64,000 nt of DNA from Dyella sedimenti. GTDB taxonomy: Bacteria > Pseudomonadota > Gammaproteobacteria > Xanthomonadales > Rhodanobacteraceae. Positions within the stretch are counted from its first letter, which is position 1; each line of letters begins with the position of its first letter. Position numbers and translations under genes: made by a program. Location: assembly GCF_022760995.1 (NCBI RefSeq), contig NZ_JAKWJO010000010.1, forward strand, positions 1-64,000, given 5' to 3'. Shown piece after piece: positions 1 through 64,000 of the stretch. Under the pieces are notes generated by a model, which was not told where the DNA came from, did not search any database, and was given only the letters and a program-made list of their open reading frames with translations.

Positions 1-1
1 G

Positions 2-136
2 ATCGTGCTGATCACCCCGCGGGTGATCACCAGCAGCGAGGAGGCCAAGCAGGTGACGGACGAGTACCAGCGCAAGTTCGAGTCGCTCGCCCCGCTGCGC
101 GCCGCGCCCACCGCCGCGACCACGCCCAAGCCGTAG
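2..136 (+). CDS. gspD: Type II secretion secretin GspD/XpsD, C-terminal end (partial)
   Basis: The window opens inside this gene and only the last 44 codons are present, ending in TAG. The peptide begins IVLITPRVITSSEEAKQVTD and continues with DEYQRKFESLAPL. A hydrophobic 'LxVLITPRVI' strand followed by 'EYxxKFESLxPL' is typical of the end of the GspD secretin domain, the outer-membrane pore of the type II secretion system; XpsD-like proteins of Xanthomonadales end this way. The final residues (AAPTAATTPKP) are a low-complexity tail. The assignment rests on about 30 informative residues. Other secretins (PilQ) remain possible but fit less well. Confidence 0.6.
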   Translation: MVLITPRVITSSEEAKQVTDEYQRKFESLAPLRAAPTAATTPKP

Positions 137-145
137 CGGCGGGTT

Positions 146-169
146 GCCCTCGCCCCGCCGGGAGAGGGC
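146..169. repeat. Short C-rich imperfect palindrome (REP-like)
   Basis: GCCCTCGCCC and GGGAGAGGGC pair with one mismatch around a CGCC-type loop, directly after the secretin stop codon and before hrpB. The same CCCTCTCCC...GGGAGAGGG pattern recurs at 44639-44668 and 49975-49997, and a relative lies at 19512-19534, each at a gene end. It may act as a transcript-end hairpin. There is no T-run, so it is not a classical intrinsic terminator. Confidence 0.45.
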
Positions 170-190
170 GGAAAGGGAGGGGCGGCTATC

Positions 191-2716
191 ATGGATGGGA
201 TGAGCCATCCGCTGTCCTTTCCCATCACGCCCCTGTTGCCCGAGATCGGCGCCTCACTGGCGGCGCATCCGCGCCTGGTGCTGGAGGCGCCGCCCGGCGC
301 CGGCAAGACCACGCAGGTGCCGCTGGCCCTGCTGCGGCAGCCGTGGCTCGGCGACCGGAAGATCCTGATGCTGGAACCGCGACGCATCGCGGCGCGCGCC
401 GCCGCGCAGTTCATGGCGCGCCAGCTTGGCGAGGAGGTCGGGCAGACCGTCGGCTATCGCATCCGCTTCGAATCACGGGTCGGCGCCGCCACGCGCATCG
501 AGGTGGTGACCGAGGGCATCCTCACCCGGCTGATCCAGGACGATCCCGAACTCGCCGGCATCGGCGCCATCCTGTTCGACGAATTCCACGAGCGCCATCT
601 CGCCGGCGACCTGGGCGCGGCGCTGGCGCTGGACGTGCAGGGCACGCTGCGGCCGGAGCTGCGCATCGTGGTGATGTCCGCCACGCTGGATGGCGAGCGC
701 ATCGCGGCATGGCTCGATGCGCCGCGCATCAGCAGCCCCGGGCGCGGCTTTCCCGTGCGCGTGACCTATCCGCCGGCCCGCGTGCAGGAAAGCATGGAGC
801 ACCATCTGGCGCGCATCGCGCGGCAGGCCTTGGCGGAGAACGACGGCGACGTGCTGGCCTTCCTGCCGGGGCGGCGCGAGATCGCGCGCGCGCAGGCGGT
901 GCTGGAAACCGCGCTGGACGAGGCCATCGACATCGTCGCCCTGCATGGCGAGCTGTCGCTGGCCGAGCAGCAGGCGGCGCTGGCGCCGGCGGAGCCGGGC
1001 ACGCGGCGCATCGTGCTGGCCACCAATGTGGCCGAATCCAGCGTGACCCTGCCGGGCATACGCGCGGTGGTGGACAGTGGACTGGCGCGCGAGCCGCGCT
1101 TCGATCCCAACTCCGGCTTCACCCGGCTGGAGACGGTGACTATCTCGCAGGCCTCGGCCGACCAGCGCGCGGGCCGTGCGGGCCGCGTGGCGGAAGGCAC
1201 CGCCTACCGCCTGTGGCCGCAGAGCAAGCGGCTGGAACCCTCGCGCACGGCGGAGATCGCCCAGGCCGAACTGTCCGGCCTCGCGCTGGAACTGGCGGCC
1301 TGGGGCATCATCGCCGGCAGCGGCAGCGACTTGCCCTGGCTCGATCCGCCGCCGCCCGGCGCGCTCGCGCAGGGGCGCGAACTGCTGGCCCAGCTGGGTG
1401 CGCTGGGTGCCGACGGGCGCATCACGTCGCTGGGCCGCGCCATGCTGGAACTGGGCGCCGCGCCACGCCTCGGCGCGGCGGCCCTGCGCGCGCCGCCGGA
1501 ACGGCATGCGCTGGTGGCCGACCTGCTGGCCTTGATGGAGGCGCGCTCGCCGCTGCGCGGCGAGCAGGCACGCAGCGATGATTTCCGTGCACGGGTCAGC
1601 GCCCTGCATGCGTGGCGCGACCGCCGTACCGCCGGTGCGCGCGGCGGCGCCGACGCCGGCGCGCTGGCCGCCATCGAGCAGGCCAGCAAGGGCTGGCGCC
1701 GGCGCCTGGACGTGCGCACGGCGGCCAGCGGCGTGCCCGATAGCCACGCCGTGGGCGACCTGCTGCTGCACGCCTTTCCCGACCGCGTGGCGCGCCGTGA
1801 CGACGGCAACCCGTTGCGCTACACGCTGGCCAACGGGCGCGGCGCGCGCCTGCACGAAGGCACCGCCCTGCATGGCGAGCCCTGGCTGGTGGTGCTGGAT
1901 CTGCGCCTGGAGGCGCGCGACAGCCTGGTGCTGGCCGCCGCGCCGCTGGACCCGCGCGTGCTCGAACGTGACTACCCAGCGCAGTTCCGCCGCGCGCGCG
2001 CGCTGCGCTGGAACGACGAGCGCAACGCAGTGGAGGCCTTCGAGGAACAGCGTTTCGCCGCCATCGTGCTGGAGCGGCGCGGCGTGCCGGTGAAACCGGA
2101 GGACGCATTGCCCGCGCTGCTTGCCGCCATCCGCGCCAAGGGGCTCGACGCGCTGCCGTGGAGCGAGCACGCCCGTCGCCTGCGCGCGCGCATGCAGGCC
2201 TTGCGCACCTGGTTGCCGGAACTGGGCCTGCCCGACGTTTCCGACGCCGCCCTGCTCGCCACGCTGGAACACTGGCTGGCGCCGTACCTGGAAGGCAAGC
2301 GCCGGCTCGATGCGCTGGATGCGGAAGAGCTCTCGCAGGCGCTCGGCACACTGTTCGACTACGAGCAGCGCCGCCTGCTGGACGCGCAGGCGCCCGAAAG
2401 CCTCAGCGTGCCCAGCGGCATGAACCGCCGCCTGGAATACGCCGGGGGCGAGCCGCCGGTGCTCGCGGTGAAGCTGCAGGAACTGTTCGGCCTGGCCGAC
2501 ACGCCGCGCATCGCCAACGGCCGCATTCCCGTCACGCTGCACCTGCTGTCGCCGGCCGGTCGCCCGATCCAGGTCACGCAGGACCTCAAGGGCTTCTGGG
2601 AACGCACCTATCCGGAAGTGAAGAAGGAACTGAAGGGCCGCTACCCGCGCCATCCCTGGCCGGACGACCCCTGGACCGCCGCCCCCACGCACCGCGCCAA
2701 GCCGCGCGGTACCTGA
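191..2716 (+). CDS. hrpB: ATP-dependent RNA helicase HrpB
   Basis: DEAH/RHA-type helicase of 841 aa, close to the usual HrpB length of about 810-840. Walker A is APPGAGKT at residues 33-40, motif II is DEFH at 130-133 (the family's DEFH variant of DEAH), motif III is SAT at 163-165, and motif VI is QRAGRAGR near residue 330. The long C-terminal half carries the HrpB-specific extension and ends in a typical 'KGFWERTYPEVKKELKGRYPRHPWPDDP' type signature. HrpB is a cytoplasmic RNA helicase of poorly defined role. The first ATG is at 191 and a second in-frame ATG at 200 is equally plausible (MSHPLSFPITPLLPE). It stands alone: the next gene is convergent, 21 bp away. Confidence 0.93.
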   Translation: MDGMSHPLSFPITPLLPEIGASLAAHPRLVLEAPPGAGKTTQVPLALLRQPWLGDRKILMLEPRRIAARAAAQFMARQLGEEVGQTVGYRIRFESRVGAATRIEVVTEGILTRLIQDDPELAGIGAILFDEFHERHLAGDLGAALALDVQGTLRPELRIVVMSATLDGERIAAWLDAPRISSPGRGFPVRVTYPPARVQESMEHHLARIARQALAENDGDVLAFLPGRREIARAQAVLETALDEAIDIVALHGELSLAEQQAALAPAEPGTRRIVLATNVAESSVTLPGIRAVVDSGLAREPRFDPNSGFTRLETVTISQASADQRAGRAGRVAEGTAYRLWPQSKRLEPSRTAEIAQAELSGLALELAAWGIIAGSGSDLPWLDPPPPGALAQGRELLAQLGALGADGRITSLGRAMLELGAAPRLGAAALRAPPERHALVADLLALMEARSPLRGEQARSDDFRARVSALHAWRDRRTAGARGGADAGALAAIEQASKGWRRRLDVRTAASGVPDSHAVGDLLLHAFPDRVARRDDGNPLRYTLANGRGARLHEGTALHGEPWLVVLDLRLEARDSLVLAAAPLDPRVLERDYPAQFRRARALRWNDERNAVEAFEEQRFAAIVLERRGVPVKPEDALPALLAAIRAKGLDALPWSEHARRLRARMQALRTWLPELGLPDVSDAALLATLEHWLAPYLEGKRRLDALDAEELSQALGTLFDYEQRRLLDAQAPESLSVPSGMNRRLEYAGGEPPVLAVKLQELFGLADTPRIANGRIPVTLHLLSPAGRPIQVTQDLKGFWERTYPEVKKELKGRYPRHPWPDDPWTAAPTHRAKPRGT

Positions 2717-2737
2717 GCCGCGCGGCGGGCGCGGACT

Positions 2738-4129
2738 TCAGCGGCCGATCTCGCGCAGCCGCTTGCCGCCCATCAGGTTGCGTTCGATCTGCTCCAGCGT
2801 GACACCCTTGGTCTCGGGCACCAGCCAGAACGTCAGCGCGATGAACACCACGTTGAGCGCGGCGTACAGCCAGAACGTGGCGGCGTTGCCGATGCCGTTG
2901 AGCAGGCTGAGGAAGGTGAAGCCCACGACCAAGTTGCCGATCCAGTTGGTGAAGGTGGAGCAGCCGATGCCGAAGTCGCGGCCCTTCAGCGGCTGGATCT
3001 CCGAGCACAGCGTCCACACCAGCGGGCCGGCCGACATGGCGAAGCCCACGATGAACACCAGCAGCATCGCGACGGTGAAGATCTGCGCGCCATGGTCGTG
3101 GATGCCGCCGTGCATCATCGTGCCCACCACGCCCAGGCCGACGGCCATCACCGCGAAGCCGGTGTAAAGGATCGGCTTGCGGCCCCAGCGGTCGATCAGC
3201 GCGATGGCGATGAAGGTGGCCAGCACGTTGGTCAGGCCCACCAGCGCGGTGAACCACATCTGCGTGGTCGTGTCATAGCCCATCGCCTGGAAGATGCGCG
3301 GCGCGTAGTACATCACCACGTTCATGCCGGTGAACTGCTGCATCAGTTGCAGCAGCACGCCCAGGCCTACCGAGCGGCGGAAGTTGCGGTTCTCCCGGAA
3401 CAGATGCCAGCCGCGCTGCGGCGTCTTGAGTTGCTCCTCGATGTCGGCCGCCTCGCGAGCCACCACCGCGGCGTCGCCGCGCAGGCGGTGCAGCACGCCG
3501 AGTGCCTCCTCGCGGCGGCCGCGCATCAACAGCCAGCGCGGGCTGTCGGGCAGCAGCAGCACGCCGAGCAGGAACAACGCGCCGGGAATGGCGATGATGC
3601 CCAGCATCCAGCGCCAGTTGCCGCTGTAGCTGAGCGCGGTGTCGGAAAGGAAGGCGACCAGGATGCCGATGGTAATCATCAGCTGGTAGGTGGAGATCAT
3701 CGCGCCGCGGATATGCTCCGGCGCCACTTCCGCCAGGTACAGCGGCGCGGTGAAGGTCGCCAGGCCGATGGCCAGGCCCAGCACCACGCGCGCGGCGACC
3801 AGGGTTTCCGGCGACCAGGCCAGGCCCGACAGCAGCGAGCCGAGCACGAACAGCACCGCGCCCAGGATCAGCGAGCGCTTGCGGCCCAGCGCGGCCGACA
3901 GCCAGCCCGCGCCCACCGCGCCCACCGCGGCGCCGAACATCATGGCGCTGACGATCCACTCGATGGTGTGGTCGCTGGCCTTGAACTCGTCCTGGATGAA
4001 CTGGGTAGCGCCCGAGATCACGCCGATGTCCAGGCCGAACATCAGGCCGGCCAGCGCGGCGAGCACGCAGGTGAAGATCACGGTCGCCTTCGATTGCGCC
4101 GTGGACGGCGCGATGGCATTGGCATTCAT
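2738..4129 (-). CDS. Sugar:H+ symporter, MFS sugar-porter family (GalP/XylE-like)
   Basis: Inner-membrane sugar uptake protein of 463 aa with twelve predicted membrane segments. Sugar-porter signatures are present in order: GLDIGVISGA in TM1, GRKRS after TM2, PDSPRWL at the end of the first half, QQFTGMN in TM7, DRWGRKPIL between TM8 and TM9, and PETKG after TM12. The start ATG at 4129 (MNANAIAPS) was chosen because the frame upstream is the antisense-like shadow of the lactonase gene and the membrane protein begins here. It is the last gene of the minus-strand galactose operon, 64 bp after the SMP-30 gene. From context it probably brings the monosaccharide released in the periplasm (D-galactose, possibly L-arabinose) into the cytoplasm unphosphorylated, as the dehydrogenase route requires. 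Confidence 0.9.
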   Translation of the reverse strand: MNANAIAPSTAQSKATVIFTCVLAALAGLMFGLDIGVISGATQFIQDEFKASDHTIEWIVSAMMFGAAVGAVGAGWLSAALGRKRSLILGAVLFVLGSLLSGLAWSPETLVAARVVLGLAIGLATFTAPLYLAEVAPEHIRGAMISTYQLMITIGILVAFLSDTALSYSGNWRWMLGIIAIPGALFLLGVLLLPDSPRWLLMRGRREEALGVLHRLRGDAAVVAREAADIEEQLKTPQRGWHLFRENRNFRRSVGLGVLLQLMQQFTGMNVVMYYAPRIFQAMGYDTTTQMWFTALVGLTNVLATFIAIALIDRWGRKPILYTGFAVMAVGLGVVGTMMHGGIHDHGAQIFTVAMLLVFIVGFAMSAGPLVWTLCSEIQPLKGRDFGIGCSTFTNWIGNLVVGFTFLSLLNGIGNAATFWLYAALNVVFIALTFWLVPETKGVTLEQIERNLMGGKRLREIGR

Positions 4130-4193
4130 TGGAAGGTGTTCCCCGCTGACGGTAGTGGGCGCCTGGATGGGCGATGAGGACGAACCGCAGTCC

Positions 4194-5099
4194 CTATGCG
4201 GCGGCGATGACGTGTGGTGGCGGACCGGCGAAGCGCGGTTCCGGCAGGCCATGGAAGCCCGTGTCGGCACGGAACAGCGCGCCGGCATGGGGCTGGGCGG
4301 CCAGCGCATCGCCGGCGAGGCCGTCGCGCGCGCTGGTGATGTAGAGCACTGAATGGTCGGTGCCGCCGAAGGCCGGCTTGGTCGCCTGCATGGCGGGCAC
4401 CTCGACGATGCGGTCCAGCCGTCCGTCCGGCGTGTAGCGCACCACGTGGCCCAGGCCCCATTGTGCGTTCCACAAGCCGCCGTCGCGGTCCACCGTCGAA
4501 CCATCGGGCTCGCCTCGCGGGTCGTCCAGCGCGGCGAAGAGGCGCTGCGCGCCTGGCGCATCGCCGTAGTCGCAGCACTGGATGGCGCGCGACAGTGAAT
4601 CGCAGAAATACATGGTGCCGCCGTCGGGGCTGAAGGCGATGCTGTTGCTGATCGCCACGCTGGGCAGCGGCAGGCGTTCGAGCGAGAGCTCGTGGTTGAG
4701 CCGGTAGAAACCGCCCACTGGCTGCTTGGGACCCTCGGCCGGCTCGTGCAGCGTGCCGAATACGAAGCGGCCCTGGCGGTCGCAGGCCCCGTCGTTGAGC
4801 CGCGTCGGCAGGCCGGCCTCCACGGCCATGAGCGGCACCATGGCCCGCGTGGACGGGTGGAAGAACGCCAGCCGCGAGGCGAGCCCGAGCAGCAGCCAGC
4901 CGTCCCCCTCGCACAGCGCGAAGCTGGCGAGCCGCTCGGGCATGGGCCACTGGTGCAGGGCGCCGTCGTGCGGGCGGTAGCGCCACAGCATGGCGGCGTG
5001 GATGTCGGTCCAGTACAGCGCTTGCTCGCGGTTGCACCAGGTGACGCCTTCGCCCAGCGTGTTGTGCACCTGCATGGCGACGGTGGCGCGCAGGCTCAT
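4194..5099 (-). CDS. SMP-30/gluconolactonase-family sugar lactonase
   Basis: A 301-aa six-bladed beta-propeller lactonase. Metal-ligand regions of the SMP-30/regucalcin family are visible: Glu17 in LGEGVTW, Asn in RLNDGACDRQGRF near residue 103, and Asp in YFCDSLSR near residue 153. It should hydrolyse the aldonolactone made by the neighbouring SDR dehydrogenase (galactono-lactone to galactonate, by context) in the cytoplasm; no signal peptide is seen. The start at 5099 was chosen because its ATG overlaps the TGA of the dehydrogenase gene (ATGA), matching the coupling used throughout this operon. An upstream extension would only read through the dehydrogenase gene. Exact lactone specificity cannot be read from the sequence. 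Confidence 0.88.
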   Translation of the reverse strand: MSLRATVAMQVHNTLGEGVTWCNREQALYWTDIHAAMLWRYRPHDGALHQWPMPERLASFALCEGDGWLLLGLASRLAFFHPSTRAMVPLMAVEAGLPTRLNDGACDRQGRFVFGTLHEPAEGPKQPVGGFYRLNHELSLERLPLPSVAISNSIAFSPDGGTMYFCDSLSRAIQCCDYGDAPGAQRLFAALDDPRGEPDGSTVDRDGGLWNAQWGLGHVVRYTPDGRLDRIVEVPAMQATKPAFGGTDHSVLYITSARDGLAGDALAAQPHAGALFRADTGFHGLPEPRFAGPPPHVIAAA

Positions 5100-5860
5100 A
5101 CCCAGCCACCGTCCACGATGACGTCCTGGCCCGTGCACATGCGGCTGTCGTCGGCAGCGAGGAACAACGCGGCGCGTGCCAGGTCGTCCGCCATCAGGTA
5201 GCCGGGCAGGCATTGCACGCGGGCGATCTCCGCCTCGCCGGCCTCGTCCAGCCACAGCCGGCGCTGCTTCTCGGTGATGACCCAGCCCGGCACCAGCGCG
5301 TTGATGCGGATGCGGTCGCGGCCCAGCTCGCGGGCCAGGCCGTTGACCAGGCCATGCACGGCGGCCTTGGCCATGGCGTACAGGGGATAGCCGGCATTCT
5401 TCTTCATCCAGCCGGTGGAACCCAGGCAGATCACCGAGCCGCCGCCCAGCGCGCGCATGTCCTCGCGCACCGCCTGGGTGGCGAAATACTGGTGGCGAAG
5501 GTTGATCGCCACGCTCTGGTCGAATTCGGCGGCGGTGGTGTCGCCGAAACGGTGGCGCACGTCGTTGGCGGCGTTGTTCACCAGCACGCCGACGGGGCCG
5601 TGCACCTCGCGCGCGGTGGCGATGGATGCCTCCAGCGCATCGAGCTGGGTGACGTCGCAGCGTATGAACAGCGGTGCATGGCGGCAGCCGGCGAGGCCCC
5701 CGGCCAGCTTTTCGCCATTGGCCTGGTCGATGTCGATGAACGACACGCGGCTGCCCTGCGCCGCGAAGTGCTCCACGAAGGCGGCGCCGATGCCGGTCGC
5801 GCCGCCGGAGACGAACACATGGCGATCGGCCAGGCTGGGATAGGTGGCGAAGGCGCTCAT
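5096..5860 (-). CDS. SDR-family sugar 1-dehydrogenase (probable D-galactose dehydrogenase)
   Basis: Classical short-chain dehydrogenase of 254 aa. The NAD(P)-binding glycine motif GGATGIG is at residues 19-25, NNAA at 96-99, catalytic Ser148 in CLGSTG, and YAMAK gives Tyr161/Lys165. An acidic FIDID (41-45) after beta-strand 2 suggests NAD+ preference. In this operon it is the only candidate for the first step, oxidation of the aldose C1 to the lactone. Its start ATG lies 2 bp after the dgoD stop codon and its TGA overlaps the lactonase ATG, so all three are probably translated together. L-arabinose or L-fucose dehydrogenases belong to the same family, so the substrate is an inference from the KDGal-specific genes downstream in the pathway. 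Confidence 0.85.
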   Translation of the reverse strand: MSAFATYPSLADRHVFVSGGATGIGAAFVEHFAAQGSRVSFIDIDQANGEKLAGGLAGCRHAPLFIRCDVTQLDALEASIATAREVHGPVGVLVNNAANDVRHRFGDTTAAEFDQSVAINLRHQYFATQAVREDMRALGGGSVICLGSTGWMKKNAGYPLYAMAKAAVHGLVNGLARELGRDRIRINALVPGWVITEKQRRLWLDEAGEAEIARVQCLPGYLMADDLARAALFLAADDSRMCTGQDVIVDGGWV

Positions 5861-5862
5861 GC

Positions 5863-7011
5863 TCACCACTCCGCCACGCTGCCGTCGGCGTGGCGCCAGA
5901 CCGGATTGCGCCAGCGATGGCCGATGGCGGCGCGCTCGGCCACGTAGTCCTCGTTGACCTGGATGCCCAGGCCGGGGCCGCCGGGAATGGCCACGAAGCC
6001 GTCCTGGTAGGCGAACACGCTGCGATCGTGCACGTAGTCGAGCAGGTCGTTGCCGGCGTTGTAGTGGATGCCCAGGCTCTGTTCCTGGATGAAGGCGTTG
6101 TGGCACACCGCGTCCAGCTGCAGATTGGCGGCCAGCGCGATGGGGCCGAGCGGACAATGCAGCGCCAGCGCCACGTCGTAGGCCTCGGCCATCGCGGCGA
6201 TCTTGCGCGTCTCGGTGATGCCGCCCGAATGCGAGGGATCGGGCTGGATGATGTCCACGCCGCCGATGGCCATCACGCGTTTGAAATCGTAGCGCGTGTA
6301 GAGGCGCTCGCCCAGCGCGATCGGCGCGGGCGACAGGGCGGCCAGTTCGGGCAGCGCCTCCAGGTGGTCGGACAGCACCGGCTCCTCGATGAACATCAGC
6401 TTGAACGGCGCCAGCTCGCGCATCAGCACCTTGGCCATCGGCTTGTGCACGCGGCCGTGGAAATCCAGGCCGATGCCGATGTGCGGGCCCACCGCATCGC
6501 GGATCGCCTGCACGTTCTGGAGGACCTGCTCCACCTTGTCGTGCGTATCGACGTATTGCAGTTCCTCGGTGGCATTCATCTTCACGGCGGTGAAGCCGCG
6601 CGTCACCGCCTCCTTCGCCGCGCGCGCCGTGTCGGCCGGGCGGTCGCCGCCGATCCACGAATACACGCGGATGCGCTCGCGCACCGGGCCGCCGAGCAAC
6701 TGGTGCACCGGTTGGCCGAGGTCCTTGCCCTTGATGTCCCACAGTGCCTGGTCGATGCCGGCGATGGCGCTCATCAGCACCGGGCCGCCGCGGTAGAAGC
6801 CGCCGCGGTACATCACGTTCCACAGGTCCTCGATATGGCGTGGGTCCTTGCCGACCAGGTAGTCGGACAGTTCTTCCACGGCGGCGGCGACCGTATGCGC
6901 GCGGCCCTCGACGATCGGCTCGCCCCAGCCGACCACGCCCGCGTCGGTGTCGATGCGCAGGAACAGCCAGCGTGGGGGAACGACGTAGGTGGTGAGGCGG
7001 GTGATCTTCAT
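5863..7011 (-). CDS. dgoD: D-galactonate dehydratase (enolase superfamily)
   Basis: This 382-aa protein has exactly the length of E. coli DgoD. The metal ligands fall at the same positions known for that enzyme: Asp183 (GLDFHG), Glu209 (FIEEP) and Glu235 (LGER), with His185 and His285 (ALALH) as acid/base residues. It dehydrates D-galactonate to 2-dehydro-3-deoxy-D-galactonate. The ATG at 7011 overlaps the dgoA stop (ATGA) and is preceded on the minus strand by an AAAGGA ribosome-binding sequence. Residue-for-residue agreement of the active site makes this one of the safest functional calls in the window and fixes the operon as a galactose/galactonate pathway. Confidence 0.95.
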
Positions 7012-7655
7012 GCCATCGATCCTTTCGAAACAGAGTGGCGTTGCCACGCGTCGGCGAATGCGCGAGCCTGCGCGGCCACGTCGCCGGCGGGGCGGCCGGG
7101 GGCGTAGAGGGCGCCGCCGATGCCGAAGCCGGCGGCGCCGGCGGCGATCCAGGGCGCCATGGTGTCCGGTGTGATGCCGCCGACCGGCAGCACGGCGGTG
7201 CCGGCCGGCAGCACGGCGCGCCAGGCCTTGAGCACGACCGGCGCGGACTGCTCGGCGGGGAACAGCTTGAGCGCGTCGGCGCCCGCCGCGAGCGCGGCGA
7301 ACGCTTCGGTGGGCGTGGCCACGCCGGGCACGCAGTACAGGCCGGCCTGCTTGGCGGCGCGGATCACCGCGACGTCGGCGTGCGGCATCACGATCAGGCG
7401 GCCGCCCACATTGGCGACGCGCGCCACGTCCGCCGGGTCGAGCACGGTGCCGGCGCCCACCAGGGTGGCCTCGCCCAGCGTGCCGGCGAGGCGGCGGATG
7501 CTTTCGAACGGCTGCGGGGAGTTCAGCGGCACTTCCAGCATGCGGAAGCCGGCAGCGACCAGCACATGGCCGATGTCGATGGATTCGTCGGGCGTCAGGC
7601 CGCGCAGAATGGCGACCAGGGGGAGGGGATCGAGCCAAGCCTTCATGGGTGTCAT
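7008..7655 (-). CDS. dgoA: 2-dehydro-3-deoxy-6-phosphogalactonate aldolase
   Basis: KDPG/KDPGal class I aldolase of 215 aa. The catalytic glutamate is in [11 protein letters not shown] (Glu41) and the Schiff-base lysine in LKLFPAE (Lys130); VGAGTVL and PVGGIT are family loops. MLEVPLNSP rather than the KDPG-type 'EVTLRT' agrees with the DgoA branch. It splits KDPGal into pyruvate and glyceraldehyde 3-phosphate. Two in-frame starts exist, ATG 7655 and ATG 7646; 7655 was chosen because it overlaps the dgoK stop as ATGA. The stop in turn overlaps dgoD. In E. coli the aldolase and dehydratase are also neighbours. Confidence 0.93.
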
Positions 7656-8575
7656 GCCGTTGCGAGGGGGGAAGCCAGGCCGGCCTCGACGGCGATGCGC
7701 CAGAGGCCGTGCGCGGTGGTGTCGTCCGGGGTGGTGGCGATGTCGATGCCGAACAGGGCGGCGGCCCGGAGGTAGCGCTCGCACAGCGCGCCCTCGCCGA
7801 CCATCTGGATGGGCGTAAGCGGATCGATCCAGCCGGCGGCGAGCGCGATGCGCAGCTCGTCGCCGATCAGCAGGCCCGACAAATAGTCGGGTACCGAAGC
7901 GGGCGGCAGCAGGCCGTCGAGCATCAGCGTGCGCGCCGAGAACACCCGCGACAGCGCGCCGGCCGCGCCGCTGTCGCGCGCCGTTTCCACGCCGCGGCGG
8001 AACACGCGTTCGTCGTCCTGCGCCGGTGGCAGCTGCGCGCCCAGGATGGAGTGCCGGCACAGCAGGCCGAACAGTTCGCCGGTCATCACCGTGGCGAAGC
8101 CGGTCACCGCGCCGTCGCGCAGTTCCACCCACTTGCTGTGCGTGCCCGGCAGCAGCAGGCAGCCGCGATGGATGGCGGACGGCGCGCGGGCCAGCACGCC
8201 GGCCACCTGCGTTTCCTCGCCGCGCATCACGTCCGGCCGGCCGGGATCGCGCAGCCCCGGCACCAGGTGCAGCGTGCGCCCGTCCGGCGTGCGCATGGCG
8301 CCCAGTGCGCCGGCGAGGCGCTCGATGCCGGTTGGCGTGTCCAGGTAGGGCACCTCCTGCCAGCCGTTGCGGCTGCCGATCATGCCGCAGGCAAGCAGCG
8401 GGGCGTCGGGCCAGCCGGCGACGGCCTGCGCGAAGGCCTCGGCGAAGCCGCCCCCGGGCAGGTGGCGGATGCCGTGCGGCAGGACCCGCTTGTCCAGCAC
8501 CTCGCCGCGCTCGCCATAACGATAGGCGCGCAGCTGCGTGCTTCCCCAGTCCAGGCCGATCAGCGCCGTGGTCAC
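7652..8575 (-). CDS. dgoK: 2-dehydro-3-deoxygalactonokinase
   Basis: A 307-aa kinase of the DgoK family that phosphorylates 2-dehydro-3-deoxygalactonate at C6. The N-terminus [15 protein letters not shown] is the family's nucleotide-binding phosphate-1 loop, and [15 protein letters not shown] in the middle is a strong DgoK signature. The start codon is GTG at 8575 overlapping the regulator's stop (GTGA), and the stop overlaps dgoA. Order and overlaps (regulator, K, A, D) match the compact dgo arrangement known from other proteobacteria. A cytoplasmic location is expected. Confidence 0.94.
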
Positions 8576-9300
8576 GCGCCGGCCTTCCTGCGCGGGCGGC
8601 TGCCGCGGCTGCGCTGCAGGTTGGCGTGCGAGTCGGCGACCATGGCCTGCATGGTCTTGCGCGCCACTTCCGGCTGCTTGCGTCGGATCGCCTCCAGCAC
8701 CTTCTGGTGATAGGGCAGCGAGTACTTGAAATCGGTGGCGCTGCGCGCGGACAAAGTGAAGAAGGTGCCGAGCGAGGTCTCGATCACCGAGAACAGCGAC
8801 TGCATCAGTTCGTTGCCGGTGGCATGCAGCACGGCGTCATGAAACATCAGGTCGGCCTGCGACCACTCGTCCAGCGTCTGCGCGGCGTCCATCGCCCGGT
8901 AGGCTTCCTCGATGGCGTCGAGCTGCGCGGTGGTGCGACGCCGCGCGGCGGCCGCGGCGGCGGCCGGCTCGATGATCTCGCGCATCTCCACCAGTTTGTC
9001 CACGAAGTCGTCGGTCGGCATGGAGGCGCAGCGCCAGGCCAGCACGTCGGCGTCGAGCTGGTTCCAGAAGCGTTCTTCCAGCACGCGGGCGCCCACGCCG
9101 GTGCGCGATTCGATCAGGCCCTTGGCCGAAAGCACCTTGAGCGCTTCGCGCAGCGCGGTGCGGCTGACCTGCAGGCTTTCGGCGAGCGTCTCCTCGCGCG
9201 GCAGCACCTCGCCCGGCTTCACCTTGCCGCTGACGATGCGCTGTCCCAGCTCATGCATGACGTGCCCGTACAGGCTGCGAACTGCGATCGGTTTCTTCAT
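8572..9300 (-). CDS. GntR/FadR-family regulator of the galactonate operon (DgoR-like)
   Basis: A 242-aa protein with an N-terminal winged helix (PREETLAESLQVSRTALREA, then a GLIESRTGVGARV wing) and an all-helical FCD ligand-binding domain. FCD metal or ligand residues are suggested by FHDAVLHATGN and LPYHQKVLEAI. It is the first gene of the operon and probably autoregulates it, with galactonate or a related sugar acid as inducer by analogy to DgoR. I prefer the ATG at 9300 (MKKPIAVRSLYG). An upstream in-frame ATG at 9381 lies inside a perfect operator-like palindrome (9373-9387), which would put the operator inside the coding region. Confidence 0.88.
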   Translation of the reverse strand: MKKPIAVRSLYGHVMHELGQRIVSGKVKPGEVLPREETLAESLQVSRTALREALKVLSAKGLIESRTGVGARVLEERFWNQLDADVLAWRCASMPTDDFVDKLVEMREIIEPAAAAAAARRRTTAQLDAIEEAYRAMDAAQTLDEWSQADLMFHDAVLHATGNELMQSLFSVIETSLGTFFTLSARSATDFKYSLPYHQKVLEAIRRKQPEVARKTMQAMVADSHANLQRSRGSRPRRKAGA

Positions 9301-9372
9301 GAAATCCACTGGTTCCCGGTTCCTGTCGGCTTGGCCCGCGCTCTGTTCGGGCGGCCAGGGGCTGTCCGATGC

Positions 9373-9387
9373 GTTTGTCATACAAAC
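9373..9387. promoter_or_regulatory. Perfect palindrome, candidate GntR operator
   Basis: GTTTGT-CAT-ACAAAC is a perfect 6-3-6 inverted repeat located 72 bp upstream of the regulator's preferred start, between the divergent dgo operon and galM. Short TTGT...ACAA palindromes are typical of FadR-subfamily GntR operators. The neighbouring GCTTATAGT could contribute to a minus-strand promoter, but I cannot fix a -10/-35 pair. Confidence 0.55.
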
Positions 9388-9648
9388 TGACTATAAGCAA
9401 CTTGCTTGGCCCGTGCCAAGGTGTTTCGTGCCGGAATTTTTGCCCACGCGCAACGAATGGTCCGATGGCGGCATGGGTCGGCGATGACGCGGTGCGGAAG
9501 TTCTTGCCGGCGTCGCCTGCGCCGCGCCGCGCCCGCTCCGGCGGCATCGCGCATGAAAACGCCGCTTTGCGATTTCCGCGCCGCGATGCGCCATGCGATG
9601 ACGCATCGCACCAAGGAAAAAATCGGTGCCGATGAACACTTGCACGAT

Positions 9649-9665
9649 AATCATACAATGTGATT
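9649..9665. promoter_or_regulatory. Second operator-like site before galM
   Basis: AATCA-TACAATG-TGATT forms a 5-7-5 inverted repeat and contains TCATACAA, the same 8-mer found in the palindrome at 9373-9387. It lies 44 bp upstream of the galM start. It may let the same GntR protein control the divergent plus-strand glycan genes. This is a weak, pattern-based call. Confidence 0.3.
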
Positions 9666-9708
9666 GCATGCGGCCACTCGTGACACCGCCCAAGGGGATA
9701 CCAGGGAT

Positions 9709-10857
9709 ATGCAGCGTGCAGGTTTGATGGCTTCGATGCTCGGCCTCGCGGCATGGTCGCTGGCGGCGCAGGCGGCGGACGCGCGGCGCGAAACGTTCGG
9801 CGCCATGCCCGATGGCAAGCACGTGGACGCCGTGGTGCTGAGCAATTCGCATGGCATGAAGGCGCGCGTCATCGCGCTCGGCGCCAGCCTGCAGTCCCTT
9901 GAGGTGCCCGACCGCGACGGCAAGAGCGCCGACATCGTGCTCGGCTATGTCTCGCTCGACGGTTATCTTTCCAAGCCCCAGTATTTCGGCGCCACCGTGG
10001 GGCGCTATGCCAACCGCATCGCCAAGGGCCGCTTCGTGCTGGACGGCCATGTCTACCAGGTGCCCGTCAACGACGGCGCCAACTCGCTACATGGCGGCAC
10101 GCGCGGCTTCGACAAGGTGCTGTGGACGGTCGGCGCGGTGGCGCACGACGCCGGCAAGGCCAGCGTGACGCTGCGCTACGTGAGCCCCGACGGCGACATG
10201 GGCTATCCGGGCACGTTGACGGTGAGCGCCACCTATACGCTGGACGAGGACAACCGCCTGTCCATCGACTACCGCGCCACCACCGACAAGCCCACCATCG
10301 TCAACCTGAGTAACCACGCCTACTGGAATCTTTCCGGCGAGGGCTCGGGCAGCGTGATGGCGCAGCGCCTGACCATACCGGGCGACGCCTACCTTCCCGT
10401 CGATGCGGGCTCCATTCCGACCGGCGAGATCCGCAAGGTCGACGGCACGCCGTTCGACTTTCGCCAGGGCAAGCCGATCGGACGCGACATCCGCAACGCC
10501 GATCCGCAACTGCTCGCTGGCCATGGCTACGACCACAACTGGGTGATCGGCCGCGACGAGGCAACGTCGCCGCGCGTGGTGGCGCGCGTGGAGGATCCGG
10601 TATCCGGCCGCGTGCTGACGCTGAAATCGAGCAAGCCCGGCCTGCAGTTCTATTCCGGCAATTTCCTCGACGGCACGACCGTGGGCACCGGCGGGCACGT
10701 GTATCGCCAGGGCGATGCCTTCGTGCTGGAACCGCAGCTTTATCCGGATACGCCGAACCAGGCGTCGTTCGGATCGGCCCGGCTGGAACCGGGCCACGAG
10801 TACCGCAACCTGATCGTGTACGAGTTCACCACCGAGTCGGCGGGCGGAGCGCGCTGA
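9709..10857 (+). CDS. galM: Aldose 1-epimerase (galactose mutarotase), exported
   Basis: A 382-aa aldose 1-epimerase with a signal peptide (MQRAGLMASMLGLAAWSLAAQA), so it probably acts in the periplasm. Family motifs: GRYANRIAKG, catalytic His in NLSNHAYWNLSG, KPGLQFYSGN, and the catalytic Glu in VLEPQLYPDTPN. It interconverts alpha and beta anomers of galactose or related aldoses released by the neighbouring glycosidases. The start at 9709 was chosen because the signal peptide begins there and AAGGGGA lies about 11 bp upstream; an in-frame ATG at 9667 would add 14 non-signal residues. It is divergent from the dgo operon and heads the plus-strand glycan-degradation genes. Confidence 0.9.
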   Translation: MQRAGLMASMLGLAAWSLAAQAADARRETFGAMPDGKHVDAVVLSNSHGMKARVIALGASLQSLEVPDRDGKSADIVLGYVSLDGYLSKPQYFGATVGRYANRIAKGRFVLDGHVYQVPVNDGANSLHGGTRGFDKVLWTVGAVAHDAGKASVTLRYVSPDGDMGYPGTLTVSATYTLDEDNRLSIDYRATTDKPTIVNLSNHAYWNLSGEGSGSVMAQRLTIPGDAYLPVDAGSIPTGEIRKVDGTPFDFRQGKPIGRDIRNADPQLLAGHGYDHNWVIGRDEATSPRVVARVEDPVSGRVLTLKSSKPGLQFYSGNFLDGTTVGTGGHVYRQGDAFVLEPQLYPDTPNQASFGSARLEPGHEYRNLIVYEFTTESAGGAR

Positions 10858-10957
10858 CCCAACAAGCTTCGATGCAAGGGCGCCCGGAAGGGCGCTCACG
10901 GGGCCGTTTTGTCCCGCGATGACGCGGCCGATCCGCGCGATCCATGAGGGAGAACCG

Positions 10958-12139
10958 ATGAAATACGCATTACTGGCAATGGCGATGGGTGTGGCGGTGG
11001 CGATGGCGCCACCCGCGCACGGAAGCGACGCCGCACGCTGGACGCCTGCGCAAGCCAAGGCCTGGTATGCCAGGCAGCGGTGGCCGCTGGGCAGCAACTA
11101 CCTGCCGGCCGACGCCATCAACCAGCTGGAAATGTGGCAGGCCGGCACGTTCGATCCCGCGCGCATCGACCTGGAACTGGGTTGGGCGCAGCAGATGGGC
11201 ATGAACACCATGCGCGTGTTCCTGCACGACCTGCTGTGGCAGCAGGACGCCGCCGGCTTCAAGCAGCGCATCGATGCCTTCCTCGCCATCGCCAGCAAGC
11301 ACGGCATCAAGCCGATCTTCGTGCTATTCGATTCGTGCTGGGACCCCGAGCCGAAGCTGGGGCCGCAGCGCCCGCCGATTCCCGGGGTGCACAATTCGGG
11401 CTGGGTGCAGGGCCCGGGCGTGGCGATGACCGACGCCAGCCAGTATCCGCGCTTCGAGCAGTACGTGAAGGACATCGTGGGCAGCTTCGCCAAGGACCCG
11501 CGCATCCTTGCCTGGGACGTGTGGAACGAACCGGACAACCCGGGCGGCGGCAACTACGACCCGAAGGAACCCAAGGGCAAGGCCGATTACGTCGCCAAGC
11601 TGCTGCCGCAGGTGTTCGCCTGGGCGCGCGGCGTATCCCCGGCGCAGCCGCTGACCAGCGGCCTGTGGCATGACGAGGACTGGTCCGATCCGTCCCGGCT
11701 CAATCCGGTCGAGCGCACGCAGATCGAGCAGTCCGACGTCATCAGCTTCCACAACTACGGCTGGCCGGAGGAATTCGCCGCGCGCGTGAAGCAGCTCAGC
11801 GGCTACGGTCGCCCGCTGATCTGCACCGAATACATGGCGCGCGGCGCCGGCTCCACCATCGACGGCGTGCTGCCGCTGGGCAAGAAGCTGGACGTGGGCA
11901 TGGTCAACTGGGGCTTCGTCGAAGGTCGCGAGCAGACCAACCTGCCGTGGGATTCGTGGCAGCACCCCTACACGTTGCAGCCGCCGACGCTGTGGTTCCA
12001 CGACCTGCTGCATGGCGACGGCACCGCGTACCGCCAGCGCGAGATCGACATTCTCCGTTCGCTATCGCAGGCCCCGCGCGGCGTGGTTCCCGCCGAGGCG
12101 GCGAGTTATCCGATGCAGTTGTCCGCGGCGGGCCGCTGA
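10958..12139 (+). CDS. Exported clan-A glycoside hydrolase (GH5-like, substrate unknown)
   Basis: A 393-aa protein with a signal peptide ending near AHGSD. It is a (beta/alpha)8 retaining glycosidase of clan GH-A: the acid/base glutamate is in DVWNEPDN (Glu191) and the likely nucleophile in LICTEYMARG (Glu291), exactly 100 residues later. A cluster of aromatic and polar residues (FDSCWDP, HNSGWVQ) marks a family often labelled only 'cellulase-family' or '1,4-beta-xylanase' in Xanthomonadales; I do not trust those substrate names. The ATG at 10958 follows GAGGGAGA. Its position between an epimerase and a TonB-dependent receptor suggests a role in trimming an arabinose/galactose glycan. Confidence 0.78.
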   Translation: MKYALLAMAMGVAVAMAPPAHGSDAARWTPAQAKAWYARQRWPLGSNYLPADAINQLEMWQAGTFDPARIDLELGWAQQMGMNTMRVFLHDLLWQQDAAGFKQRIDAFLAIASKHGIKPIFVLFDSCWDPEPKLGPQRPPIPGVHNSGWVQGPGVAMTDASQYPRFEQYVKDIVGSFAKDPRILAWDVWNEPDNPGGGNYDPKEPKGKADYVAKLLPQVFAWARGVSPAQPLTSGLWHDEDWSDPSRLNPVERTQIEQSDVISFHNYGWPEEFAARVKQLSGYGRPLICTEYMARGAGSTIDGVLPLGKKLDVGMVNWGFVEGREQTNLPWDSWQHPYTLQPPTLWFHDLLHGDGTAYRQREIDILRSLSQAPRGVVPAEAASYPMQLSAAGR

Positions 12140-12251
12140 GCGCGGCGCGTCCTCCATACATCCACCCGCCACGGCAAAGACCGTCGGCGAACCGAATAAC
12201 GACACCGCCGGCATGCCCGGCGAGCCACGACCTCTGAGGGGAGGCTTTTCC

Positions 12252-15041
12252 ATGATCCGCACACACATCCATAGGACCCTGCTGGCGGCGGCGATCGCCG
12301 CTTCGTTCGGCACCGCGCATGCGGCCGATGCGCCGTCCGCACCCGCCGGTCCGCAGCAATCGACGGACAATACCAACCCGCCCGCCAGCCCGGCAGCCAG
12401 CGCGCCCAGGAAGGCGGCGACCGGCGACGAGGCACAGCAGAAGGACGCGGTGAACCTGTCCGGCGTGGTGGTGACCCCGCTGCGCGAGAGCCTGCAGAGC
12501 GCGCAGTCGCTCAAGCAGGACTCGCGCATGATTACCGACTCGATCGTGGCTGAGGACATCGGCAAGCTGCCCGACAACAGCGTGGCCGACGCGCTGCAGC
12601 GCATCACCGGCGTGCAGGTGGCGCAGGGCTTCCAGGGCGAGACCAGCTCGGTGGTGATCCGCGGCCTGCCCAACGTGATCACCACTCTCAACGGACGCGA
12701 GATCTTCAGCGGCGTGGGCCGCGCGTTCGCCTTCCAGAACCTGCCCGCCACCGCGGTGAAGACCGTGCAGGTCTACAAGACCAGCGAGGCGAGCCTGCCC
12801 GACGGCGGCATCGCCGGCATGGTGGACATGCAACTGTTCCGTCCGTTCGACTTCGACGGCAGCAAGGTCGCCGCCACCATCACCGACACCCACAGCAAGT
12901 ACGGCGGCAGGACCGACCCGACCGGCAGCGTGCTGCTGAGCGATCGCTGGAAGACCGACATCGGCGACATCGGCGCTCTGGTCAACGTGGGCTACGACCG
13001 CCAGCATTACGCCTACAACGCGGTCTGGGACGATGCGCCGAAAGTGCTGACCAACACCGCTGGCGATCCCATCCGCAGCTCGGGCGGCAACCTCATCTCG
13101 GTGCCCAACGAGTTCGGCGCGGATTACAACATCGGCGATCGCACGCGGCAGGAATTCAACTATGCCCTGCAGTGGAAGCCCAACGACAGCACGGAAGTGT
13201 ATGTCGAGGGCCTGTACGACTGGGATTCGGACAACTACAACCAGCCGTTCTATTTCAACTCGCCGGCCGGCTCGGTCGATCCGAGCAGCATCTCGGTGAG
13301 CAACCATTGCTATCCGGACCAGTTGACCGGCTCGTCGTACTACGGGCAGACCATCTGCGACGCCAACGGCGGCACCTGGAGCGGCAACAGCTACGCCGCC
13401 ACCAGTACGCAGGCGCACCAGGAATGGGGCCATGACATCCAGAACTCGATCGGCGCCAAGTGGCACGGCGACCGGCTGAACCTGTCCACCGACCTGTCGT
13501 TCAACTCGACCTCGTTCCACGAGCAGACCATCATCGTGGACACCTTCCTCAAGGGGCCGATCACCACCGTGTGGACCGGCCAGCAGAACTGGCAGCTGGC
13601 GGGCAATCCGCAGCTCGATCCGGCCAACTACTACCTCAACGGCCTGTTCCAGACCTGGAACAACCAGCGCGGCAGCCAGACCGCCTGGCGTGGCGACGGC
13701 AACTACGACCTCAACGGCGACTTCTTCCAGTACATCGATTTCGGCCTGCGCTATTCCGACCACAAGGCCGACTACCACGGCAGCATCGAGGTATCCACGC
13801 CGCCGCCCGGCGGCACCGGCGACATCGCGCTCAATCCCAATCCCGCCAACCAGGTCATCGCGCGTTTCCCCAGCGGCTATTTCTGCAGCCAGCCGACCAC
13901 GCCGGCGATTCCGGTGTCCTGGCTCAGCGGCTGCTTCAACGCCCTGACCGGCAACGCCGACGCGATCCGCCAGCTGTATGGCGTGCAGACCGGCCTGGCC
14001 GCGGAGAACCCGGGCCGCTTCTACCAGATCGACGAGAAGTCGTACGCGGGCTACTTCCAGCTCGGCTACGGCAACGAGCTGTTCGGCCTGCCGTTCGACG
14101 GCCTGCTGGGCATGCGCGTCGAGCGCGTGAAGCGCCACCTCGATGCGTTCTCCTACGATGCCTCGACCAACGTCTACACGCCGCTCTCCGATTCGACCAG
14201 TGCGCCGGTCTACCTGCCCAACCTGAGCTTCAACCTGCACCTGAAGGACAACCTGCAGCTGCGCCTGGTGGCGGCCAAGACGCTGACCTATCCCGATTTC
14301 GGCCAGCTGAACCCGTCGCTGTCGCTCAACCCGGGCACCATCAACCGTGCCGGCATCGCCACCAGCGGCAACCCGGACCTCAAGCCGATCCGCTCGACCA
14401 ACTACGACGCTTCGCTGGAGTGGTACTTCGCGCCGGCCAGCTATGTCAGCGGCGGCGTGTTCTATCGCGACATCAACGGCTACATCCAGAACTACGTGAC
14501 GGACGTGACCATCGGCGGCCAGCCCTACCAGCTCAATTCGCCGCAGAGCGCGGGCTCGGGCCACCTGGACGGCGCGGAAGTGGCGTACCAGCAGTTCTTC
14601 GACTTCCTGCCGGAAGCCCTGAGCGGCCTGGGCGTGCAGTTCAACTACACCTATATCGACGGTTCCACCCGCTCGCCGCAGGTCATCGGCGGCCCCGTGG
14701 TCACCTCGCCGCTGCAGAACGTGTCGAAGAACAACGGCAACGCGGTGCTGATGTACGAGAAGTACGGCTGGTCCGCGCGATTGGCCTACAACTATCGCAG
14801 CCGCTTCATCGACGGCTTCAACCAGCCCACGGTGGCGGGCGTGAACGACGAGATCAAGCCGGCCAACCAGGTCGACTTCTCGCTGGCCTACGACCTCAAC
14901 TCGTACCTGACCGTGGTGTTGAACGCCACCAATATCCTCGGCGCCAACCTGCACCAGTACTGGGGCGACGGCGACAGCCGCCCGCGCGACATCCGTTACC
15001 AGGACCGCACCGTGGGCCTGGGCGTGCGCTTCAAGATGTAA
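12252..15041 (+). CDS. TonB-dependent outer-membrane receptor (glycan uptake)
   Basis: A 929-aa receptor with a signal peptide (cleavage near AHAAD), a Pro/Ala-rich linker, and then the plug domain opening with VVTPLRESLQSAQ. DIVAEDIGKLPDNSVADALQRITGV-type residues follow; this 'EDIGKLPDNSVAEALQR' block is characteristic of the large carbohydrate-linked TonB receptors of Xanthomonas and Caulobacter. The remaining ~700 residues are aromatic-rich beta strands. The end, VGLGVRFKM, is odd in that most such barrels end in an aromatic residue; here Phe is third from the end. GAGGGGAGG precedes the ATG. It probably imports oligosaccharides made by the surrounding glycosidases. A strong terminator follows. 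Confidence 0.93.
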   Translation: MIRTHIHRTLLAAAIAASFGTAHAADAPSAPAGPQQSTDNTNPPASPAASAPRKAATGDEAQQKDAVNLSGVVVTPLRESLQSAQSLKQDSRMITDSIVAEDIGKLPDNSVADALQRITGVQVAQGFQGETSSVVIRGLPNVITTLNGREIFSGVGRAFAFQNLPATAVKTVQVYKTSEASLPDGGIAGMVDMQLFRPFDFDGSKVAATITDTHSKYGGRTDPTGSVLLSDRWKTDIGDIGALVNVGYDRQHYAYNAVWDDAPKVLTNTAGDPIRSSGGNLISVPNEFGADYNIGDRTRQEFNYALQWKPNDSTEVYVEGLYDWDSDNYNQPFYFNSPAGSVDPSSISVSNHCYPDQLTGSSYYGQTICDANGGTWSGNSYAATSTQAHQEWGHDIQNSIGAKWHGDRLNLSTDLSFNSTSFHEQTIIVDTFLKGPITTVWTGQQNWQLAGNPQLDPANYYLNGLFQTWNNQRGSQTAWRGDGNYDLNGDFFQYIDFGLRYSDHKADYHGSIEVSTPPPGGTGDIALNPNPANQVIARFPSGYFCSQPTTPAIPVSWLSGCFNALTGNADAIRQLYGVQTGLAAENPGRFYQIDEKSYAGYFQLGYGNELFGLPFDGLLGMRVERVKRHLDAFSYDASTNVYTPLSDSTSAPVYLPNLSFNLHLKDNLQLRLVAAKTLTYPDFGQLNPSLSLNPGTINRAGIATSGNPDLKPIRSTNYDASLEWYFAPASYVSGGVFYRDINGYIQNYVTDVTIGGQPYQLNSPQSAGSGHLDGAEVAYQQFFDFLPEALSGLGVQFNYTYIDGSTRSPQVIGGPVVTSPLQNVSKNNGNAVLMYEKYGWSARLAYNYRSRFIDGFNQPTVAGVNDEIKPANQVDFSLAYDLNSYLTVVLNATNILGANLHQYWGDGDSRPRDIRYQDRTVGLGVRFKM

Positions 15042-15051
15042 TCTCCCACTG

Positions 15052-15094
15052 GGCGGGGACCGGTGGTGGCATGCCGATCCCCGCCACTTTTTTT
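15052..15094 (+). terminator. Intrinsic terminator after the TonB-dependent receptor gene
   Basis: GGCGGGGA (15052-15059) pairs with TCCCCGCC (15078-15085) and is followed by A-C and seven T residues (15088-15094). It would end or attenuate transcription between the receptor and the downstream GH93-like gene. Confidence 0.75.
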
Positions 15095-15143
15095 GGGAGA
15101 GATCCGGCGGACGCCGTTGACCTGACATGGGGAAAATCTGCGC

Positions 15144-16718
15144 ATGACTCGCTCGAAGCTTGGTGGTTCCATCCTGGTCCTTGGCATTGCCGGCGCACTG
15201 GCCGCTCGCGTCGCGGCGCAAGAGGTGCCCGATGCGGCGGTCGGCACGCGCCTGGCCGACGGCACCGGCTACGTCTCCGTGGCACGCGTCGAGCATGGCG
15301 CGGCTGGAGACAGTGGCCGCCTGCTGATGGTGTTCGAACAGGACGGGATGGACGGCATCCCGCTGTGGGAAAGCCGCGATGGCGGCGAGCACTGGCGTTT
15401 CCTGATGAATGTCATCGACCAGGTGCATGCCGGCGACCGGCGCTGGCAATTGCGCTGGCAGCCGCACATCACGGAGTTGCCGCGTGCCAGCGGCGACCTG
15501 CCGGCAGGCACGCTGGTGCTTTCGGCGAACGCCACCGGCAACGATCCGAAGGGCCGGGTGGTGGAGGAAGACCTGCAGCTCTATACCTCGAACGATGGCG
15601 GCAAGAGCTGGCATTACCGCAGCTCCATCATCCAGGGCGGCGGCCATCCGGAGGACAAGGACAACAAGGGCGTGTGGGAATCCAACGTCCATGTGCTCGA
15701 CGATGGTCGCCTGGTGGCCTACTACTCCAGCGAGCAGCACAAGGCCGAAGGTTACAACCAGGTGCTGGCGCACAAGCTGTCCACCGACGGCGGCAAGCAC
15801 TGGGGCGCGGAGACGCTGGACGTGGCCATTCCCGGTGGCGTCCAGCGCCCCGGCATGGCCATCGTCACGCGCCTGCCCGACCACCGCTATGCGATGACGT
15901 ATGAAAACATCGACGGACCGCGCAACGGCCAGGTCTTCATCAAGTTCAGCCGGGACGGGCTGGACTGGGGCGATCCGCAGCGCCACGGCGAGCCGGTGAT
16001 GACGCTGTCCGGCTTCTGGCCCGCGGCGTGCCCGGTGGTGCGTTGGTTCCCGCTGGGCGGGCCGGAGGGCGTGATCGTGGTGTCCGCCCAGCGCGGCGGT
16101 GGCGGCGCCGACGAGGGTGGGCGCGATCTCTACTGGAACAATGCGTCCGGGCGCGGTCCCTGGTGGGAAGTGCGCGCGCCGGTGCAGAAGCGCACCGGCA
16201 ATATCCATGCGGGCTGGACGCAGGCGCTGCTGCTGCGCGATGACGGCAGCCTGCTGCACGTGACGTCCTCTTCCGCGCCCGACGCACCGACCGAGGCGAG
16301 GCGCAACGAGATCCTGTTCGGCGCCGCCACATTGCGCTTCGACCGCTACGAGGCGGAGGATGCCCAGTTCACCGGCGCGGTGGCAGTGCCCGACCCGAAG
16401 GCCTCCAACCGCCGCAAGGCGAGGCTGGGGCAGGGGCCGGAAGGACGGCTGCGTTTCGTCGTCAACGCCACGGGCGGCGCGCATACCCTGCGCGTGCGCT
16501 ACGCCGACCTGGGCTTGGCCGCGACGCCCTCGGTGGTGGTGAACGGCGCGCGCCTGCCGGCGGCGCAGGCCGTCCGCTCGGCGGATGGCTGGCAGGTGGC
16601 GCAGGTGCAGGCCAACCTGTTGCCGGGCTTCAACACCATCGACGTCGATGGTGGCGCGCACGTGCTGGATGTCGATTACCTGCAGCTGGACGGAAGCGAC
16701 GATGCGGCGGCCCACTGA
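15144..16718 (+). CDS. Exported BNR/Asp-box glycosidase, GH93-like, with CBM35-like tail
   Basis: A 524-aa secreted protein (signal peptide ending AARVAAQE). Asp-box motifs of a six-bladed sialidase-type propeller recur: SRDGGEHW, SNDGGKSW, STDGGKHW and SRDGLDW. The segment VLDDGRLVAYYSSEQ with WESN before it and HKLSTDGGKHWG after it resembles GH93 exo-alpha-1,5-L-arabinanases more than true sialidases; no sialidase RIP/FRIP motif is evident. From residue 402 (YEAEDAQFTGA) a carbohydrate-binding module of the CBM35/CBM6 beta-sandwich kind follows. Between a TonB receptor and a GH43 enzyme, an arabinan-releasing role fits. The family number is inference from memory of motifs. Confidence 0.7.
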   Translation: MTRSKLGGSILVLGIAGALAARVAAQEVPDAAVGTRLADGTGYVSVARVEHGAAGDSGRLLMVFEQDGMDGIPLWESRDGGEHWRFLMNVIDQVHAGDRRWQLRWQPHITELPRASGDLPAGTLVLSANATGNDPKGRVVEEDLQLYTSNDGGKSWHYRSSIIQGGGHPEDKDNKGVWESNVHVLDDGRLVAYYSSEQHKAEGYNQVLAHKLSTDGGKHWGAETLDVAIPGGVQRPGMAIVTRLPDHRYAMTYENIDGPRNGQVFIKFSRDGLDWGDPQRHGEPVMTLSGFWPAACPVVRWFPLGGPEGVIVVSAQRGGGGADEGGRDLYWNNASGRGPWWEVRAPVQKRTGNIHAGWTQALLLRDDGSLLHVTSSSAPDAPTEARRNEILFGAATLRFDRYEAEDAQFTGAVAVPDPKASNRRKARLGQGPEGRLRFVVNATGGAHTLRVRYADLGLAATPSVVVNGARLPAAQAVRSADGWQVAQVQANLLPGFNTIDVDGGAHVLDVDYLQLDGSDDAAAH

Positions 16719-16734
16719 TCGCCATGGCGCGGGC

Positions 16735-17700
16735 ATGAACCGGCGCGTGCTGGCTTGCCTGGCCTTGCTGGCCGGCGTGTTCCACGCACAGGCCGAGGTG
16801 CCGGCCGGGCCGTTGCTGCCTTCCGGACCCGATCCCTGGGTGACGCAGCGCGACGGCTTCTACTACTACACCAGCACCGAAGGCGACCGCATCTCGCTGC
16901 GCAAGACGCGCGACATGGCACGGCTGGCCGATGCCGATCCCGTGGTGGTGTGGCGGCCGCCGGCGAGCGGCGCCAACTCGGCGGCCATCTGGGCTCCCGA
17001 GCTGCATTTCCTCGATGGCAAGTGGTACCTCTACTACAGCGCCGCCGACCAGGCGCACAACGACGATGCGCATCGCCACGTATGGGTGCTGGAAAACGCC
17101 TCGCCCGATCCGACCCAGGGCCATTGGATCGACAAGGGCATGCTCAAGACCCGGCTCACCGGTATCGACGGCACGGTGTTCGACCACGGCGGCAAGCGCT
17201 ACTTCGTCTACTCGGCCTACGTGGGCGACCACAGCGACCTCATCATTGCGCCGATGCCCAATCCCTGGACATTGGGCGAGCCGCAGGTGGACATCGCCCA
17301 TCCCACCTTCGCGTGGGAGATGCAGGGCGGGCGCAGGATCCTGGAGGCGCCGGAGTTCATCGAGGGGCCGACCGGCAAACTGTTCCTCAGCTACTCGGCC
17401 AGCGCCTGCTGGTCGGACGGCTATTCGCTGGGCCTGCTTGAAGCCGGTCCGAACGCCGACCTCCTCGCGCCATCGTCATGGCGCAAGTCGGATCGGCCCG
17501 TACTGGCCAGCTCGCCGGCCGAGGGGTTCTACGCGCCGGGCCACAATGGCTTCTTCAAGTCGCCGGACGGCAAGCAGGACTGGATCGTCTTCCATGCCAA
17601 CGGCGGCCCCGGCTGGCAATGCACCGCGCGCCGCGCGCCCTATATCCGGCGCTTCCACTGGAATGCCCAGGGCGAGCCGGTGTTCGACACGGCGCGCTGA
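16735..17700 (+). CDS. Exported GH43-family glycosidase (arabinofuranosidase-like)
   Basis: A 321-aa five-bladed propeller hydrolase with a signal peptide (MNRRVLACLALLAGVFHAQA). GH43 catalytic positions can be placed: base Asp33 in SGPDPWVTQRDGFYYY, pKa-modulating Asp145 in GIDGTVFDHGGKRYFVYS, and acid Glu204 in ILEAPEF, followed by GKLFLSYSAS. This pattern is typical of single-domain GH43 alpha-L-arabinofuranosidases and exo-acting relatives (including exo-galactanases). The ATG at 16735 lies 16 bp after the GH93-like gene, so the two are probably co-transcribed. Arabinose or galactose release is the natural link to the divergent dgo operon. Confidence 0.85.
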   Translation: MNRRVLACLALLAGVFHAQAEVPAGPLLPSGPDPWVTQRDGFYYYTSTEGDRISLRKTRDMARLADADPVVVWRPPASGANSAAIWAPELHFLDGKWYLYYSAADQAHNDDAHRHVWVLENASPDPTQGHWIDKGMLKTRLTGIDGTVFDHGGKRYFVYSAYVGDHSDLIIAPMPNPWTLGEPQVDIAHPTFAWEMQGGRRILEAPEFIEGPTGKLFLSYSASACWSDGYSLGLLEAGPNADLLAPSSWRKSDRPVLASSPAEGFYAPGHNGFFKSPDGKQDWIVFHANGGPGWQCTARRAPYIRRFHWNAQGEPVFDTAR

Positions 17701-17800
17701 CGCCCGTGTTGCGCCAATGGTTTGCTCGGCCGGCGCACGCGTGGCACGCTTGCCGGCCAAGGGGCCGGCATCGGGTGGCCCTCGCCACCAGGGAGCCTCC

Positions 17801-19450
17801 ATGCCTCGCACGCTGATCGCCCTCGCGCTTGCCGCGAGCTTGTCCGCCACCGCCATCGCCGCGGTGCCTACGCCCGAACAACCCGGCCTTGCGCAGATCC
17901 GCCAGAGCGACCTGCGTGCCGATATCGGTTTTCTCGCCTCCGATGCGCTGCAGGGGCGCATGTCGCTGCAGCCTGGCGACGATGCCGCCGCGCAGTGGGT
18001 GGCGTCGGAATTCGCCAAGGCGGGCCTCAAGCCCATCGCCACCGATGCGCAGGGCCAGCCGGGCTACCTGCAGGCGGTGCCGCTAGTCGAATACCGTCCC
18101 GATGCGAAGGCCACGCGGCTCACGCTCACGCGCCAGGGCAAGGCCGTGGAATGGAAGGACCCGGAGGTATCGGGGTCCTTCCCGACCGACCAGGACGTGG
18201 CCGCGCCGGTGGTGTTCGCCGGCTACGGCATCACCGCGCCGGAGCTGGGCTACGACGACTACGCCGGCCTGGACGTGAAAGGCAAGGTGGTGGTGGTGTT
18301 CGACCACGAGCCGCAGGAGACCGACGCGCATTCCATCTTCAACGGCACCGGCAACACGCGCTACGCCACCGGCTACGTGAAGGTGCTCAATGCGCAGGAA
18401 CACGGCGCGGTGGCCGTGCTGCTGGCGCCGGAGCCCTCGCACAACCATCCCTCCGCGCAGGAGATCCGCACGCGCATCGGCCACCACGCCGAGCACGCGG
18501 CCAATCCGATCCCCGCGCAGGCGCTGGCGGACAGTCCGCTGCATATTCCCAGCATGGTGATCTCGGCGGCGGTGGCCGACCAGCTGCTGTCCACCAGCGG
18601 CACCACGCCGGCCGCGTTGCAGTCGGCCATCGACAAAGACCTCAAGCCGCGCTCGCAGGCGCTGCCGGATACCGCGATCAGCCTGCATCTGCACAACAGC
18701 TCGCGCCGCGAGGCGACGACCTGGAACGCGGTGGGACTGGTAGAGGGCAGCGATCCCAGGCTCGCGCCCGAGACCATCATCATCAGCGCGCATCACGACC
18801 ATGACGGCGAAAGCGACGGCAAGATCTGGCACGGCGCCGACGACAACGCCTCGGGCACGGTGGGCGTGGTGACGCTGGCCCGCGCCTTCGCCGCCAATCC
18901 GGCCAAGCCGAAGCGCTCCATCCTGTTCGCCGTGTTCGCCGGGGAGGAGCGCGGCCTGCTGGGCGCGTACTATCTCGCCGCGCATCCGCTGCGCCCGCTG
19001 GACACCACGCGCGCCATGATCAACTTCGACATGATCGGCCGCGACGAGCAGCCCAGCCCGCAGACCGACGGCCTGATCCAGGTGCCGTCCGACACCGGCA
19101 ACCGGCTCAACCTGATCGGCGCCGCCTACAGCCCCGACTACCAGCGCACCGTGGCCAAGGCCAACGAGCAGGTGGGCCTCGTGCTCGACGACCGCTTCGA
19201 CCACGAATACGCGCTCAACGTGTTCTTCCGTTCCGACCAGTTCCCGTTCGTGCTGCACAACGTGCCGGCGTTCTGGTGGTTCACCGGCTTCCATCCGGAC
19301 TACCACCATCCCAGCGACACCGCCGACAAGATCGACTATCCGAAGATGGCCAAGATCCTCAAGCTGGCCTACCTGAGCGCTTGGCAGTTCGCCGACGAGG
19401 CCACGCCACCGCGCTTCGTCTCCCATCCGGGCAGCGTGGAAAAGCACTGA
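17801..19450 (+). CDS. Exported M28-family zinc aminopeptidase
   Basis: A 549-aa metallopeptidase with a signal peptide (MPRTLIALALAASLSATAIA). The co-catalytic zinc ligands of family M28 are all visible: His in SAHHDHDG, bridging Asp in HGADDNASG, Glu-Glu in FAGEERGLLG, Asp in NFDMIGRD and His in DYHHPSDT. A protease-associated (PA) insert lies before the catalytic part (FAGYGITAPELGYDDYAG to HIPSMVIS). It probably removes N-terminal residues from peptides in the periplasm or outside the cell. GGGAGCC precedes the ATG. Related long M28/PA proteins are common in Xanthomonadales. It is not obviously part of the glycan locus upstream. Confidence 0.92.
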   Translation: MPRTLIALALAASLSATAIAAVPTPEQPGLAQIRQSDLRADIGFLASDALQGRMSLQPGDDAAAQWVASEFAKAGLKPIATDAQGQPGYLQAVPLVEYRPDAKATRLTLTRQGKAVEWKDPEVSGSFPTDQDVAAPVVFAGYGITAPELGYDDYAGLDVKGKVVVVFDHEPQETDAHSIFNGTGNTRYATGYVKVLNAQEHGAVAVLLAPEPSHNHPSAQEIRTRIGHHAEHAANPIPAQALADSPLHIPSMVISAAVADQLLSTSGTTPAALQSAIDKDLKPRSQALPDTAISLHLHNSSRREATTWNAVGLVEGSDPRLAPETIIISAHHDHDGESDGKIWHGADDNASGTVGVVTLARAFAANPAKPKRSILFAVFAGEERGLLGAYYLAAHPLRPLDTTRAMINFDMIGRDEQPSPQTDGLIQVPSDTGNRLNLIGAAYSPDYQRTVAKANEQVGLVLDDRFDHEYALNVFFRSDQFPFVLHNVPAFWWFTGFHPDYHHPSDTADKIDYPKMAKILKLAYLSAWQFADEATPPRFVSHPGSVEKH

Positions 19451-19823
19451 CCGGATATGCCATGCGACGTCGCCGGGCGTATCCAACGCTTCCTTAAAGC
19501 ACGCCCGCATTGCTCCCTCCCCTGGGGAGGGAGCTGCGAGGACATTGAACAAATTCAATGACTGGCGGTGTCGCGGCATGTGGCCGTCGTCATTACACGG
19601 ATGGCGCGGCGACCAAGGCATTGCGAGTGACGTGAAGCCTTGTAGTCAGACGCATGCGGCATCGGTGCGCATCCATCGAGGCGATGCGCCTCATCGGAAT
19701 TGCACTGGCAACCGCCCCCAACCCGTGTAGACTCGGCCCGGTTGCCAATGACACCGCCATGCGTGCGCCTTGCCGCGCGCATGACCGACGAACGAGTGAT
19801 TCCTCCGGCGAAGAGGTCCCTCC
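19451..19823. other. Intergenic region (373 bp) with two inverted repeats
   Basis: I see no gene here. It holds a C/G palindrome (19512-19534) and an A+T-richer inverted repeat, CATTGAA-CAAA-TTCAATG (19543-19560), that could be an operator for the downstream serine hydrolase gene. The GAAGAGGTCCCTCC just before 19824 is a plausible ribosome-binding region. No convincing -35/-10 pair could be placed. Confidence 0.4.
19512..19534. repeat. Perfect C/G palindrome, 11-bp arms
   Basis: GCTCCCTCCCC and GGGGAGGGAGC are perfect complements around a single T. It is related in style to the CCCTCTCCC palindromes at 146, 44639 and 49975, and sits 62 bp after the M28 gene. No T-run follows. Confidence 0.5.
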
Positions 19824-21803
19824 ATGTGGATGCGTTGCGTTGTGCTGATGGCCTGGCTTGGATTGGCGATGCCGGTGATGGCGGCCAGTCCGCATCCGCC
19901 CGCCGCTGTGGCGGCGAAGGCGGATACGCCCAAGGTCACCTCGGCGGGCACCCAGTTCGTCGTGCCCGCCGAATGGTCCCTGCATGCCGCCGGCGCCAAG
20001 GTGACGCTGGCGCCGCCGGAAGCGGGCTCGCAGGTGGCGCTGGTCGATGTGAAGGCGGCGGATGCCGACGCGGCGGTGGCCCAGGCATGGAAGGCGTATG
20101 CGCCGGCCAGGCACTGGCCGCTGCAGGTCGCCACCGATAGCGCGCCACGCGACGACTGGGACCAGATCCGCATCTACGAGTACGAAACCTCCGCCAACGA
20201 CAAGCGCGGCGTCAGCGCCATCGCCTTTCGCCATGGCAAGCAATTCACCGTGCTGATCTACGACGTGGCCAACGACGTGGGCGAGAAGCGCGCCTCGCAG
20301 CTGCGCGCGATCTCCGACCGCCTGCTGCCCAGGGGCTACAAGCGCGAGAGCTTCGCGCATCGCAAGGCGCATGCGCTGGATGCCGGGCGCATCGAGGCGC
20401 TCAAGGACTTCGTGGACGGTGCGCGCAAGGCTTATGACGTACCCGGCGTGGGGTTGGGCCTGATCGACCATGGCAAGGTGGTGTTCGCCGGCGGACTGGG
20501 CGTGCGCGAGGTGGGCAAGGTCGACCCCATCGATGCCGAGACGCTGTTCATGATCGCGTCCAACACCAAGGCGCTGACCACGCTGATGCTGGCGCGCCTG
20601 GTGGACGAGAAGAAGTTCGGCTGGGATACGCCGGTCGTGGAGGTGATGCCCTCGTTCAAGCTGGGCAACGCCGACACCACGCGCCAGGTGCTGATCCGCC
20701 ACCTGATCTGTGCCTGCACCGGCATGCCGCGCCAGGACATGGAATGGCTGCTCAACAGTCGCGACGCCACGCCGGAAACCGTGATGAAGGCGCTGGCCGG
20801 CATGCAGCCCACCAGCAAGTTCGGCGAGTTGTTCCAGTATTCCAACCTGATGGCGGCCGCGGCCGGCTACATCGGCGCGCACGTGCTGTATCCCGACCTG
20901 GAACTGGGCGCGGCCTACGACCTGGCGATGCAAAAGCAGGTGTTCGATCCGCTGGGCATGCGCCAGACCACCTTCGACTACGACCGCGCCATGCTGGGCG
21001 ACCACGCCACGCCACACGGGCTGGACGTGGACGGCCATGTGGCCGTGGCCAGCATGGCCATCAACGACACCATCCGTGCCGCGCGGCCGGCCGGCGCCGC
21101 CTGGAGTTCGGTGGCCGACCTGCTGCGCTACGTGCAGGTGGAACTGGCCGAGGGCCTGCTGCCGGACGGCAAGCGCTACGTGTCCAAGGAAGCCCTGCTG
21201 GAACGCCGCAAGCCCAATGTCGCCATCGGCACCACCGCCAGCTACGGCATGGGCCTGATGGTGGACCGCACCTGGGGCGTGCCGGTGGTGCACCATGGCG
21301 GCGACCTGGCCGGTTTCCACTCGGACATGCTGTGGCTGCCAGAACAGGGCGTGGGCGCGGTGATCCTCACCAACGCGGACACGGGCGCCTATCTGCGTGG
21401 CCCATTCCAGCGTCGCCTGCTGGAAGTGCTGTTCGACGGCAAGCCGCTGGCGCAGGGCGACATCGACGCGGGCGTGAAGCGGCTCAAGGCGCAGATCGCC
21501 GCCCAGCGCAAGCGGCTCGCCGTGCCCGCCGATACCGGCGAAGTGGCGAAGCTGGCGGACGATTACCGCAACCCGGCCCTGGGCAGCATCCACGTGGATC
21601 ACGAGGGCAAGGCGGTACTGTTCAACTTCGGCGCGTGGCGCAGCGAGGTGGCCTCGCGCCGCAACGACGATGGCTCGATCTCGTTCGTGACCATCTCGCC
21701 GGGTTCGGACGGCTTCGAGTTCGTCGTCGCCGGCACGGCGGCCAACCGCCAGCTGGTGCTGCGCGACGGACAGCACGAGTACGTGTACGACGCGGTGAAG
21801 TAG
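19824..21803 (+). CDS. Exported serine hydrolase, beta-lactamase/PBP4*-family
   Basis: A 659-aa protein with a signal peptide (MWMRCVVLMAWLGLAMPVMA). The class C beta-lactamase-like fold begins near residue 185. The nucleophile motif SNTK is at 246-249, the YSN motif is in LFQYSNLMA, and HHGGDLAGF replaces the KTG triad, as is normal for this hydrolase family (esterase or D-peptidase rather than antibiotic hydrolase). An extra N-terminal domain of about 140 residues (residues 35-175) precedes it and a C-terminal lipocalin-like domain follows (EVAKLADDYRNPALGSI). Likely periplasmic; substrate unknown. It stands alone, with the next gene 74 bp downstream in the same direction. Confidence 0.87.
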   Translation: MWMRCVVLMAWLGLAMPVMAASPHPPAAVAAKADTPKVTSAGTQFVVPAEWSLHAAGAKVTLAPPEAGSQVALVDVKAADADAAVAQAWKAYAPARHWPLQVATDSAPRDDWDQIRIYEYETSANDKRGVSAIAFRHGKQFTVLIYDVANDVGEKRASQLRAISDRLLPRGYKRESFAHRKAHALDAGRIEALKDFVDGARKAYDVPGVGLGLIDHGKVVFAGGLGVREVGKVDPIDAETLFMIASNTKALTTLMLARLVDEKKFGWDTPVVEVMPSFKLGNADTTRQVLIRHLICACTGMPRQDMEWLLNSRDATPETVMKALAGMQPTSKFGELFQYSNLMAAAAGYIGAHVLYPDLELGAAYDLAMQKQVFDPLGMRQTTFDYDRAMLGDHATPHGLDVDGHVAVASMAINDTIRAARPAGAAWSSVADLLRYVQVELAEGLLPDGKRYVSKEALLERRKPNVAIGTTASYGMGLMVDRTWGVPVVHHGGDLAGFHSDMLWLPEQGVGAVILTNADTGAYLRGPFQRRLLEVLFDGKPLAQGDIDAGVKRLKAQIAAQRKRLAVPADTGEVAKLADDYRNPALGSIHVDHEGKAVLFNFGAWRSEVASRRNDDGSISFVTISPGSDGFEFVVAGTAANRQLVLRDGQHEYVYDAVK

Positions 21804-21877
21804 CAAGCCATCGGTTGGGCTTCGCGGCAAGCCGAAGCCCGCTACCATGCGGGTAACGCAACAGACAGGGACGTGGC

Positions 21878-22858
21878 ATGGGCAAGCGCGGCGTATGGGT
21901 TGGCGTGGTGCTGGCCGGCATGGCTTCGATGGTTGCAGCGCAGGAGCGCCAGCGTTTGCCGACGGTGTACGAGGCGGGGCATTTCTACGCCACGCCCACG
22001 CTGGCCGATGGCCGCTCGCTGCGGCTCCTGGTGGATACCGGAGGTGGGGGCGGCAGCGGCTGGTACGTCATGGCGCGATCGGCCGCTTCGCGGCTGGGGC
22101 TGAAGACCAGCCCATGCAAGTTCGATGAGGCGACGGTCGACGTCGTCGAGGCGATACCGTTCCGCGCTGGGCAGGGCCTGCCCGCTTCCATCGATACGCC
22201 CTGCCGCTCGGCGGCGCTGGTCATCGACGGCCTTGCCCCTGGCGACGACGAAGATGGCCAGCTCGGCGCCGGCTATCTGCCCGGACGCCTATGGACCTTC
22301 GACTATCCGGCCCGGGCGCTCTGGTTGGAGCGGGCGGATTGGAAGCCGCAGCCGGACATGCATCGCATCGCGCTCGACCTGCCTCGAAATGCGCATGGCC
22401 GCGTCACCCTGGGCATGGGGCGCATCGCGTTGAAAGTGGATGGTCAGTCCCTGGACCTGCTGCTCGATACCGGCGCCACCGCCAAGCCGACCGACGCGGG
22501 CAAGGCCACGGCGCCGTTGAACGGGCGGGGCGTCGGCGTGACCTCCTACATCACCACCAGCGTGCTGGATCGTTGGCATCGCGCGCATCCGTCGTGGCGC
22601 GTGATCGAGCATGGCGACGGGATGTCCGGCGGACGGCTGATCGAGGTGCCCGAGGTGGAGATCGCCGGCTGGCGCGTCGGGCCGATATGGTTTACCGAGC
22701 GCCTCGACGCCAATTTCGTGGGCATGTCGAACTATACGGACCAGCCCGTCACCGGCGCGGCAGGCGGCAATATCTTCCAGCATTTCCGCATGACGCTGGA
22801 TTACCCGGCGGGCGCCGCCTGGTTCGCCTGCATCACCGACTGCCGCCCCGCCGACTAG
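21878..22858 (+). CDS. Exported aspartyl-protease-like protein with two DTG motifs
   Basis: I do not recognise a named family. The 326-aa protein has a signal peptide (MGKRGVWVGVVLAGMASMVAAQ) and two hydrophobic-hydrophobic-Asp-Thr-Gly motifs: LRLLVDTGGGGGSG (Asp53) and LDLLLDTGATAKPTD (Asp197). That is the arrangement of a bilobal aspartic protease, with the two aspartates 144 residues apart, shorter than pepsin's spacing. A CITDCRP near the C-terminus and Cys80/Cys109 could form disulfides. A pair of fused retropepsin-like domains is the best structural guess; enzymatic activity is unproven. A possible Shine-Dalgarno is ACAGGGACG before the ATG. Confidence 0.6.
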   Translation: MGKRGVWVGVVLAGMASMVAAQERQRLPTVYEAGHFYATPTLADGRSLRLLVDTGGGGGSGWYVMARSAASRLGLKTSPCKFDEATVDVVEAIPFRAGQGLPASIDTPCRSAALVIDGLAPGDDEDGQLGAGYLPGRLWTFDYPARALWLERADWKPQPDMHRIALDLPRNAHGRVTLGMGRIALKVDGQSLDLLLDTGATAKPTDAGKATAPLNGRGVGVTSYITTSVLDRWHRAHPSWRVIEHGDGMSGGRLIEVPEVEIAGWRVGPIWFTERLDANFVGMSNYTDQPVTGAAGGNIFQHFRMTLDYPAGAAWFACITDCRPAD

Positions 22859-22923
22859 CGGCAGTCCTTTCATTCATCATCGGCATGTGGGCTATGCTCG
22901 CGGACATGCCTTGAGGGAGCCGC

Positions 22924-23880
22924 ATGGTGCGCGAGCTGTATCCGGAGATCGAACCCTATCGCACGCTGCGCCTGGCGGTGGACGATATCCACGAGCTGTA
23001 CGTGGAAGAATGCGGCAATCCGCAAGGGCTGCCGGTGGTGTTCCTGCATGGCGGGCCGGGCGCGGGACTGTCGCCCTACCACCGCCGCTTCTTCGATCCG
23101 GCGCGCTACCGCATCGTGCTGTTCGACCAGCGCGGCGCCGGCAAGTCCACGCCCCCGGCGGAGCTGCGCCACAACACGACCTGGCACCTGGTGGCCGATA
23201 TCGAGGCCATCCGCGAGTACCTGGGCATCGAGCGCTGGGTGGTGTTCGGCGGTTCGTGGGGCTCGACGCTGGCGCTGGCCTATGCGCAGGCGCATCCCGA
23301 GCGGGCGCTCGGACTGGTGTTGCGCGGCATCTTCCTGGGACGGCCTGGCGAACTGCGCTGGTTCAATGAATGTGATGGCGGCGCTTCGTGGATCTTTCCC
23401 GAGCGCTGGGCGCGCTATCTCGCGCATATTCCCGAGCCCGAGCGCGGCAACATGGTGGAAGCCTACTGGCGCCGCCTGGACAGCGACGACGAGGCGGTGC
23501 GCCTGGCCGCCGCCATGGCCTGGGGAAACTGGGAGGGCGGCAGCACTGCGCTGGTCCATGACCCGGACGAGCCGGGCAGCTTCGGCGACCCGCAGGTGGC
23601 GATCAACGTGGCGCGCGCCGAGGCCCACTATTTCCGCCACGCCGTGTTCCTGGAACCCGGCCAGCTGTTGCGCGACATCGGTCGCATCCGGCATATCCCG
23701 GCCACCATCGTGCATGGCCGCTACGACATCATCTGTCCGGTGAAAAGTGCCCACGACCTGGGCCAGGCTTGGCCCGAGGCACGTCTGCGCATCGTGCTGG
23801 CGGGCCATAGCGCCGCCGATCCGGCCATCGTCGACGTGCTGGTGAGCGCCACGGATGCATTGGCGGACAGGTACGGCTGA
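22924..23880 (+). CDS. pip: Proline iminopeptidase
   Basis: Alpha/beta-hydrolase of 318 aa, the usual length for Pip (S33). HGGPGAG (residues 42-48) forms the oxyanion region, DQRGAGKSTP follows, and the nucleophile Ser111 sits in GGSWGS. The triad Asp is in HGRYDIICP and the His in AGHSAAD. It removes N-terminal proline from peptides in the cytoplasm. GAGGGAGCCGC precedes the ATG. The His context AGHSA is the normal Pip form. It follows exported peptidases in the same direction but is separated by its own upstream space. Confidence 0.94.
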   Translation: MVRELYPEIEPYRTLRLAVDDIHELYVEECGNPQGLPVVFLHGGPGAGLSPYHRRFFDPARYRIVLFDQRGAGKSTPPAELRHNTTWHLVADIEAIREYLGIERWVVFGGSWGSTLALAYAQAHPERALGLVLRGIFLGRPGELRWFNECDGGASWIFPERWARYLAHIPEPERGNMVEAYWRRLDSDDEAVRLAAAMAWGNWEGGSTALVHDPDEPGSFGDPQVAINVARAEAHYFRHAVFLEPGQLLRDIGRIRHIPATIVHGRYDIICPVKSAHDLGQAWPEARLRIVLAGHSAADPAIVDVLVSATDALADRYG

Positions 23881-23924
23881 TTCGGTCAAAGAATGATGTA
23901 GCAGACTGATCCACAGGGGGAGCA

Positions 23925-24392
23925 ATGCCTAGGCAACAGCGAAAGCTCGTGTTGGTCCTGGTCTTCGTGACGGGTCTGCTCATGGGAGCCATCGCCGGTT
24001 TTCTCGGTACCTTCATTCCCTACTACCGATACCACTTCGTCGTGCTGGATGGACCTGCGGGTGTCGTTGCCCGGGACTATGCGGCAACGGCCGCTCATCT
24101 GGCGAACATGGGGCTCGGCCGCGCACGGACCGTGCAAGAGATCGTGGACTACGACGTGAGGGCCGCCGGTGTGCAAAGCCTGCTCGCGGCCAGCGCGTAT
24201 TGCGCGATGAACGAGGGCAACCGGGCGACGACCAGGAGCGCCGCCATGGCGCTACGGGCCAGTCCCTATGTCCAGGATGCCCTGAAGGCCGCGGGACGAG
24301 AGCAAGTGATGCTTTCGCTCGACTATCTGGCGAACGCCCCGGACAAGGGCACTGGTTGTGCACCGTTCCAGCCATCGGTCCAAGGCATCTGA
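23925..24392 (+). CDS. Small membrane-anchored protein of unknown function
   Basis: A 155-aa protein I do not recognise. After a short basic N-terminus (MPRQQRK) comes one strong membrane segment (residues 8-30, LVLVLVFVTGLLMGAIAGFL), then a mostly helical, Ala-rich domain presumably facing the periplasm. Two cysteines (in ASAYCAMNEG and GTGCAPF) could pair. AGGGGGAGCA gives a strong ribosome-binding site before ATG 23925. No link to the neighbouring genes is evident. Confidence 0.6.
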   Translation: MPRQQRKLVLVLVFVTGLLMGAIAGFLGTFIPYYRYHFVVLDGPAGVVARDYAATAAHLANMGLGRARTVQEIVDYDVRAAGVQSLLAASAYCAMNEGNRATTRSAAMALRASPYVQDALKAAGREQVMLSLDYLANAPDKGTGCAPFQPSVQGI

Positions 24393-24535
24393 CAAGCCAA
24401 AACCGGAGCGTCATACGATCGAGTCTTGTATATAAGAAGGATGTATATCGCCAGAACGCCTGGTTATATGCACTGGCCGCATGATTTTGATTGGCCATCC
24501 AGATGGCTGAATAAGGTACTCTCGGGCGACACCAG
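24393..24535. promoter_or_regulatory. A+T-rich upstream region of the symporter gene
   Basis: This stretch is clearly richer in A+T than its surroundings (TTGTATATAAG, GATGTATATCG). It contains GCCATC-CA-GATGGC (24494-24507), a 6-2-6 inverted repeat, and a TTGATT that could be a -35 element with AATAAG about 17 bp downstream. It probably carries the promoter and perhaps an operator for the DAACS symporter. Confidence 0.4.
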
Positions 24536-25837
24536 GTGGGATGTCGTGCATTGAGTAACCATAGGGCGTGGTCATGGCGTGGGGTCGGGCAGCATGTGTT
24601 CGCGGCGTTCCTGGTCGCGGCCACGCTGCTTGGCGTCGCCGCCGGATGGCTGTGCCATCGGTTCCTTGCGCCGCCGCAGGCGGCCGCCGTCGCGGCGGGC
24701 CTGTCGGTCGTCACCGATGCGTTCCTGCGCCTGATCCGCATGATTATCGCGCCGCTGGTGTTCGCCTCGCTCACCTCGGCCGTCGCGCGCATGGGCGGCG
24801 CGGGCGACGTCGGGCGTATCGGTTTCAAGGCCCTGGCGTGGTTTCTTGGCGCTTCGTGCGTTTCGCTGGCGGTCGGCCTGGGCATGGCGCATTGGCTGCA
24901 GCCGGGAGCGGCGTTGCATATCCAGGCGCCGTCGTTGCCGACAACCATGCCTGGAAGCGCCGATGCGTCGGGATTCTCGCTGGCCGGTTTCGTGGCGCAC
25001 CTGATACCGCGTTCCATCGCCGAGGCGATGGCCGGCAACGAGATCCTGCAGGTGGTGGTGTTTTCGCTGTTCATGGGCACGGCGATGGCGTCGCTCAAGG
25101 AACGGGCGCAGCGGTTCGTGGAATTGGTGGAGCAGCTGTCCGCCGTCATGTTCAGGGTGACGGACTATGTCATGCGGTTCGCGCCACTGGCGATCTTCGC
25201 CGCCTTGGCCAGCGCGATAAGCGTGCATGGCATGGGCATCGTGGGAACCTATGCGCGCTTCGTGGCGGGGTTTTATCTTTCGCTGGGCATCCTGTGGGCA
25301 TTGCTGGCCGGGGCGCTGGCGATCGTCGTCGGGCTGCGCGGCCTGCGCCTGCTTGCCGGCATCCGGCAAACCGTGTGGTTGGCGTTCGCCACGTCATCGT
25401 CGGAGGCGGCCTATCCGCGCCTGCTCGAGGAGTTGGTGGCATTCGGCATTCCTCGCCGTATCGCGAGCTTCGTGCTGCCGCTGGGTTATTCCTTCAACCT
25501 GGACGGGGCGATGATGTATTGCACGTTTGCCGTCCTGTTCATCGCGCAGGCCTACGGCATCGAGCTGACGTGGGCGCAGCAGCTGTCGCTGTTCGGCATG
25601 CTGCTGGTGACCACCAAGGGCCTGGCCGGCGTTCCGCGCGCCGCCATCGCGGTGCTGGCGGTGACGCTGCATGATTTCCATTTGCCGGATGCCGGCCTGG
25701 CGCTGGTGCTGGCGGTCGACCACGTACTCGACATGGGGCGTTCGGCCACCAACATCGTGGGCAATGCCGTGGCCGCCACCGTGGTCGCTTCCTGGGAGCG
25801 GCGCGCCGGGCAGGTGCCTGGGGACGGCCATCCATGA
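24536..25837 (+). CDS. Dicarboxylate/amino acid:cation symporter (DAACS family)
   Basis: Inner-membrane symporter related to GltP/DctA, up to 433 aa with about eight membrane segments and two re-entrant loops. Family landmarks: TSSSEAAYPRLLEEL (serine-rich hairpin 1), PLGYSFNLDGAMMY (the NLDG substrate site of TM7) and DMGRSATNIVGNAVAATVV in TM8, where a DR-type substrate residue is replaced by DMGR. It should import a dicarboxylate or acidic/neutral amino acid with H+ or Na+. The start is uncertain: GTG 24536 opens the frame, TTG 24551 and GTG 24596 are alternatives, and none has a clear ribosome-binding site. The threonine synthase gene follows 42 bp later. Confidence 0.88.
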   Translation: MGCRALSNHRAWSWRGVGQHVFAAFLVAATLLGVAAGWLCHRFLAPPQAAAVAAGLSVVTDAFLRLIRMIIAPLVFASLTSAVARMGGAGDVGRIGFKALAWFLGASCVSLAVGLGMAHWLQPGAALHIQAPSLPTTMPGSADASGFSLAGFVAHLIPRSIAEAMAGNEILQVVVFSLFMGTAMASLKERAQRFVELVEQLSAVMFRVTDYVMRFAPLAIFAALASAISVHGMGIVGTYARFVAGFYLSLGILWALLAGALAIVVGLRGLRLLAGIRQTVWLAFATSSSEAAYPRLLEELVAFGIPRRIASFVLPLGYSFNLDGAMMYCTFAVLFIAQAYGIELTWAQQLSLFGMLLVTTKGLAGVPRAAIAVLAVTLHDFHLPDAGLALVLAVDHVLDMGRSATNIVGNAVAATVVASWERRAGQVPGDGHP

Positions 25838-25879
25838 CGCTCTTCTTTCCTTCCATCGTTACGTACCTGTCGAGGTCCC

Positions 25880-27085
25880 ATGCCTGCCATTGCCTATCTT
25901 GAATGTTCCCGCTGCCATGCGCGCCTGCCGGCCGACGTGCCGCAAACGCTCTGCACACAATGCACGGACCAGCCCGCCGGCGCGCTCTATGTGAGGTACG
26001 ACCTCGCCCACCTGCACGGCAGTTCGCCGCGGGAGGTCGTCGGCGAGGACGCCTCCTCGCCATGGAGCGGCATGTGGCGCTATCGCGCGGTGCTTCCCGA
26101 GGTGGCGCCGGTGACGCTGGGCGAGGGCTGGACGCCGATGCTGCGCAGCAAGCGGCACGGCGGCGTTTTCCTGAAGGAGGAGGGCGCCAATCCCACCGGC
26201 TCCTTCAAGGCGCGCGGCTTGGCGCTGGCCGTGACCATGGCCAGGCATTACGGCCTGCGCAAGCTGGCGATCCCCTCGGCGGGCAATGCCGCTGGCGCGC
26301 TGGCCGCCTATGCCGCGGCCGCGGATATCGAGGCGCATATCTTCATGCCGCGCGACGTGCCGCTGGCCAATGCGGTGGAAGCCGCAGCCTATGGCGCCAA
26401 GGTCACCCTGGTCGATGGCGTCATTTCCGATTGCGCGCGCATCGTGGGCGAACGCAAGCAGGCCGAGGGCTGGTTCGACATTTCCACGCTGAAGGAGCCC
26501 TTCCGCGTCGAGGGCAAGAAGACCATGGGCTACGAACTGGTCGAGCAGCTCGGCTGGGAATATCCCGACGCGGTGTTCTATCCCACCGGCGGCGGCGTGG
26601 GCCTTATCGGCATGTGGAAGGCGTTCGAGGAACTGGAGCGACTGGGCTGGGTGAGGCCCGGCAAGCGGCCGCGCATGTTCGCCATCCAGTCGTCCGGCTG
26701 CGCGCCGGTGGTGCAGGCCTTCGAGGAAGGCGCCAGCGCCAGCCGGATGTGGCAGGACCCGGCCACCGCGGCCTCGGGCCTGCGCGTGCCCAAGGCCTAT
26801 GGCGACTACATCATCCTGGACATCCTGCGCGCTTCCGGTGGCCAGGCCGTGGCCGTATCCGACGAGGCCATCTTCGCCTCGCTGCGCGACTGGGCCGCGA
26901 ACGAGGGCATCTTCCTCTCGCCGGAGGGCGCGGCGGCCACGGCCGCCTACGATCAGCTGCTGGCATCGGGCGTGCTCAGCGCCTCGGACCGAGTGGTCCT
27001 GTTCAACACGGGAGCCGGCCTGAAATATACCGACGTGGTCGCGGCGGCCCTCGGGCTTGCATCGGCTGGCCACACCGCTCGTTGA
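25880..27085 (+). CDS. thrC: Threonine synthase-like PLP enzyme with N-terminal zinc ribbon
   Basis: A 401-aa fold-type II PLP enzyme. The PLP lysine is Lys110 in ANPTGSFKARG; the phosphate-binding loop is PTGGGVGL; the substrate loop is PSAGNAAGA. Four cysteines (Cys9, Cys12, Cys25, Cys28) form a zinc-ribbon-like N-terminus seen in one branch of threonine synthases. It would convert O-phosphohomoserine to threonine. It is not next to other threonine genes, so it may be a second, paralogous enzyme acting on a related amino acid; the adjacent DAACS symporter is compatible with amino-acid metabolism. Start ATG 25880 fits the conserved N-terminus. Confidence 0.82.
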   Translation: MPAIAYLECSRCHARLPADVPQTLCTQCTDQPAGALYVRYDLAHLHGSSPREVVGEDASSPWSGMWRYRAVLPEVAPVTLGEGWTPMLRSKRHGGVFLKEEGANPTGSFKARGLALAVTMARHYGLRKLAIPSAGNAAGALAAYAAAADIEAHIFMPRDVPLANAVEAAAYGAKVTLVDGVISDCARIVGERKQAEGWFDISTLKEPFRVEGKKTMGYELVEQLGWEYPDAVFYPTGGGVGLIGMWKAFEELERLGWVRPGKRPRMFAIQSSGCAPVVQAFEEGASASRMWQDPATAASGLRVPKAYGDYIILDILRASGGQAVAVSDEAIFASLRDWAANEGIFLSPEGAAATAAYDQLLASGVLSASDRVVLFNTGAGLKYTDVVAAALGLASAGHTAR

Positions 27086-27218
27086 TGGCTGCTTATGCCG
27101 GCGGCTTGCGACGACAATCATGCGGCCGTCATGCTACATATCGGGGAGCATCTGCCTGGGTTGGAATCCATCGGATGTTTTGGTGCGGGGCAACATTGAC
27201 GAGAAAGGGAGATCGCCG

Positions 27219-27434
27219 ATGAACTGGAAACGCGGGTTGACCAGGTTGTACCTGGTGTTCTGGCTGGTGTGGCTTGCCTACCTTGGAATCCGGACCTACC
27301 TGTTCGCATCGTCCTATGGCTGGGAGGCCACGACGCTGGGGCTTACGATGGCGGGGCTGCTTGCGCCGGGACTGCTATTGCTTGGGCTGCGCTGGGCCTT
27401 CAATGGGTTCGAAGGGCAGCCGGCCCGTTCTTGA
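27219..27434 (+). CDS. Small two-helix membrane protein, unknown function
   Basis: A 71-aa protein beginning MNWKRGLTRLYLVFWLVWL with a strong AAAGGGAG ribosome-binding site 7-8 bp before ATG 27219. Two hydrophobic helices (about residues 8-30 and 41-60) are separated by a short loop, and the tail is soluble (RWAFNGFEGQPARS). I recognise no family. The frame is open further upstream but those residues do not look coding. Confidence 0.6.
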   Translation: MNWKRGLTRLYLVFWLVWLAYLGIRTYLFASSYGWEATTLGLTMAGLLAPGLLLLGLRWAFNGFEGQPARS

Positions 27435-27509
27435 CGCACTGCGACTTTTCGCGCGATAGCGAACCTTCGATCAAGTGCGTCAGTCGCGGCGAAAGGGCGG
27501 CGGTTCTCA

Positions 27510-27775
27510 GAGCCTGTTCACGATCTCCCCGTAGCCCGCGTTGAGCCGGTGTGCCCGCCAGGGAATCGAGCGTGGCGAAGCGCCTGACTGGCGGTCAGGT
27601 CGAGCCGCGCGCGGCTTCCTGGCGGGCACACCGGCGCAACCCTCCGGGCCGGGTCTGTTTGCCCCCAGGCCGGCGTCATCGCTCGGTCGTGTACGGACGT
27701 ACACTCCCTCGCTCTTCCTTGTCCTGCGTGCAAACAGCTCCCGGCGCGGGCCACGGGGAGATCGTGAACAGGCTC
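27510..27775. mobile_element. 266-bp fold-back (MITE-like) repeat element
   Basis: The ends are GAGCCTGTTCACGATCTCC on the left and its exact reverse complement on the right; with one mismatch the inverted repeat runs to about 31 bp (27510-27540 and 27745-27775). Nested inside are GCCGGTGTGCCCGCCAG (about 27546) with its complement near 27617, and GTGTACG-GA-CGTACAC near 27689. The flanking trinucleotide is TCA on both sides (27507-27509, 27776-27778), a possible 3-bp target duplication. No protein is encoded. A partial copy lies at 46124-46200. It may be a non-autonomous transposable element or a large REP/BIME-like unit. Confidence 0.65.
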
Positions 27776-28600
27776 TCAGGCCTCGGCTCCTTGCGCGAAA
27801 TGACACAGGATGCCGCCCAGGCTGCGCAGGTCCTGGCTGTTGTGGCGGGCCACGCGGTGCAAGGGGCCGCTGGCGCCGCCGCGCAGGTAGCCGAGCCAGG
27901 CGGCGGGCGCTTCCGAGCCGGGCAGGTCGTCCTCGCGCACCACGCGCAGCAACTGGCGCTCGGCGGTGGCGAGGCGGCAGTTCTCCCACACGCCGCGCCA
28001 GCGGCGGCGCACCGGGTGCAGCAGGTCGATATGCGCCAATCCGTCGAGCGGACAGGCGCGCTGGTGCAGGCGGAAGCGCGTCTTGAGCAGGGGCGCGTCG
28101 TAGGACTTGCCGTTGTAGCTGACCAGCACGCTGTCCGGCCGCAGCCAGGCGGCGAAGCAGTCGAGCATGGCCGCTTCGCCGGCCAGGGTGGTGATCAGCA
28201 GCTGGCGTTCGCGGAACCGGCCGCCGTGCCAGTCGGCGACGCCGATCATGAAGGCGCGCGTGCCGGTGCCGCCGGCCAGTCCGGTGGTTTCGGTGTCGAA
28301 CAGCAGCAGGCGCTCGGGCGCGATGGTGCCGGCGACGCGGGCGAAGCCGGCGTCGAACGCGGCGGGCATCGGCGGCCAGTCGCCCAGGCTTTCGCTCAGC
28401 TGCAGGCCGGGGGCGATGCAGTGGCCGGGCAGGGCGGCGGGCTCCATCGCCTTGCGTTGCGTCGGATGGGTGGCGCGCTGGCGCACGCCGAGCAGGGCGC
28501 GCAGGTTGTCCGCCAGCGGCTCGGGGCGCCGCGCGGGCGCCGCCACGGTGACGCCGGCCTGGCGACGCAGGCCGCGCAGCTTGTCGGCCAGCGCGTTCAC
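27776..28600 (-). CDS. mrfB: DnaQ-like 3'-5' exonuclease, MrfB (YprB) homologue
   Basis: A 274-aa RNase H-fold exonuclease. Exo I is LLLFDTETTG (Asp102, Glu104), Exo II SYNGKSYDAPLL (Asp168), and the last acidic motif is in HNSQDLRSL (His253, Asp257). In Bacillus subtilis MrfB acts with helicase MrfA to remove mitomycin-C adducts, and pairing with an MrfA-like helicase gene here supports the same job. The start is GTG 28600, overlapping the helicase stop as GTGA; residues upstream of it are helicase-gene shadow. It lacks a C-terminal TPR region such as I recall for YprB. Its stop codon lies at the edge of the fold-back repeat. Confidence 0.82.
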   Translation of the reverse strand: MNALADKLRGLRRQAGVTVAAPARRPEPLADNLRALLGVRQRATHPTQRKAMEPAALPGHCIAPGLQLSESLGDWPPMPAAFDAGFARVAGTIAPERLLLFDTETTGLAGGTGTRAFMIGVADWHGGRFRERQLLITTLAGEAAMLDCFAAWLRPDSVLVSYNGKSYDAPLLKTRFRLHQRACPLDGLAHIDLLHPVRRRWRGVWENCRLATAERQLLRVVREDDLPGSEAPAAWLGYLRGGASGPLHRVARHNSQDLRSLGGILCHFAQGAEA

Positions 28601-31017
28601 AGCGCCGCGATGAGGTCGAGCACGCGCGTGGCGAGCGACTTCAGCGAGTGCTCGCCTCGCTCGTCGGCGGCGAGCACGGGACCCACGCAGGCTGGGCAGC
28701 CGTGCCGGCAATCGCAGCGCTGCACCAGTTCGCGGGCGAGCCGTACCAGGTCCTCGCGGCGCTCGTACAGCGGCGCGCTGAGCCCGACGCCGCCGGGGAA
28801 GGCGTCGTAGAGGTAGAGCGTGGGAATGAACGGACCATGCGCAATGGCATCCGCGTCACTCATGCCCGAACGCAACTGTGCGCGTCCGTTCGCGTCGGGC
28901 GTGGCGAACCAGGCGCCATCGCCGCTGCCCACGGCCTTCTGCAGGTCGCGCGCCTCGGCCATCACCGCCACGGTGGCGACGATGTGCAGCGCATGCGCGG
29001 CGGCGAGGAAGCCGTCGAGCGCCTGCTGGCGATGGTCGAAGGCCTGCTCCAGCGCGCGCTGCGGCAACTGCCACCACACGGCGGTGGTGTGCAGCTCCAG
29101 GTCGGGCAGGTTCACCGGGCCGTAGCCGATGTTCTCGTGCGTGTAGTAGCGGATCTTCTTGTAGCCGGCCACGCGGCGCGCCACGTGCACCTCGCCGTGG
29201 TGGGCGCTGCCGGCACCGGCCGGCGAGCCGTCGAAGGCTTCCAGCACCTTGAGCCGGGTGTAGTCGATGGCGTCGGTGTAGTAGTCCACCTGCGTGCGCG
29301 TGACGTACGCCTTGCGCCCGTCCCAGTCCAGCTTCTCCACCTGGTAGGGCGCGGACTGCACCATGTGGATCGCGCCTTCGTACAGGGTGAGCGCGGCGGC
29401 GCTGAAGTCGACCTCGGCCACGATGGTCTGCCGCCCGCCGGTGCGGTCCACCACCACGAAGTTGCCGTCGGCCACCGAGCGCAGCGACACCGCGTTGGCC
29501 GGGTAGCTGTCGGCGATCCATTCGAAACGGCTGTTTTCCTGGTGCAGCACGCCTTCCTCGGCCAGCACCCGCAGCCACGGCGTGGCGTCCTGCGGGCCGA
29601 ACAGCCCGCCGTCGTCGAAGGGCAACTCGAAGGCGGCGCAGCGGATATGGTCGAGCAGGATCAATGGCTGGTCGGGCGCGATGCGCGCATGTTCCGGCGA
29701 TGCGCCCTGGAAGAATTCGGGATGGCGCACCAGGTACTGGTCGAGCGGGTCGCTGCTGGCCACCAGCACGCCCAGCGAGGCCTGTTGGCGGCGTCCCGCG
29801 CGGCCGAAGCGCTGCCAGGTCGCCGCCACGCTGCCGGGATAGCCGTTGAGCACCACCACGTCCAGCGCGCCGATATCCACGCCCAGTTCCAGCGCCGAGG
29901 TGCTGACGATGCCATCCACCTGGCCGGCGCGCATCTCGCGTTCGGCGGCGCGGCGTTCGGTCGGCAGGTAGCCGCCGCGATAGGCGCGGATGCGCGGCGG
30001 CTTGCGCGGATCGCTGTCGAACACGTCCTTGAGGTACTTGGTGAGCACTTCCACCATAAGCCGCGACTGCGCGAACACCAGGGTCTTGAGCCCCGCGCGG
30101 ATCGCGGTGCGCGCGATGCGGTTGGACTGCGAGCGCGCCGACGCGCGCAAGCCCAGGTCGGGATTCACCACCGGCGGGTTCCACAGCAGCACGTGCTTCT
30201 CGCCCATCGGCGCGCCGCTGTCGGTGATGGCGGTGACCGGCTGCTCGATCAGCGCGGAAGCATGCTCGGCCGGGTTGCCGATGGTAGCCGAGCACAGGAT
30301 GAACTGCGGCGACACGCCATAGAACGCGCATACCCGCTGCAGCCGCCGCAGCACGTTGGCCACGTGCGAGCCGAACACACCGCGATAGGTGTGCACCTCG
30401 TCGATCACCACGAACGCCAAGTTCTCGAAGAACTGCGCCCATTTGGTGTGATGCGGCAGGATCGCCTGGTGCAGCATGTCCGGGTTGCTCACCACGATGT
30501 CGCCGTGCAGGCGGATGGCCTGGCGCGCGTCGCCCGGCGTATCGCCGTCGAAGGTAAAGGCCTTCACGCCCAGTTGGCCGGCCTGGTTCAGTTCCAGCAG
30601 TTCCGCCACCTGGTCCTGCGCCAGCGCCTTGGTGGGAAACAGGTACAGCGCCTTGGCCCGCTGGCGGATCGCCGCGCTGATCACCGGCAGCGTGTAGCAC
30701 AGCGACTTGCCCGACGCGGTGGGCGTGGCGATCACCACGTGCTCGCCCGCCGCGGTGGCCTCCCAGGCACGGGCCTGGTGATCGTAGAGCTGTTCGATGC
30801 CGCGGCAGCGCAGTGCCTGCGCCAGCGCGGGCGGCATGTCGCCGGGCAATGGGGCGTAGCGGCCTTCCCTGCCGGGTAGCACGAAGGCGCCGGTGATGCG
30901 GTCGCCATAGCGCCTGGCCAGCCGCCGGGCAAGCTGGTCGCCGCCCGCCGCGGCGACGGCTTGGCCGTCGTCGCGCTGCCACTCACGCTGGGCCAGGGGA
31001 TTGGGCAAGGCATTCAT
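28597..31017 (-). CDS. mrfA: DEAH-box DNA helicase with DUF1998, MrfA (YprA) homologue
   Basis: An 806-aa superfamily 2 helicase. Walker A is ATPTASGKS, the DEVH box is in VVIDEVHTYRG, motif III is CSATIGNP, and motif VI is QRFGRAGRR. The C-terminal DUF1998 part carries four cysteines in CDCRHGCPAC (Cys768, 770, 774, 777), the metal-binding signature of MrfA. Established work on B. subtilis places MrfA/MrfB in a UvrABC-independent repair route for mitomycin-C damage. The gene overlaps mrfB by 4 bp, so helicase and nuclease are translationally coupled. The length fits a full MrfA. It stands apart from the autotransporter by a hairpin. Confidence 0.85.
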   Translation of the reverse strand: MNALPNPLAQREWQRDDGQAVAAAGGDQLARRLARRYGDRITGAFVLPGREGRYAPLPGDMPPALAQALRCRGIEQLYDHQARAWEATAAGEHVVIATPTASGKSLCYTLPVISAAIRQRAKALYLFPTKALAQDQVAELLELNQAGQLGVKAFTFDGDTPGDARQAIRLHGDIVVSNPDMLHQAILPHHTKWAQFFENLAFVVIDEVHTYRGVFGSHVANVLRRLQRVCAFYGVSPQFILCSATIGNPAEHASALIEQPVTAITDSGAPMGEKHVLLWNPPVVNPDLGLRASARSQSNRIARTAIRAGLKTLVFAQSRLMVEVLTKYLKDVFDSDPRKPPRIRAYRGGYLPTERRAAEREMRAGQVDGIVSTSALELGVDIGALDVVVLNGYPGSVAATWQRFGRAGRRQQASLGVLVASSDPLDQYLVRHPEFFQGASPEHARIAPDQPLILLDHIRCAAFELPFDDGGLFGPQDATPWLRVLAEEGVLHQENSRFEWIADSYPANAVSLRSVADGNFVVVDRTGGRQTIVAEVDFSAAALTLYEGAIHMVQSAPYQVEKLDWDGRKAYVTRTQVDYYTDAIDYTRLKVLEAFDGSPAGAGSAHHGEVHVARRVAGYKKIRYYTHENIGYGPVNLPDLELHTTAVWWQLPQRALEQAFDHRQQALDGFLAAAHALHIVATVAVMAEARDLQKAVGSGDGAWFATPDANGRAQLRSGMSDADAIAHGPFIPTLYLYDAFPGGVGLSAPLYERREDLVRLARELVQRCDCRHGCPACVGPVLAADERGEHSLKSLATRVLDLIAAL

Positions 31018-31050
31018 GGGTGCGCTCCGTCCGGGAACGGCATTGCACCC

Positions 31051-31081
31051 GCCGGCCGTCTCAATCCTTGAGACGGCCGGC
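31051..31081 (-). terminator. Strong 14-bp hairpin between autotransporter and mrfA
   Basis: GCCGGCCGTCTCAA (31051-31064) and its exact complement (31068-31081) enclose a 3-nt loop, 12 bp after the autotransporter stop codon. It would be very stable and probably ends that transcript. There is no T-run on the minus strand, so termination may be Rho-assisted or the hairpin may serve to protect the 3' end. Confidence 0.55.
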
Positions 31082-31092
31082 GCCGGAATGGC

Positions 31093-34000
31093 CTAGAAGG
31101 CCCAGGTCAGGCTCACGCGGGCGGCCTGGTCGGAGGCATGGCTGGCGTACTGACCCTGGTAGCTCGCATCCACCGCCACGCTGCGCGACAGCGCGAAGCT
31201 CAAGCCCGCATCGAACGCGGCCGCATTGTGCGCTACCGGCACGCCATCGACGGTGAAGGCCGTGCCGCCGGCCTGGAAGCGCAGCGTGCTGCTGGTGGCG
31301 GTGTCGCCCCAGGCATGCTGCCAGCCCAGCCCGAGGTGGGCGCGCAGGCCACCGCTGGCGTCCAGCGCGAACACGCCGCGCAGGCCCAGCGTGGCGTAGG
31401 TGGCCGAGTCGTCCTGCGCGCCGGCATCCAGCGCGGCCGGTCCACCGCTCTCGCTGGCCGCGTCGGTATGCAGGCGCACGTGCGCCACGTCCAGGAAGGG
31501 CGACAGCGTGCTGGCGCCCAGCGCGAACGCATAGCTGCCGTCCAGGTAAGCCTGCGCGGTGTTGGCGTCGTACTCGCTGTCGTAGCGGCCCTGGAAGCCG
31601 TTGAAGGCGACGCCGCGATGGCTGTCCACCGTCTGCCAGGTATAGGCGAGCGCGCCGCGCAGCTGCCAGCCGCCCGATGCCACGTCGCCGTACACGCCCA
31701 GGTGGGTGCCGGTGGCGTGGGAGGACGAGCCCAGCGCATCGACGCCGGTGCTGCTCTGGCCGTAGCCGACCACGGCGCCCAGGCGTGCCAGCGAGCCCAC
31801 CGGCAGGTCGGCGCCCACCAGCAGGCCGCTGCCGTCGGCAGTGAGGCGCGAGGCGTTGCCATCGCCGTCGTGGTCGCCCCAGTGGCCCCAGCCGGCGGTC
31901 CACGCGGTGACGCCGCCCTCGCTAGTGGCGCTGAGGCCATTGGCGCCGTTGTTCACGCCCAGCAGGTGGCCGTTGATGGCCTCGCGCACGTAGCGGCTGT
32001 CGTCGAGCAGGGCGGTGCGCGTGCTCGCATAGCCCTGGCCGGAAAGCTGGTCGAAGGCGCGGCGGGCCTCGCCGGCTTCGGCCGTCACCACGGCGTTGTA
32101 GACCGCGCTGTTCCAGCCCAGGCTTTCCACCGCGGCGGCGGTGGCGCGCTGGTTGGCGGTCTGCGCCACGCTGGCGAAACTGACGTCGTTGCGTTCCAGC
32201 GACAGCGTTACCGCATTGTTGCCGTACGCCAGCATGGGCGTGAGGAAGGCGAGGCTCGAACTGGCCGAGGCGAACTGGCCGCTGATGCCCTGGCTGGCGG
32301 TGAGGATGGTGTAGTCGGTGCGCGGTGCCCAGTTGCCGGCCTGGGCGAGCACCACGGCGCCGCCGGCGAGGTTGGCCTTGCCCGCGACGGCGAGGCGGCT
32401 GGACTGGCCGTCCGGCGTGGCGTCGATGTTGAGCGTGCCGCTCGCGGTCTGCGTGTAGTTGCCCTGGATGGTGAGCGTGCCGATCGACGCGCCCGGCCAC
32501 ACCGTACCGGCGTTGGTGACGTTGCCGCCAATACTGCCGTGGCCGCGCAGCATGCCGCCCGCCGCCACCTGCACGTTGCCGCCCAGGGTGGCCGAGGGCG
32601 ATTGCGCATCACCCACTTCCAACGTGCCGGCATTGATCGTGGCGGTGCCGGTGAACACATTGTTGCCGTCGAGCACCAGCGTGCCGCTGCCGGTCTTGGC
32701 GATGCCGTAGCCGCCGGCGATGGCGCCCGCCTGCGTGGCCGTGTCGCTGCCGTCCACCTCCAGCGTGGCGGTGCCCTGCAGGCTGATCGCATTGGCGAGG
32801 GCGATGCCGTTGCGATAGACCACCGTCGCATCCGATGCCAGCAGCTGGCCGCTGCCGATCGCGCCGCTGTTGCCCAGCACCAGGGTGCCGCCGCTGAGCG
32901 TGGTGTCGCCGGTGTAGCTGCTGGCGCCGTTGAGCGTGGTGGTGCCGCTGCCGATGGCCACGCTGGCGAAGTGCGAGATGCTGCCCGCGTAGGTGAAGGC
33001 GTTGCCGGCGCCCGGCACGATGGTGAGCGTACTGGTGCCTGTGCCGCCGGAGATGTCGCCGTTGATCGCCGCCGCGCCGCCCAGGATCTGCAGGCTGCTG
33101 TTGCCGCTGCCCAGGTCCACCGCGAGGTGGCTGCTGTCGGCGGTGATGGTGCCGTAGTCGACGATGGTGGCGTCGTTGCCGCCGGTGTAGACCGCCGCCG
33201 CGCTGCCGCCGCCTTCCAGCGTGCCGCCGGCGAGGTTGGTGATGGTGACGATGAAGGTGTTCGCCGCGCCGGTGACCGCGATGGCCGAGTCGCTCTGGCC
33301 GCGGATCAGGCCGCTGTTGGTGATGCTGGTATTGCCGTAGATGCCCTGCACCGGAATCGCCGTCCCGGTGGTGGGGTCCTTGTCGATGCCGGCCAGGGTG
33401 ATGCCGCGGCCGGTGCCGCTGTTGGCGGTGCCGTCGGCGTTGGTGGCCGCGTTGTCGCCTTCGATGGTGCCGGAGTTGACGATGGTGCCGCCGCCCACCG
33501 TGACGCCTTCGCTGGTGTCGTTGTAGGCGTGCAGGGACTTGATGGTGCCGCTGTTGGTGAGGTTCACCAGGCCGTCCACGTCGACGCCGTCGCCGTCGCC
33601 CTGCACGCCGTTGCCGGTGATGGTGCCGTGGTTGACCACGGTGACCAGCTCGTTGCCGTTGATGCCGTCGATATTGATGCCGGCGCCGTTGTCGCCCTGG
33701 ATGGTGCCGCCGAGGTTGTTCGTCACCGACATCGCATAGGTGCCGTCGCCATCCGTATTGCCGCCGGTAATGCCGTGGCGGGCACCCTCGATGGTGCCGG
33801 AGGCGGTCGTGCTGGCATTGACGATGGTGATGTTGCTGTTGGACTGCGCGTCGATGCCGTCGCTGCCGTCGGTGCTTCCCGGGTTGTTGGTCGATTTGAT
33901 CAGGCCGTCGTTGTAGACATAGCCGCCGACGCCGGGGCGCACGGCATCGGCCTCGTTGGCCTGGATGACGCCGGTGGCGTAGTTGTTGAGCACGTTGCTG

Positions 34001-34443
34001 CCGGAGCTGATCGCGTTGAAATCGATCGCCTGCGAGCCGCCGTTGGAGGCGTTGAGCGAGGTCAGCGTGCCGTAGTTGTTGAAGGTGATGCTGCTGCTGC
34101 CCTTGTTCATCTGGATCACGTCGCCGTCGGCCGCTTGCATCACGGCCCCGGCGTTGTTGGTCACGGTCAGCGTGAGGTGGCCGCTGTTGTCGCGGATGTC
34201 GCGGCCGGTGCCGGTCTGGATGATCGTGCCGTTGTTGACGAGCGTGCTGTTGCCGGTGACGGTGACGGCTACCGTGTCGCTGCCGATGGAAAGGGTGCCT
34301 CCCGCATTCACCGTGCCCGCGTCGCCGGCGGCCAGCGTCTGGCCGGCGGTGACGGTTTGTCCCGTGCCTACCGTGAACGAGGCCGCCGTGGCGGGTTGGG
34401 CGAGTGCGAAAAGGATTCCCGCGGCGAGCAGCTTCTTCTTCAT
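31093..34443 (-). CDS. Type V (classical) autotransporter with repetitive beta-helix passenger
   Basis: A 1116-aa surface protein. Signal peptide: MKKKLLAAGILFALAQPATA. The passenger (about residues 25-780) is a beta-helix full of short Gly/Thr/Asn repeats such as VNNGTIIQTGTG, ITNSGLIRGQ and PATR-type GSGTLVLDGNNVFTGTATINAGTLEVGD-like units. The last ~280 residues form the translocator barrel ending VSLTWAF with the C-terminal Phe required for BAM assembly. No protease or lipase motif is visible in the passenger, so adhesin or biofilm function is only a guess. The ATG at 34443 was chosen over one 18 bp upstream because the signal peptide begins there. It is divergent from a two-component system. 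Confidence 0.9.
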   Translation of the reverse strand: MKKKLLAAGILFALAQPATAASFTVGTGQTVTAGQTLAAGDAGTVNAGGTLSIGSDTVAVTVTGNSTLVNNGTIIQTGTGRDIRDNSGHLTLTVTNNAGAVMQAADGDVIQMNKGSSSITFNNYGTLTSLNASNGGSQAIDFNAISSGSNVLNNYATGVIQANEADAVRPGVGGYVYNDGLIKSTNNPGSTDGSDGIDAQSNSNITIVNASTTASGTIEGARHGITGGNTDGDGTYAMSVTNNLGGTIQGDNGAGINIDGINGNELVTVVNHGTITGNGVQGDGDGVDVDGLVNLTNSGTIKSLHAYNDTSEGVTVGGGTIVNSGTIEGDNAATNADGTANSGTGRGITLAGIDKDPTTGTAIPVQGIYGNTSITNSGLIRGQSDSAIAVTGAANTFIVTITNLAGGTLEGGGSAAAVYTGGNDATIVDYGTITADSSHLAVDLGSGNSSLQILGGAAAINGDISGGTGTSTLTIVPGAGNAFTYAGSISHFASVAIGSGTTTLNGASSYTGDTTLSGGTLVLGNSGAIGSGQLLASDATVVYRNGIALANAISLQGTATLEVDGSDTATQAGAIAGGYGIAKTGSGTLVLDGNNVFTGTATINAGTLEVGDAQSPSATLGGNVQVAAGGMLRGHGSIGGNVTNAGTVWPGASIGTLTIQGNYTQTASGTLNIDATPDGQSSRLAVAGKANLAGGAVVLAQAGNWAPRTDYTILTASQGISGQFASASSSLAFLTPMLAYGNNAVTLSLERNDVSFASVAQTANQRATAAAVESLGWNSAVYNAVVTAEAGEARRAFDQLSGQGYASTRTALLDDSRYVREAINGHLLGVNNGANGLSATSEGGVTAWTAGWGHWGDHDGDGNASRLTADGSGLLVGADLPVGSLARLGAVVGYGQSSTGVDALGSSSHATGTHLGVYGDVASGGWQLRGALAYTWQTVDSHRGVAFNGFQGRYDSEYDANTAQAYLDGSYAFALGASTLSPFLDVAHVRLHTDAASESGGPAALDAGAQDDSATYATLGLRGVFALDASGGLRAHLGLGWQHAWGDTATSSTLRFQAGGTAFTVDGVPVAHNAAAFDAGLSFALSRSVAVDASYQGQYASHASDQAARVSLTWAF

Positions 34444-34796
34444 GGGTGGCCCCTGTGGCAAGAGCCGCGGAGTGTGTGACGGCTATTGCGTAATTTTCAT
34501 GACAGCGGCGAGACAGCGTGGCCGGTCCGCGGTCATGGACGTCTGGACGTCCGCAGGGGGGGGGCGCATGATATTGCGTGGCGCGCGATATCCACGGAAT
34601 CCCCAGCCGCCGCCCTTCGGGGCAGGGACGTCGCCGCGCTGGCGTTTTCCCACGCAAGCCCCTGGCGGGCGCCGGCGCGCGTTCCACCCGGCCTTGGCCC
34701 TGGGGCGGCAGGAGGCGCCGCGCCGCTTAAGCGTTTCATAAGGCGCCTGGCCGATAATTCCCTGGCCATTCCATGGGCGACGGGAGCTGTCGGTTC
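34444..34796. promoter_or_regulatory. Divergent intergenic region (353 bp) with a G9 tract
   Basis: This space separates the minus-strand autotransporter from the plus-strand response regulator and must hold both promoters. It contains GGACGT-CTGG-ACGTCC (about 34539-34554), a 6-4-6 inverted repeat, immediately followed by a run of nine G (34556-34564). Such a run is prone to slippage. No gene was seen here. Exact promoter elements could not be placed. Confidence 0.4.
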
Positions 34797-35462
34797 GTGC
34801 ATATCCTTCTGGTCGAAGACGACGTGCGCCTCGGCGAGGCGCTGCAGCGCGCGCTGCAGCGCCTGAGCTATACGGTGTCCTGGCTGCGCGACGGCCGCAC
34901 GGCCCTGGCGGCCATGCGCGACCGTACCGCCGACCTGGTCCTGCTCGACCTTGGCCTGCCGGGGCGCGACGGCATCGACGTGCTGGTGGAGGCCAGGCGG
35001 GCAGGCGTGGAGACGCCGGTGCTGGTGATGACGGCGCGCGACGGGCTCTCCTCGCGCGTCGACGGGCTAGACGCCGGCGCCGACGACTACCTGGTCAAGC
35101 CCTTCCATGTGGAGGAGCTGGCCGCGCGCATCCGCTCGTTGAACCGCCGCATGCGCGGCCTGGCCGCCAATCGCATCGACGTGGGCATGCTGAGCCTGGA
35201 CATGGGGACTTCCAGGGTGGTTTTCCGTGGCCGGACGGTAGACCTCACCCGCCGTGAATTCGCCCTGCTGCAGGCGCTGATGGAGAACGCCGGGCGGCTG
35301 GTGCGCCGCGAGAGCCTGGAAAATTCGCTGTACGGTCTGGACCACGTGGTCGGCAACAACGCGCTGGAAGTGCTGGTGCATTCGCTGCGGCGCAAGCTGG
35401 ACCACGAGACGATCCGCAACGTGCGCGGCTTCGGCTACATGATCCCGCGGGACCCGAAGTGA
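34797..35462 (+). CDS. OmpR-family response regulator
   Basis: A 221-aa two-domain regulator. The receiver begins VHILLVEDD with the phosphoacceptor Asp51 in VLLDLGLPG, Thr79 in VMTARDG and Lys101 in YLVKPF; a winged-helix DNA-binding domain follows (LTRREFALLQALMENAGRLV, then NALEVLVHSLRRKL). GTG 34797 was chosen over ATG 34773 because typical members begin directly at 'xILLVEDD' and GGGAG lies upstream. The gene resembles QseB/PmrA/TctD types. It overlaps the kinase gene by 4 bp (GTGA) and heads a unit that includes an RND pump, which it probably controls. Confidence 0.92.
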   Translation: MHILLVEDDVRLGEALQRALQRLSYTVSWLRDGRTALAAMRDRTADLVLLDLGLPGRDGIDVLVEARRAGVETPVLVMTARDGLSSRVDGLDAGADDYLVKPFHVEELAARIRSLNRRMRGLAANRIDVGMLSLDMGTSRVVFRGRTVDLTRREFALLQALMENAGRLVRRESLENSLYGLDHVVGNNALEVLVHSLRRKLDHETIRNVRGFGYMIPRDPK

Positions 35463-36913
35463 GCGCGCCCAGCCTGCGGTCCCGCCTGCGCTGGCTGATC
35501 CTGGGCGTGATCGCGCTGGTGCTGCTGCCGCTGGGCGTGTTCAGTCTCAAGCGCACCATCAACGAGGTGGCCGAGCTGTCCGACGGCCGGCTTGCGCAGT
35601 CGGCGCGCACCCTGCAGGCGCTGATCGACGGCCTGGGCCTTCCTGCCTTGCAGCAGCACGGCACGGCGGCGGGCATGGTGGTGCCGATCACGGCGAAGTC
35701 GATGCAGGAGCTGGTACTGCATGGACATACCTACGAATCCGAAGTCGGCTTCCAGGTATTCGACCGGGATGGCCGGCCCCTGCTGGTCAGCGGCAACCTT
35801 GCCCGGCTGCCGCCGCCGGCCGCCGGCGATGCCGGTTTCCGCGACGTGAGGCTGACGCACTATCGCTGGCGCCTGTTCACGTTGCCTCCGACCGCCGATG
35901 GCGTGGTCGTGCGTACCGCTGAGCGTTACGACAGCCGCCGCGACATCACGCGTGCCCTGTGGATGGAGCATGCATTGCCGCCCCTGATTGCCTTGCCCGT
36001 GCTTGCCCTGCTGGTGGGCTGGGCGGTGCGACGCGGGCTGCGGCCCCTGGATGTGCTGGCCGCCATGCTGTCCTCGCGCCGCCTGGGCAGCCGCGATGCG
36101 CTGGCGATCGACGATGCCCCGCGCGAACTGGAGCCGGTGTTGGCGGCGCTCAACGGCCAATTGGCGCAACTGGAGGATGCGCTGGAGCGCGAACGCCGCT
36201 TCAGCGCCGACGTGGCGCACGAGCTGCGCACGCCGCTCGCCTCTACCATGATCGACCTGGAGAACGCCGAGGCCAGCCGCGATACTCGGGAAGCCGGCGT
36301 GGCGTTGTCGGACGCGCGGCAAAGCCTGGCCGCGCTGGCGCGGCGCGTGGAACAGCTGCTTTCGCTGGCGCGGCTGGAGGCTAGCTCGCGCGAGGACCGG
36401 CGCGTCGAACTGGATCTGCTTGCGGTGGCCCGCACGGTGATCGAGGAGCTGTCGCCGCTGATCGCGGACAGCGACGTGGAACTGGACGTGGCGCTGGCCG
36501 CGGGGCAACTGCTGGTACGCGGCCACGAGGTCGCGCTGGCCGCGCTGCTGCGCAACCTGCTGGAGAACGCCCTGCGCCATGTCCCCCAGGGGGGCCAGGT
36601 GCGGTTGTCCGTAGCGAGGGAGCACCGGGATGCCGTGATCGAGGTCGTCGACAATGGCGAGGGCATCCCGCCCGAGCGTCGCGCCGCCGTGTTCGCGCGC
36701 TTCCACCGCGAGGCGGGCAGCCGGGGAGAGGGCTATGGCCTGGGGCTCTCCATCGTGCAACGCGCGGCGCAGATGCATGGGGCCGCCATCGAGCTGCTGG
36801 ACTCGCCGCATGGTCGCGGCCTGCGCGTGCGGGTATGCCTTCCCCTTTCCCATGCGGACGATGTCCCGATGGACTGGCCGGTTCGTCCGGAGCCTTTCCA
36901 AAGTCAACGCTAA
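35459..36913 (+). CDS. Sensor histidine kinase (QseC/TctE-like)
   Basis: A 484-aa inner-membrane kinase with GTG start. TM1 is at residues 12-30 and TM2 at 173-191, enclosing a periplasmic domain of about 140 residues of the 2CSK_N kind (GFQVFDRDGRPLLVSG). The dimerisation/phosphoacceptor helix has His254 in FSADVAHELRTPL; ATPase boxes are LLRNLLENALRHV (N), VDNGEGIP (G1) and GEGYGLGLSIV (G2). It should phosphorylate the adjacent regulator. The signal sensed is unknown; linkage to an efflux pump suggests a toxic compound or metal, which is inference. Confidence 0.92.
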   Translation: MSAPSLRSRLRWLILGVIALVLLPLGVFSLKRTINEVAELSDGRLAQSARTLQALIDGLGLPALQQHGTAAGMVVPITAKSMQELVLHGHTYESEVGFQVFDRDGRPLLVSGNLARLPPPAAGDAGFRDVRLTHYRWRLFTLPPTADGVVVRTAERYDSRRDITRALWMEHALPPLIALPVLALLVGWAVRRGLRPLDVLAAMLSSRRLGSRDALAIDDAPRELEPVLAALNGQLAQLEDALERERRFSADVAHELRTPLASTMIDLENAEASRDTREAGVALSDARQSLAALARRVEQLLSLARLEASSREDRRVELDLLAVARTVIEELSPLIADSDVELDVALAAGQLLVRGHEVALAALLRNLLENALRHVPQGGQVRLSVAREHRDAVIEVVDNGEGIPPERRAAVFARFHREAGSRGEGYGLGLSIVQRAAQMHGAAIELLDSPHGRGLRVRVCLPLSHADDVPMDWPVRPEPFQSQR

Positions 36914-36958
36914 GGCAAGCCGGCTAGGGTGGGGCTTTCCGAACGCGAAGGGTCGCAG

Positions 36959-38311
36959 GTGCGAGCGTTGTCCACACGGCAGGTCTCCAAGCCGCACGGC
37001 CGGCCGGTCGCCGTGCTGGTCGCCGCGTGCCTGGCCGGTTGCGCCACCTACCAGGCCCGGCCGCTGCCTGAGCAGGCGAGTTCGGCGTCATCGCTGGCAC
37101 AGCTGCGCGGCTACGACGCTGCCGCGCAGCCGCTCGACATGCCCGCGGTCGAGCGCCTGGTGCTGCTCAACGACCCGGACCTGCGCAATGCGCGCTACCG
37201 CCGCCGGGTGGCGCAGGCGCAGCGCCGGCAGGACGGCGTTGTGGCCAATCCCGTGGTGGGCGGCAGCGTGGGCTATCTGTTGTCCGGTCCGGGCGACGCC
37301 ACCGCGTGGACGGCCTCGCTCGGCCAGGACATCACCTCGCTCGTCACGCTCAGGCCGCGCCGCGAGGCGGCCAGGAGCAGCGCCGACGCCATCGATGCCG
37401 GCCTGCTGTGGGAGTCGTGGCAGACACTGGGCAAGGCGCGGCTGCTGGTGATCGGGCTGGTCGAGGGCCAGCGCCTGATCGAGCTGCAGCAACAGGTGCT
37501 GCAACGGCTGGCGCAACGCGAGTCGCGCCTCGCCCGGGCCATCGCGGTGGGCGACGTCGATCGCGTGGCCGCCGCCCCGGATGTCGCCGCAGCGGCCGAG
37601 GCGCGCGCCGCGCTGGACGAGCTGCAGCGCCGCCAGCTCGACCAGCGGCAACAGCTCAACGCCTTGCTGGGGTTGCGGCCGGAAGCCGCCGTACCGCTGG
37701 CTTCGCCGGCGCCGCCCGAACTGGATGCGGCATCCATCCGCGAGCAGGCCGCCGGCATCGGCCGGCGCCGCCCCGACCTGGTGGCCTTGCAGCTGGGCTA
37801 CCAGGCACAGGAGGCGACGCTGCGGGCCGCCGTGCTGGCGCAGTTCCCGCCGCTGGCCATCGGCTACGACGCATCGCAGGACAACAGCCGCGTGCGCAAC
37901 GGCGGGCCCGCCGTATCCTTCGCCCTGCCCATCTTCGATCACCACCAGGGCAGCGTGGCCGTCGCCAGCGCCACCCGCGACCAGTTGCGCCATGAATACG
38001 CCGCGCGCCTGGCCGCCTCCCACGACGAGATCGATGCGCTGCTGGCGCAGTACCTGCAGTTGCAAGCGCAGCGGCAGGCCTTGTCGCCCGCGCTCGACGA
38101 CGCCGAGCGCACCGCGGCACGGGCCGCGCATGCCGCGCAATCGCGTCTGCTGGATTGGCGCGGCAGCGTCGATCTCGACGTGGCCGCGCTCAACCGGCGC
38201 ATGGCCCAGGTCGCCATCGAGCAAGCGATGCTCGAACGGCAGGCGGCCCTGGCGCTGCTGGTGGGCCGTGGCATGCCTACTTCCCTGGAACAGGATGTGA
38301 TCGCCCCATGA
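36959..38311 (+). CDS. TolC/CusC-type outer-membrane efflux lipoprotein
   Basis: Outer-membrane factor of 450 aa. A lipobox LAGC follows the signal region (AVLVAACLAGCATYQ), so it is predicted to be lipidated. The rest is long alpha-helical coiled coil with paired strands, as in the CusC/CzcC/OprM family (two repeats: QAQRRQ...LLGLRPE and GRRRPDL...ALPIFDHHQG). Start GTG 36959 was preferred to GTG 36929 because AAGGG lies 8 bp upstream of it. The order outer-membrane factor, adaptor, RND pump is the czcCBA/cusCBA order. Its stop overlaps the adaptor gene start (ATGA). Confidence 0.85.
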   Translation: MRALSTRQVSKPHGRPVAVLVAACLAGCATYQARPLPEQASSASSLAQLRGYDAAAQPLDMPAVERLVLLNDPDLRNARYRRRVAQAQRRQDGVVANPVVGGSVGYLLSGPGDATAWTASLGQDITSLVTLRPRREAARSSADAIDAGLLWESWQTLGKARLLVIGLVEGQRLIELQQQVLQRLAQRESRLARAIAVGDVDRVAAAPDVAAAAEARAALDELQRRQLDQRQQLNALLGLRPEAAVPLASPAPPELDAASIREQAAGIGRRRPDLVALQLGYQAQEATLRAAVLAQFPPLAIGYDASQDNSRVRNGGPAVSFALPIFDHHQGSVAVASATRDQLRHEYAARLAASHDEIDALLAQYLQLQAQRQALSPALDDAERTAARAAHAAQSRLLDWRGSVDLDVAALNRRMAQVAIEQAMLERQAALALLVGRGMPTSLEQDVIAP

Positions 38312-39354
38312 CGTGCCGTTCACCAAGGCTTGCCTGCATGCTCGCCCTGTGGGCGCTGGCGGCCTGCTCCCGTCAGGAAGCGCCGGAGGAGGGCGCGGTC
38401 AGCGCGGCCGTGGTGACGGTGCCGCCGAGGCAAGGCAGCCTGCCGGAGCGGGTGACCGCCTATGGCACCGCCGGCCCGTCCCAGGATGCACTCCGGGTGT
38501 TGAACGTGCAGGCGGCAGGGCATGTCGCGCACTGGGACGTTGCCGTGGGCGCCCCGGTAAGGCGTGGACAGCGGCTGCTCACCTTCGCGCTGGCGCCCTC
38601 GGCGGTCGCGGCCTATCAACAGGCGACCTCGGCGCTGGCGCTGGCCGTGGCGCAGCGCGCGCATGCGGCTGCGCTGTACGCGCAGCAACTGGCGACGCGC
38701 GACCAGCTGGACCAGGCCGGCAAGGTGCTGCGCGATGCGCAGTCCAATCTCGATGCGCTGGCGCGGCAGCAGGGACGCGCGGCGACGGTGGAGGTCGATG
38801 CGCCCTTCGATGGCAGCGTGGCGGCCATCGACGCCGCGCCGGGCGATGCGCTGGCGTCCGGTGCGCCGCTGCTGTCGGTGCAGCGCGGCGATGGCCTGGT
38901 GGTGACGGTGGGCATCGAGCGCGAGTCGGTGGCGCGCGTGATGGCCGGCGCCGAGGTCGAGCTGACGCCGCTGGATGCCGGTCCGGCGATGCGCGGCACC
39001 GTGCGGCGCGTGGCGCGCGTCCTCGATGCCCATACGCACCAGGTCGACGTGGAAGTGGTGCCGGATGGCGCGCCGCTGGCCGGCGAAGGCTTTCGCGCCG
39101 AGATCGTGGTGGGCCAGTGGCAGGGCTGGCTGCTGCCGCGCGATGCCGTGCAAGGCGACGAAGGCAGCCGCTACGTGTTCCAGCTGGCCGACGGCAAGGC
39201 GGTGCGCGTGCCGGTGCGCGTGCTGGGCGAGTCGGAGCGCGTGAGCGTGGCCGCCGGCGCGCTGGACAGCCATCGACCGCTGGTGACCGAGGGCGCCTCC
39301 CAGCTCGACGACGGCATGGCGGTGCGCGCCGCCGGGGCGGCAGACCGGCCATGA
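38308..39354 (+). CDS. RND periplasmic adaptor (membrane-fusion) lipoprotein
   Basis: A 348-aa HlyD/AcrA-family adaptor. The signal region contains a lipobox LAAC (LALWALAACSRQ), so a lipoprotein anchored in the inner membrane is expected. A lipoyl half-motif (LNVQAAGHVAHWDVAVGAPVRRGQRL), a short alpha hairpin (residues ~110-155) and the second half (VEVDAPFDGSVAAIDAAPGDAL) follow, then beta-barrel and membrane-proximal domains. The short hairpin suits an adaptor that docks a lipidated outer-membrane factor. It overlaps both neighbours by 4 bp (ATGA), implying stoichiometric synthesis. Confidence 0.88.
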   Translation: MTCRSPRLACMLALWALAACSRQEAPEEGAVSAAVVTVPPRQGSLPERVTAYGTAGPSQDALRVLNVQAAGHVAHWDVAVGAPVRRGQRLLTFALAPSAVAAYQQATSALALAVAQRAHAAALYAQQLATRDQLDQAGKVLRDAQSNLDALARQQGRAATVEVDAPFDGSVAAIDAAPGDALASGAPLLSVQRGDGLVVTVGIERESVARVMAGAEVELTPLDAGPAMRGTVRRVARVLDAHTHQVDVEVVPDGAPLAGEGFRAEIVVGQWQGWLLPRDAVQGDEGSRYVFQLADGKAVRVPVRVLGESERVSVAAGALDSHRPLVTEGASQLDDGMAVRAAGAADRP

Positions 39355-42300
39355 GCGGGGCGCCATTCCTGGCCCGGCACGCGCGTGCCATCGTGGTGGT
39401 GGCATTCGCCCTGGCGCTGGCGGGCCTGGCCGGCGCATGGGCCCTGCCGGTGGGATTGTTCCCGCACGTGTCGTTCCCGCGCGTGGTGGTGGACCTGGAT
39501 GCCGGCGACCGCCCCGCCGACCAGACCGCGCTGCTGCTGACGCGTCCGGTGGAGGAGGCCATCCGCACCGTGCCCGGCGTGGCCGGCCTGCGTTCGGAGA
39601 CGACGCGCGGCTCGGCGCAGGTCTCGGTCGATTTCGGCTGGGGCCGCGACATGACCGCCTCGACTCTGCTGGTGGAGGCGGCCATCGCGCGTGCGCTGCC
39701 CGGCCTGCCGCCGGGCACGGGCTACGGCGTGCGACGCATGGATCCCACGGTGTATCCGATCCTCTCCTATGCGTTGCAGTCCGATGGCTTGTCGCCCGTG
39801 GCGTTGCGCGACCTGGCGCAGTACCGGATCGTGCCGCTGCTGGCTTCGGTCGAAGGGCTGGCGCGAGTGGACGTGCAGGGCGGCGAAACCGCCGAGATCG
39901 AGGTGGAGGCCGACCCGCGCAAGCTCGCGCTGCATGGCCTGGGCATGGACGACCTGGCCGCCGCGCTGGCCGGCGCCAACCAGTTGCAGGCGGTGGGGCG
40001 GGTGCAGGATCGCAACCAGCTCTACCTGGTGGTGGCCGATCACTCGCTGCCGCGTATCGAGGCGATCCGCCAGGTGGTGGTGAAAAGCGATCCGCATGGC
40101 TGGGTGCGCGTAGGCGACGTGGCCAGCGTGCGCGAGGGTTACGTGCCGCAATGGACCAAGGTGAGCGAGGACGGCAGGCCCGCCGTGCTGTTCAACGTCT
40201 ACGAGCAGCCGGACGGCAATGCGGTGCAGGTCGCCAACCAGGTGCGCGACAGGCTCGCCGGATTCCGCCTGCCCAGGGGCGTCACGCTCAAGCCATGGTA
40301 CGACCAGAGCGAGCTGGTGGTGGCGTCCGCCCGCAGCGTGCGCGATGCGGTGCTGATCGGCCTGTTGCTGGCGGCAGCCGTGCTGCTGCTGTTCCTGCGC
40401 AGTCTGCGCGTCACCCTGGTCGCCGTGCTGGTGGTGCCGCTCACGCTGGCCGTGACGGTGCTGCTGTTGCAGGTGTCCGGCATGAGCTTCAACATCATGA
40501 CGCTCGGCGGCATCGCGGCGGCGGTGGGGCTGGTGATCGACGACGTGATCGTGATGGTGGAGCACGTAGCGCGCCGGGCCGGCGCCACGGCGACCGATGG
40601 CGCCGGCATGGTGCTGCCAGCCGCGCACGAGTTCCTGCCGCCGCTCGCCGGCTCCAGCCTGGCCACGCTGATCGTGTTCGTGCCGCTGGGCCTGCTCGGC
40701 GGGGTGACCGGCGCGTTCGCCAAGGCATTGTCGATCACCATGGCCGGCGCGCTGGCGGTGTCCTGGATGGCCACCGCCTGGCTGGTGCCGGTGCTGTTGC
40801 GGTGGCTGGTGGATTTCCGCCGCTGGCGCGATCCGGGCACGGATCGCGAGTGGTGGCTGCCGCGCCTGCATGCGCGTCTCTACGAGGGCCTGTCGCGGCG
40901 TCCGGTGTGGCTGCTGGCGGTGGCGATCCCGTTGCTGGCGCTCGGCGGCCTCGCCTATCGGCACGTATCCACTGGCTTCATGCCTTCCGTGGACGAGGGT
41001 GGCTTCGTGATGGACTACTACACCCGCCCTGGCACCTCGCTGCCGGAGACGTCGCGGCAGGTGGCCCAGGTGGAGGCGATTCTGCATGCCACGCCCGAGG
41101 TGGCGACTTTCTCGCGCCGTCTGGGCACCGGGCTGGGCGGCGATCTCGGCCAGTCCTACCACGGGGACTTCTTCGTGCGCCTGAAGCCCGGCCATGCGCG
41201 TTCCACGGAAGCGGTGATGAGCGAAGTGCGCGCACGGGTGGCACGCGAGGTGCCCGGCGTCGATGTCGAGCTGGCCCAGTTGATGGAGGACCTGATCGGC
41301 GATCTCACCGCCGTACCGCAGCCGATCGAAATCAAGTTGTACGCCGCCGATCCGCACGAGCTGGTGCCGCAGGCACGCAAGATCGCCAAGGCGCTGGCGG
41401 GCATCCCGGGCGTGGTGGACATCAAGGATGGCGTGCAGCTGGCCGGCGACGCGCTCGATGTGCGGGTCGATGCGGACAAGGCCATGTTCGAAGGCATGAC
41501 GGTCGAGGCGGTCACCCAGGCGGTAAGCCATGCGCTCACCGGCGTGGTGGCCACGCAGCTGCCGCAGGCCACCAAGAGCGTAGGCGTGCGCGTGCGCATG
41601 CCGGATGCGCAGCAGTGGCGCCTGCCCCAGCTGCTGGCCTTGCCGATCCGCGCGCCCGACGGCCACCTGTTCCCGCTCGGCCGCGTGGCGGCCGTCGCCG
41701 CCGAGAACGGCCAGCCGCAGATCTCGCGGGAGAACCTGCAGCCGATGGTGGCGGTGACCGCGCGCATCGAGGGGCGAGGCATGGGCGCGGCGGTGGCCGA
41801 CGTGACGAAGCTGCTGACGCGGCCCGGCATGCTGGGCGCGGACACGCGCTACGAACTGGGCGGCCTGTACCGGCAGCAGCAGATCGCCTTCCTGGGCCTG
41901 GGCAAGGTGTTCCTGCTCGCGCTGGCGGCCGAGTTCGTGCTGCTGCTGTTCCTGTATGGACGGCCGAAACTGGCCATGATCGTGATGGGGTGCTCGCTGT
42001 TCTCGGTGACGGCGGTATTCATCGCGCTGTGGGCATGCGGGGTGGATCTCAACATCACGGCCATGATGGGCATGACCATGATCATCGGCATGGGCACGGA
42101 GATGGCGATCTTCTACGTTTCCGACTATGTCGTGCTGGCGCGCGGCATGCCGGCGCGGGAAGCCTTGCGCGCGGCCAGCCGCGACCGCCTGCGGCCGATC
42201 ACCATGACCACGCTGGCCGCCATCCTGACCTTGCTGCCGCTGGCCCTGGCCATCGGTGCCGGCGCGGGCATCCAGCAGCCGCTGGCCATCGCCATCATCG

Positions 42301-42383
42301 CGGGCCTGGCCTTGCAGTATCCGCTGGTGTTGCTGGCGATGCCGATCCTGATCGGGGCCAGCCTGGGCCGTGCGCGCGGGTGA
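39351..42383 (+). CDS. RND efflux transporter permease (inner-membrane pump)
   Basis: A 1010-aa pump with twelve membrane segments and two large periplasmic loops. The start MSGAPFLARHARAIVVVAFALAL leads into TM1, and the porter domains begin FPHVSFPRVVVDLDAGDRP. The proton-relay aspartates lie in TM4 (AAAVGLVIDDVIVMVEH). The C-terminal half repeats the fold (GMGTEMAIFYVSDYV in TM10). Subclass is unclear: gene order suggests heavy-metal type, but the TM4 motif with consecutive Asp is more like hydrophobe/amphiphile pumps. Together with the two upstream genes it forms a complete tripartite system, and with the kinase and regulator a five-gene unit. Confidence 0.92.
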   Translation: MSGAPFLARHARAIVVVAFALALAGLAGAWALPVGLFPHVSFPRVVVDLDAGDRPADQTALLLTRPVEEAIRTVPGVAGLRSETTRGSAQVSVDFGWGRDMTASTLLVEAAIARALPGLPPGTGYGVRRMDPTVYPILSYALQSDGLSPVALRDLAQYRIVPLLASVEGLARVDVQGGETAEIEVEADPRKLALHGLGMDDLAAALAGANQLQAVGRVQDRNQLYLVVADHSLPRIEAIRQVVVKSDPHGWVRVGDVASVREGYVPQWTKVSEDGRPAVLFNVYEQPDGNAVQVANQVRDRLAGFRLPRGVTLKPWYDQSELVVASARSVRDAVLIGLLLAAAVLLLFLRSLRVTLVAVLVVPLTLAVTVLLLQVSGMSFNIMTLGGIAAAVGLVIDDVIVMVEHVARRAGATATDGAGMVLPAAHEFLPPLAGSSLATLIVFVPLGLLGGVTGAFAKALSITMAGALAVSWMATAWLVPVLLRWLVDFRRWRDPGTDREWWLPRLHARLYEGLSRRPVWLLAVAIPLLALGGLAYRHVSTGFMPSVDEGGFVMDYYTRPGTSLPETSRQVAQVEAILHATPEVATFSRRLGTGLGGDLGQSYHGDFFVRLKPGHARSTEAVMSEVRARVAREVPGVDVELAQLMEDLIGDLTAVPQPIEIKLYAADPHELVPQARKIAKALAGIPGVVDIKDGVQLAGDALDVRVDADKAMFEGMTVEAVTQAVSHALTGVVATQLPQATKSVGVRVRMPDAQQWRLPQLLALPIRAPDGHLFPLGRVAAVAAENGQPQISRENLQPMVAVTARIEGRGMGAAVADVTKLLTRPGMLGADTRYELGGLYRQQQIAFLGLGKVFLLALAAEFVLLLFLYGRPKLAMIVMGCSLFSVTAVFIALWACGVDLNITAMMGMTMIIGMGTEMAIFYVSDYVVLARGMPAREALRAASRDRLRPITMTTLAAILTLLPLALAIGAGAGIQQPLAIAIIAGLALQYPLVLLAMPILIGASLGRARG

Positions 42384-42421
42384 GGCACCGGATTGCGCCG
42401 AATGGCCCGATGCCGGCGGCT

Positions 42422-44281
42422 TCAGTGCGTGGATTCGGAATAGGTGGAGAGCGCGGCCACGCGTTCCGGCGCCTGGTCATGGCCGGCATGGGTCGCCGCG
42501 CCGGCGGGCTTGCCGTCGGCGTCCTCGTAGACGACGCGGTTGCGGCCGTCGCGCTTGGCCCGGTACAGCGCGTTGTCGGCATCGATCACCAGCTGGCGCA
42601 GCTCGTAGCCGCTGCGGTCGGTGGAGGCGATGCCGAAGCTGGCCGAGATGACCACATGCCGCGTCTCGCCCCATAGCGGCGTGGCGGCGATGGCCTGGCG
42701 GATGCGCTCCGCGCGCTGCAGCGCCAGTGCGGCGGTGCAATCGGGCAGCAGGATGGCGAATTCCTCGCCGCCGAGGCGGCCGAAGATGTCCAGGCGGTGC
42801 AGGTGCTGCTGGCAGGCCGCAACCGCGCGCTTGAGCACGAGGTCGCCGGTGGCGTGGCCGTGGGTGTCGTTGACGTCCTTGAAGTGGTCCAGGTCGAACA
42901 GCAGCAGGCAAGCGGGCCGGGCGGCCTTGGCCGCCGCGCGCAGGGCCAGTTCGGCCTCGTCCACGAAATGCTGCCGGCTATGGATGCCGGTGAGGCTGTC
43001 GCGCGTGGCCAGCCGCTTGAAGCGCAGCTGCGAACGCTTGATGCGCAGCAGCCAGAAGGCGATGGAGGCGAGCACGGTCAGCAGCAGGGCGATGTAGAGG
43101 CGGCTGGTTTCCATCGCCTTGCGGTCGAGCTGTCGTTGCAGCTGCAGGATCTGGTTTTGGCGATTGAGCGTGTCGACCTGGTTCTTGTTGGCCTGTACCT
43201 GCTGCTTGATGGTTTCGTAGGCCAGGGCGCCAGCCGTGACATCGTTGAGGTATCCCTTGTCCGCGGCCATGTATTTTTCATGGTAGGCCAGCGCTTCGTT
43301 GTCATGGCCGAGCCGGCTCTCGATCCGGTACAGCAATCCATAAGCCCGGCTCAAGGGCTCGCTGTAGGCGTTGTCTTCCTTTCCTTCAATGGTGGCGAGG
43401 GCGAACTTGTGCGCCTTGGCCAGGTTGCCCTGGCTGAAATAGCCCTCGGCCAGCAGAACGTTGAAGTACTGCATGAGAGGTAGGTAGTTGTAACCCTGCA
43501 CTTCCGCGTAGTGCTCGTCCAGCAAGCGGATGGCCTCGGAGGCGTGCCCCTTTTGCAGGTAGAACGCCGCCATGTCGCTGCGCACGGCGTTTGCGAAGAG
43601 CGAATCGTTGCCGTCCGTGCAGAGGGCGACGCCTTGCTGGAACTGGGCGGGCGTCAACTGGGCATTGCTGCGAATAAGCGCCTGCAGCCTGTAGCGTATG
43701 GCATGGCAGGCGTTTTTATCCTCAGGCACGTCCTGCAGCATCTGGTCGGCGTATTCCACCGCCTGCTCGTAGCGATGGGAGAGGATCAGGAATTGTGCCG
43801 CCTCGCCCATGGCGGCATAGCGCGCACCCTTGTCGGTTACCTCGGGAAGCAGCTCGGTAAGGCGGTTCAGCTGGACGAAGGCGTCCTCATAGCGATGCGC
43901 AAAGCCGAACAGATTGACGATCGTCGCCATGGCGCGCAGGCGCAGCGCCGGAACGGGCGCCTGGTCGGCGATGGTGCGCAGGGCGGCAATGGCTTGCGTC
44001 TCGTTTCCCTCGAAGGCCGCCTGCCAGGCATCGAGATAGCGCAGCGTCCATTGCTCGTCCAGGGGAAGGTTGTCCTCCAGTTGGTGCAGCTGCGTGAGAA
44101 CCTTCAGGAATTCGTCGTGATCCGACGTCTTGATGTTGAAGGCGTGCTGCAGCAGTTGCTGCGGCGAATCGGCGGTGGGCATGGCCTGCACCGCCATGCC
44201 CACGCAAAAGCCCGTGAGAGCGATGATGCTCCCCAGGAATGTCCGACTCGTTTTGCCAAGCCGGAACACGAAGTGGCTCAA
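42422..44281 (-). CDS. Membrane TPR-GGDEF diguanylate cyclase coupled to the borosin precursor
   Basis: A 619-aa protein. An N-terminal signal/anchor (residues ~12-33) is followed by a tetratricopeptide-like helical region (about 40-380) that would lie in the periplasm, a TM helix (395-414, LYIALLLTVLASIAFWLLRI), and a GGDEF domain. Active-site features are intact: Asp463 in LLFDLDHFKDVND and GGEEF at 504-508. The inhibitory I-site normally reads RxxD; here it is HRLD (495-498), so feedback inhibition by c-di-GMP may be lost. The start is TTG 44281, overlapping the precursor stop (TTGA). The protein should make c-di-GMP in response to something sensed by the TPR part, possibly the modified peptide. 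Confidence 0.82.
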   Translation of the reverse strand: MSHFVFRLGKTSRTFLGSIIALTGFCVGMAVQAMPTADSPQQLLQHAFNIKTSDHDEFLKVLTQLHQLEDNLPLDEQWTLRYLDAWQAAFEGNETQAIAALRTIADQAPVPALRLRAMATIVNLFGFAHRYEDAFVQLNRLTELLPEVTDKGARYAAMGEAAQFLILSHRYEQAVEYADQMLQDVPEDKNACHAIRYRLQALIRSNAQLTPAQFQQGVALCTDGNDSLFANAVRSDMAAFYLQKGHASEAIRLLDEHYAEVQGYNYLPLMQYFNVLLAEGYFSQGNLAKAHKFALATIEGKEDNAYSEPLSRAYGLLYRIESRLGHDNEALAYHEKYMAADKGYLNDVTAGALAYETIKQQVQANKNQVDTLNRQNQILQLQRQLDRKAMETSRLYIALLLTVLASIAFWLLRIKRSQLRFKRLATRDSLTGIHSRQHFVDEAELALRAAAKAARPACLLLFDLDHFKDVNDTHGHATGDLVLKRAVAACQQHLHRLDIFGRLGGEEFAILLPDCTAALALQRAERIRQAIAATPLWGETRHVVISASFGIASTDRSGYELRQLVIDADNALYRAKRDGRNRVVYEDADGKPAGAATHAGHDQAPERVAALSTYSESTH

Positions 44282-44586
44282 GCCGGGGAAGTGAGTGCGT
44301 AGCCGCCGACGCGGGGCGCGGCGAGTGCGTCCTTTTCTTCCTCGTCGTCTTCTTCGCCCTCGCCCTCTTCTTCCTCATCCTCGCGGCCGGGATTTTCGAG
44401 GGTATGGAACATGGGCTTGAGGTCCAGCAGCGCGTAGAGATCGGCCGTGCCGCGGCCAATGATCGCGGCCTCCGCCACCGCATCGACCTGCGATGCCTCC
44501 AGCGCCTGCGCGATCTCTTCTTGCGACGCGTGACGCAGCTGCGCGTTCGCGCCCATTCGTTCCAGGAATTCGATAACGCTCGACAT
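44278..44586 (-). CDS. Split-borosin precursor-like peptide with acidic tract
   Basis: A 102-aa protein. Residues 1-55 (MSSVIEFLERMGANAQL, then a run of short helices to ADLYALLDL) closely follow the pattern of the borosin binding domain of split precursors such as Shewanella SonA, which starts with an 'FxxxLGxDAQL' helix. It is followed by KPMFHTLENPG (57-67), the position of the methylated core in SonA-type precursors. Then comes a tract of almost only Glu/Asp (69-84) and a C-terminal tail APRVGGYALTSPA. AGGGGAA precedes ATG 44586. The alpha-N-methyltransferase gene lies 113 bp upstream. No cysteine is present, so lanthipeptide-type leaders are unlikely. Confidence 0.72.
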   Translation of the reverse strand: MSSVIEFLERMGANAQLRHASQEEIAQALEASQVDAVAEAAIIGRGTADLYALLDLKPMFHTLENPGREDEEEEGEGEEDDEEEKDALAAPRVGGYALTSPA

Positions 44587-44638
44587 GGCTTGTTCCCCTG
44601 ATGGTCTGAAAAGACGACATCCCCCCGACTTGCCGTTC

Positions 44639-44668
44639 CCCTCTCCCCGGGGGAGTGCTGGGAGAAGG
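44639..44668. repeat. Hairpin between methyltransferase and precursor genes
   Basis: CCCTCTCCC (44639-44647) and GGGAGAAGG (44660-44668) pair with one mismatch; inside is a smaller CTCCCC/GGGGAG palindrome. It belongs to the CCCTCTCCC repeat family. In the minus-strand transcript it lies between the enzyme and its substrate gene and could set their relative amounts by 3'-end protection or partial termination, which is inference. Confidence 0.45.
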
Positions 44669-44699
44669 CGATCATAACCCTGTTTTCAAGGATATATAT

Positions 44700-45503
44700 C
44701 TATGCCGGAACCGCCTGGTCCAGCGCCGCCAGCCGTGCCAGCACCTCGTCATCGGGCTGGAGCGCCCGCGCGGGCGGTATGGCCAGGGTGTCGGCGCCAT
44801 TGAGATCGATCTCAGGCAGCCGGGACAGCGGCAGGCGTTCCATGCGCGGCGCCTGCACGGGCAGCATGGCGGCCCGGTACACGATGGCCTCGTGGTCCGG
44901 CGGGTAGTCGCGCGCCAGCACGTCCAGCAGCACCCGCCGCTGGGCCGCGCCGGTGGCGAAGCGGTGGCCCGTGTGCTCGCCGGCCAGGCCCACCTGCCAC
45001 AGGATCAGCCAGGCGCTGGGATCGACGGTGCGCCTGTAGAGCATGAACTGGGTGGTATCGAAATGCTGGCAGCCGACACTGCCCGGATCGATGCCGAGAT
45101 CGGCATACAGGCAATCCTCGGAGGAAATGCCCGGCTCCATGTGGGCGCGGTAGCCCTCCTCGCGCGCCAGCTTGATCGCCCGGTGCGGCGCCCAGGCGAA
45201 CACGCCGGGATGGCCATAGAACACCGCGCATACGCGCCTGCCGGCCCGCACCTCGGCGAGGATGGCCTCCACCATCTCGCGGTAGGTCTGCGTGCGCCGC
45301 TTGCCCTCGGCATAAAGCGGCTGCAGGCTGCGCACGTCAGCATGCATCTCCTTGAGCCACAGCTCCACGATGCCGTCGGAGACCACGGCGAACACCACCT
45401 CGGCAGTCTGGATATGGCTGCGCGCCAGCGGCGTGATGTGCGAGCCCAGCGTGATGCCGATACCGACGCAGGCCAGGCTTCCGTTCGGAGGGGACGTGCT
45501 CAA
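44700..45503 (-). CDS. Borosin-type peptide alpha-N-methyltransferase (tetrapyrrole-methylase fold)
   Basis: A 267-aa SAM-dependent enzyme of the tetrapyrrole-methylase superfamily. It starts GSLACVGIGITLG (SAM site) and has YGHPGVFAW (96-104), MEPGISSEDCLYADLGIDPG and LPVQAPRMERLPL. These blocks match SonM/OphMA-type backbone N-methyltransferases rather than CobA or CysG. Tyr64, Arg70, Tyr74 and Tyr96 keep the spacing of the OphMA catalytic residues Tyr66, Arg72, Tyr76 and Tyr98, offset by two. It should methylate backbone amides of the precursor encoded next door. The start is TTG 45503, chosen because AAGGAG lies 9 nt upstream and conservation begins just after it. Confidence 0.85.
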   Translation of the reverse strand: MSTSPPNGSLACVGIGITLGSHITPLARSHIQTAEVVFAVVSDGIVELWLKEMHADVRSLQPLYAEGKRRTQTYREMVEAILAEVRAGRRVCAVFYGHPGVFAWAPHRAIKLAREEGYRAHMEPGISSEDCLYADLGIDPGSVGCQHFDTTQFMLYRRTVDPSAWLILWQVGLAGEHTGHRFATGAAQRRVLLDVLARDYPPDHEAIVYRAAMLPVQAPRMERLPLSRLPEIDLNGADTLAIPPARALQPDDEVLARLAALDQAVPA

Positions 45504-45706
45504 AGCCTTGTGCTCCTTGATGGCGGCGGGAAGCCTGTGGCGAGCCCTGCCCATACCCCAGCATAAGCACAGCGTGAAGGCATCCGCCACCATGTCGGGT
45601 GGCGTCCGCGCCGGCGATGGCCATGCGGCGGCGTGGCGCGGGCCCGGTGCCGTGTTCAGCGGCATTCGCCTACGATGCCGATGCCACTCGCAAGGAGGAG
45701 CGATCG

Positions 45707-46123
45707 ATGAAACGCTGTCCGTCGTCATGGATGCTGGCCGCAGTGATGGCCGCGGCCGCGTCGTTGTCCACCGGGGTGTTGGCGGAGGAGGCCGGTCCGG
45801 CGCCGTCCTATCGCTCTCCCGTGCTGGGTGCCCCGCAGGGAATGGGCGAGGTGGCCTTGCCCGGGGCGGTCCCGGCCGGGACGCGTCTGCCGGCCTTGCC
45901 CGCCGGACCGACGCCGCTGGTCCATGCATCGCGGGACGCACTGGGCTTCATGGCGAAGGCGGGCTTTGCCCTGGCCGCCGAAAAGACCGGCACCCACGCG
46001 CCGGTGGCGCCGCCGTCCTACCCGCCGTACCGGCCCAGCCTGCCCATGCCCGAGCCTGCCGCGAAGGTGAATTGCCAGCCCGCCGGCGCGATCCTGCTGC
46101 CGGCGATGTGCCAGCAGCGCTGA
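45707..46123 (+). CDS. Small exported Ala/Pro-rich protein, unknown function
   Basis: A 138-aa protein with a strong ribosome-binding site (AAGGAGGAG) and a clear signal peptide (MKRCPSSWMLAAVMAAAASLSTGVLAEE). The mature part is low-complexity, rich in Pro and Ala (APVAPPSYPPYRPSLPMP), with two cysteines near the end (VNCQPAG, PAMCQQR) that could form a disulfide. I recognise no family. It is divergent from the borosin methyltransferase with 203 bp between the starts. Its TGA stop is immediately followed by the GAGCCTGTTCACG end of a repeat element. Confidence 0.6.
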   Translation: MKRCPSSWMLAAVMAAAASLSTGVLAEEAGPAPSYRSPVLGAPQGMGEVALPGAVPAGTRLPALPAGPTPLVHASRDALGFMAKAGFALAAEKTGTHAPVAPPSYPPYRPSLPMPEPAAKVNCQPAGAILLPAMCQQR

Positions 46124-46200
46124 GAGCCTGTTCACGATCTCCGCGTGGCCCGCGCCGGGCGCTGCCTGCGCGCGGGACAAGAAAGAGCGAAGAACAAGGG
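46124..46200. repeat. Partial copy of the 27.5-kb fold-back element
   Basis: GAGCCTGTTCACGATCTCC is followed by CGTGGCCCGCGCCGGG and, after a gap, GGACAAGAAAGAGCGA. This matches the reverse complement of the right end of the 27510-27775 element (…CCCGTGGCCCGCGCCGGGAG… GGACAAGGAAGAGCGA). Only one end is present, so this is a degenerate or solo copy. It directly follows a TGA stop codon. Confidence 0.6.
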
Positions 46201-46263
46201 CACCCGTGACGCCTCCGGGCCGACGTTCTAGAGTGGCGGCCTGTCTTTCTGGAGAGCGCCGAC

Positions 46264-47121
46264 ATGCGATTCTTGCGCTTTGAGCGGGAGGGCCGGCCTG
46301 GCCTGGCCCTTCACACCGATGGCGGCTGGCGCGCCTGCGCGGTGGACGAGACCTGGTTCTCCGACGACATCGGCGCCTTGGCCGCGCTGGGTGAAAGCGA
46401 GCGGGAGCGCGTCTACGGCGAACTGCGCACGGGCAACCCGATCGATCCCGGCACCGTCACGGTGCTGCCGCCCTGCCCGCATCCGGGCAAGATCATCTGC
46501 CTGGGACTGAATTACCGCGACCACGCGCACGAGTTCGACTTCAAGCCGCCGGACTATCCCACGCTGTTCGCGCGCTTCGCTTCCAGCCTGGTCGGCCATG
46601 GGCAACCGCTGGTGCGGCCGCGCGTGTCCGACACGTTCGACTACGAGGGCGAACTGGCGGTGATCCTGGGCCGTGGCGGACGGCATATCGCCGAAGCGGA
46701 GGCGCTCGGCCACGTGTTCGGCTACACCGTGTTCAACGACGGCTCGATCCGCGACTACCAGCTGCGCACGCCGCAATGGACGGTGGGCAAGAACTTCGAC
46801 GGCACCGGCGCGTTCGGTCCCTGGGTGGTGACGGCCGACGAGCTGCCGCCGGGCGCCACGGGCCTGATGCTGGAGACGCGCCTCAACGGCCAGGTGATGC
46901 AGCGGGCCTCCACCAGCGACATGATCTTCGGCGTGGCGCGGACCATCGCGATCGTGAGCGAGGCGCTCACCCTGGCCGCCGGCGACGTGATCGTGATGGG
47001 CACGCCCTCGGGCGTGGGCTACGCGCGCCGGCCGCCGGTCTACATGAAGGCCGGCGACGTTTGCGAGGTGGAGATCGAACGCATCGGCCTGTTGCGCAAC
47101 GTCGTCGCGGACGAAGCCTGA
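46264..47121 (+). CDS. Fumarylacetoacetate hydrolase (FAH)-family enzyme
   Basis: A 285-aa FAH-superfamily hydrolase. The metal-binding acidic residues sit in DYEGELAVILGR; KIICLGLNYRDHAHE is the domain opening; GKNFDGTGAFGPW and MGTPSGVGYARRPP are the active-site loops. An N-terminal beta domain of about 70 residues is included (MRFLRFEREGRPGLALHTDGGW). Members act on 2-oxo/4-oxo acids or as ureidoglycolate lyase, fumarylpyruvate hydrolase or oxaloacetate-type enzymes; the substrate cannot be told here. GGAGAGCGCCGAC precedes ATG 46264. It is convergent with the S53 peptidase gene, with an inverted repeat between them. Confidence 0.88.
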   Translation: MRFLRFEREGRPGLALHTDGGWRACAVDETWFSDDIGALAALGESERERVYGELRTGNPIDPGTVTVLPPCPHPGKIICLGLNYRDHAHEFDFKPPDYPTLFARFASSLVGHGQPLVRPRVSDTFDYEGELAVILGRGGRHIAEAEALGHVFGYTVFNDGSIRDYQLRTPQWTVGKNFDGTGAFGPWVVTADELPPGATGLMLETRLNGQVMQRASTSDMIFGVARTIAIVSEALTLAAGDVIVMGTPSGVGYARRPPVYMKAGDVCEVEIERIGLLRNVVADEA

Positions 47122-47141
47122 AGCCGGTGCCTTCGGCATTT

Positions 47142-47220
47142 CTGTGGGAGCGCACCCTGTGCGCGACAACCGGCGGAGCGGTGAGATGCATGCCGCCGTC
47201 GCGCACAGGGTGCGCTCCCA
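47142..47220. repeat. Inverted pair of REP-like 'TGTGGGAGCGCACC' repeats
   Basis: The left copy (47142-47167) starts CTGTGGGAGCGCACCCTGTG and ends GCGCGAC; the right copy (47198-47220) is its exact inverse for 23 bp. A 30-bp spacer lies between. The pair sits between the convergent FAH and S53 genes and can form a long hairpin on either strand, so it may serve as a bidirectional terminator. A second pair is at 59852-59975. Confidence 0.7.
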
Positions 47221-47236
47221 TAAGGTCGTCGTTGAC

Positions 47237-48778
47237 TCAGTTCGTGGGTTTCATCGCCGCCAGCGCCGTCAACAGCGCCTGCCCGTTGGGACTGCCCAGG
47301 CCCGTGCAGGCATCCCAGCCCTTGGCCGCCTTGAACTTGCCGTTGTCGCCCGAGGTGATGTCGCGGAAGGCCGCCTCGCCGATGCCGTAGAGCGCCGCGT
47401 GCGGATCGCCCAGCCCCTGTCCCAGCTGCTGGTTGCAGCGGGCGATCAGCGCCGCCCATAGCGGCGCCACCGCGCTGGTGCCGCCGATCACCTCGTCCTG
47501 TCCGTCCACGCGTACCTGGTAGCCGGTGGTGGGGTCGGCGTTGCCGGCCACGTCGGGCACGCCGCGCCCCGCGTAGCCGTTGGCGCCGGCGGGCACCTTG
47601 GACGATTGCTGCCAGTCCGGCAGCGCGAAGCTGGCGCTGACGCCGCCGCCGGTGGCGCCTTCGTCGCTGCTCAGCTCGTTCCACACGGTCTCGCCCTGGA
47701 TGCTGCCGCCGCTGGCGACGAGCCGGGTGCCGCCGCAGGCCAGCGCATAGGGGCTGGAGGCGGGATAGTCCACGTGGGGCTGGTTGTCGCTCTCGCCATC
47801 GGTATAGCCGCTGTCGCCGCTGGCCACGGTGACGGTGACGCCCAGCGCCACGGCGTCCTGCAGGGCGCTCTGCATCGCCGCCAGCGACGAGGCGCTCCAG
47901 CTATCCTCCGGGCCACCCCAGCTGATCGAGATCACCGACGGCTGGCGGGTCGTATCGTGCGCGGCCTGCGAGATCGCCTCGTAGAAGCCCTGGTCGGTAT
48001 TGGGGGCGAAATACACCGCGATGGCGGCGCCGGGCGCGAGCGCGCCGACCACTTCCACGTCCAGCATTACCTCGCCGTCGGCGTCGCCGCCGGGTTGGCT
48101 GCTGCCGCCCGCCACCGACACCACGCTGACACTGGGCACCTTGTCGATGCCCAGCGACTGGAGGTACTGGGTGAAATCGCTCTGGGTGAAGCCGCCGCCC
48201 AGTTCGATCACCGCCACGGTCTGCCCGCTGCCGTCGGTGCCATCGGGGAAGCCGTACAGCTGGCCCAGCTGCACGGGCGTGTAGGTCGTGCTGGGCTTGG
48301 CGGCTGGGCGGCGGAAGTGCGGCCGCGCCACCGGCCGCTTGTCCAGTCCCAGCACGGCGATCACGGCGGGGGAAATCTCGGGCGGCAGCGAGGGCGGCTG
48401 GTGGCAGCCCAGCATCACCGGGCCGCCGTCCGCGAACTGGTAGCGGCCCAATTGCACGCCGAAGGCCTGCTGCAACGCCTGCGGCGTGCCGCGCAGGTGC
48501 AGCGCGCGGCGATGCAGTTCGCAGCCGGTCTCGCTGAGCCCGTGCTGGCGAGCGTAGCCGCGCAGCCGTTCCGCATCGGCAGGATCGGCGCCCCAGCGCG
48601 CGCCGAAGTCCTCGCGCCGCAGGGCAGGCGCATGCGGCCACGCGGCGGGCGAAAGGTGATTGCCACGGCGGCGCAGCACCACGGTGACGTCGATCGGCTC
48701 GGTGCCTTCATGCGGGCCCAGGTAGCGGGCTTCGGCGGCCAACGGCCAGTGGTGACGGCGGGCGGTGGACGTACTCAT
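47237..48778 (-). CDS. S53-family (sedolisin/kumamolisin-like) serine-carboxyl peptidase
   Basis: A 513-aa peptidase. An N-terminal pro-domain (residues ~15-165: EPIDVTVVLRRRG, RGTPQALQQAFGVQL) is followed by the catalytic domain (YTPVQLGQLYGFPDG). The Glu/Asp pair lies in GEVMLDVEVVGALAP, the oxyanion Asp in VASGDSGYTD, and the nucleophile Ser in GGTSAVAPLWAAL; the calcium site is DITSGDNGKF…GWDACTGLG. It should be active at acid pH. No signal peptide is seen, as in kumamolisin itself. Start 48778 has GAGGAG 8 bp upstream. It is divergent from hemB. Confidence 0.93.
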   Translation of the reverse strand: MSTSTARRHHWPLAAEARYLGPHEGTEPIDVTVVLRRRGNHLSPAAWPHAPALRREDFGARWGADPADAERLRGYARQHGLSETGCELHRRALHLRGTPQALQQAFGVQLGRYQFADGGPVMLGCHQPPSLPPEISPAVIAVLGLDKRPVARPHFRRPAAKPSTTYTPVQLGQLYGFPDGTDGSGQTVAVIELGGGFTQSDFTQYLQSLGIDKVPSVSVVSVAGGSSQPGGDADGEVMLDVEVVGALAPGAAIAVYFAPNTDQGFYEAISQAAHDTTRQPSVISISWGGPEDSWSASSLAAMQSALQDAVALGVTVTVASGDSGYTDGESDNQPHVDYPASSPYALACGGTRLVASGGSIQGETVWNELSSDEGATGGGVSASFALPDWQQSSKVPAGANGYAGRGVPDVAGNADPTTGYQVRVDGQDEVIGGTSAVAPLWAALIARCNQQLGQGLGDPHAALYGIGEAAFRDITSGDNGKFKAAKGWDACTGLGSPNGQALLTALAAMKPTN

Positions 48779-48962
48779 GGGACCGTGCTCCTCGATGGAC
48801 GTGAAATAGAGAGACTGCACCGGCGAATGTGGCCGTGGGGTATTCGCCGGTCGCCCCGTTCACGCATGGTGCGGTTTGCCCGTCTCACCGGACGCGTCAA
48901 CCTGCCATCGCGGGCGGCCTGGGCGCGTAGGGGTAAAATGACCGGATGTCTCCCCCGAGTAG

Positions 48963-49961
<999 letters not shown>

Positions 49962-49974
49962 CGGGGCATTCAAG

Positions 49975-49997
49975 CCCTCTCCCCAGCAGGGAGAGGG
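49975..49997. repeat. CCCTCTCCC palindrome after hemB
   Basis: CCCTCTCCC (49975-49983) and GGGAGAGGG (49989-49997) are perfect complements with a 5-nt loop. It lies between the convergent hemB and tautomerase genes. It is the cleanest member of the family also seen at 146-169 and 44639-44668. No T-run. Confidence 0.5.
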
Positions 49998-50006
49998 GGC
50001 GGAGCG

Positions 50007-50387
50007 CTATGCGTACTGCGCGATGCCGTTGCCGAACGACCAGTTCTCCTTGGCCGTCTCCAGCAGGTTGATGAAGACGTCCTGCGGACGCAGTCCGGGC
50101 TCGGCGGCGAGCAGCTCGGCGGCGCGGCGGTAGAACGCCTTCTTCTGCTCCACCGTGCGCGTGTTGTTACAGGCGATCTGGACGATGACCAGGTCGTCGG
50201 TGCGCGCGATGTCCAGGTAGTTGGGATCGTAGTCGAACTCGTCCGCATCGTGCTGGTGCACCAGGATGAAGCGGTCGTTCGGCGGCACGTTGAACACCTC
50301 GGTCATCGCGCGATAGATGCTGTCGCGGATGGCGGCGATATGCGGGGCGGGCTTGCCGCGGCGTAGCGAGATGCGGACCAGGGGCAT
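50007..50387 (-). CDS. Tautomerase-superfamily protein
   Basis: A 126-aa protein of the tautomerase/MIF superfamily. After removal of Met the N-terminal residue is Pro (MPLVRISLRRG), which acts as the catalytic base in this family; the length is twice that of 4-oxalocrotonate tautomerase, as in fused or cis-CaaD-like members. YLDIARTDDLVIVQIACNN is a family strand. Start 50387 was chosen to expose Pro-1; upstream residues are not conserved in character. It follows the DUF4865 gene by 17 bp on the same strand, so both are probably controlled by the divergent LysR protein. Substrate unknown. Confidence 0.85.
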   Translation of the reverse strand: MPLVRISLRRGKPAPHIAAIRDSIYRAMTEVFNVPPNDRFILVHQHDADEFDYDPNYLDIARTDDLVIVQIACNNTRTVEQKKAFYRRAAELLAAEPGLRPQDVFINLLETAKENWSFGNGIAQYA

Positions 50388-50404
50388 GGGAGTCTCCGTG
50401 GCGG

Positions 50405-50956
50405 TCAGGGTTGGGATACGTGGCCGACCTCGTACCACTGGCGGTGGTCGGTCATGGCGGCGGGCGGCGTTTCGTCGAACAGGCGCAGGCTCGCCCGCGT
50501 CCAGGAGGTGGGCTCGAACGCGGTGACGGCGGCCAGCGCGCCGCGCTCGAGGTCGCGCTGCATGGCGTCGTGCGCTTCACGTCGCAGTGCGTCCAATGCG
50601 GTGTACGGCGCGATCGGCTGGACCTCGCGCGAGGCGAAGCGTGCCTGCCGCGCCTGCGGCGGCAGGTAGGCGTCCCAGACCTGCCAGCAGCGGATCGATG
50701 GCCAGCCGAAGGCCTGGGTGAGCGCGGCGAAGCCGGAGCCGCCCAGGAAGCGCTGCATCGCCTCGCTGTCGCGCCACACGTAGAACGGTGCATACAGGTT
50801 CTCGGCGGAATGCTGGCCGCGCTCGGCATGCAGGTAGGCCTTCAGACGCAGGCCCTCGAAGTGGTCCAGCAACCGGCCCTTCTCGGCGATGCGGCGGCGG
50901 ACGATCGCCATGTCGTAGTCCGCGGGCAGCGTGAAGCTGTATTGCATGGCGATCAT
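50405..50956 (-). CDS. DUF4865-family protein
   Basis: A 183-aa protein of a family without an assigned reaction. The N-terminus MIAMQYSFTLPADYDMAIVRRRI and the block SAENLYAPFYVWRDSEAMQRFLGG are typical. It resembles a ferredoxin-like (ABM/dimeric barrel) fold, perhaps a monooxygenase-like or isomerase protein. ATG 50956 was preferred over 50947 because the family usually begins 'M(Y/I)AMQY'. It pairs with a tautomerase gene and a divergent LysR gene, an arrangement I recall from other proteobacteria, which suggests a shared pathway, possibly for an aromatic or reactive small molecule. Confidence 0.72.
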   Translation of the reverse strand: MIAMQYSFTLPADYDMAIVRRRIAEKGRLLDHFEGLRLKAYLHAERGQHSAENLYAPFYVWRDSEAMQRFLGGSGFAALTQAFGWPSIRCWQVWDAYLPPQARQARFASREVQPIAPYTALDALRREAHDAMQRDLERGALAAVTAFEPTSWTRASLRLFDETPPAAMTDHRQWYEVGHVSQP

Positions 50957-51032
50957 GAGCGGCGCGGCCTTCGTGGTGGGAGTTGACGTGGTCCAGCCTA
51001 AGGCGGAAAGTATCATTCTGGAAATTGGAAAA

Positions 51033-51053
51033 TTCAGGATGGATGATCCTGAA
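51033..51053. promoter_or_regulatory. Inverted repeat, candidate LysR operator
   Basis: TTCAGGAT-GGATG-ATCCTGAA is a perfect 8-5-8 inverted repeat in the 112-bp space between the LysR gene and the divergent DUF4865 gene. It lies 15 bp from the LysR ATG, a typical autoregulatory position. The region around it (GGAAATTGGAAAATTC) is A+T-rich, as expected of divergent promoters. Confidence 0.6.
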
Positions 51054-51068
51054 AAATAGGATGATCCC

Positions 51069-51959
51069 ATGCGTCGCGTGAACTTCGACCTGGATGTGCT
51101 GCGCAGCTTCGTCACCGGCGTCGAGCTGGGCAGCTTCGCCAAGGCGGCCGACCGGCTGGGCCGCTCCACCTCGGCGGTGAGCGCGCAGCTGAAGAAGCTG
51201 GAGGAGCAGGCCGGTACGCCGGTGCTGCGCAAGTCCGGCCGCGGCATGGCGCTGACCGAGGCGGGCGAGACCATGCTGGCCTACGCACGCCGCCTGTTGG
51301 AGCTCAACGACGAGGCCGCCGCCGCACTGCGTGGTGCGGAACTGGAAGGCTGGGTGCGGCTGGGCCTGCAGGAGGATTTCGGCGAAAGCCTGCTGTCGGA
51401 GGTGCTGGGCCGCTTTGCCCGCGCCCATCCGCGGGTGCGCGTGGAAGTGCGCATCGCGCGCAACGTGGAATTGCTGGAGCGCGTCTCGTCCGGCCGGCTC
51501 GACCTCGCGCTGGCCTGGGATGCCGGCAACGCCACGCCCCATGCCGAGCGCTTGGGCGAGCTGCCGATGCGCTGGATCGCCGGGGCGGGGCAGCCGTTGC
51601 CTTGGCGCCCCGGCGAGAGCGAACCGCTGCCGCTGGTGATGCTGGAATCGCCCTGCCTGATGCGCAGCGCCGCCACCGAGGCCCTCGATCGCGCCGGCCT
51701 GCCGTGGCGCGTGGTCTTCACCAGCGCCAGCCTCGCCGGCATCTGGGCAGCGGTGGCGGCCGGCCTGGGCATGTCGCTGCGCACGCCGTTCGGGCTGCCG
51801 GCCAGCGTGCGCGCGCTGGCGCCCCGTGAGGAAGGCCTGCCGGCGCTGGGTTCGCTGGGGCTGTGCCTGCATCGCGCCGAGGCCGAGCCCACGCCGGCGG
51901 TGGCGCGGTTGGCCGCTATCCTCACCCAGCAATGGCAGGGGTTGCCGCTGGCGGCGTGA
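51069..51959 (+). CDS. LysR-family transcriptional regulator
   Basis: A 296-aa regulator. The N-terminal winged helix reads [35 protein letters not shown]-type residues with ALTEAG after it; the effector domain follows ([22 protein letters not shown], then RLDLALAW). It probably controls the divergent DUF4865-tautomerase pair in response to a small molecule, and itself. The ATG at 51069 fits the usual start 8-10 residues before the first helix. The short C-terminal domain is complete. Identity of the effector cannot be inferred. Confidence 0.92.
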
Positions 51960-52044
51960 CATGGGTCACCCGTCATGTCCGAAAGAGGCGGGCGTGGCAG
52001 GGCGTCGCATGAAATAATGGCCAACCCCTGACTGGAGCGCGCGA

Positions 52045-53886
52045 GTGGATAGCCACCATTTCCTGGAAACGGCGCTGGTCTTCCTGGTGGCGACGGTCAT
52101 CGCGGTACCGCTGACCAAGCGCTTCAAGCTGGGTTCGGTGCTGGGCTACCTGCTCGCCGGCATCATCATCGGGCCGCAAGAACTTGGCCTGGTCAGCGAC
52201 ACCTCGGGCGTGGCCACCATCTCCGAGTTCGGCGTGGTGCTGATGCTGTTCGTGATCGGCCTGGAGCTGTCGCCGCAGCGCCTGTGGGTGATGCGGCGGC
52301 AGGTGTTCGGCACCGGCCTGCTGCAGGTGCTGGCCACCAGCCTGGTGATCGGCGCGGCCTGCTACTGGTTGCTGGGCCTCACCGACAAGGCCGCCGTGAT
52401 CGTCGGCGGCAGCCTGGCGCTGTCCTCCACCGCGTTCGGCCTGCAGATCCTCGCCGAGCGCAAGGAGGCCGGCACGCCCTATGGCCGCCAGGCCTTCGCC
52501 ATCCTGCTGTTCCAGGACCTGGCGGCGATCCCGCTGATCGCCGCCGTGCCGCTGCTGGCCAGCGCCTCGGGCAAGCACGGCTTCGATCTCACGGCAGTGC
52601 TGCGCACGGTGGGCGCGATCATCGCGGTGATGGTCGGCGGCCGCTACCTGCTGCGCCCGGTGTTTCGCTTCGTGGCCAAGGCGGACACGGTGGAGGTATC
52701 CACCGCCACCGCGCTGCTGGTGGTGATGGGTACCGCCTGGCTGATGGAACAGGTGGGCATGTCGGCCACGCTGGGCGCCTTCCTCGCCGGCGTGCTGCTG
52801 GCCGATTCGGAATACCGCCACGAGCTGGAATCGCACCTGGAGCCGTTCAAGGGCCTGCTGCTCGGCCTGTTCTTCATCAGCGTGGGCATGTCGATGGACG
52901 TGACCCTGCTGCTGCGCCAGCCGCTCACCGTCGTCCTGCTGGTGGCCGGCCTGCTGCTGGTCAAGGGCGCGCTGCTGTGGCCACTGGGGCGCGTGGTGGG
53001 CCGGCTCGACCCGCGCGACGCGCTGCGCCTGGCGGTGCTGCTGGCCTGCGGCGGCGAATTCGCCTTCGTGGTGCTCAAGCTGGCGCGCGAGCAGAACCTC
53101 ATCACCGGCGAGCAGCACGGCCTGCAGGTGCTGGCGATCACCCTGTCGATGGCGCTCACCCCGCTGCTGGTGGCGCTCTGCGGCCGCGTGCTCGGCGCCA
53201 AGCCGAAGAAGGCGCGCGAGTTCGACACCATCGTGGCCGATTCGCCGCGCGTGATCATCGCCGGCTACGGCCGCATGGGGCAGATCGTGGCGCGCGTGCT
53301 GCGCGCCCACGGCATCTCGTTCGTGGCGCTGGACCATTCGGTGGAGCAGATCGACCTGGTGCAGCGCTTCGGCACGCAGAACAACATCTTCTACGGCGAT
53401 CCGGCGCGGCCGGAGCTGCTGCGCGCCGCGCAGGCCGACCAGGCCGACGTGTTCGTGCTGGCGGTGGATGATCCCGAGGCCAGCCTGCGCACCGCGCGGC
53501 TGGTGCGGCGGATGTACCCGGACCTGAAGATCATCGCCCGCGCGCGCAACCGCCAGCATGTCTGGCGCCTGATGGACCTGGGCGTGGAGATGCCGGTGCG
53601 CGAGACGCTGTATTCCAGCCTCAAGATGACCCGGCAGACGCTGGAGGCGCTGGGCATGTCGGCGGAGCTGGCGGCCGACCGCGTGGAGCGCTTCCGCCGC
53701 CACGACGCCGAGTTGCTCAAGCGCCAGTACCTGGTGTACGACGACGATGCCCGCATCAAGCAGACCACGCGCGAGGCGCTGGCGGACCTGGACCAGCTGT
53801 TCCAGGCCGACGCCGAGCCCGAGCCCAAGTCCGAGCGCAAGCGGCCCACCGGCGTCACTCCGGGCGACCAGGACGTCACACGCTGA
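52045..53886 (+). CDS. KefB/KefC-like K+:H+ antiporter with TrkA-N domain
   Basis: A 613-aa inner-membrane protein with GTG start (VDSHHFLETALVFLVATVIAVPL). The CPA2 exchanger domain has about twelve membrane segments, with LFQDLAAIPL as the ion-binding motif (Gln-Asp) and LGAFLAGVLLADSEYRHE typical of Kef. The C-terminal RCK/TrkA-N domain carries GYGRMGQIVARVL, a dinucleotide-binding Rossmann motif, and ALDHSVEQIDLVQRFG. Kef systems release K+ and acidify the cytoplasm during electrophile stress and are gated by glutathione adducts. No KefF/KefG-like ancillary gene is adjacent. Confidence 0.9.
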   Translation: MDSHHFLETALVFLVATVIAVPLTKRFKLGSVLGYLLAGIIIGPQELGLVSDTSGVATISEFGVVLMLFVIGLELSPQRLWVMRRQVFGTGLLQVLATSLVIGAACYWLLGLTDKAAVIVGGSLALSSTAFGLQILAERKEAGTPYGRQAFAILLFQDLAAIPLIAAVPLLASASGKHGFDLTAVLRTVGAIIAVMVGGRYLLRPVFRFVAKADTVEVSTATALLVVMGTAWLMEQVGMSATLGAFLAGVLLADSEYRHELESHLEPFKGLLLGLFFISVGMSMDVTLLLRQPLTVVLLVAGLLLVKGALLWPLGRVVGRLDPRDALRLAVLLACGGEFAFVVLKLAREQNLITGEQHGLQVLAITLSMALTPLLVALCGRVLGAKPKKAREFDTIVADSPRVIIAGYGRMGQIVARVLRAHGISFVALDHSVEQIDLVQRFGTQNNIFYGDPARPELLRAAQADQADVFVLAVDDPEASLRTARLVRRMYPDLKIIARARNRQHVWRLMDLGVEMPVRETLYSSLKMTRQTLEALGMSAELAADRVERFRRHDAELLKRQYLVYDDDARIKQTTREALADLDQLFQADAEPEPKSERKRPTGVTPGDQDVTR

Positions 53887-53899
53887 ACCGCGGCTAGCC

Positions 53900-54182
53900 A
53901 TGTCATGCGACGACACGCCGTTGCAGCCCGACGAGCATGGGGTCGACTGGCTGCTGCGCTTTGCCGATGAGACGTCGGCGGCCTTCCATCCTGGCGGCGG
54001 TGGGGTGTCCGCTGGTGGTGCTGTTCGGCAATCGCTGGCCGGCGGTATGGCGGCCGCGCAGTGCCAGCGGCAGCGCGGTGAGCGTGCTCGGCGGCCTGCC
54101 AAGCGTGGACGGGATCGCGCTGGAGCAGGTGGTGCAGGCGTGGCGCCAGTTGCCGCCACGCCCGGAATCCGCCCCGCGCTAG
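53900..54182 (+). pseudogene. Probable remnant of a glycosyltransferase family 9 (heptosyltransferase-like) gene
   Basis: The segment after about 53990 reads LAAVGCPLVVLFGNRWPAVWRPRS and then VSVLGGLPSVDGIALEQVVQAW. This matches the end of GT9 glycosyltransferases (LAAALGxPxVxLFGxTxPxxWxP ... I/L-xxV). Just upstream, in another frame, FADETSAAFHPGGGG ends in a HPGxG-like motif of the same family. The two parts are out of frame and most of the domain is missing, so this looks like a decayed gene. Alternatively it is a non-coding spacer between the antiporter and ankyrin genes. Confidence 0.4.
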
Positions 54183-54198
54183 CCGGCCGGGCGGCGCC

Positions 54199-57100
54199 TC
54201 AGTCGGCCGGCTGGGCCGGCTGCCTCAGCATCTGCCGCACGCTGGGAATGCCCGAGGCGTTGCGGGCGGCCAGCTCATGGGCGATATCGACATAGCCGAT
54301 GGCTCGCGCCACGTCTGCGGCCGTGCGGCCGAAGGCGTCGGCGGCCTGGCGGTCGGCGCCGCGCGCCAGCAGCACGCGCGCCGGTGCCAGCAGGGCGTGC
54401 ATGGCGCAGGCGTGCAGGGCGGTGACGCCGCGCTGGTCGGCGTGCTCCAGCTTGGCGCCGGCATCCAGCAGCACCGGCACCAGCGCGCCGATGTGGGTGG
54501 GATCGCAAGGACTGCCCGGGCGCAGGTGCGCGCCCAGCAGCAGCAGCAGCGGCGTCTTGCCTTCCTTGTCCGCCAGGCCCACGTCCGCGCCGTGCTTGAG
54601 CAGCGTGTCGAACAGCCGGCGCGCGCGCAGGCTGTCGTTGTGGTCGAAGCCGAACTGCGCGGCGGCGTGCAATGCGGCATGGCCGCGCGCATCGGCGGCG
54701 TTGACGTCGGCGCCGCCGTCGAGCAGCAGTTCGGCGAGCTCGGGATAGCCCATCGCCGCGGCGATCATCAGCGCGGTGGCCTCGCCCGGCAGGCGCTGGT
54801 CCACCGCCACGCCGTGCTGCAGCAGCAGCGCGACCAGGGCCTCGCGGCGCGCGCCCACGGCGGCGGCCAGCGGGGTCATGCCGTTGGTGGCCGCCTGGCT
54901 GGCATCGGCGCCCTTGTCCAGCAGCAGGGCCGCCACCTCGCGGTGGCCCGCGCCACAGGCGTGCAGCAAGGCGGTGGCGCCCTGGTGGTCGCGGGTATCC
55001 ACGGCGAAGCCCAGTTCGAGCAAGCGATCCACCGCGCCGAGCGCGCCGGCGGCGGCGGCTGTCGGCAGGTCGCCGGGGCGCAGCGGACGGGCCGGGCGAG
55101 TCCACTCGCCCCAGTTCAGCCAGCGCTCGATCGCTTTATGTTCCAGCGAAAGCCCCAGCGGCGTCTCGCCGTTGGCGTCGATCGCCTCGGGGTCGGCGCC
55201 GTGCGCCACCAGCGCGCGCACCAGCGGCAGCGCGCCCTCGCCGTGCTCCAGCGCGGCGAACAGCGGCGTGCGGCCGTGGCTGTCGCGCGTGTTGGGATCG
55301 CAGCCGCGCGCCAGCAGGGTTTCCAGCAGCGCCTGATGCCCGAAGGTGGCGGCGAGATGCACGGGCGTGCGCTCGCGCGCGTCCGGGCCGAACGGATCGG
55401 CGCCGCGCTCCAGCATCGCCAGCGGCAGCGCCGCGCCCTGCACGCTGTCCTCCAGGCGCAGCAGCGCCTGCGCCAGCAGGCCGGCGCCCGCCGGGCTGGC
55501 GCCGGCCTGCAGCAGGTCCTCCACCGCTTCGCTGGCGGCGGGCAGGCGCTGCAGCAGCGCGTCGAACAGGCGGCGGCCTAGCGGCGGCAACTGCGGCTCG
55601 CGCGGTTCGTCGACGTCGGCATCGTCCACCAGCTGCGGCTGCAGGCGGGCCTCCGGGTCCAGCGCGTGGTCGAGCAGCCAGCGCCGCGCGGCGCTTTGGC
55701 CGGGCGTGGCCAGGTCCAGATAGAGCTGGGCCAGCTGGGCCTGCGGCCACTCGCGCACGCGGGCGCTGAAGGTGGACACGACGGCCCAGTGCCCGAAGCG
55801 CAGCGCGTCGAGCAGGTGGGCCGGGGTGTCGGCGCCCTCGGGCAGGGCATCCAGGCTCAGGCTGGCCGGCAGCGGGGTTTCCGGATCGAGCAGGGCCACC
55901 AGGTCCCAGCGGCCGGCGGCGGCGGCGTGGTCGAGCGCGCTGCGGCCATCGCTGCCCACGGCCTTGGGCTCGGCGCCCAGGGCGAGCAGGGCGCGGACAG
56001 TCTCGGCATGGGCGCGCGGCGACTGGCACGCCAGGGTGAGCGCGTCGCGGCCATGGCTGTCGCGGGCGCGGGCGTCCGCCTGGGCCTCGGCCAGCAGCTT
56101 GACGATGCCTACCGCACCGGCGCGCGCCGCCTCCATCAGGGCGGTGCTGCCGTGGCGATCGGCCAGGTTCACGTCGGCGCCGGCGGCGCGCAGCGCGCGG
56201 GCGATCTGCTCGTGGCCCTCGGCGGCGGCGGCCATCAGGGCGCTGCGATGGCGCGCGTCCACCGCGTTCACCGCGGCACGGTGCTTGAGCAGCAGCTTGA
56301 TGCCTTCCACGTCGTCGTCGGCCACGCCGGCAGCCGCCACCAGGGCGGGCTCGCCATCGGCGGGGGTGGGCTTGGCGCCGCGCTCGAGCAGGAACTTCGC
56401 CACTGGCCAGTTGGCCGCGCGGCAGGCCACCGCCAGCGGGCTCAGTCCTTTCTTGTCGAGCGCGTTGATGGGGGCGCCGGCGTCCAGCAGCATCGCCGCC
56501 ACGATCGGTTCGCCGCTCAGCACCGCGCCATGCAGCGGAGTGTTGCCTTCGGCGTCGGCGGCCAGCGCATTGGCGCCATTGGCCAGCAGGGTCATCACCG
56601 CCTCGGCGCGGCCATGCCAGCTGTCGCGCGTGGCGGCCAGCAGCGGGGTGAGCCCGCCGCTGGCGCGGTTGACGTCGGCACCCTTGGCAATCAGGGCGCG
56701 CAGCAGGCGGGTGTCCGGCAGCAGGGCCGCCAGCATCAGTACCGGGCGCTGGTCGCGATCGTCGGAAGGTGGCGCGGTGTTCGGGTCGGCGCCGGCCTCG
56801 ACCAGGGCGATGGCGCGCTCGATGTCGCCATCGCGCGTGGCGGCCAGCAGAGCCCGGGCCTGCTCCGGCGTGCCGGCGGTGCGTTCCTGCTCGCTCAGCT
56901 GCGGGGCCGGCCTGGGGGCCGGGGCGGCCTTCGGTTCGGGCGCGTCACGGCGTGCTGGACGGCGGTTCTCGCACAGCAGGGCGCGCAGCGTGCGGTTGGC
57001 GATCACCAGGCAGCCCACCGGCATCAGCACCACGCCGTAGAGCGCCAGCGCGGCGGTGCGCAGTTCCGAGGGCAGCACGCCGTACAGCCCGGTCAGCGCG

Positions 57101-57654
57101 ATGCCGACGAAGGCCAGCGCCAGCAGCGCGAACGCGGCCGGCAGGTAGTGGGTGAAGAAGCGCTCCTCGCGCGAGAGGTGGCGGCCGAAGGTGAGGCTGC
57201 GCGCGGTGGCGGTGAAGATCCACGAGCCGTCGCTCTGCACCGGGTAGGCATCGTCCCAGACATAGACCAGGCCGAATGCTGGCCATACCCGCCATAGCAC
57301 GCCCAGCGCCACCACCAGCGCGCCAGCCAGCATCAGCGCGCCGCCCAGGCTGGGCGACTGGTTGAGCATCAGCATCGGCCAGGCCACCAGCAGGAACACC
57401 AGCACCACGTAGGCGGTGAACATCACCAGGTAGGCAGCGCCGCGGCGCAGCACGGTGCGGCCGAAGCGCGGCTCGGGATCGAATCCGATGGCGTGGCACA
57501 CGGCCGCCATGGTCAGCGCATTGGCGATCAGCAGGGGAATCAGGGCCAGCGGATGCGCCCCGAGCGCGGCGATCGCGGTGGCGATCAGTCCGGGCACAAA
57601 CCAGGCGAGGGCTTGCAGTTTCGGGGGCGGGCGACGCGTTTTTGAATAGGCCAT
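54199..57654 (-). CDS. Large membrane-anchored ankyrin-repeat protein
   Basis: An 1151-aa protein. The first ~235 residues hold about five or six membrane helices (for example ALAWFVPGLIATAIAAL and LALAFVGIALTGLYGVL). A Pro/Ala/Arg linker follows, and then, from residue ~255 to the end, a very long array of ankyrin repeats (GNTPLHGAVLSGEPIVAAMLLDAGA, GRTPLFAALEHGEGALPLV and some twenty others), interrupted near 600-720 by a helical stretch without clear repeats. Ankyrin arrays bind proteins; the partner is unknown. Such long membrane-tethered ankyrin proteins occur in Xanthomonadales, sometimes next to catalase or nucleoid genes, but nothing here indicates a role. Confidence 0.85.
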   Translation of the reverse strand: MAYSKTRRPPPKLQALAWFVPGLIATAIAALGAHPLALIPLLIANALTMAAVCHAIGFDPEPRFGRTVLRRGAAYLVMFTAYVVLVFLLVAWPMLMLNQSPSLGGALMLAGALVVALGVLWRVWPAFGLVYVWDDAYPVQSDGSWIFTATARSLTFGRHLSREERFFTHYLPAAFALLALAFVGIALTGLYGVLPSELRTAALALYGVVLMPVGCLVIANRTLRALLCENRRPARRDAPEPKAAPAPRPAPQLSEQERTAGTPEQARALLAATRDGDIERAIALVEAGADPNTAPPSDDRDQRPVLMLAALLPDTRLLRALIAKGADVNRASGGLTPLLAATRDSWHGRAEAVMTLLANGANALAADAEGNTPLHGAVLSGEPIVAAMLLDAGAPINALDKKGLSPLAVACRAANWPVAKFLLERGAKPTPADGEPALVAAAGVADDDVEGIKLLLKHRAAVNAVDARHRSALMAAAAEGHEQIARALRAAGADVNLADRHGSTALMEAARAGAVGIVKLLAEAQADARARDSHGRDALTLACQSPRAHAETVRALLALGAEPKAVGSDGRSALDHAAAAGRWDLVALLDPETPLPASLSLDALPEGADTPAHLLDALRFGHWAVVSTFSARVREWPQAQLAQLYLDLATPGQSAARRWLLDHALDPEARLQPQLVDDADVDEPREPQLPPLGRRLFDALLQRLPAASEAVEDLLQAGASPAGAGLLAQALLRLEDSVQGAALPLAMLERGADPFGPDARERTPVHLAATFGHQALLETLLARGCDPNTRDSHGRTPLFAALEHGEGALPLVRALVAHGADPEAIDANGETPLGLSLEHKAIERWLNWGEWTRPARPLRPGDLPTAAAAGALGAVDRLLELGFAVDTRDHQGATALLHACGAGHREVAALLLDKGADASQAATNGMTPLAAAVGARREALVALLLQHGVAVDQRLPGEATALMIAAAMGYPELAELLLDGGADVNAADARGHAALHAAAQFGFDHNDSLRARRLFDTLLKHGADVGLADKEGKTPLLLLLGAHLRPGSPCDPTHIGALVPVLLDAGAKLEHADQRGVTALHACAMHALLAPARVLLARGADRQAADAFGRTAADVARAIGYVDIAHELAARNASGIPSVRQMLRQPAQPAD

Positions 57655-57725
57655 GGGCTCGGAGTATAGGAATCGTTACGACCCCAGACGGTAATCCGGT
57701 GTTAACGGCGGCGAATGCCGCGACT

Positions 57726-58022
57726 TCAGTGCTTGCCGCCGCGGTCCTGCGGCGTGCTCATGTAGGCGGGATGATTGGCGGTGGCCAGCGAATGCGGCGG
57801 TGGCATCTGCAGGTGCCAGCCCTGCTGCTGCAGGTGCTTGAGCACTTGCTGCGCGTCCTCCAGCGGCAGCTTGCGCTGGCCGGTGAGTTCCACTTCCAGC
57901 GCGAAGCGCAGTTCGCCCAGCATCAGGGCCAGTGACTCGGGGATGCAGGCGAAGTCGTCGCGGCGGCCCAGCCACAGGTAGGTGTCGCTCTTGCGTTGGC
58001 TGGCATAGACGTAGCAGTGCAT
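57726..58022 (-). CDS. ycgL: YcgL-domain protein
   Basis: A 98-aa cytoplasmic protein of the YcgL family, common in gammaproteobacteria and of unknown function. MHCYVYASQRKSDTYLWLGRRDDF and the helix ALMLGELRFALEVELT match the family fold; PLEDAQQVLKHLQQQGWHLQMPPP is the conserved end. Start ATG 58022 fits the family's beginning 'M(K/H)C(Y/F)VY(R/A)S'. The extra C-terminal tail (HPAYMSTPQDRGGKH) is normal for the group. It lies upstream of the ankyrin gene on the same strand and is divergent from fadL. Confidence 0.88.
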   Translation of the reverse strand: MHCYVYASQRKSDTYLWLGRRDDFACIPESLALMLGELRFALEVELTGQRKLPLEDAQQVLKHLQQQGWHLQMPPPHSLATANHPAYMSTPQDRGGKH

Positions 58023-58325
58023 GGCGACACCCGTCGGCGTGAATCGGAAGGATGGGCGCACTGGTGCAGCGCGGGTAACAAGGTTAGCAGCCCCGGGCCA
58101 GCCCATTCCATGCCGACGTGAGGACGATCTGCAGTCATTCACCTGCGATCGGCGGAGAACGGTGCCCATCGGCGCAAAACGTTTTGCTGCAACCGCACTT
58201 GCAAGCCCTGTGGCGAATCGGCACAGTGCCGGCCTGGGGTATCAAACGCGCGTATGAAAATCGATTCCGCCGTCAAGCCCCCGCTACGACCCGAGCCAGA
58301 CCAAACGATAAGCAGGAGCTTGCTG
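58023..58325. other. Divergent intergenic region (303 bp) between ycgL and fadL
   Basis: No gene is visible. The region contains a perfect palindrome at 58174-58187 and then the fadL leader. An in-frame ATG at 58254 would extend FadL by 24 residues, but these do not look like a signal peptide. Nothing else stands out. Confidence 0.4.
58174..58187. promoter_or_regulatory. Perfect 14-bp palindrome upstream of fadL
   Basis: GCAAAACGTTTTGC has no central spacer. AAACGTTT cores of this type are bound by LacI-family repressors, and CAAAN(2-4)TTTG-like sites by PsrA/FadR-type fatty-acid regulators. It lies about 140 bp before fadL and could belong to fadL or ycgL. Confidence 0.5.
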
Positions 58326-59765
58326 ATGCAGATGTCATTCCGTCAATTTTCGCGTGCGGGCCGTCCGCTCACGCTCGCTGCGCTGAGCCTGGCCATCCTG
58401 GGGACGCTTGCGGTGCCGCAGCGCGCGCATGCCAGCGCCTTCCAGTTGCACGAGGACAGTGCCGCCGCCATGGGCCGTGCCTACGCTGGTTCCACCACGG
58501 CGGGCGGCGATGTGTCGGTGGTGGCCAACAACCCGGCCGCCATGAGCGAGCTGCACGGTACCTATTTCCAGGCGGACGTCACCGCCATCAACTTCGGCGC
58601 CAACTTCAGCGGTTCGGCCCATGATGCGCTGGGTCGCCCGATCAGCGGCGGCAACGGCGGCAACGCGGGCACCACCATGCCGGTGCCGGCCTTCTTCTTT
58701 GCCACCCAGCTGGGCGACAAGTGGCATGTCGGCGCGGCCTTCACCGTGCCGTTCGGCTTCCAGACCGAGTACGACTCCAACTGGGTGGGCCGCTACAACG
58801 CCATCAAGTCCAAGTTCGAATCGCTGGACGGCACGCTGTCGCTGTCCTACGACGTGTCCGACACCTTCTCGCTGGGCGTCAGCGGCATCGCGCAGAAAAC
58901 CTCGGCCGAGCTGACCTCGGCAGTCAACTACAACGCCGTGGGCCTGGGCCTGATCAGCCAGGGCGTGGGCGCGGGAGCGATCCCGCCGGCCGCCGCGCCG
59001 GGGCTGATCAGCCAGGTCGGTGCCGTGGTGCCGCCGGGTACGGACGGCTATGCGCGCATCAAGGGCGACGACTGGGCGTACGGCTACCAGGTCGGCATGC
59101 TGTGGAAGATCAGCCCGAACGACCGCTTCGCGCTGAACTACCGCTCCAAGATCTCGCACACGCTGGAAGGCACCGCCAACTTCACCGTGCCGGCCAACGT
59201 GCAGGCGCTGCTGGCCAACCCGACCGTGGCCGCGTTGCTGGCTGGCGCCGGCGGCGTGCCGTTCACCCACACCGACGGCGCCGCGCCGTTCACCACCCCG
59301 GCCGAGGCCACCGCCAGCTACTGGCACCAGGAAGAGAAATTCGGCCTGGGCATGGATGTGTCCTGGACCAAGTGGGACGTGTTCAAGAGCCTGAACGTGT
59401 ACTACGCCAACCCGGCGCAGCCCACCACCAGCGAAGCGTTCAACTGGAAGAACAGCTGGTACATCGCCATCGGCGGCGACTACTACGTCAACGACAAGCT
59501 GACCCTGCGCGCCGGCGTGGCGCTGGACACCACGCCGACCCAGACGGCGACCCGCGACCCGCGCGTGCCCGACGGCACCCGCCAGTTCGTCTCCGTCGGC
59601 CTTGGCTACAAGGTCAACGAGCGCTTCGAGCTCAACGCCTCGTATGCGCACATCTTCGTCAACAGCGCGCGCGTCAATGCGGCCAGCTCCACTGCCGACA
59701 TGATTACCGGCGAGTACGACGACTACGGCAACCTGCTGAGCCTGTCGGCCCAGTACAAGTTCTGA
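58326..59765 (+). CDS. fadL: FadL-family outer-membrane long-chain fatty acid transporter
   Basis: A 479-aa outer-membrane protein. The signal peptide ends near AHASAFQLHE, so the mature N-terminus would be SAFQLHEDSAAAMGRAYAGS, the typical FadL hatch start. VVANNPAAMSEL carries the conserved NPA motif. The rest is a 14-strand barrel ending LSAQYKF with terminal Phe. It takes up long-chain fatty acids or other hydrophobic compounds. ATG 58326 has a GGAG-type site upstream; ATG 58332 is an alternative. A strong intrinsic terminator follows 24 bp after the stop codon. Confidence 0.93.
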   Translation: MQMSFRQFSRAGRPLTLAALSLAILGTLAVPQRAHASAFQLHEDSAAAMGRAYAGSTTAGGDVSVVANNPAAMSELHGTYFQADVTAINFGANFSGSAHDALGRPISGGNGGNAGTTMPVPAFFFATQLGDKWHVGAAFTVPFGFQTEYDSNWVGRYNAIKSKFESLDGTLSLSYDVSDTFSLGVSGIAQKTSAELTSAVNYNAVGLGLISQGVGAGAIPPAAAPGLISQVGAVVPPGTDGYARIKGDDWAYGYQVGMLWKISPNDRFALNYRSKISHTLEGTANFTVPANVQALLANPTVAALLAGAGGVPFTHTDGAAPFTTPAEATASYWHQEEKFGLGMDVSWTKWDVFKSLNVYYANPAQPTTSEAFNWKNSWYIAIGGDYYVNDKLTLRAGVALDTTPTQTATRDPRVPDGTRQFVSVGLGYKVNERFELNASYAHIFVNSARVNAASSTADMITGEYDDYGNLLSLSAQYKF

Positions 59766-59789
59766 GCGCGCCGTTCGCGATGCATCGGG

Positions 59790-59818
59790 AGGCCGCCCCA
59801 TGGGCGGCCTTTCTTTTT
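59790..59818 (+). terminator. Intrinsic terminator of fadL
   Basis: AGGCCGCCC (59790-59798) pairs perfectly with GGGCGGCCT (59802-59810) around a CAT loop and is followed by TTCTTTTT. This is a textbook Rho-independent terminator on the plus strand. Confidence 0.92.
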
Positions 59819-59851
59819 GCCGAGTGGAACCTCGCTGCCCTCCGCCCTTAC

Positions 59852-59975
59852 CTGTGGGAGCGCACCTTGTGCGCGACAGGCCTACGTAGCGGTGATGCCG
59901 AACCTCTCTATCGCGACCGCCGGCCATCGTGGCAAGCGCGTGGCGTCGCGGTCGCGCACAGGGTGCGCTCCCACA
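59852..59975. repeat. Second inverted pair of REP-like repeats
   Basis: The left copy (59852-59877) begins CTGTGGGAGCGCACCTTGTG and the right copy (59951-59975) is its inverse with one difference, separated by 73 bp. They are the same repeat as at 47142-47220 and again lie between convergent genes (fadL and the aldehyde dehydrogenase). Confidence 0.7.
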
Positions 59976-59984
59976 AAAAGCGCT

Positions 59985-61397
59985 TCAGCCCAGCCGCATC
60001 AGCAGCTTCAGCATGCGCCGGAAGCGCTCGCCGTAGGGCGGGTTGAGCAGGCCGGCGCCATTGAGGCGGGATTGGTGGAACACCGGCTTGAGATGCGAGA
60101 AGGTGCGGAAACCTTCTTCGCCGTGGTAGCCGCCCAGGCCTGACGGCCCCACGCCGCCGAACGGCAGGCCGTGCTGGGCGATATGGTAGAGCGTGTCGTT
60201 GACGGTGACGCCGCCGGCATGCGTGCGCGACAGCACGCGCTCGACCCGCGCGCGGTCCTGTTCGAACAGGTACAGCGCCAGCGGCTGCGGATGGGCGTTG
60301 ACGTACGCGATGGCCTCGTCCAGCGAGTCATACGGCTGCACCGGCAGCAGCGGGCCGAAGATCTCTTCCTGCATCACCGCCATGCGGTCGTCCACGCCGG
60401 TCAGCATCACGGGGCTGAGCAGGCGCCGCTCGGGCTGGTCCCGCGCATCGCCCAGCGGCTCGATGCGCGCGCCGGCCGCCACGGCGTCGTCGCGCAGCCG
60501 GGCCAGGCGCTGGTACTGGCGGTCGGAGACGATGGAGGCGTATTGCCCTTGTGCGGCCAGGTCGGGATACAGCCGCGCCACGGTGGCGCGCGCCGCGGCG
60601 ACGAAGGCGTCCAGGCGCTCGCGCGGCACCAGCACGTAGTCCGGTGCGATGCAGGTCTGTCCCGCGTTGACCAGCTTGCCGAACACGATGCGCTCGGCCG
60701 CGTGCGCCAGGCGCGCGCCGGGACCGACGATGGCGGGCGACTTGCCGCCCAGTTCCAGCGTCACCGGCGTGAGGTTGGCGGCCGCCGCGCGCATCACGTG
60801 GTGGCCCACCGCGGTGGAGCCGGTGAACAGCAGGTGGTCGAACGGCAGCGCGGAGAAGGCCTGGGCCACCTCGGCATCGCCGGTGACCACCACCACCTCG
60901 TCCGGCGGGAAGTAGCGCGCCACCTGCTCGGCGAACAGCGCCGAGAAGCGCGGCGTGTACTCGCTCATCTTCAGCATCGCGCGGTTGCCGGCGGCGAGCG
61001 CATCGATCAGCGGCCCCACCGCCAGGTACAGCGGATAGTTCCACGGCACGATGATGCCCACCACGCCGCGCGGCTGCGGCAGCAGCGCGGTGCGCGCGGG
61101 CAGGAACACCAGGTTGGCCAGCCCGCGCCGGGGCTTCATCCAGCGCCGGCCGTGCCGGAGCGTGTGGCGCAGGTTGGACAGGCTGGGATACAGCTCCAGC
61201 AGCGCGGTCTCCTCCGCCGGGCGCCGGCCGAAGTCGGCATCGATGGCCTGGGCAAACGCCTCGCGCTGTTCGAGCAGCAGCCGCTCCAGCGTGCGCAGCC
61301 GCTGCGCGCGCACGTTCCACGCGGGCAGCGGGTCGCGCGCCTGCGCCTCGCGCAGGCGCAGCAGGATCGGGTGGAGCGAGGGGCTGGGTTCCTGCAT
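59985..61397 (-). CDS. Aldehyde dehydrogenase, coniferyl-aldehyde-dehydrogenase-like
   Basis: A 470-aa NAD(P)-dependent aldehyde dehydrogenase. The cofactor-binding start is IIVPWNYPLYLAVGPLIDALAAGN, the general base Glu is in TLELGGKSPAIV, and the catalytic Cys is in NAGQTCIAPDYV. The C-terminal region PFGGVGPSGLGGYHGEEGF and the short length match class 3/CalB-like enzymes, which oxidise fatty or aromatic aldehydes and can be membrane-associated through a C-terminal helix (RFRRMLKLLMRLG). It is 13 bp downstream of the TonB receptor gene on the same strand and may share its transcript. Confidence 0.9.
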   Translation of the reverse strand: MQEPSPSLHPILLRLREAQARDPLPAWNVRAQRLRTLERLLLEQREAFAQAIDADFGRRPAEETALLELYPSLSNLRHTLRHGRRWMKPRRGLANLVFLPARTALLPQPRGVVGIIVPWNYPLYLAVGPLIDALAAGNRAMLKMSEYTPRFSALFAEQVARYFPPDEVVVVTGDAEVAQAFSALPFDHLLFTGSTAVGHHVMRAAAANLTPVTLELGGKSPAIVGPGARLAHAAERIVFGKLVNAGQTCIAPDYVLVPRERLDAFVAAARATVARLYPDLAAQGQYASIVSDRQYQRLARLRDDAVAAGARIEPLGDARDQPERRLLSPVMLTGVDDRMAVMQEEIFGPLLPVQPYDSLDEAIAYVNAHPQPLALYLFEQDRARVERVLSRTHAGGVTVNDTLYHIAQHGLPFGGVGPSGLGGYHGEEGFRTFSHLKPVFHQSRLNGAGLLNPPYGERFRRMLKLLMRLG

Positions 61398-61410
61398 GGT
61401 CGACTACCCT

Positions 61411-63876
61411 CTAGAACTTCGCGCGCAATTCCACGCCCCACAGCCGGGGCGGCGTGATGGTGGCGAACGGGGTGCCGAACACGCTGGTGCTGATGTTGTT
61501 CACGCCCGTCACGTACCGCTTGTTGAACACGTTGTTGCCGTACAGCGCAATGCCCCAGCGATCGCCCGGCGCGTGCCAATCCAGACGTGCGTCGGTGCGC
61601 TGCTGGCTGGTGCCGAGCCGGAAGTTCGGGCTGATGTCGCATTCGCCCTGCAACGGCGAATCGGCATTGCAGCGCGTCCTGCCGCGATAGGCCTGCGACA
61701 GGTCGAACTCCAGGTCGCCGTGCGCCACGCCGCGCCAAGTGTAGGCCAGCGAAAGCGCCCCGGAGAAGTAAGGCGCGCCGGTGGGCTGGCCGGACAGGTC
61801 GACGCCGTCCGGTGCGGTGGCCTGGCGGTAGGTGGCGTCGATATAGGCGCCGATGAAGCCGAGCCGCAGGCCGTCGATGGGTTGCCACTGCGCTTCCAGG
61901 TCCAGGCCCTTGGCCTCCTGGTTGCTGCTGTTGACGATGTAGATGGGCACGCCCGAACCCGTGCTGTTCGGGTCCAGCGCCAGCGCCTGCATGTTGTCGT
62001 AGCGGTAGTAGTACACCGAGGCGTTCAGCAGCAGGTTCTGCTCGGGGAACAGGCTCTTGATGCCGGCCTCGTAGTTGATGACCTTTTCCGGCGCGAAGGT
62101 GGAGCCGACCTGCACGCTGTTGTAGCCGCCCGCCTTGTAGCCCTTGGTGATGGAGGCGTAGCCCATCACGTCCGGCGTGAACTTGTAGCTGGCCACCACG
62201 CGGGGGCTCCAGTTGTTCCAGGTATTGCTGGCATGCGCAGGCATGCCCACCGCGCTGGTGAAGATCACGTTGTTGCCGAACGCGGCCAGCGCCGCCTGCG
62301 CCTCGGGCGGCAGCATCTGCAGGACGCCCAGCCCGGTGAGGCCGGCGATGGTGGCGTCGAAGGCGGGTGCGCTGCGCGGCATGTTGTACCAGCTGAATTC
62401 CTTCTCGTCGCGCGTGTAGCGCAGGCCGGTGGTGACATCGAAGCGGTCGCTGACATGCCAGATCACGTCGCCGAAGCCGGCATAGGCCTTGAAGTTGCCG
62501 TCGTTGCTGATCGCCTCGTGCCAGGGATCGCCGAGCAGGGTGAATGGCAGGCCGAAGGAGGCCAGCGCGTTGCTGATGTCGGTCAGCGGCGTGCCCGCGC
62601 CGAGCACGTTCTGCGCCAGCGTATCGAGGCTATCGGTGTTGATGTTGGTCTGGCTGGTCTGGCGCGCCTGCTCCTGGTAGTAGCTCACGCCGGCCACCCA
62701 GTCCATCAGGTCGGTGTTGCCGGAGAGCTTGAACTCCTGGTACCAGCTGTTGTTGTGCTCGATGTTGGTGGTGTCCAGGTAGGTGACCTGGTGGTTGGTG
62801 CCGTCGTAGTCGCCGCGGTTGAAAGTGTCGAAGCCACGCCAGGCCGTGGTGGACACCAGTTCGCCCCAGGGAAAGGCGTGGTCCACGGTCAGCGTGGCGC
62901 CGTCGAAGCGACGCGTCTCGGCGCCGCCGATGGCGTCGTTGTAGAGCGGCGCGTGCAGCGGGTTGAGGTAGGTGGACGGATCGGGCGGATACGGCGCGCG
63001 TTGGTTGGTGTCGTTGGTGAGCGGTACCAGGCCGATCGCGGGCGCGGGCGGCTGGTCGAGCTTCTCGTGGTCCCACGACAGCAGCACGCGGGTGTTGTCG
63101 GTGAGGTTCCAGCGATACACCACGCGCGAGCCCCATTGGTCGTCCTTGCCGTAGCGCTTGCCGGTGGCGGCATCCTTGATCCAGCCGTCGCTGCGGTCGT
63201 CCAGCACGCTCACGCGCAGCGCCATGTCCTTGTTGATCGGGATGTTGAGCAGCGCGTCGGCGTAGCGTTGCCCCTCGTTGCCCACGCGCACGCGCGCCTT
63301 GCCCTCGAAGTGGTCGCTGGGCTCGTTGGTGACGATGGAGATGGCGCCGGCCGCCGCGTTGCGGCCGAACAGGGTGCCTTGCGGCCCCTTCAGCACCTCG
63401 ATCCGCGCGATGTCGTTGAAGGCCAGCAGCGAGCCGCCCGAGCGCGCCGCGTACACGCCGTTGACGTACACGCCCACCGCCGACTCGGTGCCGATGCCGA
63501 AATTGCTGGTGGCGATGCCGCGCAGCTCGTAGGTCGGCTGGGTGGGCTGGGTGGCGTCGATCACCAGGCCGGGCACGAAGATGTCCATCTTGCTGAGGTC
63601 GGTCGCCTCCAGTGTGTCGATCTCCTTGGCGGTGACGATCTGCAGCGGGATCGGCACCGACTGCACTTCCTGGCTGCGGCTCTGCGCGGTCACCGTGATG
63701 TTGCCCAGCAGCTTGGCCTTCTCCGGATCGGCCGGCGTGGCGGCATCCTTCCTGGTGCCGGTGTCCTGCGGCGCCGGATCGGCGGCGACGGCCACGTTGG
63801 GCAGGCTCGCCAGCAGGCATAGCGCGCTTCCCACGAGCAGGCGATGCAGGCAGACGGACAGCGGATGGATCGTCAT
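61411..63876 (-). CDS. TonB-dependent outer-membrane receptor (second)
   Basis: An 821-aa receptor. Signal peptide ends near AVAADPAP. The plug starts ITVTAQSRSQEVQSVPIPLQIV and includes IEVLKGPQGTLFGRNAAAGAISIVT; the barrel ends GVELRAKF with terminal Phe. The plug type is that of the large 'sphingomonad-like' TonB receptors often linked to degradation of aromatic or terpenoid compounds. GAGGGGAG precedes the ATG. The substrate is unknown; the adjoining aldehyde dehydrogenase and the truncated gene upstream may give the pathway. Confidence 0.93.
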   Translation of the reverse strand: MTIHPLSVCLHRLLVGSALCLLASLPNVAVAADPAPQDTGTRKDAATPADPEKAKLLGNITVTAQSRSQEVQSVPIPLQIVTAKEIDTLEATDLSKMDIFVPGLVIDATQPTQPTYELRGIATSNFGIGTESAVGVYVNGVYAARSGGSLLAFNDIARIEVLKGPQGTLFGRNAAAGAISIVTNEPSDHFEGKARVRVGNEGQRYADALLNIPINKDMALRVSVLDDRSDGWIKDAATGKRYGKDDQWGSRVVYRWNLTDNTRVLLSWDHEKLDQPPAPAIGLVPLTNDTNQRAPYPPDPSTYLNPLHAPLYNDAIGGAETRRFDGATLTVDHAFPWGELVSTTAWRGFDTFNRGDYDGTNHQVTYLDTTNIEHNNSWYQEFKLSGNTDLMDWVAGVSYYQEQARQTSQTNINTDSLDTLAQNVLGAGTPLTDISNALASFGLPFTLLGDPWHEAISNDGNFKAYAGFGDVIWHVSDRFDVTTGLRYTRDEKEFSWYNMPRSAPAFDATIAGLTGLGVLQMLPPEAQAALAAFGNNVIFTSAVGMPAHASNTWNNWSPRVVASYKFTPDVMGYASITKGYKAGGYNSVQVGSTFAPEKVINYEAGIKSLFPEQNLLLNASVYYYRYDNMQALALDPNSTGSGVPIYIVNSSNQEAKGLDLEAQWQPIDGLRLGFIGAYIDATYRQATAPDGVDLSGQPTGAPYFSGALSLAYTWRGVAHGDLEFDLSQAYRGRTRCNADSPLQGECDISPNFRLGTSQQRTDARLDWHAPGDRWGIALYGNNVFNKRYVTGVNNISTSVFGTPFATITPPRLWGVELRAKF

Positions 63877-63937
63877 CGGCGGTTTCTCCCCTCGGAATGG
63901 AATGGCCGCGTCCCGCAGGCCGCGGCTTGCTGCGTGT

Positions 63938-64000
63938 TCAATGGATCGACGTGCAGCCCCCCGACTGCGCGGCGATCCAGGCCTTGATCAGCGCCACGCC
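63938..64000 (-). CDS. 3' end of a gene cut by the window edge
   Basis: Only the last 20 codons are present: GVALIKAWIAAQSGGCTSIH and TGA. The 'xLIKAWIxxG' pattern with a late cysteine recalls the end of c-type cytochrome-like or exported enzyme domains, but this is too short to assign. It lies 61 bp upstream of the TonB receptor gene on the same strand and is probably in the same operon. Confidence 0.4.
   Translation of the reverse strand, partial: GVALIKAWIAAQSGGCTSIH

Follow-up and report, generated by a model that had tools for sequence, protein, structure and literature searches.

A SonM-type split-borosin locus of Dyella sedimenti with a membrane TPR-GGDEF sensor as its third gene

The closest described system is SonM-SonA, the type IV split borosin of Shewanella oneidensis (PMC8429565; PDB 7ltc and others), for which the catalytic roles of SonM residues Y58, R67, Y71 and Y93 and the methylation of SonA at L63 and I65 have been reported (PMC8429565). 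In the fungal borosins OphMA and dbOphMA the enzyme and the core form one protein. The locus analyzed here lies in a window of 64,000 nucleotides, the whole stretch of Dyella sedimenti DNA that was studied, and is comprised of three genes, all on the minus strand within 42422-45503 (Table 1). As in SonM-SonA, enzyme and precursor are separate, the catalytic residues are present and the precursor carries an N-terminal binding domain; the methylase is 48% identical to SonM and also homologous to OphMA and dbOphMA (E 2.6e-50 to 2.8e-46). In contrast to SonA, which has about 70 residues, the precursor has 102, with an acidic run and a tail following a likely core of different sequence. The preliminary description of the locus as an enzyme and a precursor holds for that pair, both open reading frames lying where it had placed them, whereas the third gene, a GGDEF sensor inside the same range, had been left undescribed. 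The start of the sensor gene overlaps the precursor stop by 4 nt.

Table 1. Features of the locus, in window coordinates
Feature	Coordinates	Strand	Residues	Remarks
Borosin alpha-N-methyltransferase (SonM-type)	44700..45503	-	267 aa	TTG start, GGAG nine nt upstream
Split-borosin precursor peptide	44278..44586	-	102 aa	ATG start, AGGGGA seven nt upstream
Borosin-binding domain of precursor	44419..44586	-	1-56	Five predicted helices, low confidence
Likely core of precursor	44386..44415	-	58-67	PMFHTLENPG; inferred from alignment with the methylated segment of SonA
Acidic run after likely core	44332..44382	-	69-85	
Variable C-terminal tail of precursor	44281..44331	-	86-102	
Membrane TPR-GGDEF sensor	42422..44281	-	619 aa	TTG start
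Predicted periplasmic TPR superhelix (ectodomain)	43100..44176	-	36-394	About 355 aa
Second hydrophobic segment of sensor	43049..43099	-	395-411	Predicted transmembrane helix
GGDEF diguanylate cyclase domain	42524..43018	-	422-586	GGEEF signature

By its sequence, the methylase is a SonM-type borosin alpha-N-methyltransferase with predicted methylation activity, and its length and alignment with SonM indicate that the domain is present without a fused core. A phmmer search of the PDB returned SonM (7ltc) with an E-value of 1.2e-77 over residues 8-259, followed by fungal borosins at 1.8e-43 to 2.6e-50, and a precorrin-2 methylase at only 0.0026. The motifs YGHPGVF, MEPGISSEDCLYADLGIDPG and LPVQAPRMERLPL are present as first reported. 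Tyr64, Arg70, Tyr74 and Tyr96 align with SonM Y58, R67, Y71 and Y93, and the same four residues are found in 127 of 129 methylase copies among the matches listed. The spacing first claimed for them, that of the OphMA catalytic residues, does not hold in one detail: Tyr64 and Arg70 are 6 positions apart compared with 9 in SonM, which leaves the methylase with a "side clamp" loop shorter by three residues. A spacing of 6 is usual among relatives (66/72 host-family copies and 40/57 others, among the matches listed). A 23-row tree places the methylase among SonM and its relatives, with the CysG-like and RsmI-like proteins of the host genome outside on very long branches (moderate support, 84/85); this tree held no cobalamin enzyme, and the comparison with that group rests on the PDB scores and on the NCBIfam cobalamin models, which scored far under cut-off. 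A grouping with siroheme or cobalamin methylases had been named as the finding that would speak against a borosin enzyme, and the comparison came out for borosin.

The borosin-binding domain of the precursor is established less firmly than the enzyme family. Searched as a single sequence, the precursor matched no Pfam family and did not find SonA in the PDB, its NCBIfam matches were far under cut-off, and a Foldseek search with the low-confidence model (mean pLDDT 56; helices at residues 4-13, 16-19, 22-31, 36-45 and 47-56) gave no fold match at E <= 0.001. An 18-row family profile, which includes the second-type precursors of L188 and L196 from genomes of SonM's family, placed SonA first in the PDB (E 0.0037). 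SonA was still first when these two rows were removed (E 0.025), the runner-up being the unrelated interleukin-27 alpha (E 0.046), whose match falls on the acidic run. In both profiles positions 1-53 align on SonA 1-53; the N-terminal domain proposed earlier thus fits SonA, weakly by score. The precursor gene also has the place that the SonA-like peptide has at locus L178, with homologous methylase and sensor genes on either side; there, a 99% SonM copy is followed by this peptide and then by a 594-aa sensor with the TPR-GGDEF arrangement. Taken as a pair, enzyme and precursor are supported by sequence as a split borosin. The preliminary description named no core. Because alignment with SonA-like peptides puts the segment at residues 58-67, the core likely lies directly after the binding domain and not in the far C-terminal tail. 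The sequence beyond residue 66 is net negative in 66 of 69 trimmed host-family precursors; 74 had been found, five could not be trimmed by pattern, and those kept include a 33-residue fragment, from L050. Acidic tails are missing from the SonA-like precursors of L178, L108 and other loci, which nevertheless keep the sensor.

The GGDEF domain of the sensor matches PF00990 with an E-value of 2.2e-40, and its active-site motif, GGEEF at residues 504-508, is invariant in 7/7 aligned sequences. Of 108 sensor rows, 88 have an N-terminal hydrophobic segment at its expected distance; counted by distinct sensors the figure is 87 of 106, since L213 and L206 each have two tandem methylases with a single shared sensor. 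Two ectodomain cysteines, Cys192 and Cys221, are conserved in all 101 rows of the GGDEF and degenerate-GGDEF types, which stand for 100 distinct proteins. Comparison of the predicted ectodomain (residues 37-348) with the phage phi3T Rap-pheromone complex gave a Z-score of 23.6 (rmsd 4.4, 301 residues), and similar ranges matched RapF with its peptide (Z 22.9, rmsd 4.7, 311 residues) and NprR-NprX (Z 22.0, rmsd 5.3, 297 residues). APPBP2, at Z 23.1, is close to these pheromone receptors; TPR superhelices resemble one another. In sequence, too, RapF ranks first in the PDB for an ectodomain profile of 31 rows (E 4.9e-10), with GPSM2 (1.2e-9) and designed TPRs close behind, and a Dyella-Marinicella ectodomain profile gave no significant match. 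The predicted ectodomain resembles the RRNPP receptors Rap and NprR in the shape of its superhelix, and RapF is its nearest sequence match, a likeness that may be one shared by TPR domains generally. To our knowledge, those receptors are cytoplasmic and without ties to membrane GGDEF or kinase modules, whereas the TPR domain described here is predicted to be periplasmic, forms part of a membrane GGDEF protein and is a putative peptide binder.

The trio of methylase, precursor and sensor is conserved. Among 197 host-family genomes, 126 have both methylase and ectodomain, 2 the methylase only, 1 the ectodomain only and 68 neither (methylase E <= 1e-20, ectodomain E <= 1e-10, kinship ignored), and among 369 genomes sampled from the class, 3 have the ectodomain, all methylase-positive, with 6 of the 9 methylase-positive genomes giving no ectodomain match; absences in these searches are soft, because only some first-look candidates were scored (5 each in the class sample, up to 10 in the host family). 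The host genome has 17 GGDEF matches but only 2 such ectodomains, and each of its 2 borosin methylases is followed by one of them. The co-occurrence counts in the host family are independent of the choice of loci, for which 129 methylase copies (72 host-family, 57 outside) were collected, a non-random set made up mostly of the best matches listed; L043, at the same place as L008, and L006, where the contig ends inside the sensor gene, were removed before counting. A GGDEF gene lies downstream of 67 of the 72 host-family copies among the matches listed, 66 by rule and L063 by eye, its GGDEF frame beginning upstream of the methylase end. No downstream sensor was found for the other five listed copies (L071, the second copy of L074, L128, L131 and L137), and where a precursor was detected among them (L071, the second L074 copy and L137) it is without an acidic tail. 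By eye, GGDEF fragments are seen downstream of the second L074 copy, and the L131 contig ends 485 nt past the methylase. The 57 listed copies outside the family, among which the families of G760 and G544 are over-represented, are followed by GGDEF (30), degenerate GGDEF (5), a kinase (7) or none/other (15). Precursor-sensor pairs are repeated behind a single methylase in L053, L056 and L076.

The output module is exchanged between loci. Among the matches listed, 7 methylase copies are followed by hybrid histidine kinases of the same two-segment layout, 6 of them distinct, and 5 by degenerate GGDEF proteins of this layout. The kinase-type ectodomains match the GGDEF-type profile with E-values of 1e-17 to 3e-30, with no match for shuffled decoys, and hhalign gives a probability of 99.8 between the two types; the cysteine pair is found in 0/7 kinase-type rows. 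Across 56 loci, core divergence has a partial correlation of 0.20 with that of the ectodomain when methylase, GGDEF and binding domain are controlled, compared with 0.00 for the methylase and 0.18 for GGDEF. The acidic tail tracks GGDEF (0.36) and not the ectodomain (0.01), and the divergence of the binding domain follows that of the ectodomain (0.46) no less than that of the methylase (0.40). Gene adjacency could be part of the cause of all these correlations.

We tentatively favor, at somewhat less than even confidence, a three-gene split-borosin operon in which the TPR ectodomain detects the N-methylated peptide and c-di-GMP is the readout. The SonM-type enzyme would bind the N-terminal helical domain of the precursor and methylate backbone amides in a short stretch, roughly residues 58-67, that follows this domain. 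Either the product or the precursor in its modified form would then leave the cytoplasm and act as the ligand of the RRNPP-like ectodomain outside the inner membrane, which would control the cytoplasmic GGDEF domain and so turn an N-methylated peptide signal into cyclic di-GMP. The sequences show the enzyme family with its intact catalytic residues, the conserved trio, the architecture of the sensor and the exchange of its outputs; we infer the methylation and its site, the departure of the peptide from the cytoplasm and its binding by the ectodomain. None of the three genes encodes a transporter or a protease, and the trio has no secretion signal. The S53-like peptidase and HemB-like neighbors were considered as tailoring genes and rejected: both occur in 6/6 same-genus loci tested (L005, L007-L010 and L044) and in 0/6 other loci (L011, L042, L045, L047, L108 and L178) within the fetched flanks, and with this restriction to the genus they look like inherited synteny.

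It is rather unlikely, though worth serious consideration, that the locus makes a conventional secreted metabolite whose production or response the sensor regulates through c-di-GMP, its TPR domain sensing something else. Diguanylate cyclases often regulate neighboring functions, binding of the peptide by the sensor is a prediction, and TPR domains bind many ligands, as the matches to GPSM2 and designed TPRs recall. However, neither the exclusivity of the sensor to the methylase nor the repeated precursor-sensor pairs would be expected of a plain regulator, and no more would an ectodomain that is kept while the output becomes a kinase or loses the GGDEF motif. An Rfam search of positions 41000-47500 found no c-di-GMP riboswitch, its three matches being to microRNAs, all under gathering scores.

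We consider it improbable that the precursor, once modified, remains cytoplasmic and switches the cytoplasmic part of the sensor while the ectodomain reads another cue. The lack of a secretion signal or exporter in the trio, the prevailing negative charge of the tail and its divergence with GGDEF would suit such a switch, but SonA-like precursors without a tail retain the sensor and the core tracks the ectodomain. Under this arrangement the acidic tail would touch the GGDEF or kinase module. It is scarcely credible that the enzyme is no borosin methylase but acts on tetrapyrroles, with an unrelated small acidic protein as its neighbor: Pfam and NCBIfam do name tetrapyrrole-methylase-type families only, yet the E-values to SonM and to precorrin-2 methylase, the intact catalytic residues, the tree placement with SonM relatives and the first rank of SonA for the precursor profiles all argue against it.

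In literature joining RiPPs, backbone N-methylation, RRNPP systems or peptide pheromones with GGDEF or diguanylate cyclases, the titles and opening lines of abstracts do not describe the sensor link, the key borosin surveys lying outside this scope. The legend of Figure 1 in PMC11395268 explains a symbol for GGDEF that is used where the borosin types are drawn; a GGDEF link to borosins has thus already been drawn in print, and the sensor link cannot be claimed as new.

A partner gene that resembles a receptor and accompanies the methylase in 126 of the 128 host-family genomes bearing it offers a direct and testable function. With more reserve than for the operon itself, we think it possible, if doubtful, that split borosins in this lineage, SonM-SonA among them, serve as peptide signals, each backbone-N-methylated peptide having its own adjacently encoded RRNPP-like TPR receptor in the periplasm with interchangeable outputs (c-di-GMP or phosphorelay), and that precursor-receptor pairs duplicate and diverge behind one methylase. 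If true, this would extend TPR peptide-pheromone sensing to the Gram-negative periplasm and would give backbone N-methylation a biological role.

The open reading frames for a methylase and a separate peptide, which the preliminary description had taken to be a split borosin pair, are both present where it had placed them. In a PDB search the methylase matched SonM, the split borosin enzyme of Shewanella oneidensis, over residues 8–259 (E 1.2e-77) and the fungal borosins with E-values of 1.8e-43 to 2.6e-50; the lowest-ranked match was a precorrin-2 methylase (E 0.0026), and the names from Pfam and NCBIfam were of the tetrapyrrole-methylase type only. Tyr-64, Arg-70, Tyr-74, and Tyr-96 are the equivalents of SonM Tyr-58, Arg-67, Tyr-71, and Tyr-93, the roles of which are described in PMC8429565, and Tyr/Arg/Tyr/Tyr occupies these positions in 127 of 129 collected methylase copies. 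The four catalytic residues had been named correctly, whereas their claimed spacing is off by three, with Tyr-64 and Arg-70 being 6 residues apart compared with 9 for Tyr-58 and Arg-67 in SonM. The shorter spacing is common to 66 of the 72 copies from Rhodanobacteraceae. The enzyme and its precursor are of an already known kind. Elsewhere, a borosin-like methylase domain lies within a 1,174-aa open frame (L110, G583), possibly a fused form, and two distant borosin-like methylases (L101 and L103), at which neither precursor nor sensor was found, are followed by an MFS-like transporter gene, as judged by eye.

Table. Genes of the methylase–precursor–sensor trio, its flanks, and the second set in the same genome
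Feature	Position	Strand	Remarks
Methylase	44700-45503	minus	267 aa
Precursor peptide gene	44278-44586	minus	102 aa
Sensor (third gene)	42422-44281	minus	619 aa; start overlaps precursor stop by 4 nt
Outer-membrane factor-, adaptor-, and RND pump-like genes	36929-42383	plus	by eye
S53 peptidase gene	47237-48820	minus	sedolisin-like, by eye
Second methylase-precursor-sensor set (L042)	G000:C16:437262-438038		core region differs, PMKVNHDVHAPGHEE; 590-aa sensor

As a single sequence the precursor gave no Pfam or PDB match. An 18-row precursor profile, in which two rows represent a second precursor type and derive from genomes in the same family as SonM, had the S. oneidensis precursor SonA as its top PDB match (E 0.0037), with profile positions 1–53 on SonA 1–53; without those two rows SonA was still on top at the same positions (E 0.025), with interleukin-27 alpha at 0.046. 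Addition of SonA-like rows gave a partly circular E-value of 1.6e-20 to SonA. The AlphaFold model of the precursor, which has a mean pLDDT of 56 and gave no Foldseek match, contains five helices ending by residue 56. An N-terminal borosin-binding domain is likely, an assignment helped by the gene order. When aligned with SonA-like peptides, residues 58–67 (PMFHTLENPG) fall on the methylated segment of SonA, where Leu-63 and Ile-65 are the methylation sites (PMC8429565), and many relatives have a short hydrophobic or PQITQ-like stretch at this position, then a proline and an acidic run; the core, the segment presumed to be methylated, would therefore immediately follow the binding domain. Of 69 trimmed family precursors, 66 carry a net negative charge beyond residue 66. 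One precursor, 566 nt after its methylase (L078, G036), has a tail of four tandem DKDEEEIRxAAxxGG-type repeats, the last imperfect, and resembles a multi-core precursor. A GNAT-like acetyltransferase gene, recognized by eye, adjoins the methylase or separates it from the precursor at six loci (L049, L050, L106, L198, L199, and L202), and may add a second modification.

The third gene, which the preliminary description had not characterized, encodes a sensor whose N-terminus is hydrophobic and is followed by a helical repeat domain, another hydrophobic segment at residue 395, and a GGDEF domain. The second hydrophobic segment is present in 108 of 108 sensor rows, 88 of which also have the N-terminal one 350–410 residues earlier. 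Cys-192 and Cys-221 are kept in all 101 rows with a GGDEF or degenerate GGDEF domain and are absent from all 7 kinase rows; this conserved pair would suit a periplasmic location of the TPR part (the ectodomain). Residues ~36–350 of the sensor model (mean pLDDT 78) were compared in VIA-align with candidates from a re-examined Foldseek list filled mostly by GGDEF domains. They superimposed on the pheromone-bound Rap of phage phi3T (Z 23.6, rmsd 4.4, 301 residues), the APPBP2 degron receptor (Z 23.1, rmsd 3.9, 315 residues), RapF with peptide (Z 22.9, rmsd 4.7, 311 residues), and NprR with NprX (Z 22.0, rmsd 5.3, 297 residues); TPR repeats are mutually alike. RapF was also the best PDB sequence match of a 31-row ectodomain profile (E 4.9e-10), with GPSM2 near at 1.2e-9; a narrower 7-row profile returned the arbitrium receptor only, at a non-significant E of 0.086.

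Methylase relatives occur in 128 of 197 family genomes. With an ectodomain-only profile, 126 genomes hold both methylase and ectodomain and 68 neither, two (G098 and G109) have only the methylase, and one (G180) only the ectodomain (Fisher p 2e-49, ignoring kinship). A GGDEF protein begins ≤1.6 kb downstream in 66 of 72 examined family methylase copies by rule, or 67 when one locus (L063) is added by eye. The D. sedimenti genome has 17 GGDEF matches and only 2 of these ectodomains, one behind each of its borosin methylases. Precursor–sensor pairs are repeated behind a single methylase at three loci (L053, L056, and L076), and the acidic tail is missing from all three precursors detected at family copies that lack a sensor (L071, the second copy of L074, and L137).

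In the class sample methylase relatives are rare (9 of 369 genomes, two of them from the family), and the ectodomain was found in three genomes, all methylase-positive. No ectodomain match was found in the other six methylase-positive genomes, with five candidates scored per genome; one of these (G544) has a kinase-form sensor (L099). Downstream of a copy 99% identical to SonM (L178) come a SonA-like peptide and a 594-aa sensor whose layout matches that of the D. sedimenti protein. The third gene of 57 extra-family copies encodes GGDEF in 30, degenerate GGDEF in 5, a hybrid histidine kinase in 7 (6 distinct proteins), and none or other in 15. Kinase-type ectodomains matched the GGDEF-type profile with E-values of 1e-17 to 3e-30, shuffled decoys giving no match, and hhalign gave a probability of 99.8 between the two types. 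The hybrid histidine kinase stands in place of the diguanylate cyclase, with the same two-segment TPR layout, at L099, L206, L209, L215, L216, and L217; the degenerate motif is seen in the sensors of L182, L183, L185, L195, and L210, four of the five from the SonM-holding family of genomes.

The legend to a figure of borosin types in PMC11395268 explains a GGDEF symbol, and the borosin–GGDEF link is therefore at least partly known; a term search did not find GGDEF in the main text of PMC8429565. Within our targeted literature searches we found no published description of the RRNPP-like ectodomain (that is, resembling Rap/NprR-type peptide-pheromone receptors), the output swap, or a receptor proposal.

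Co-evolution was assessed at 56 loci, each with exactly one detected precursor and GGDEF sensor. Core distances correlated with those of the ectodomain at a partial r of 0.27 with methylase and GGDEF controlled (0.20 with the binding domain too) and with GGDEF at 0.18, and did not correlate with the methylase (0.00). Binding-domain distances follow the ectodomain (0.46) no less than the methylase (0.40), and gene adjacency may contribute to these correlations, which lend weak support to a peptide–receptor pair. The precursor tail tracks GGDEF (0.36), not the ectodomain (0.01); one rival reading is a cytoplasmic switch working on the GGDEF side of the sensor, and another takes the third gene as a plain regulatory cyclase. 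Transport is the main gap of the peptide–receptor reading because the trio contains no gene for export or cutting of the peptide. All six loci tested from the same genus keep the RND pump gene near the trio. The S53 peptidase gene, kept in same-genus loci and not found at the other methylase loci tested, is for that reason probably unrelated. We favor the reading of the trio as a modified peptide and its receptor.
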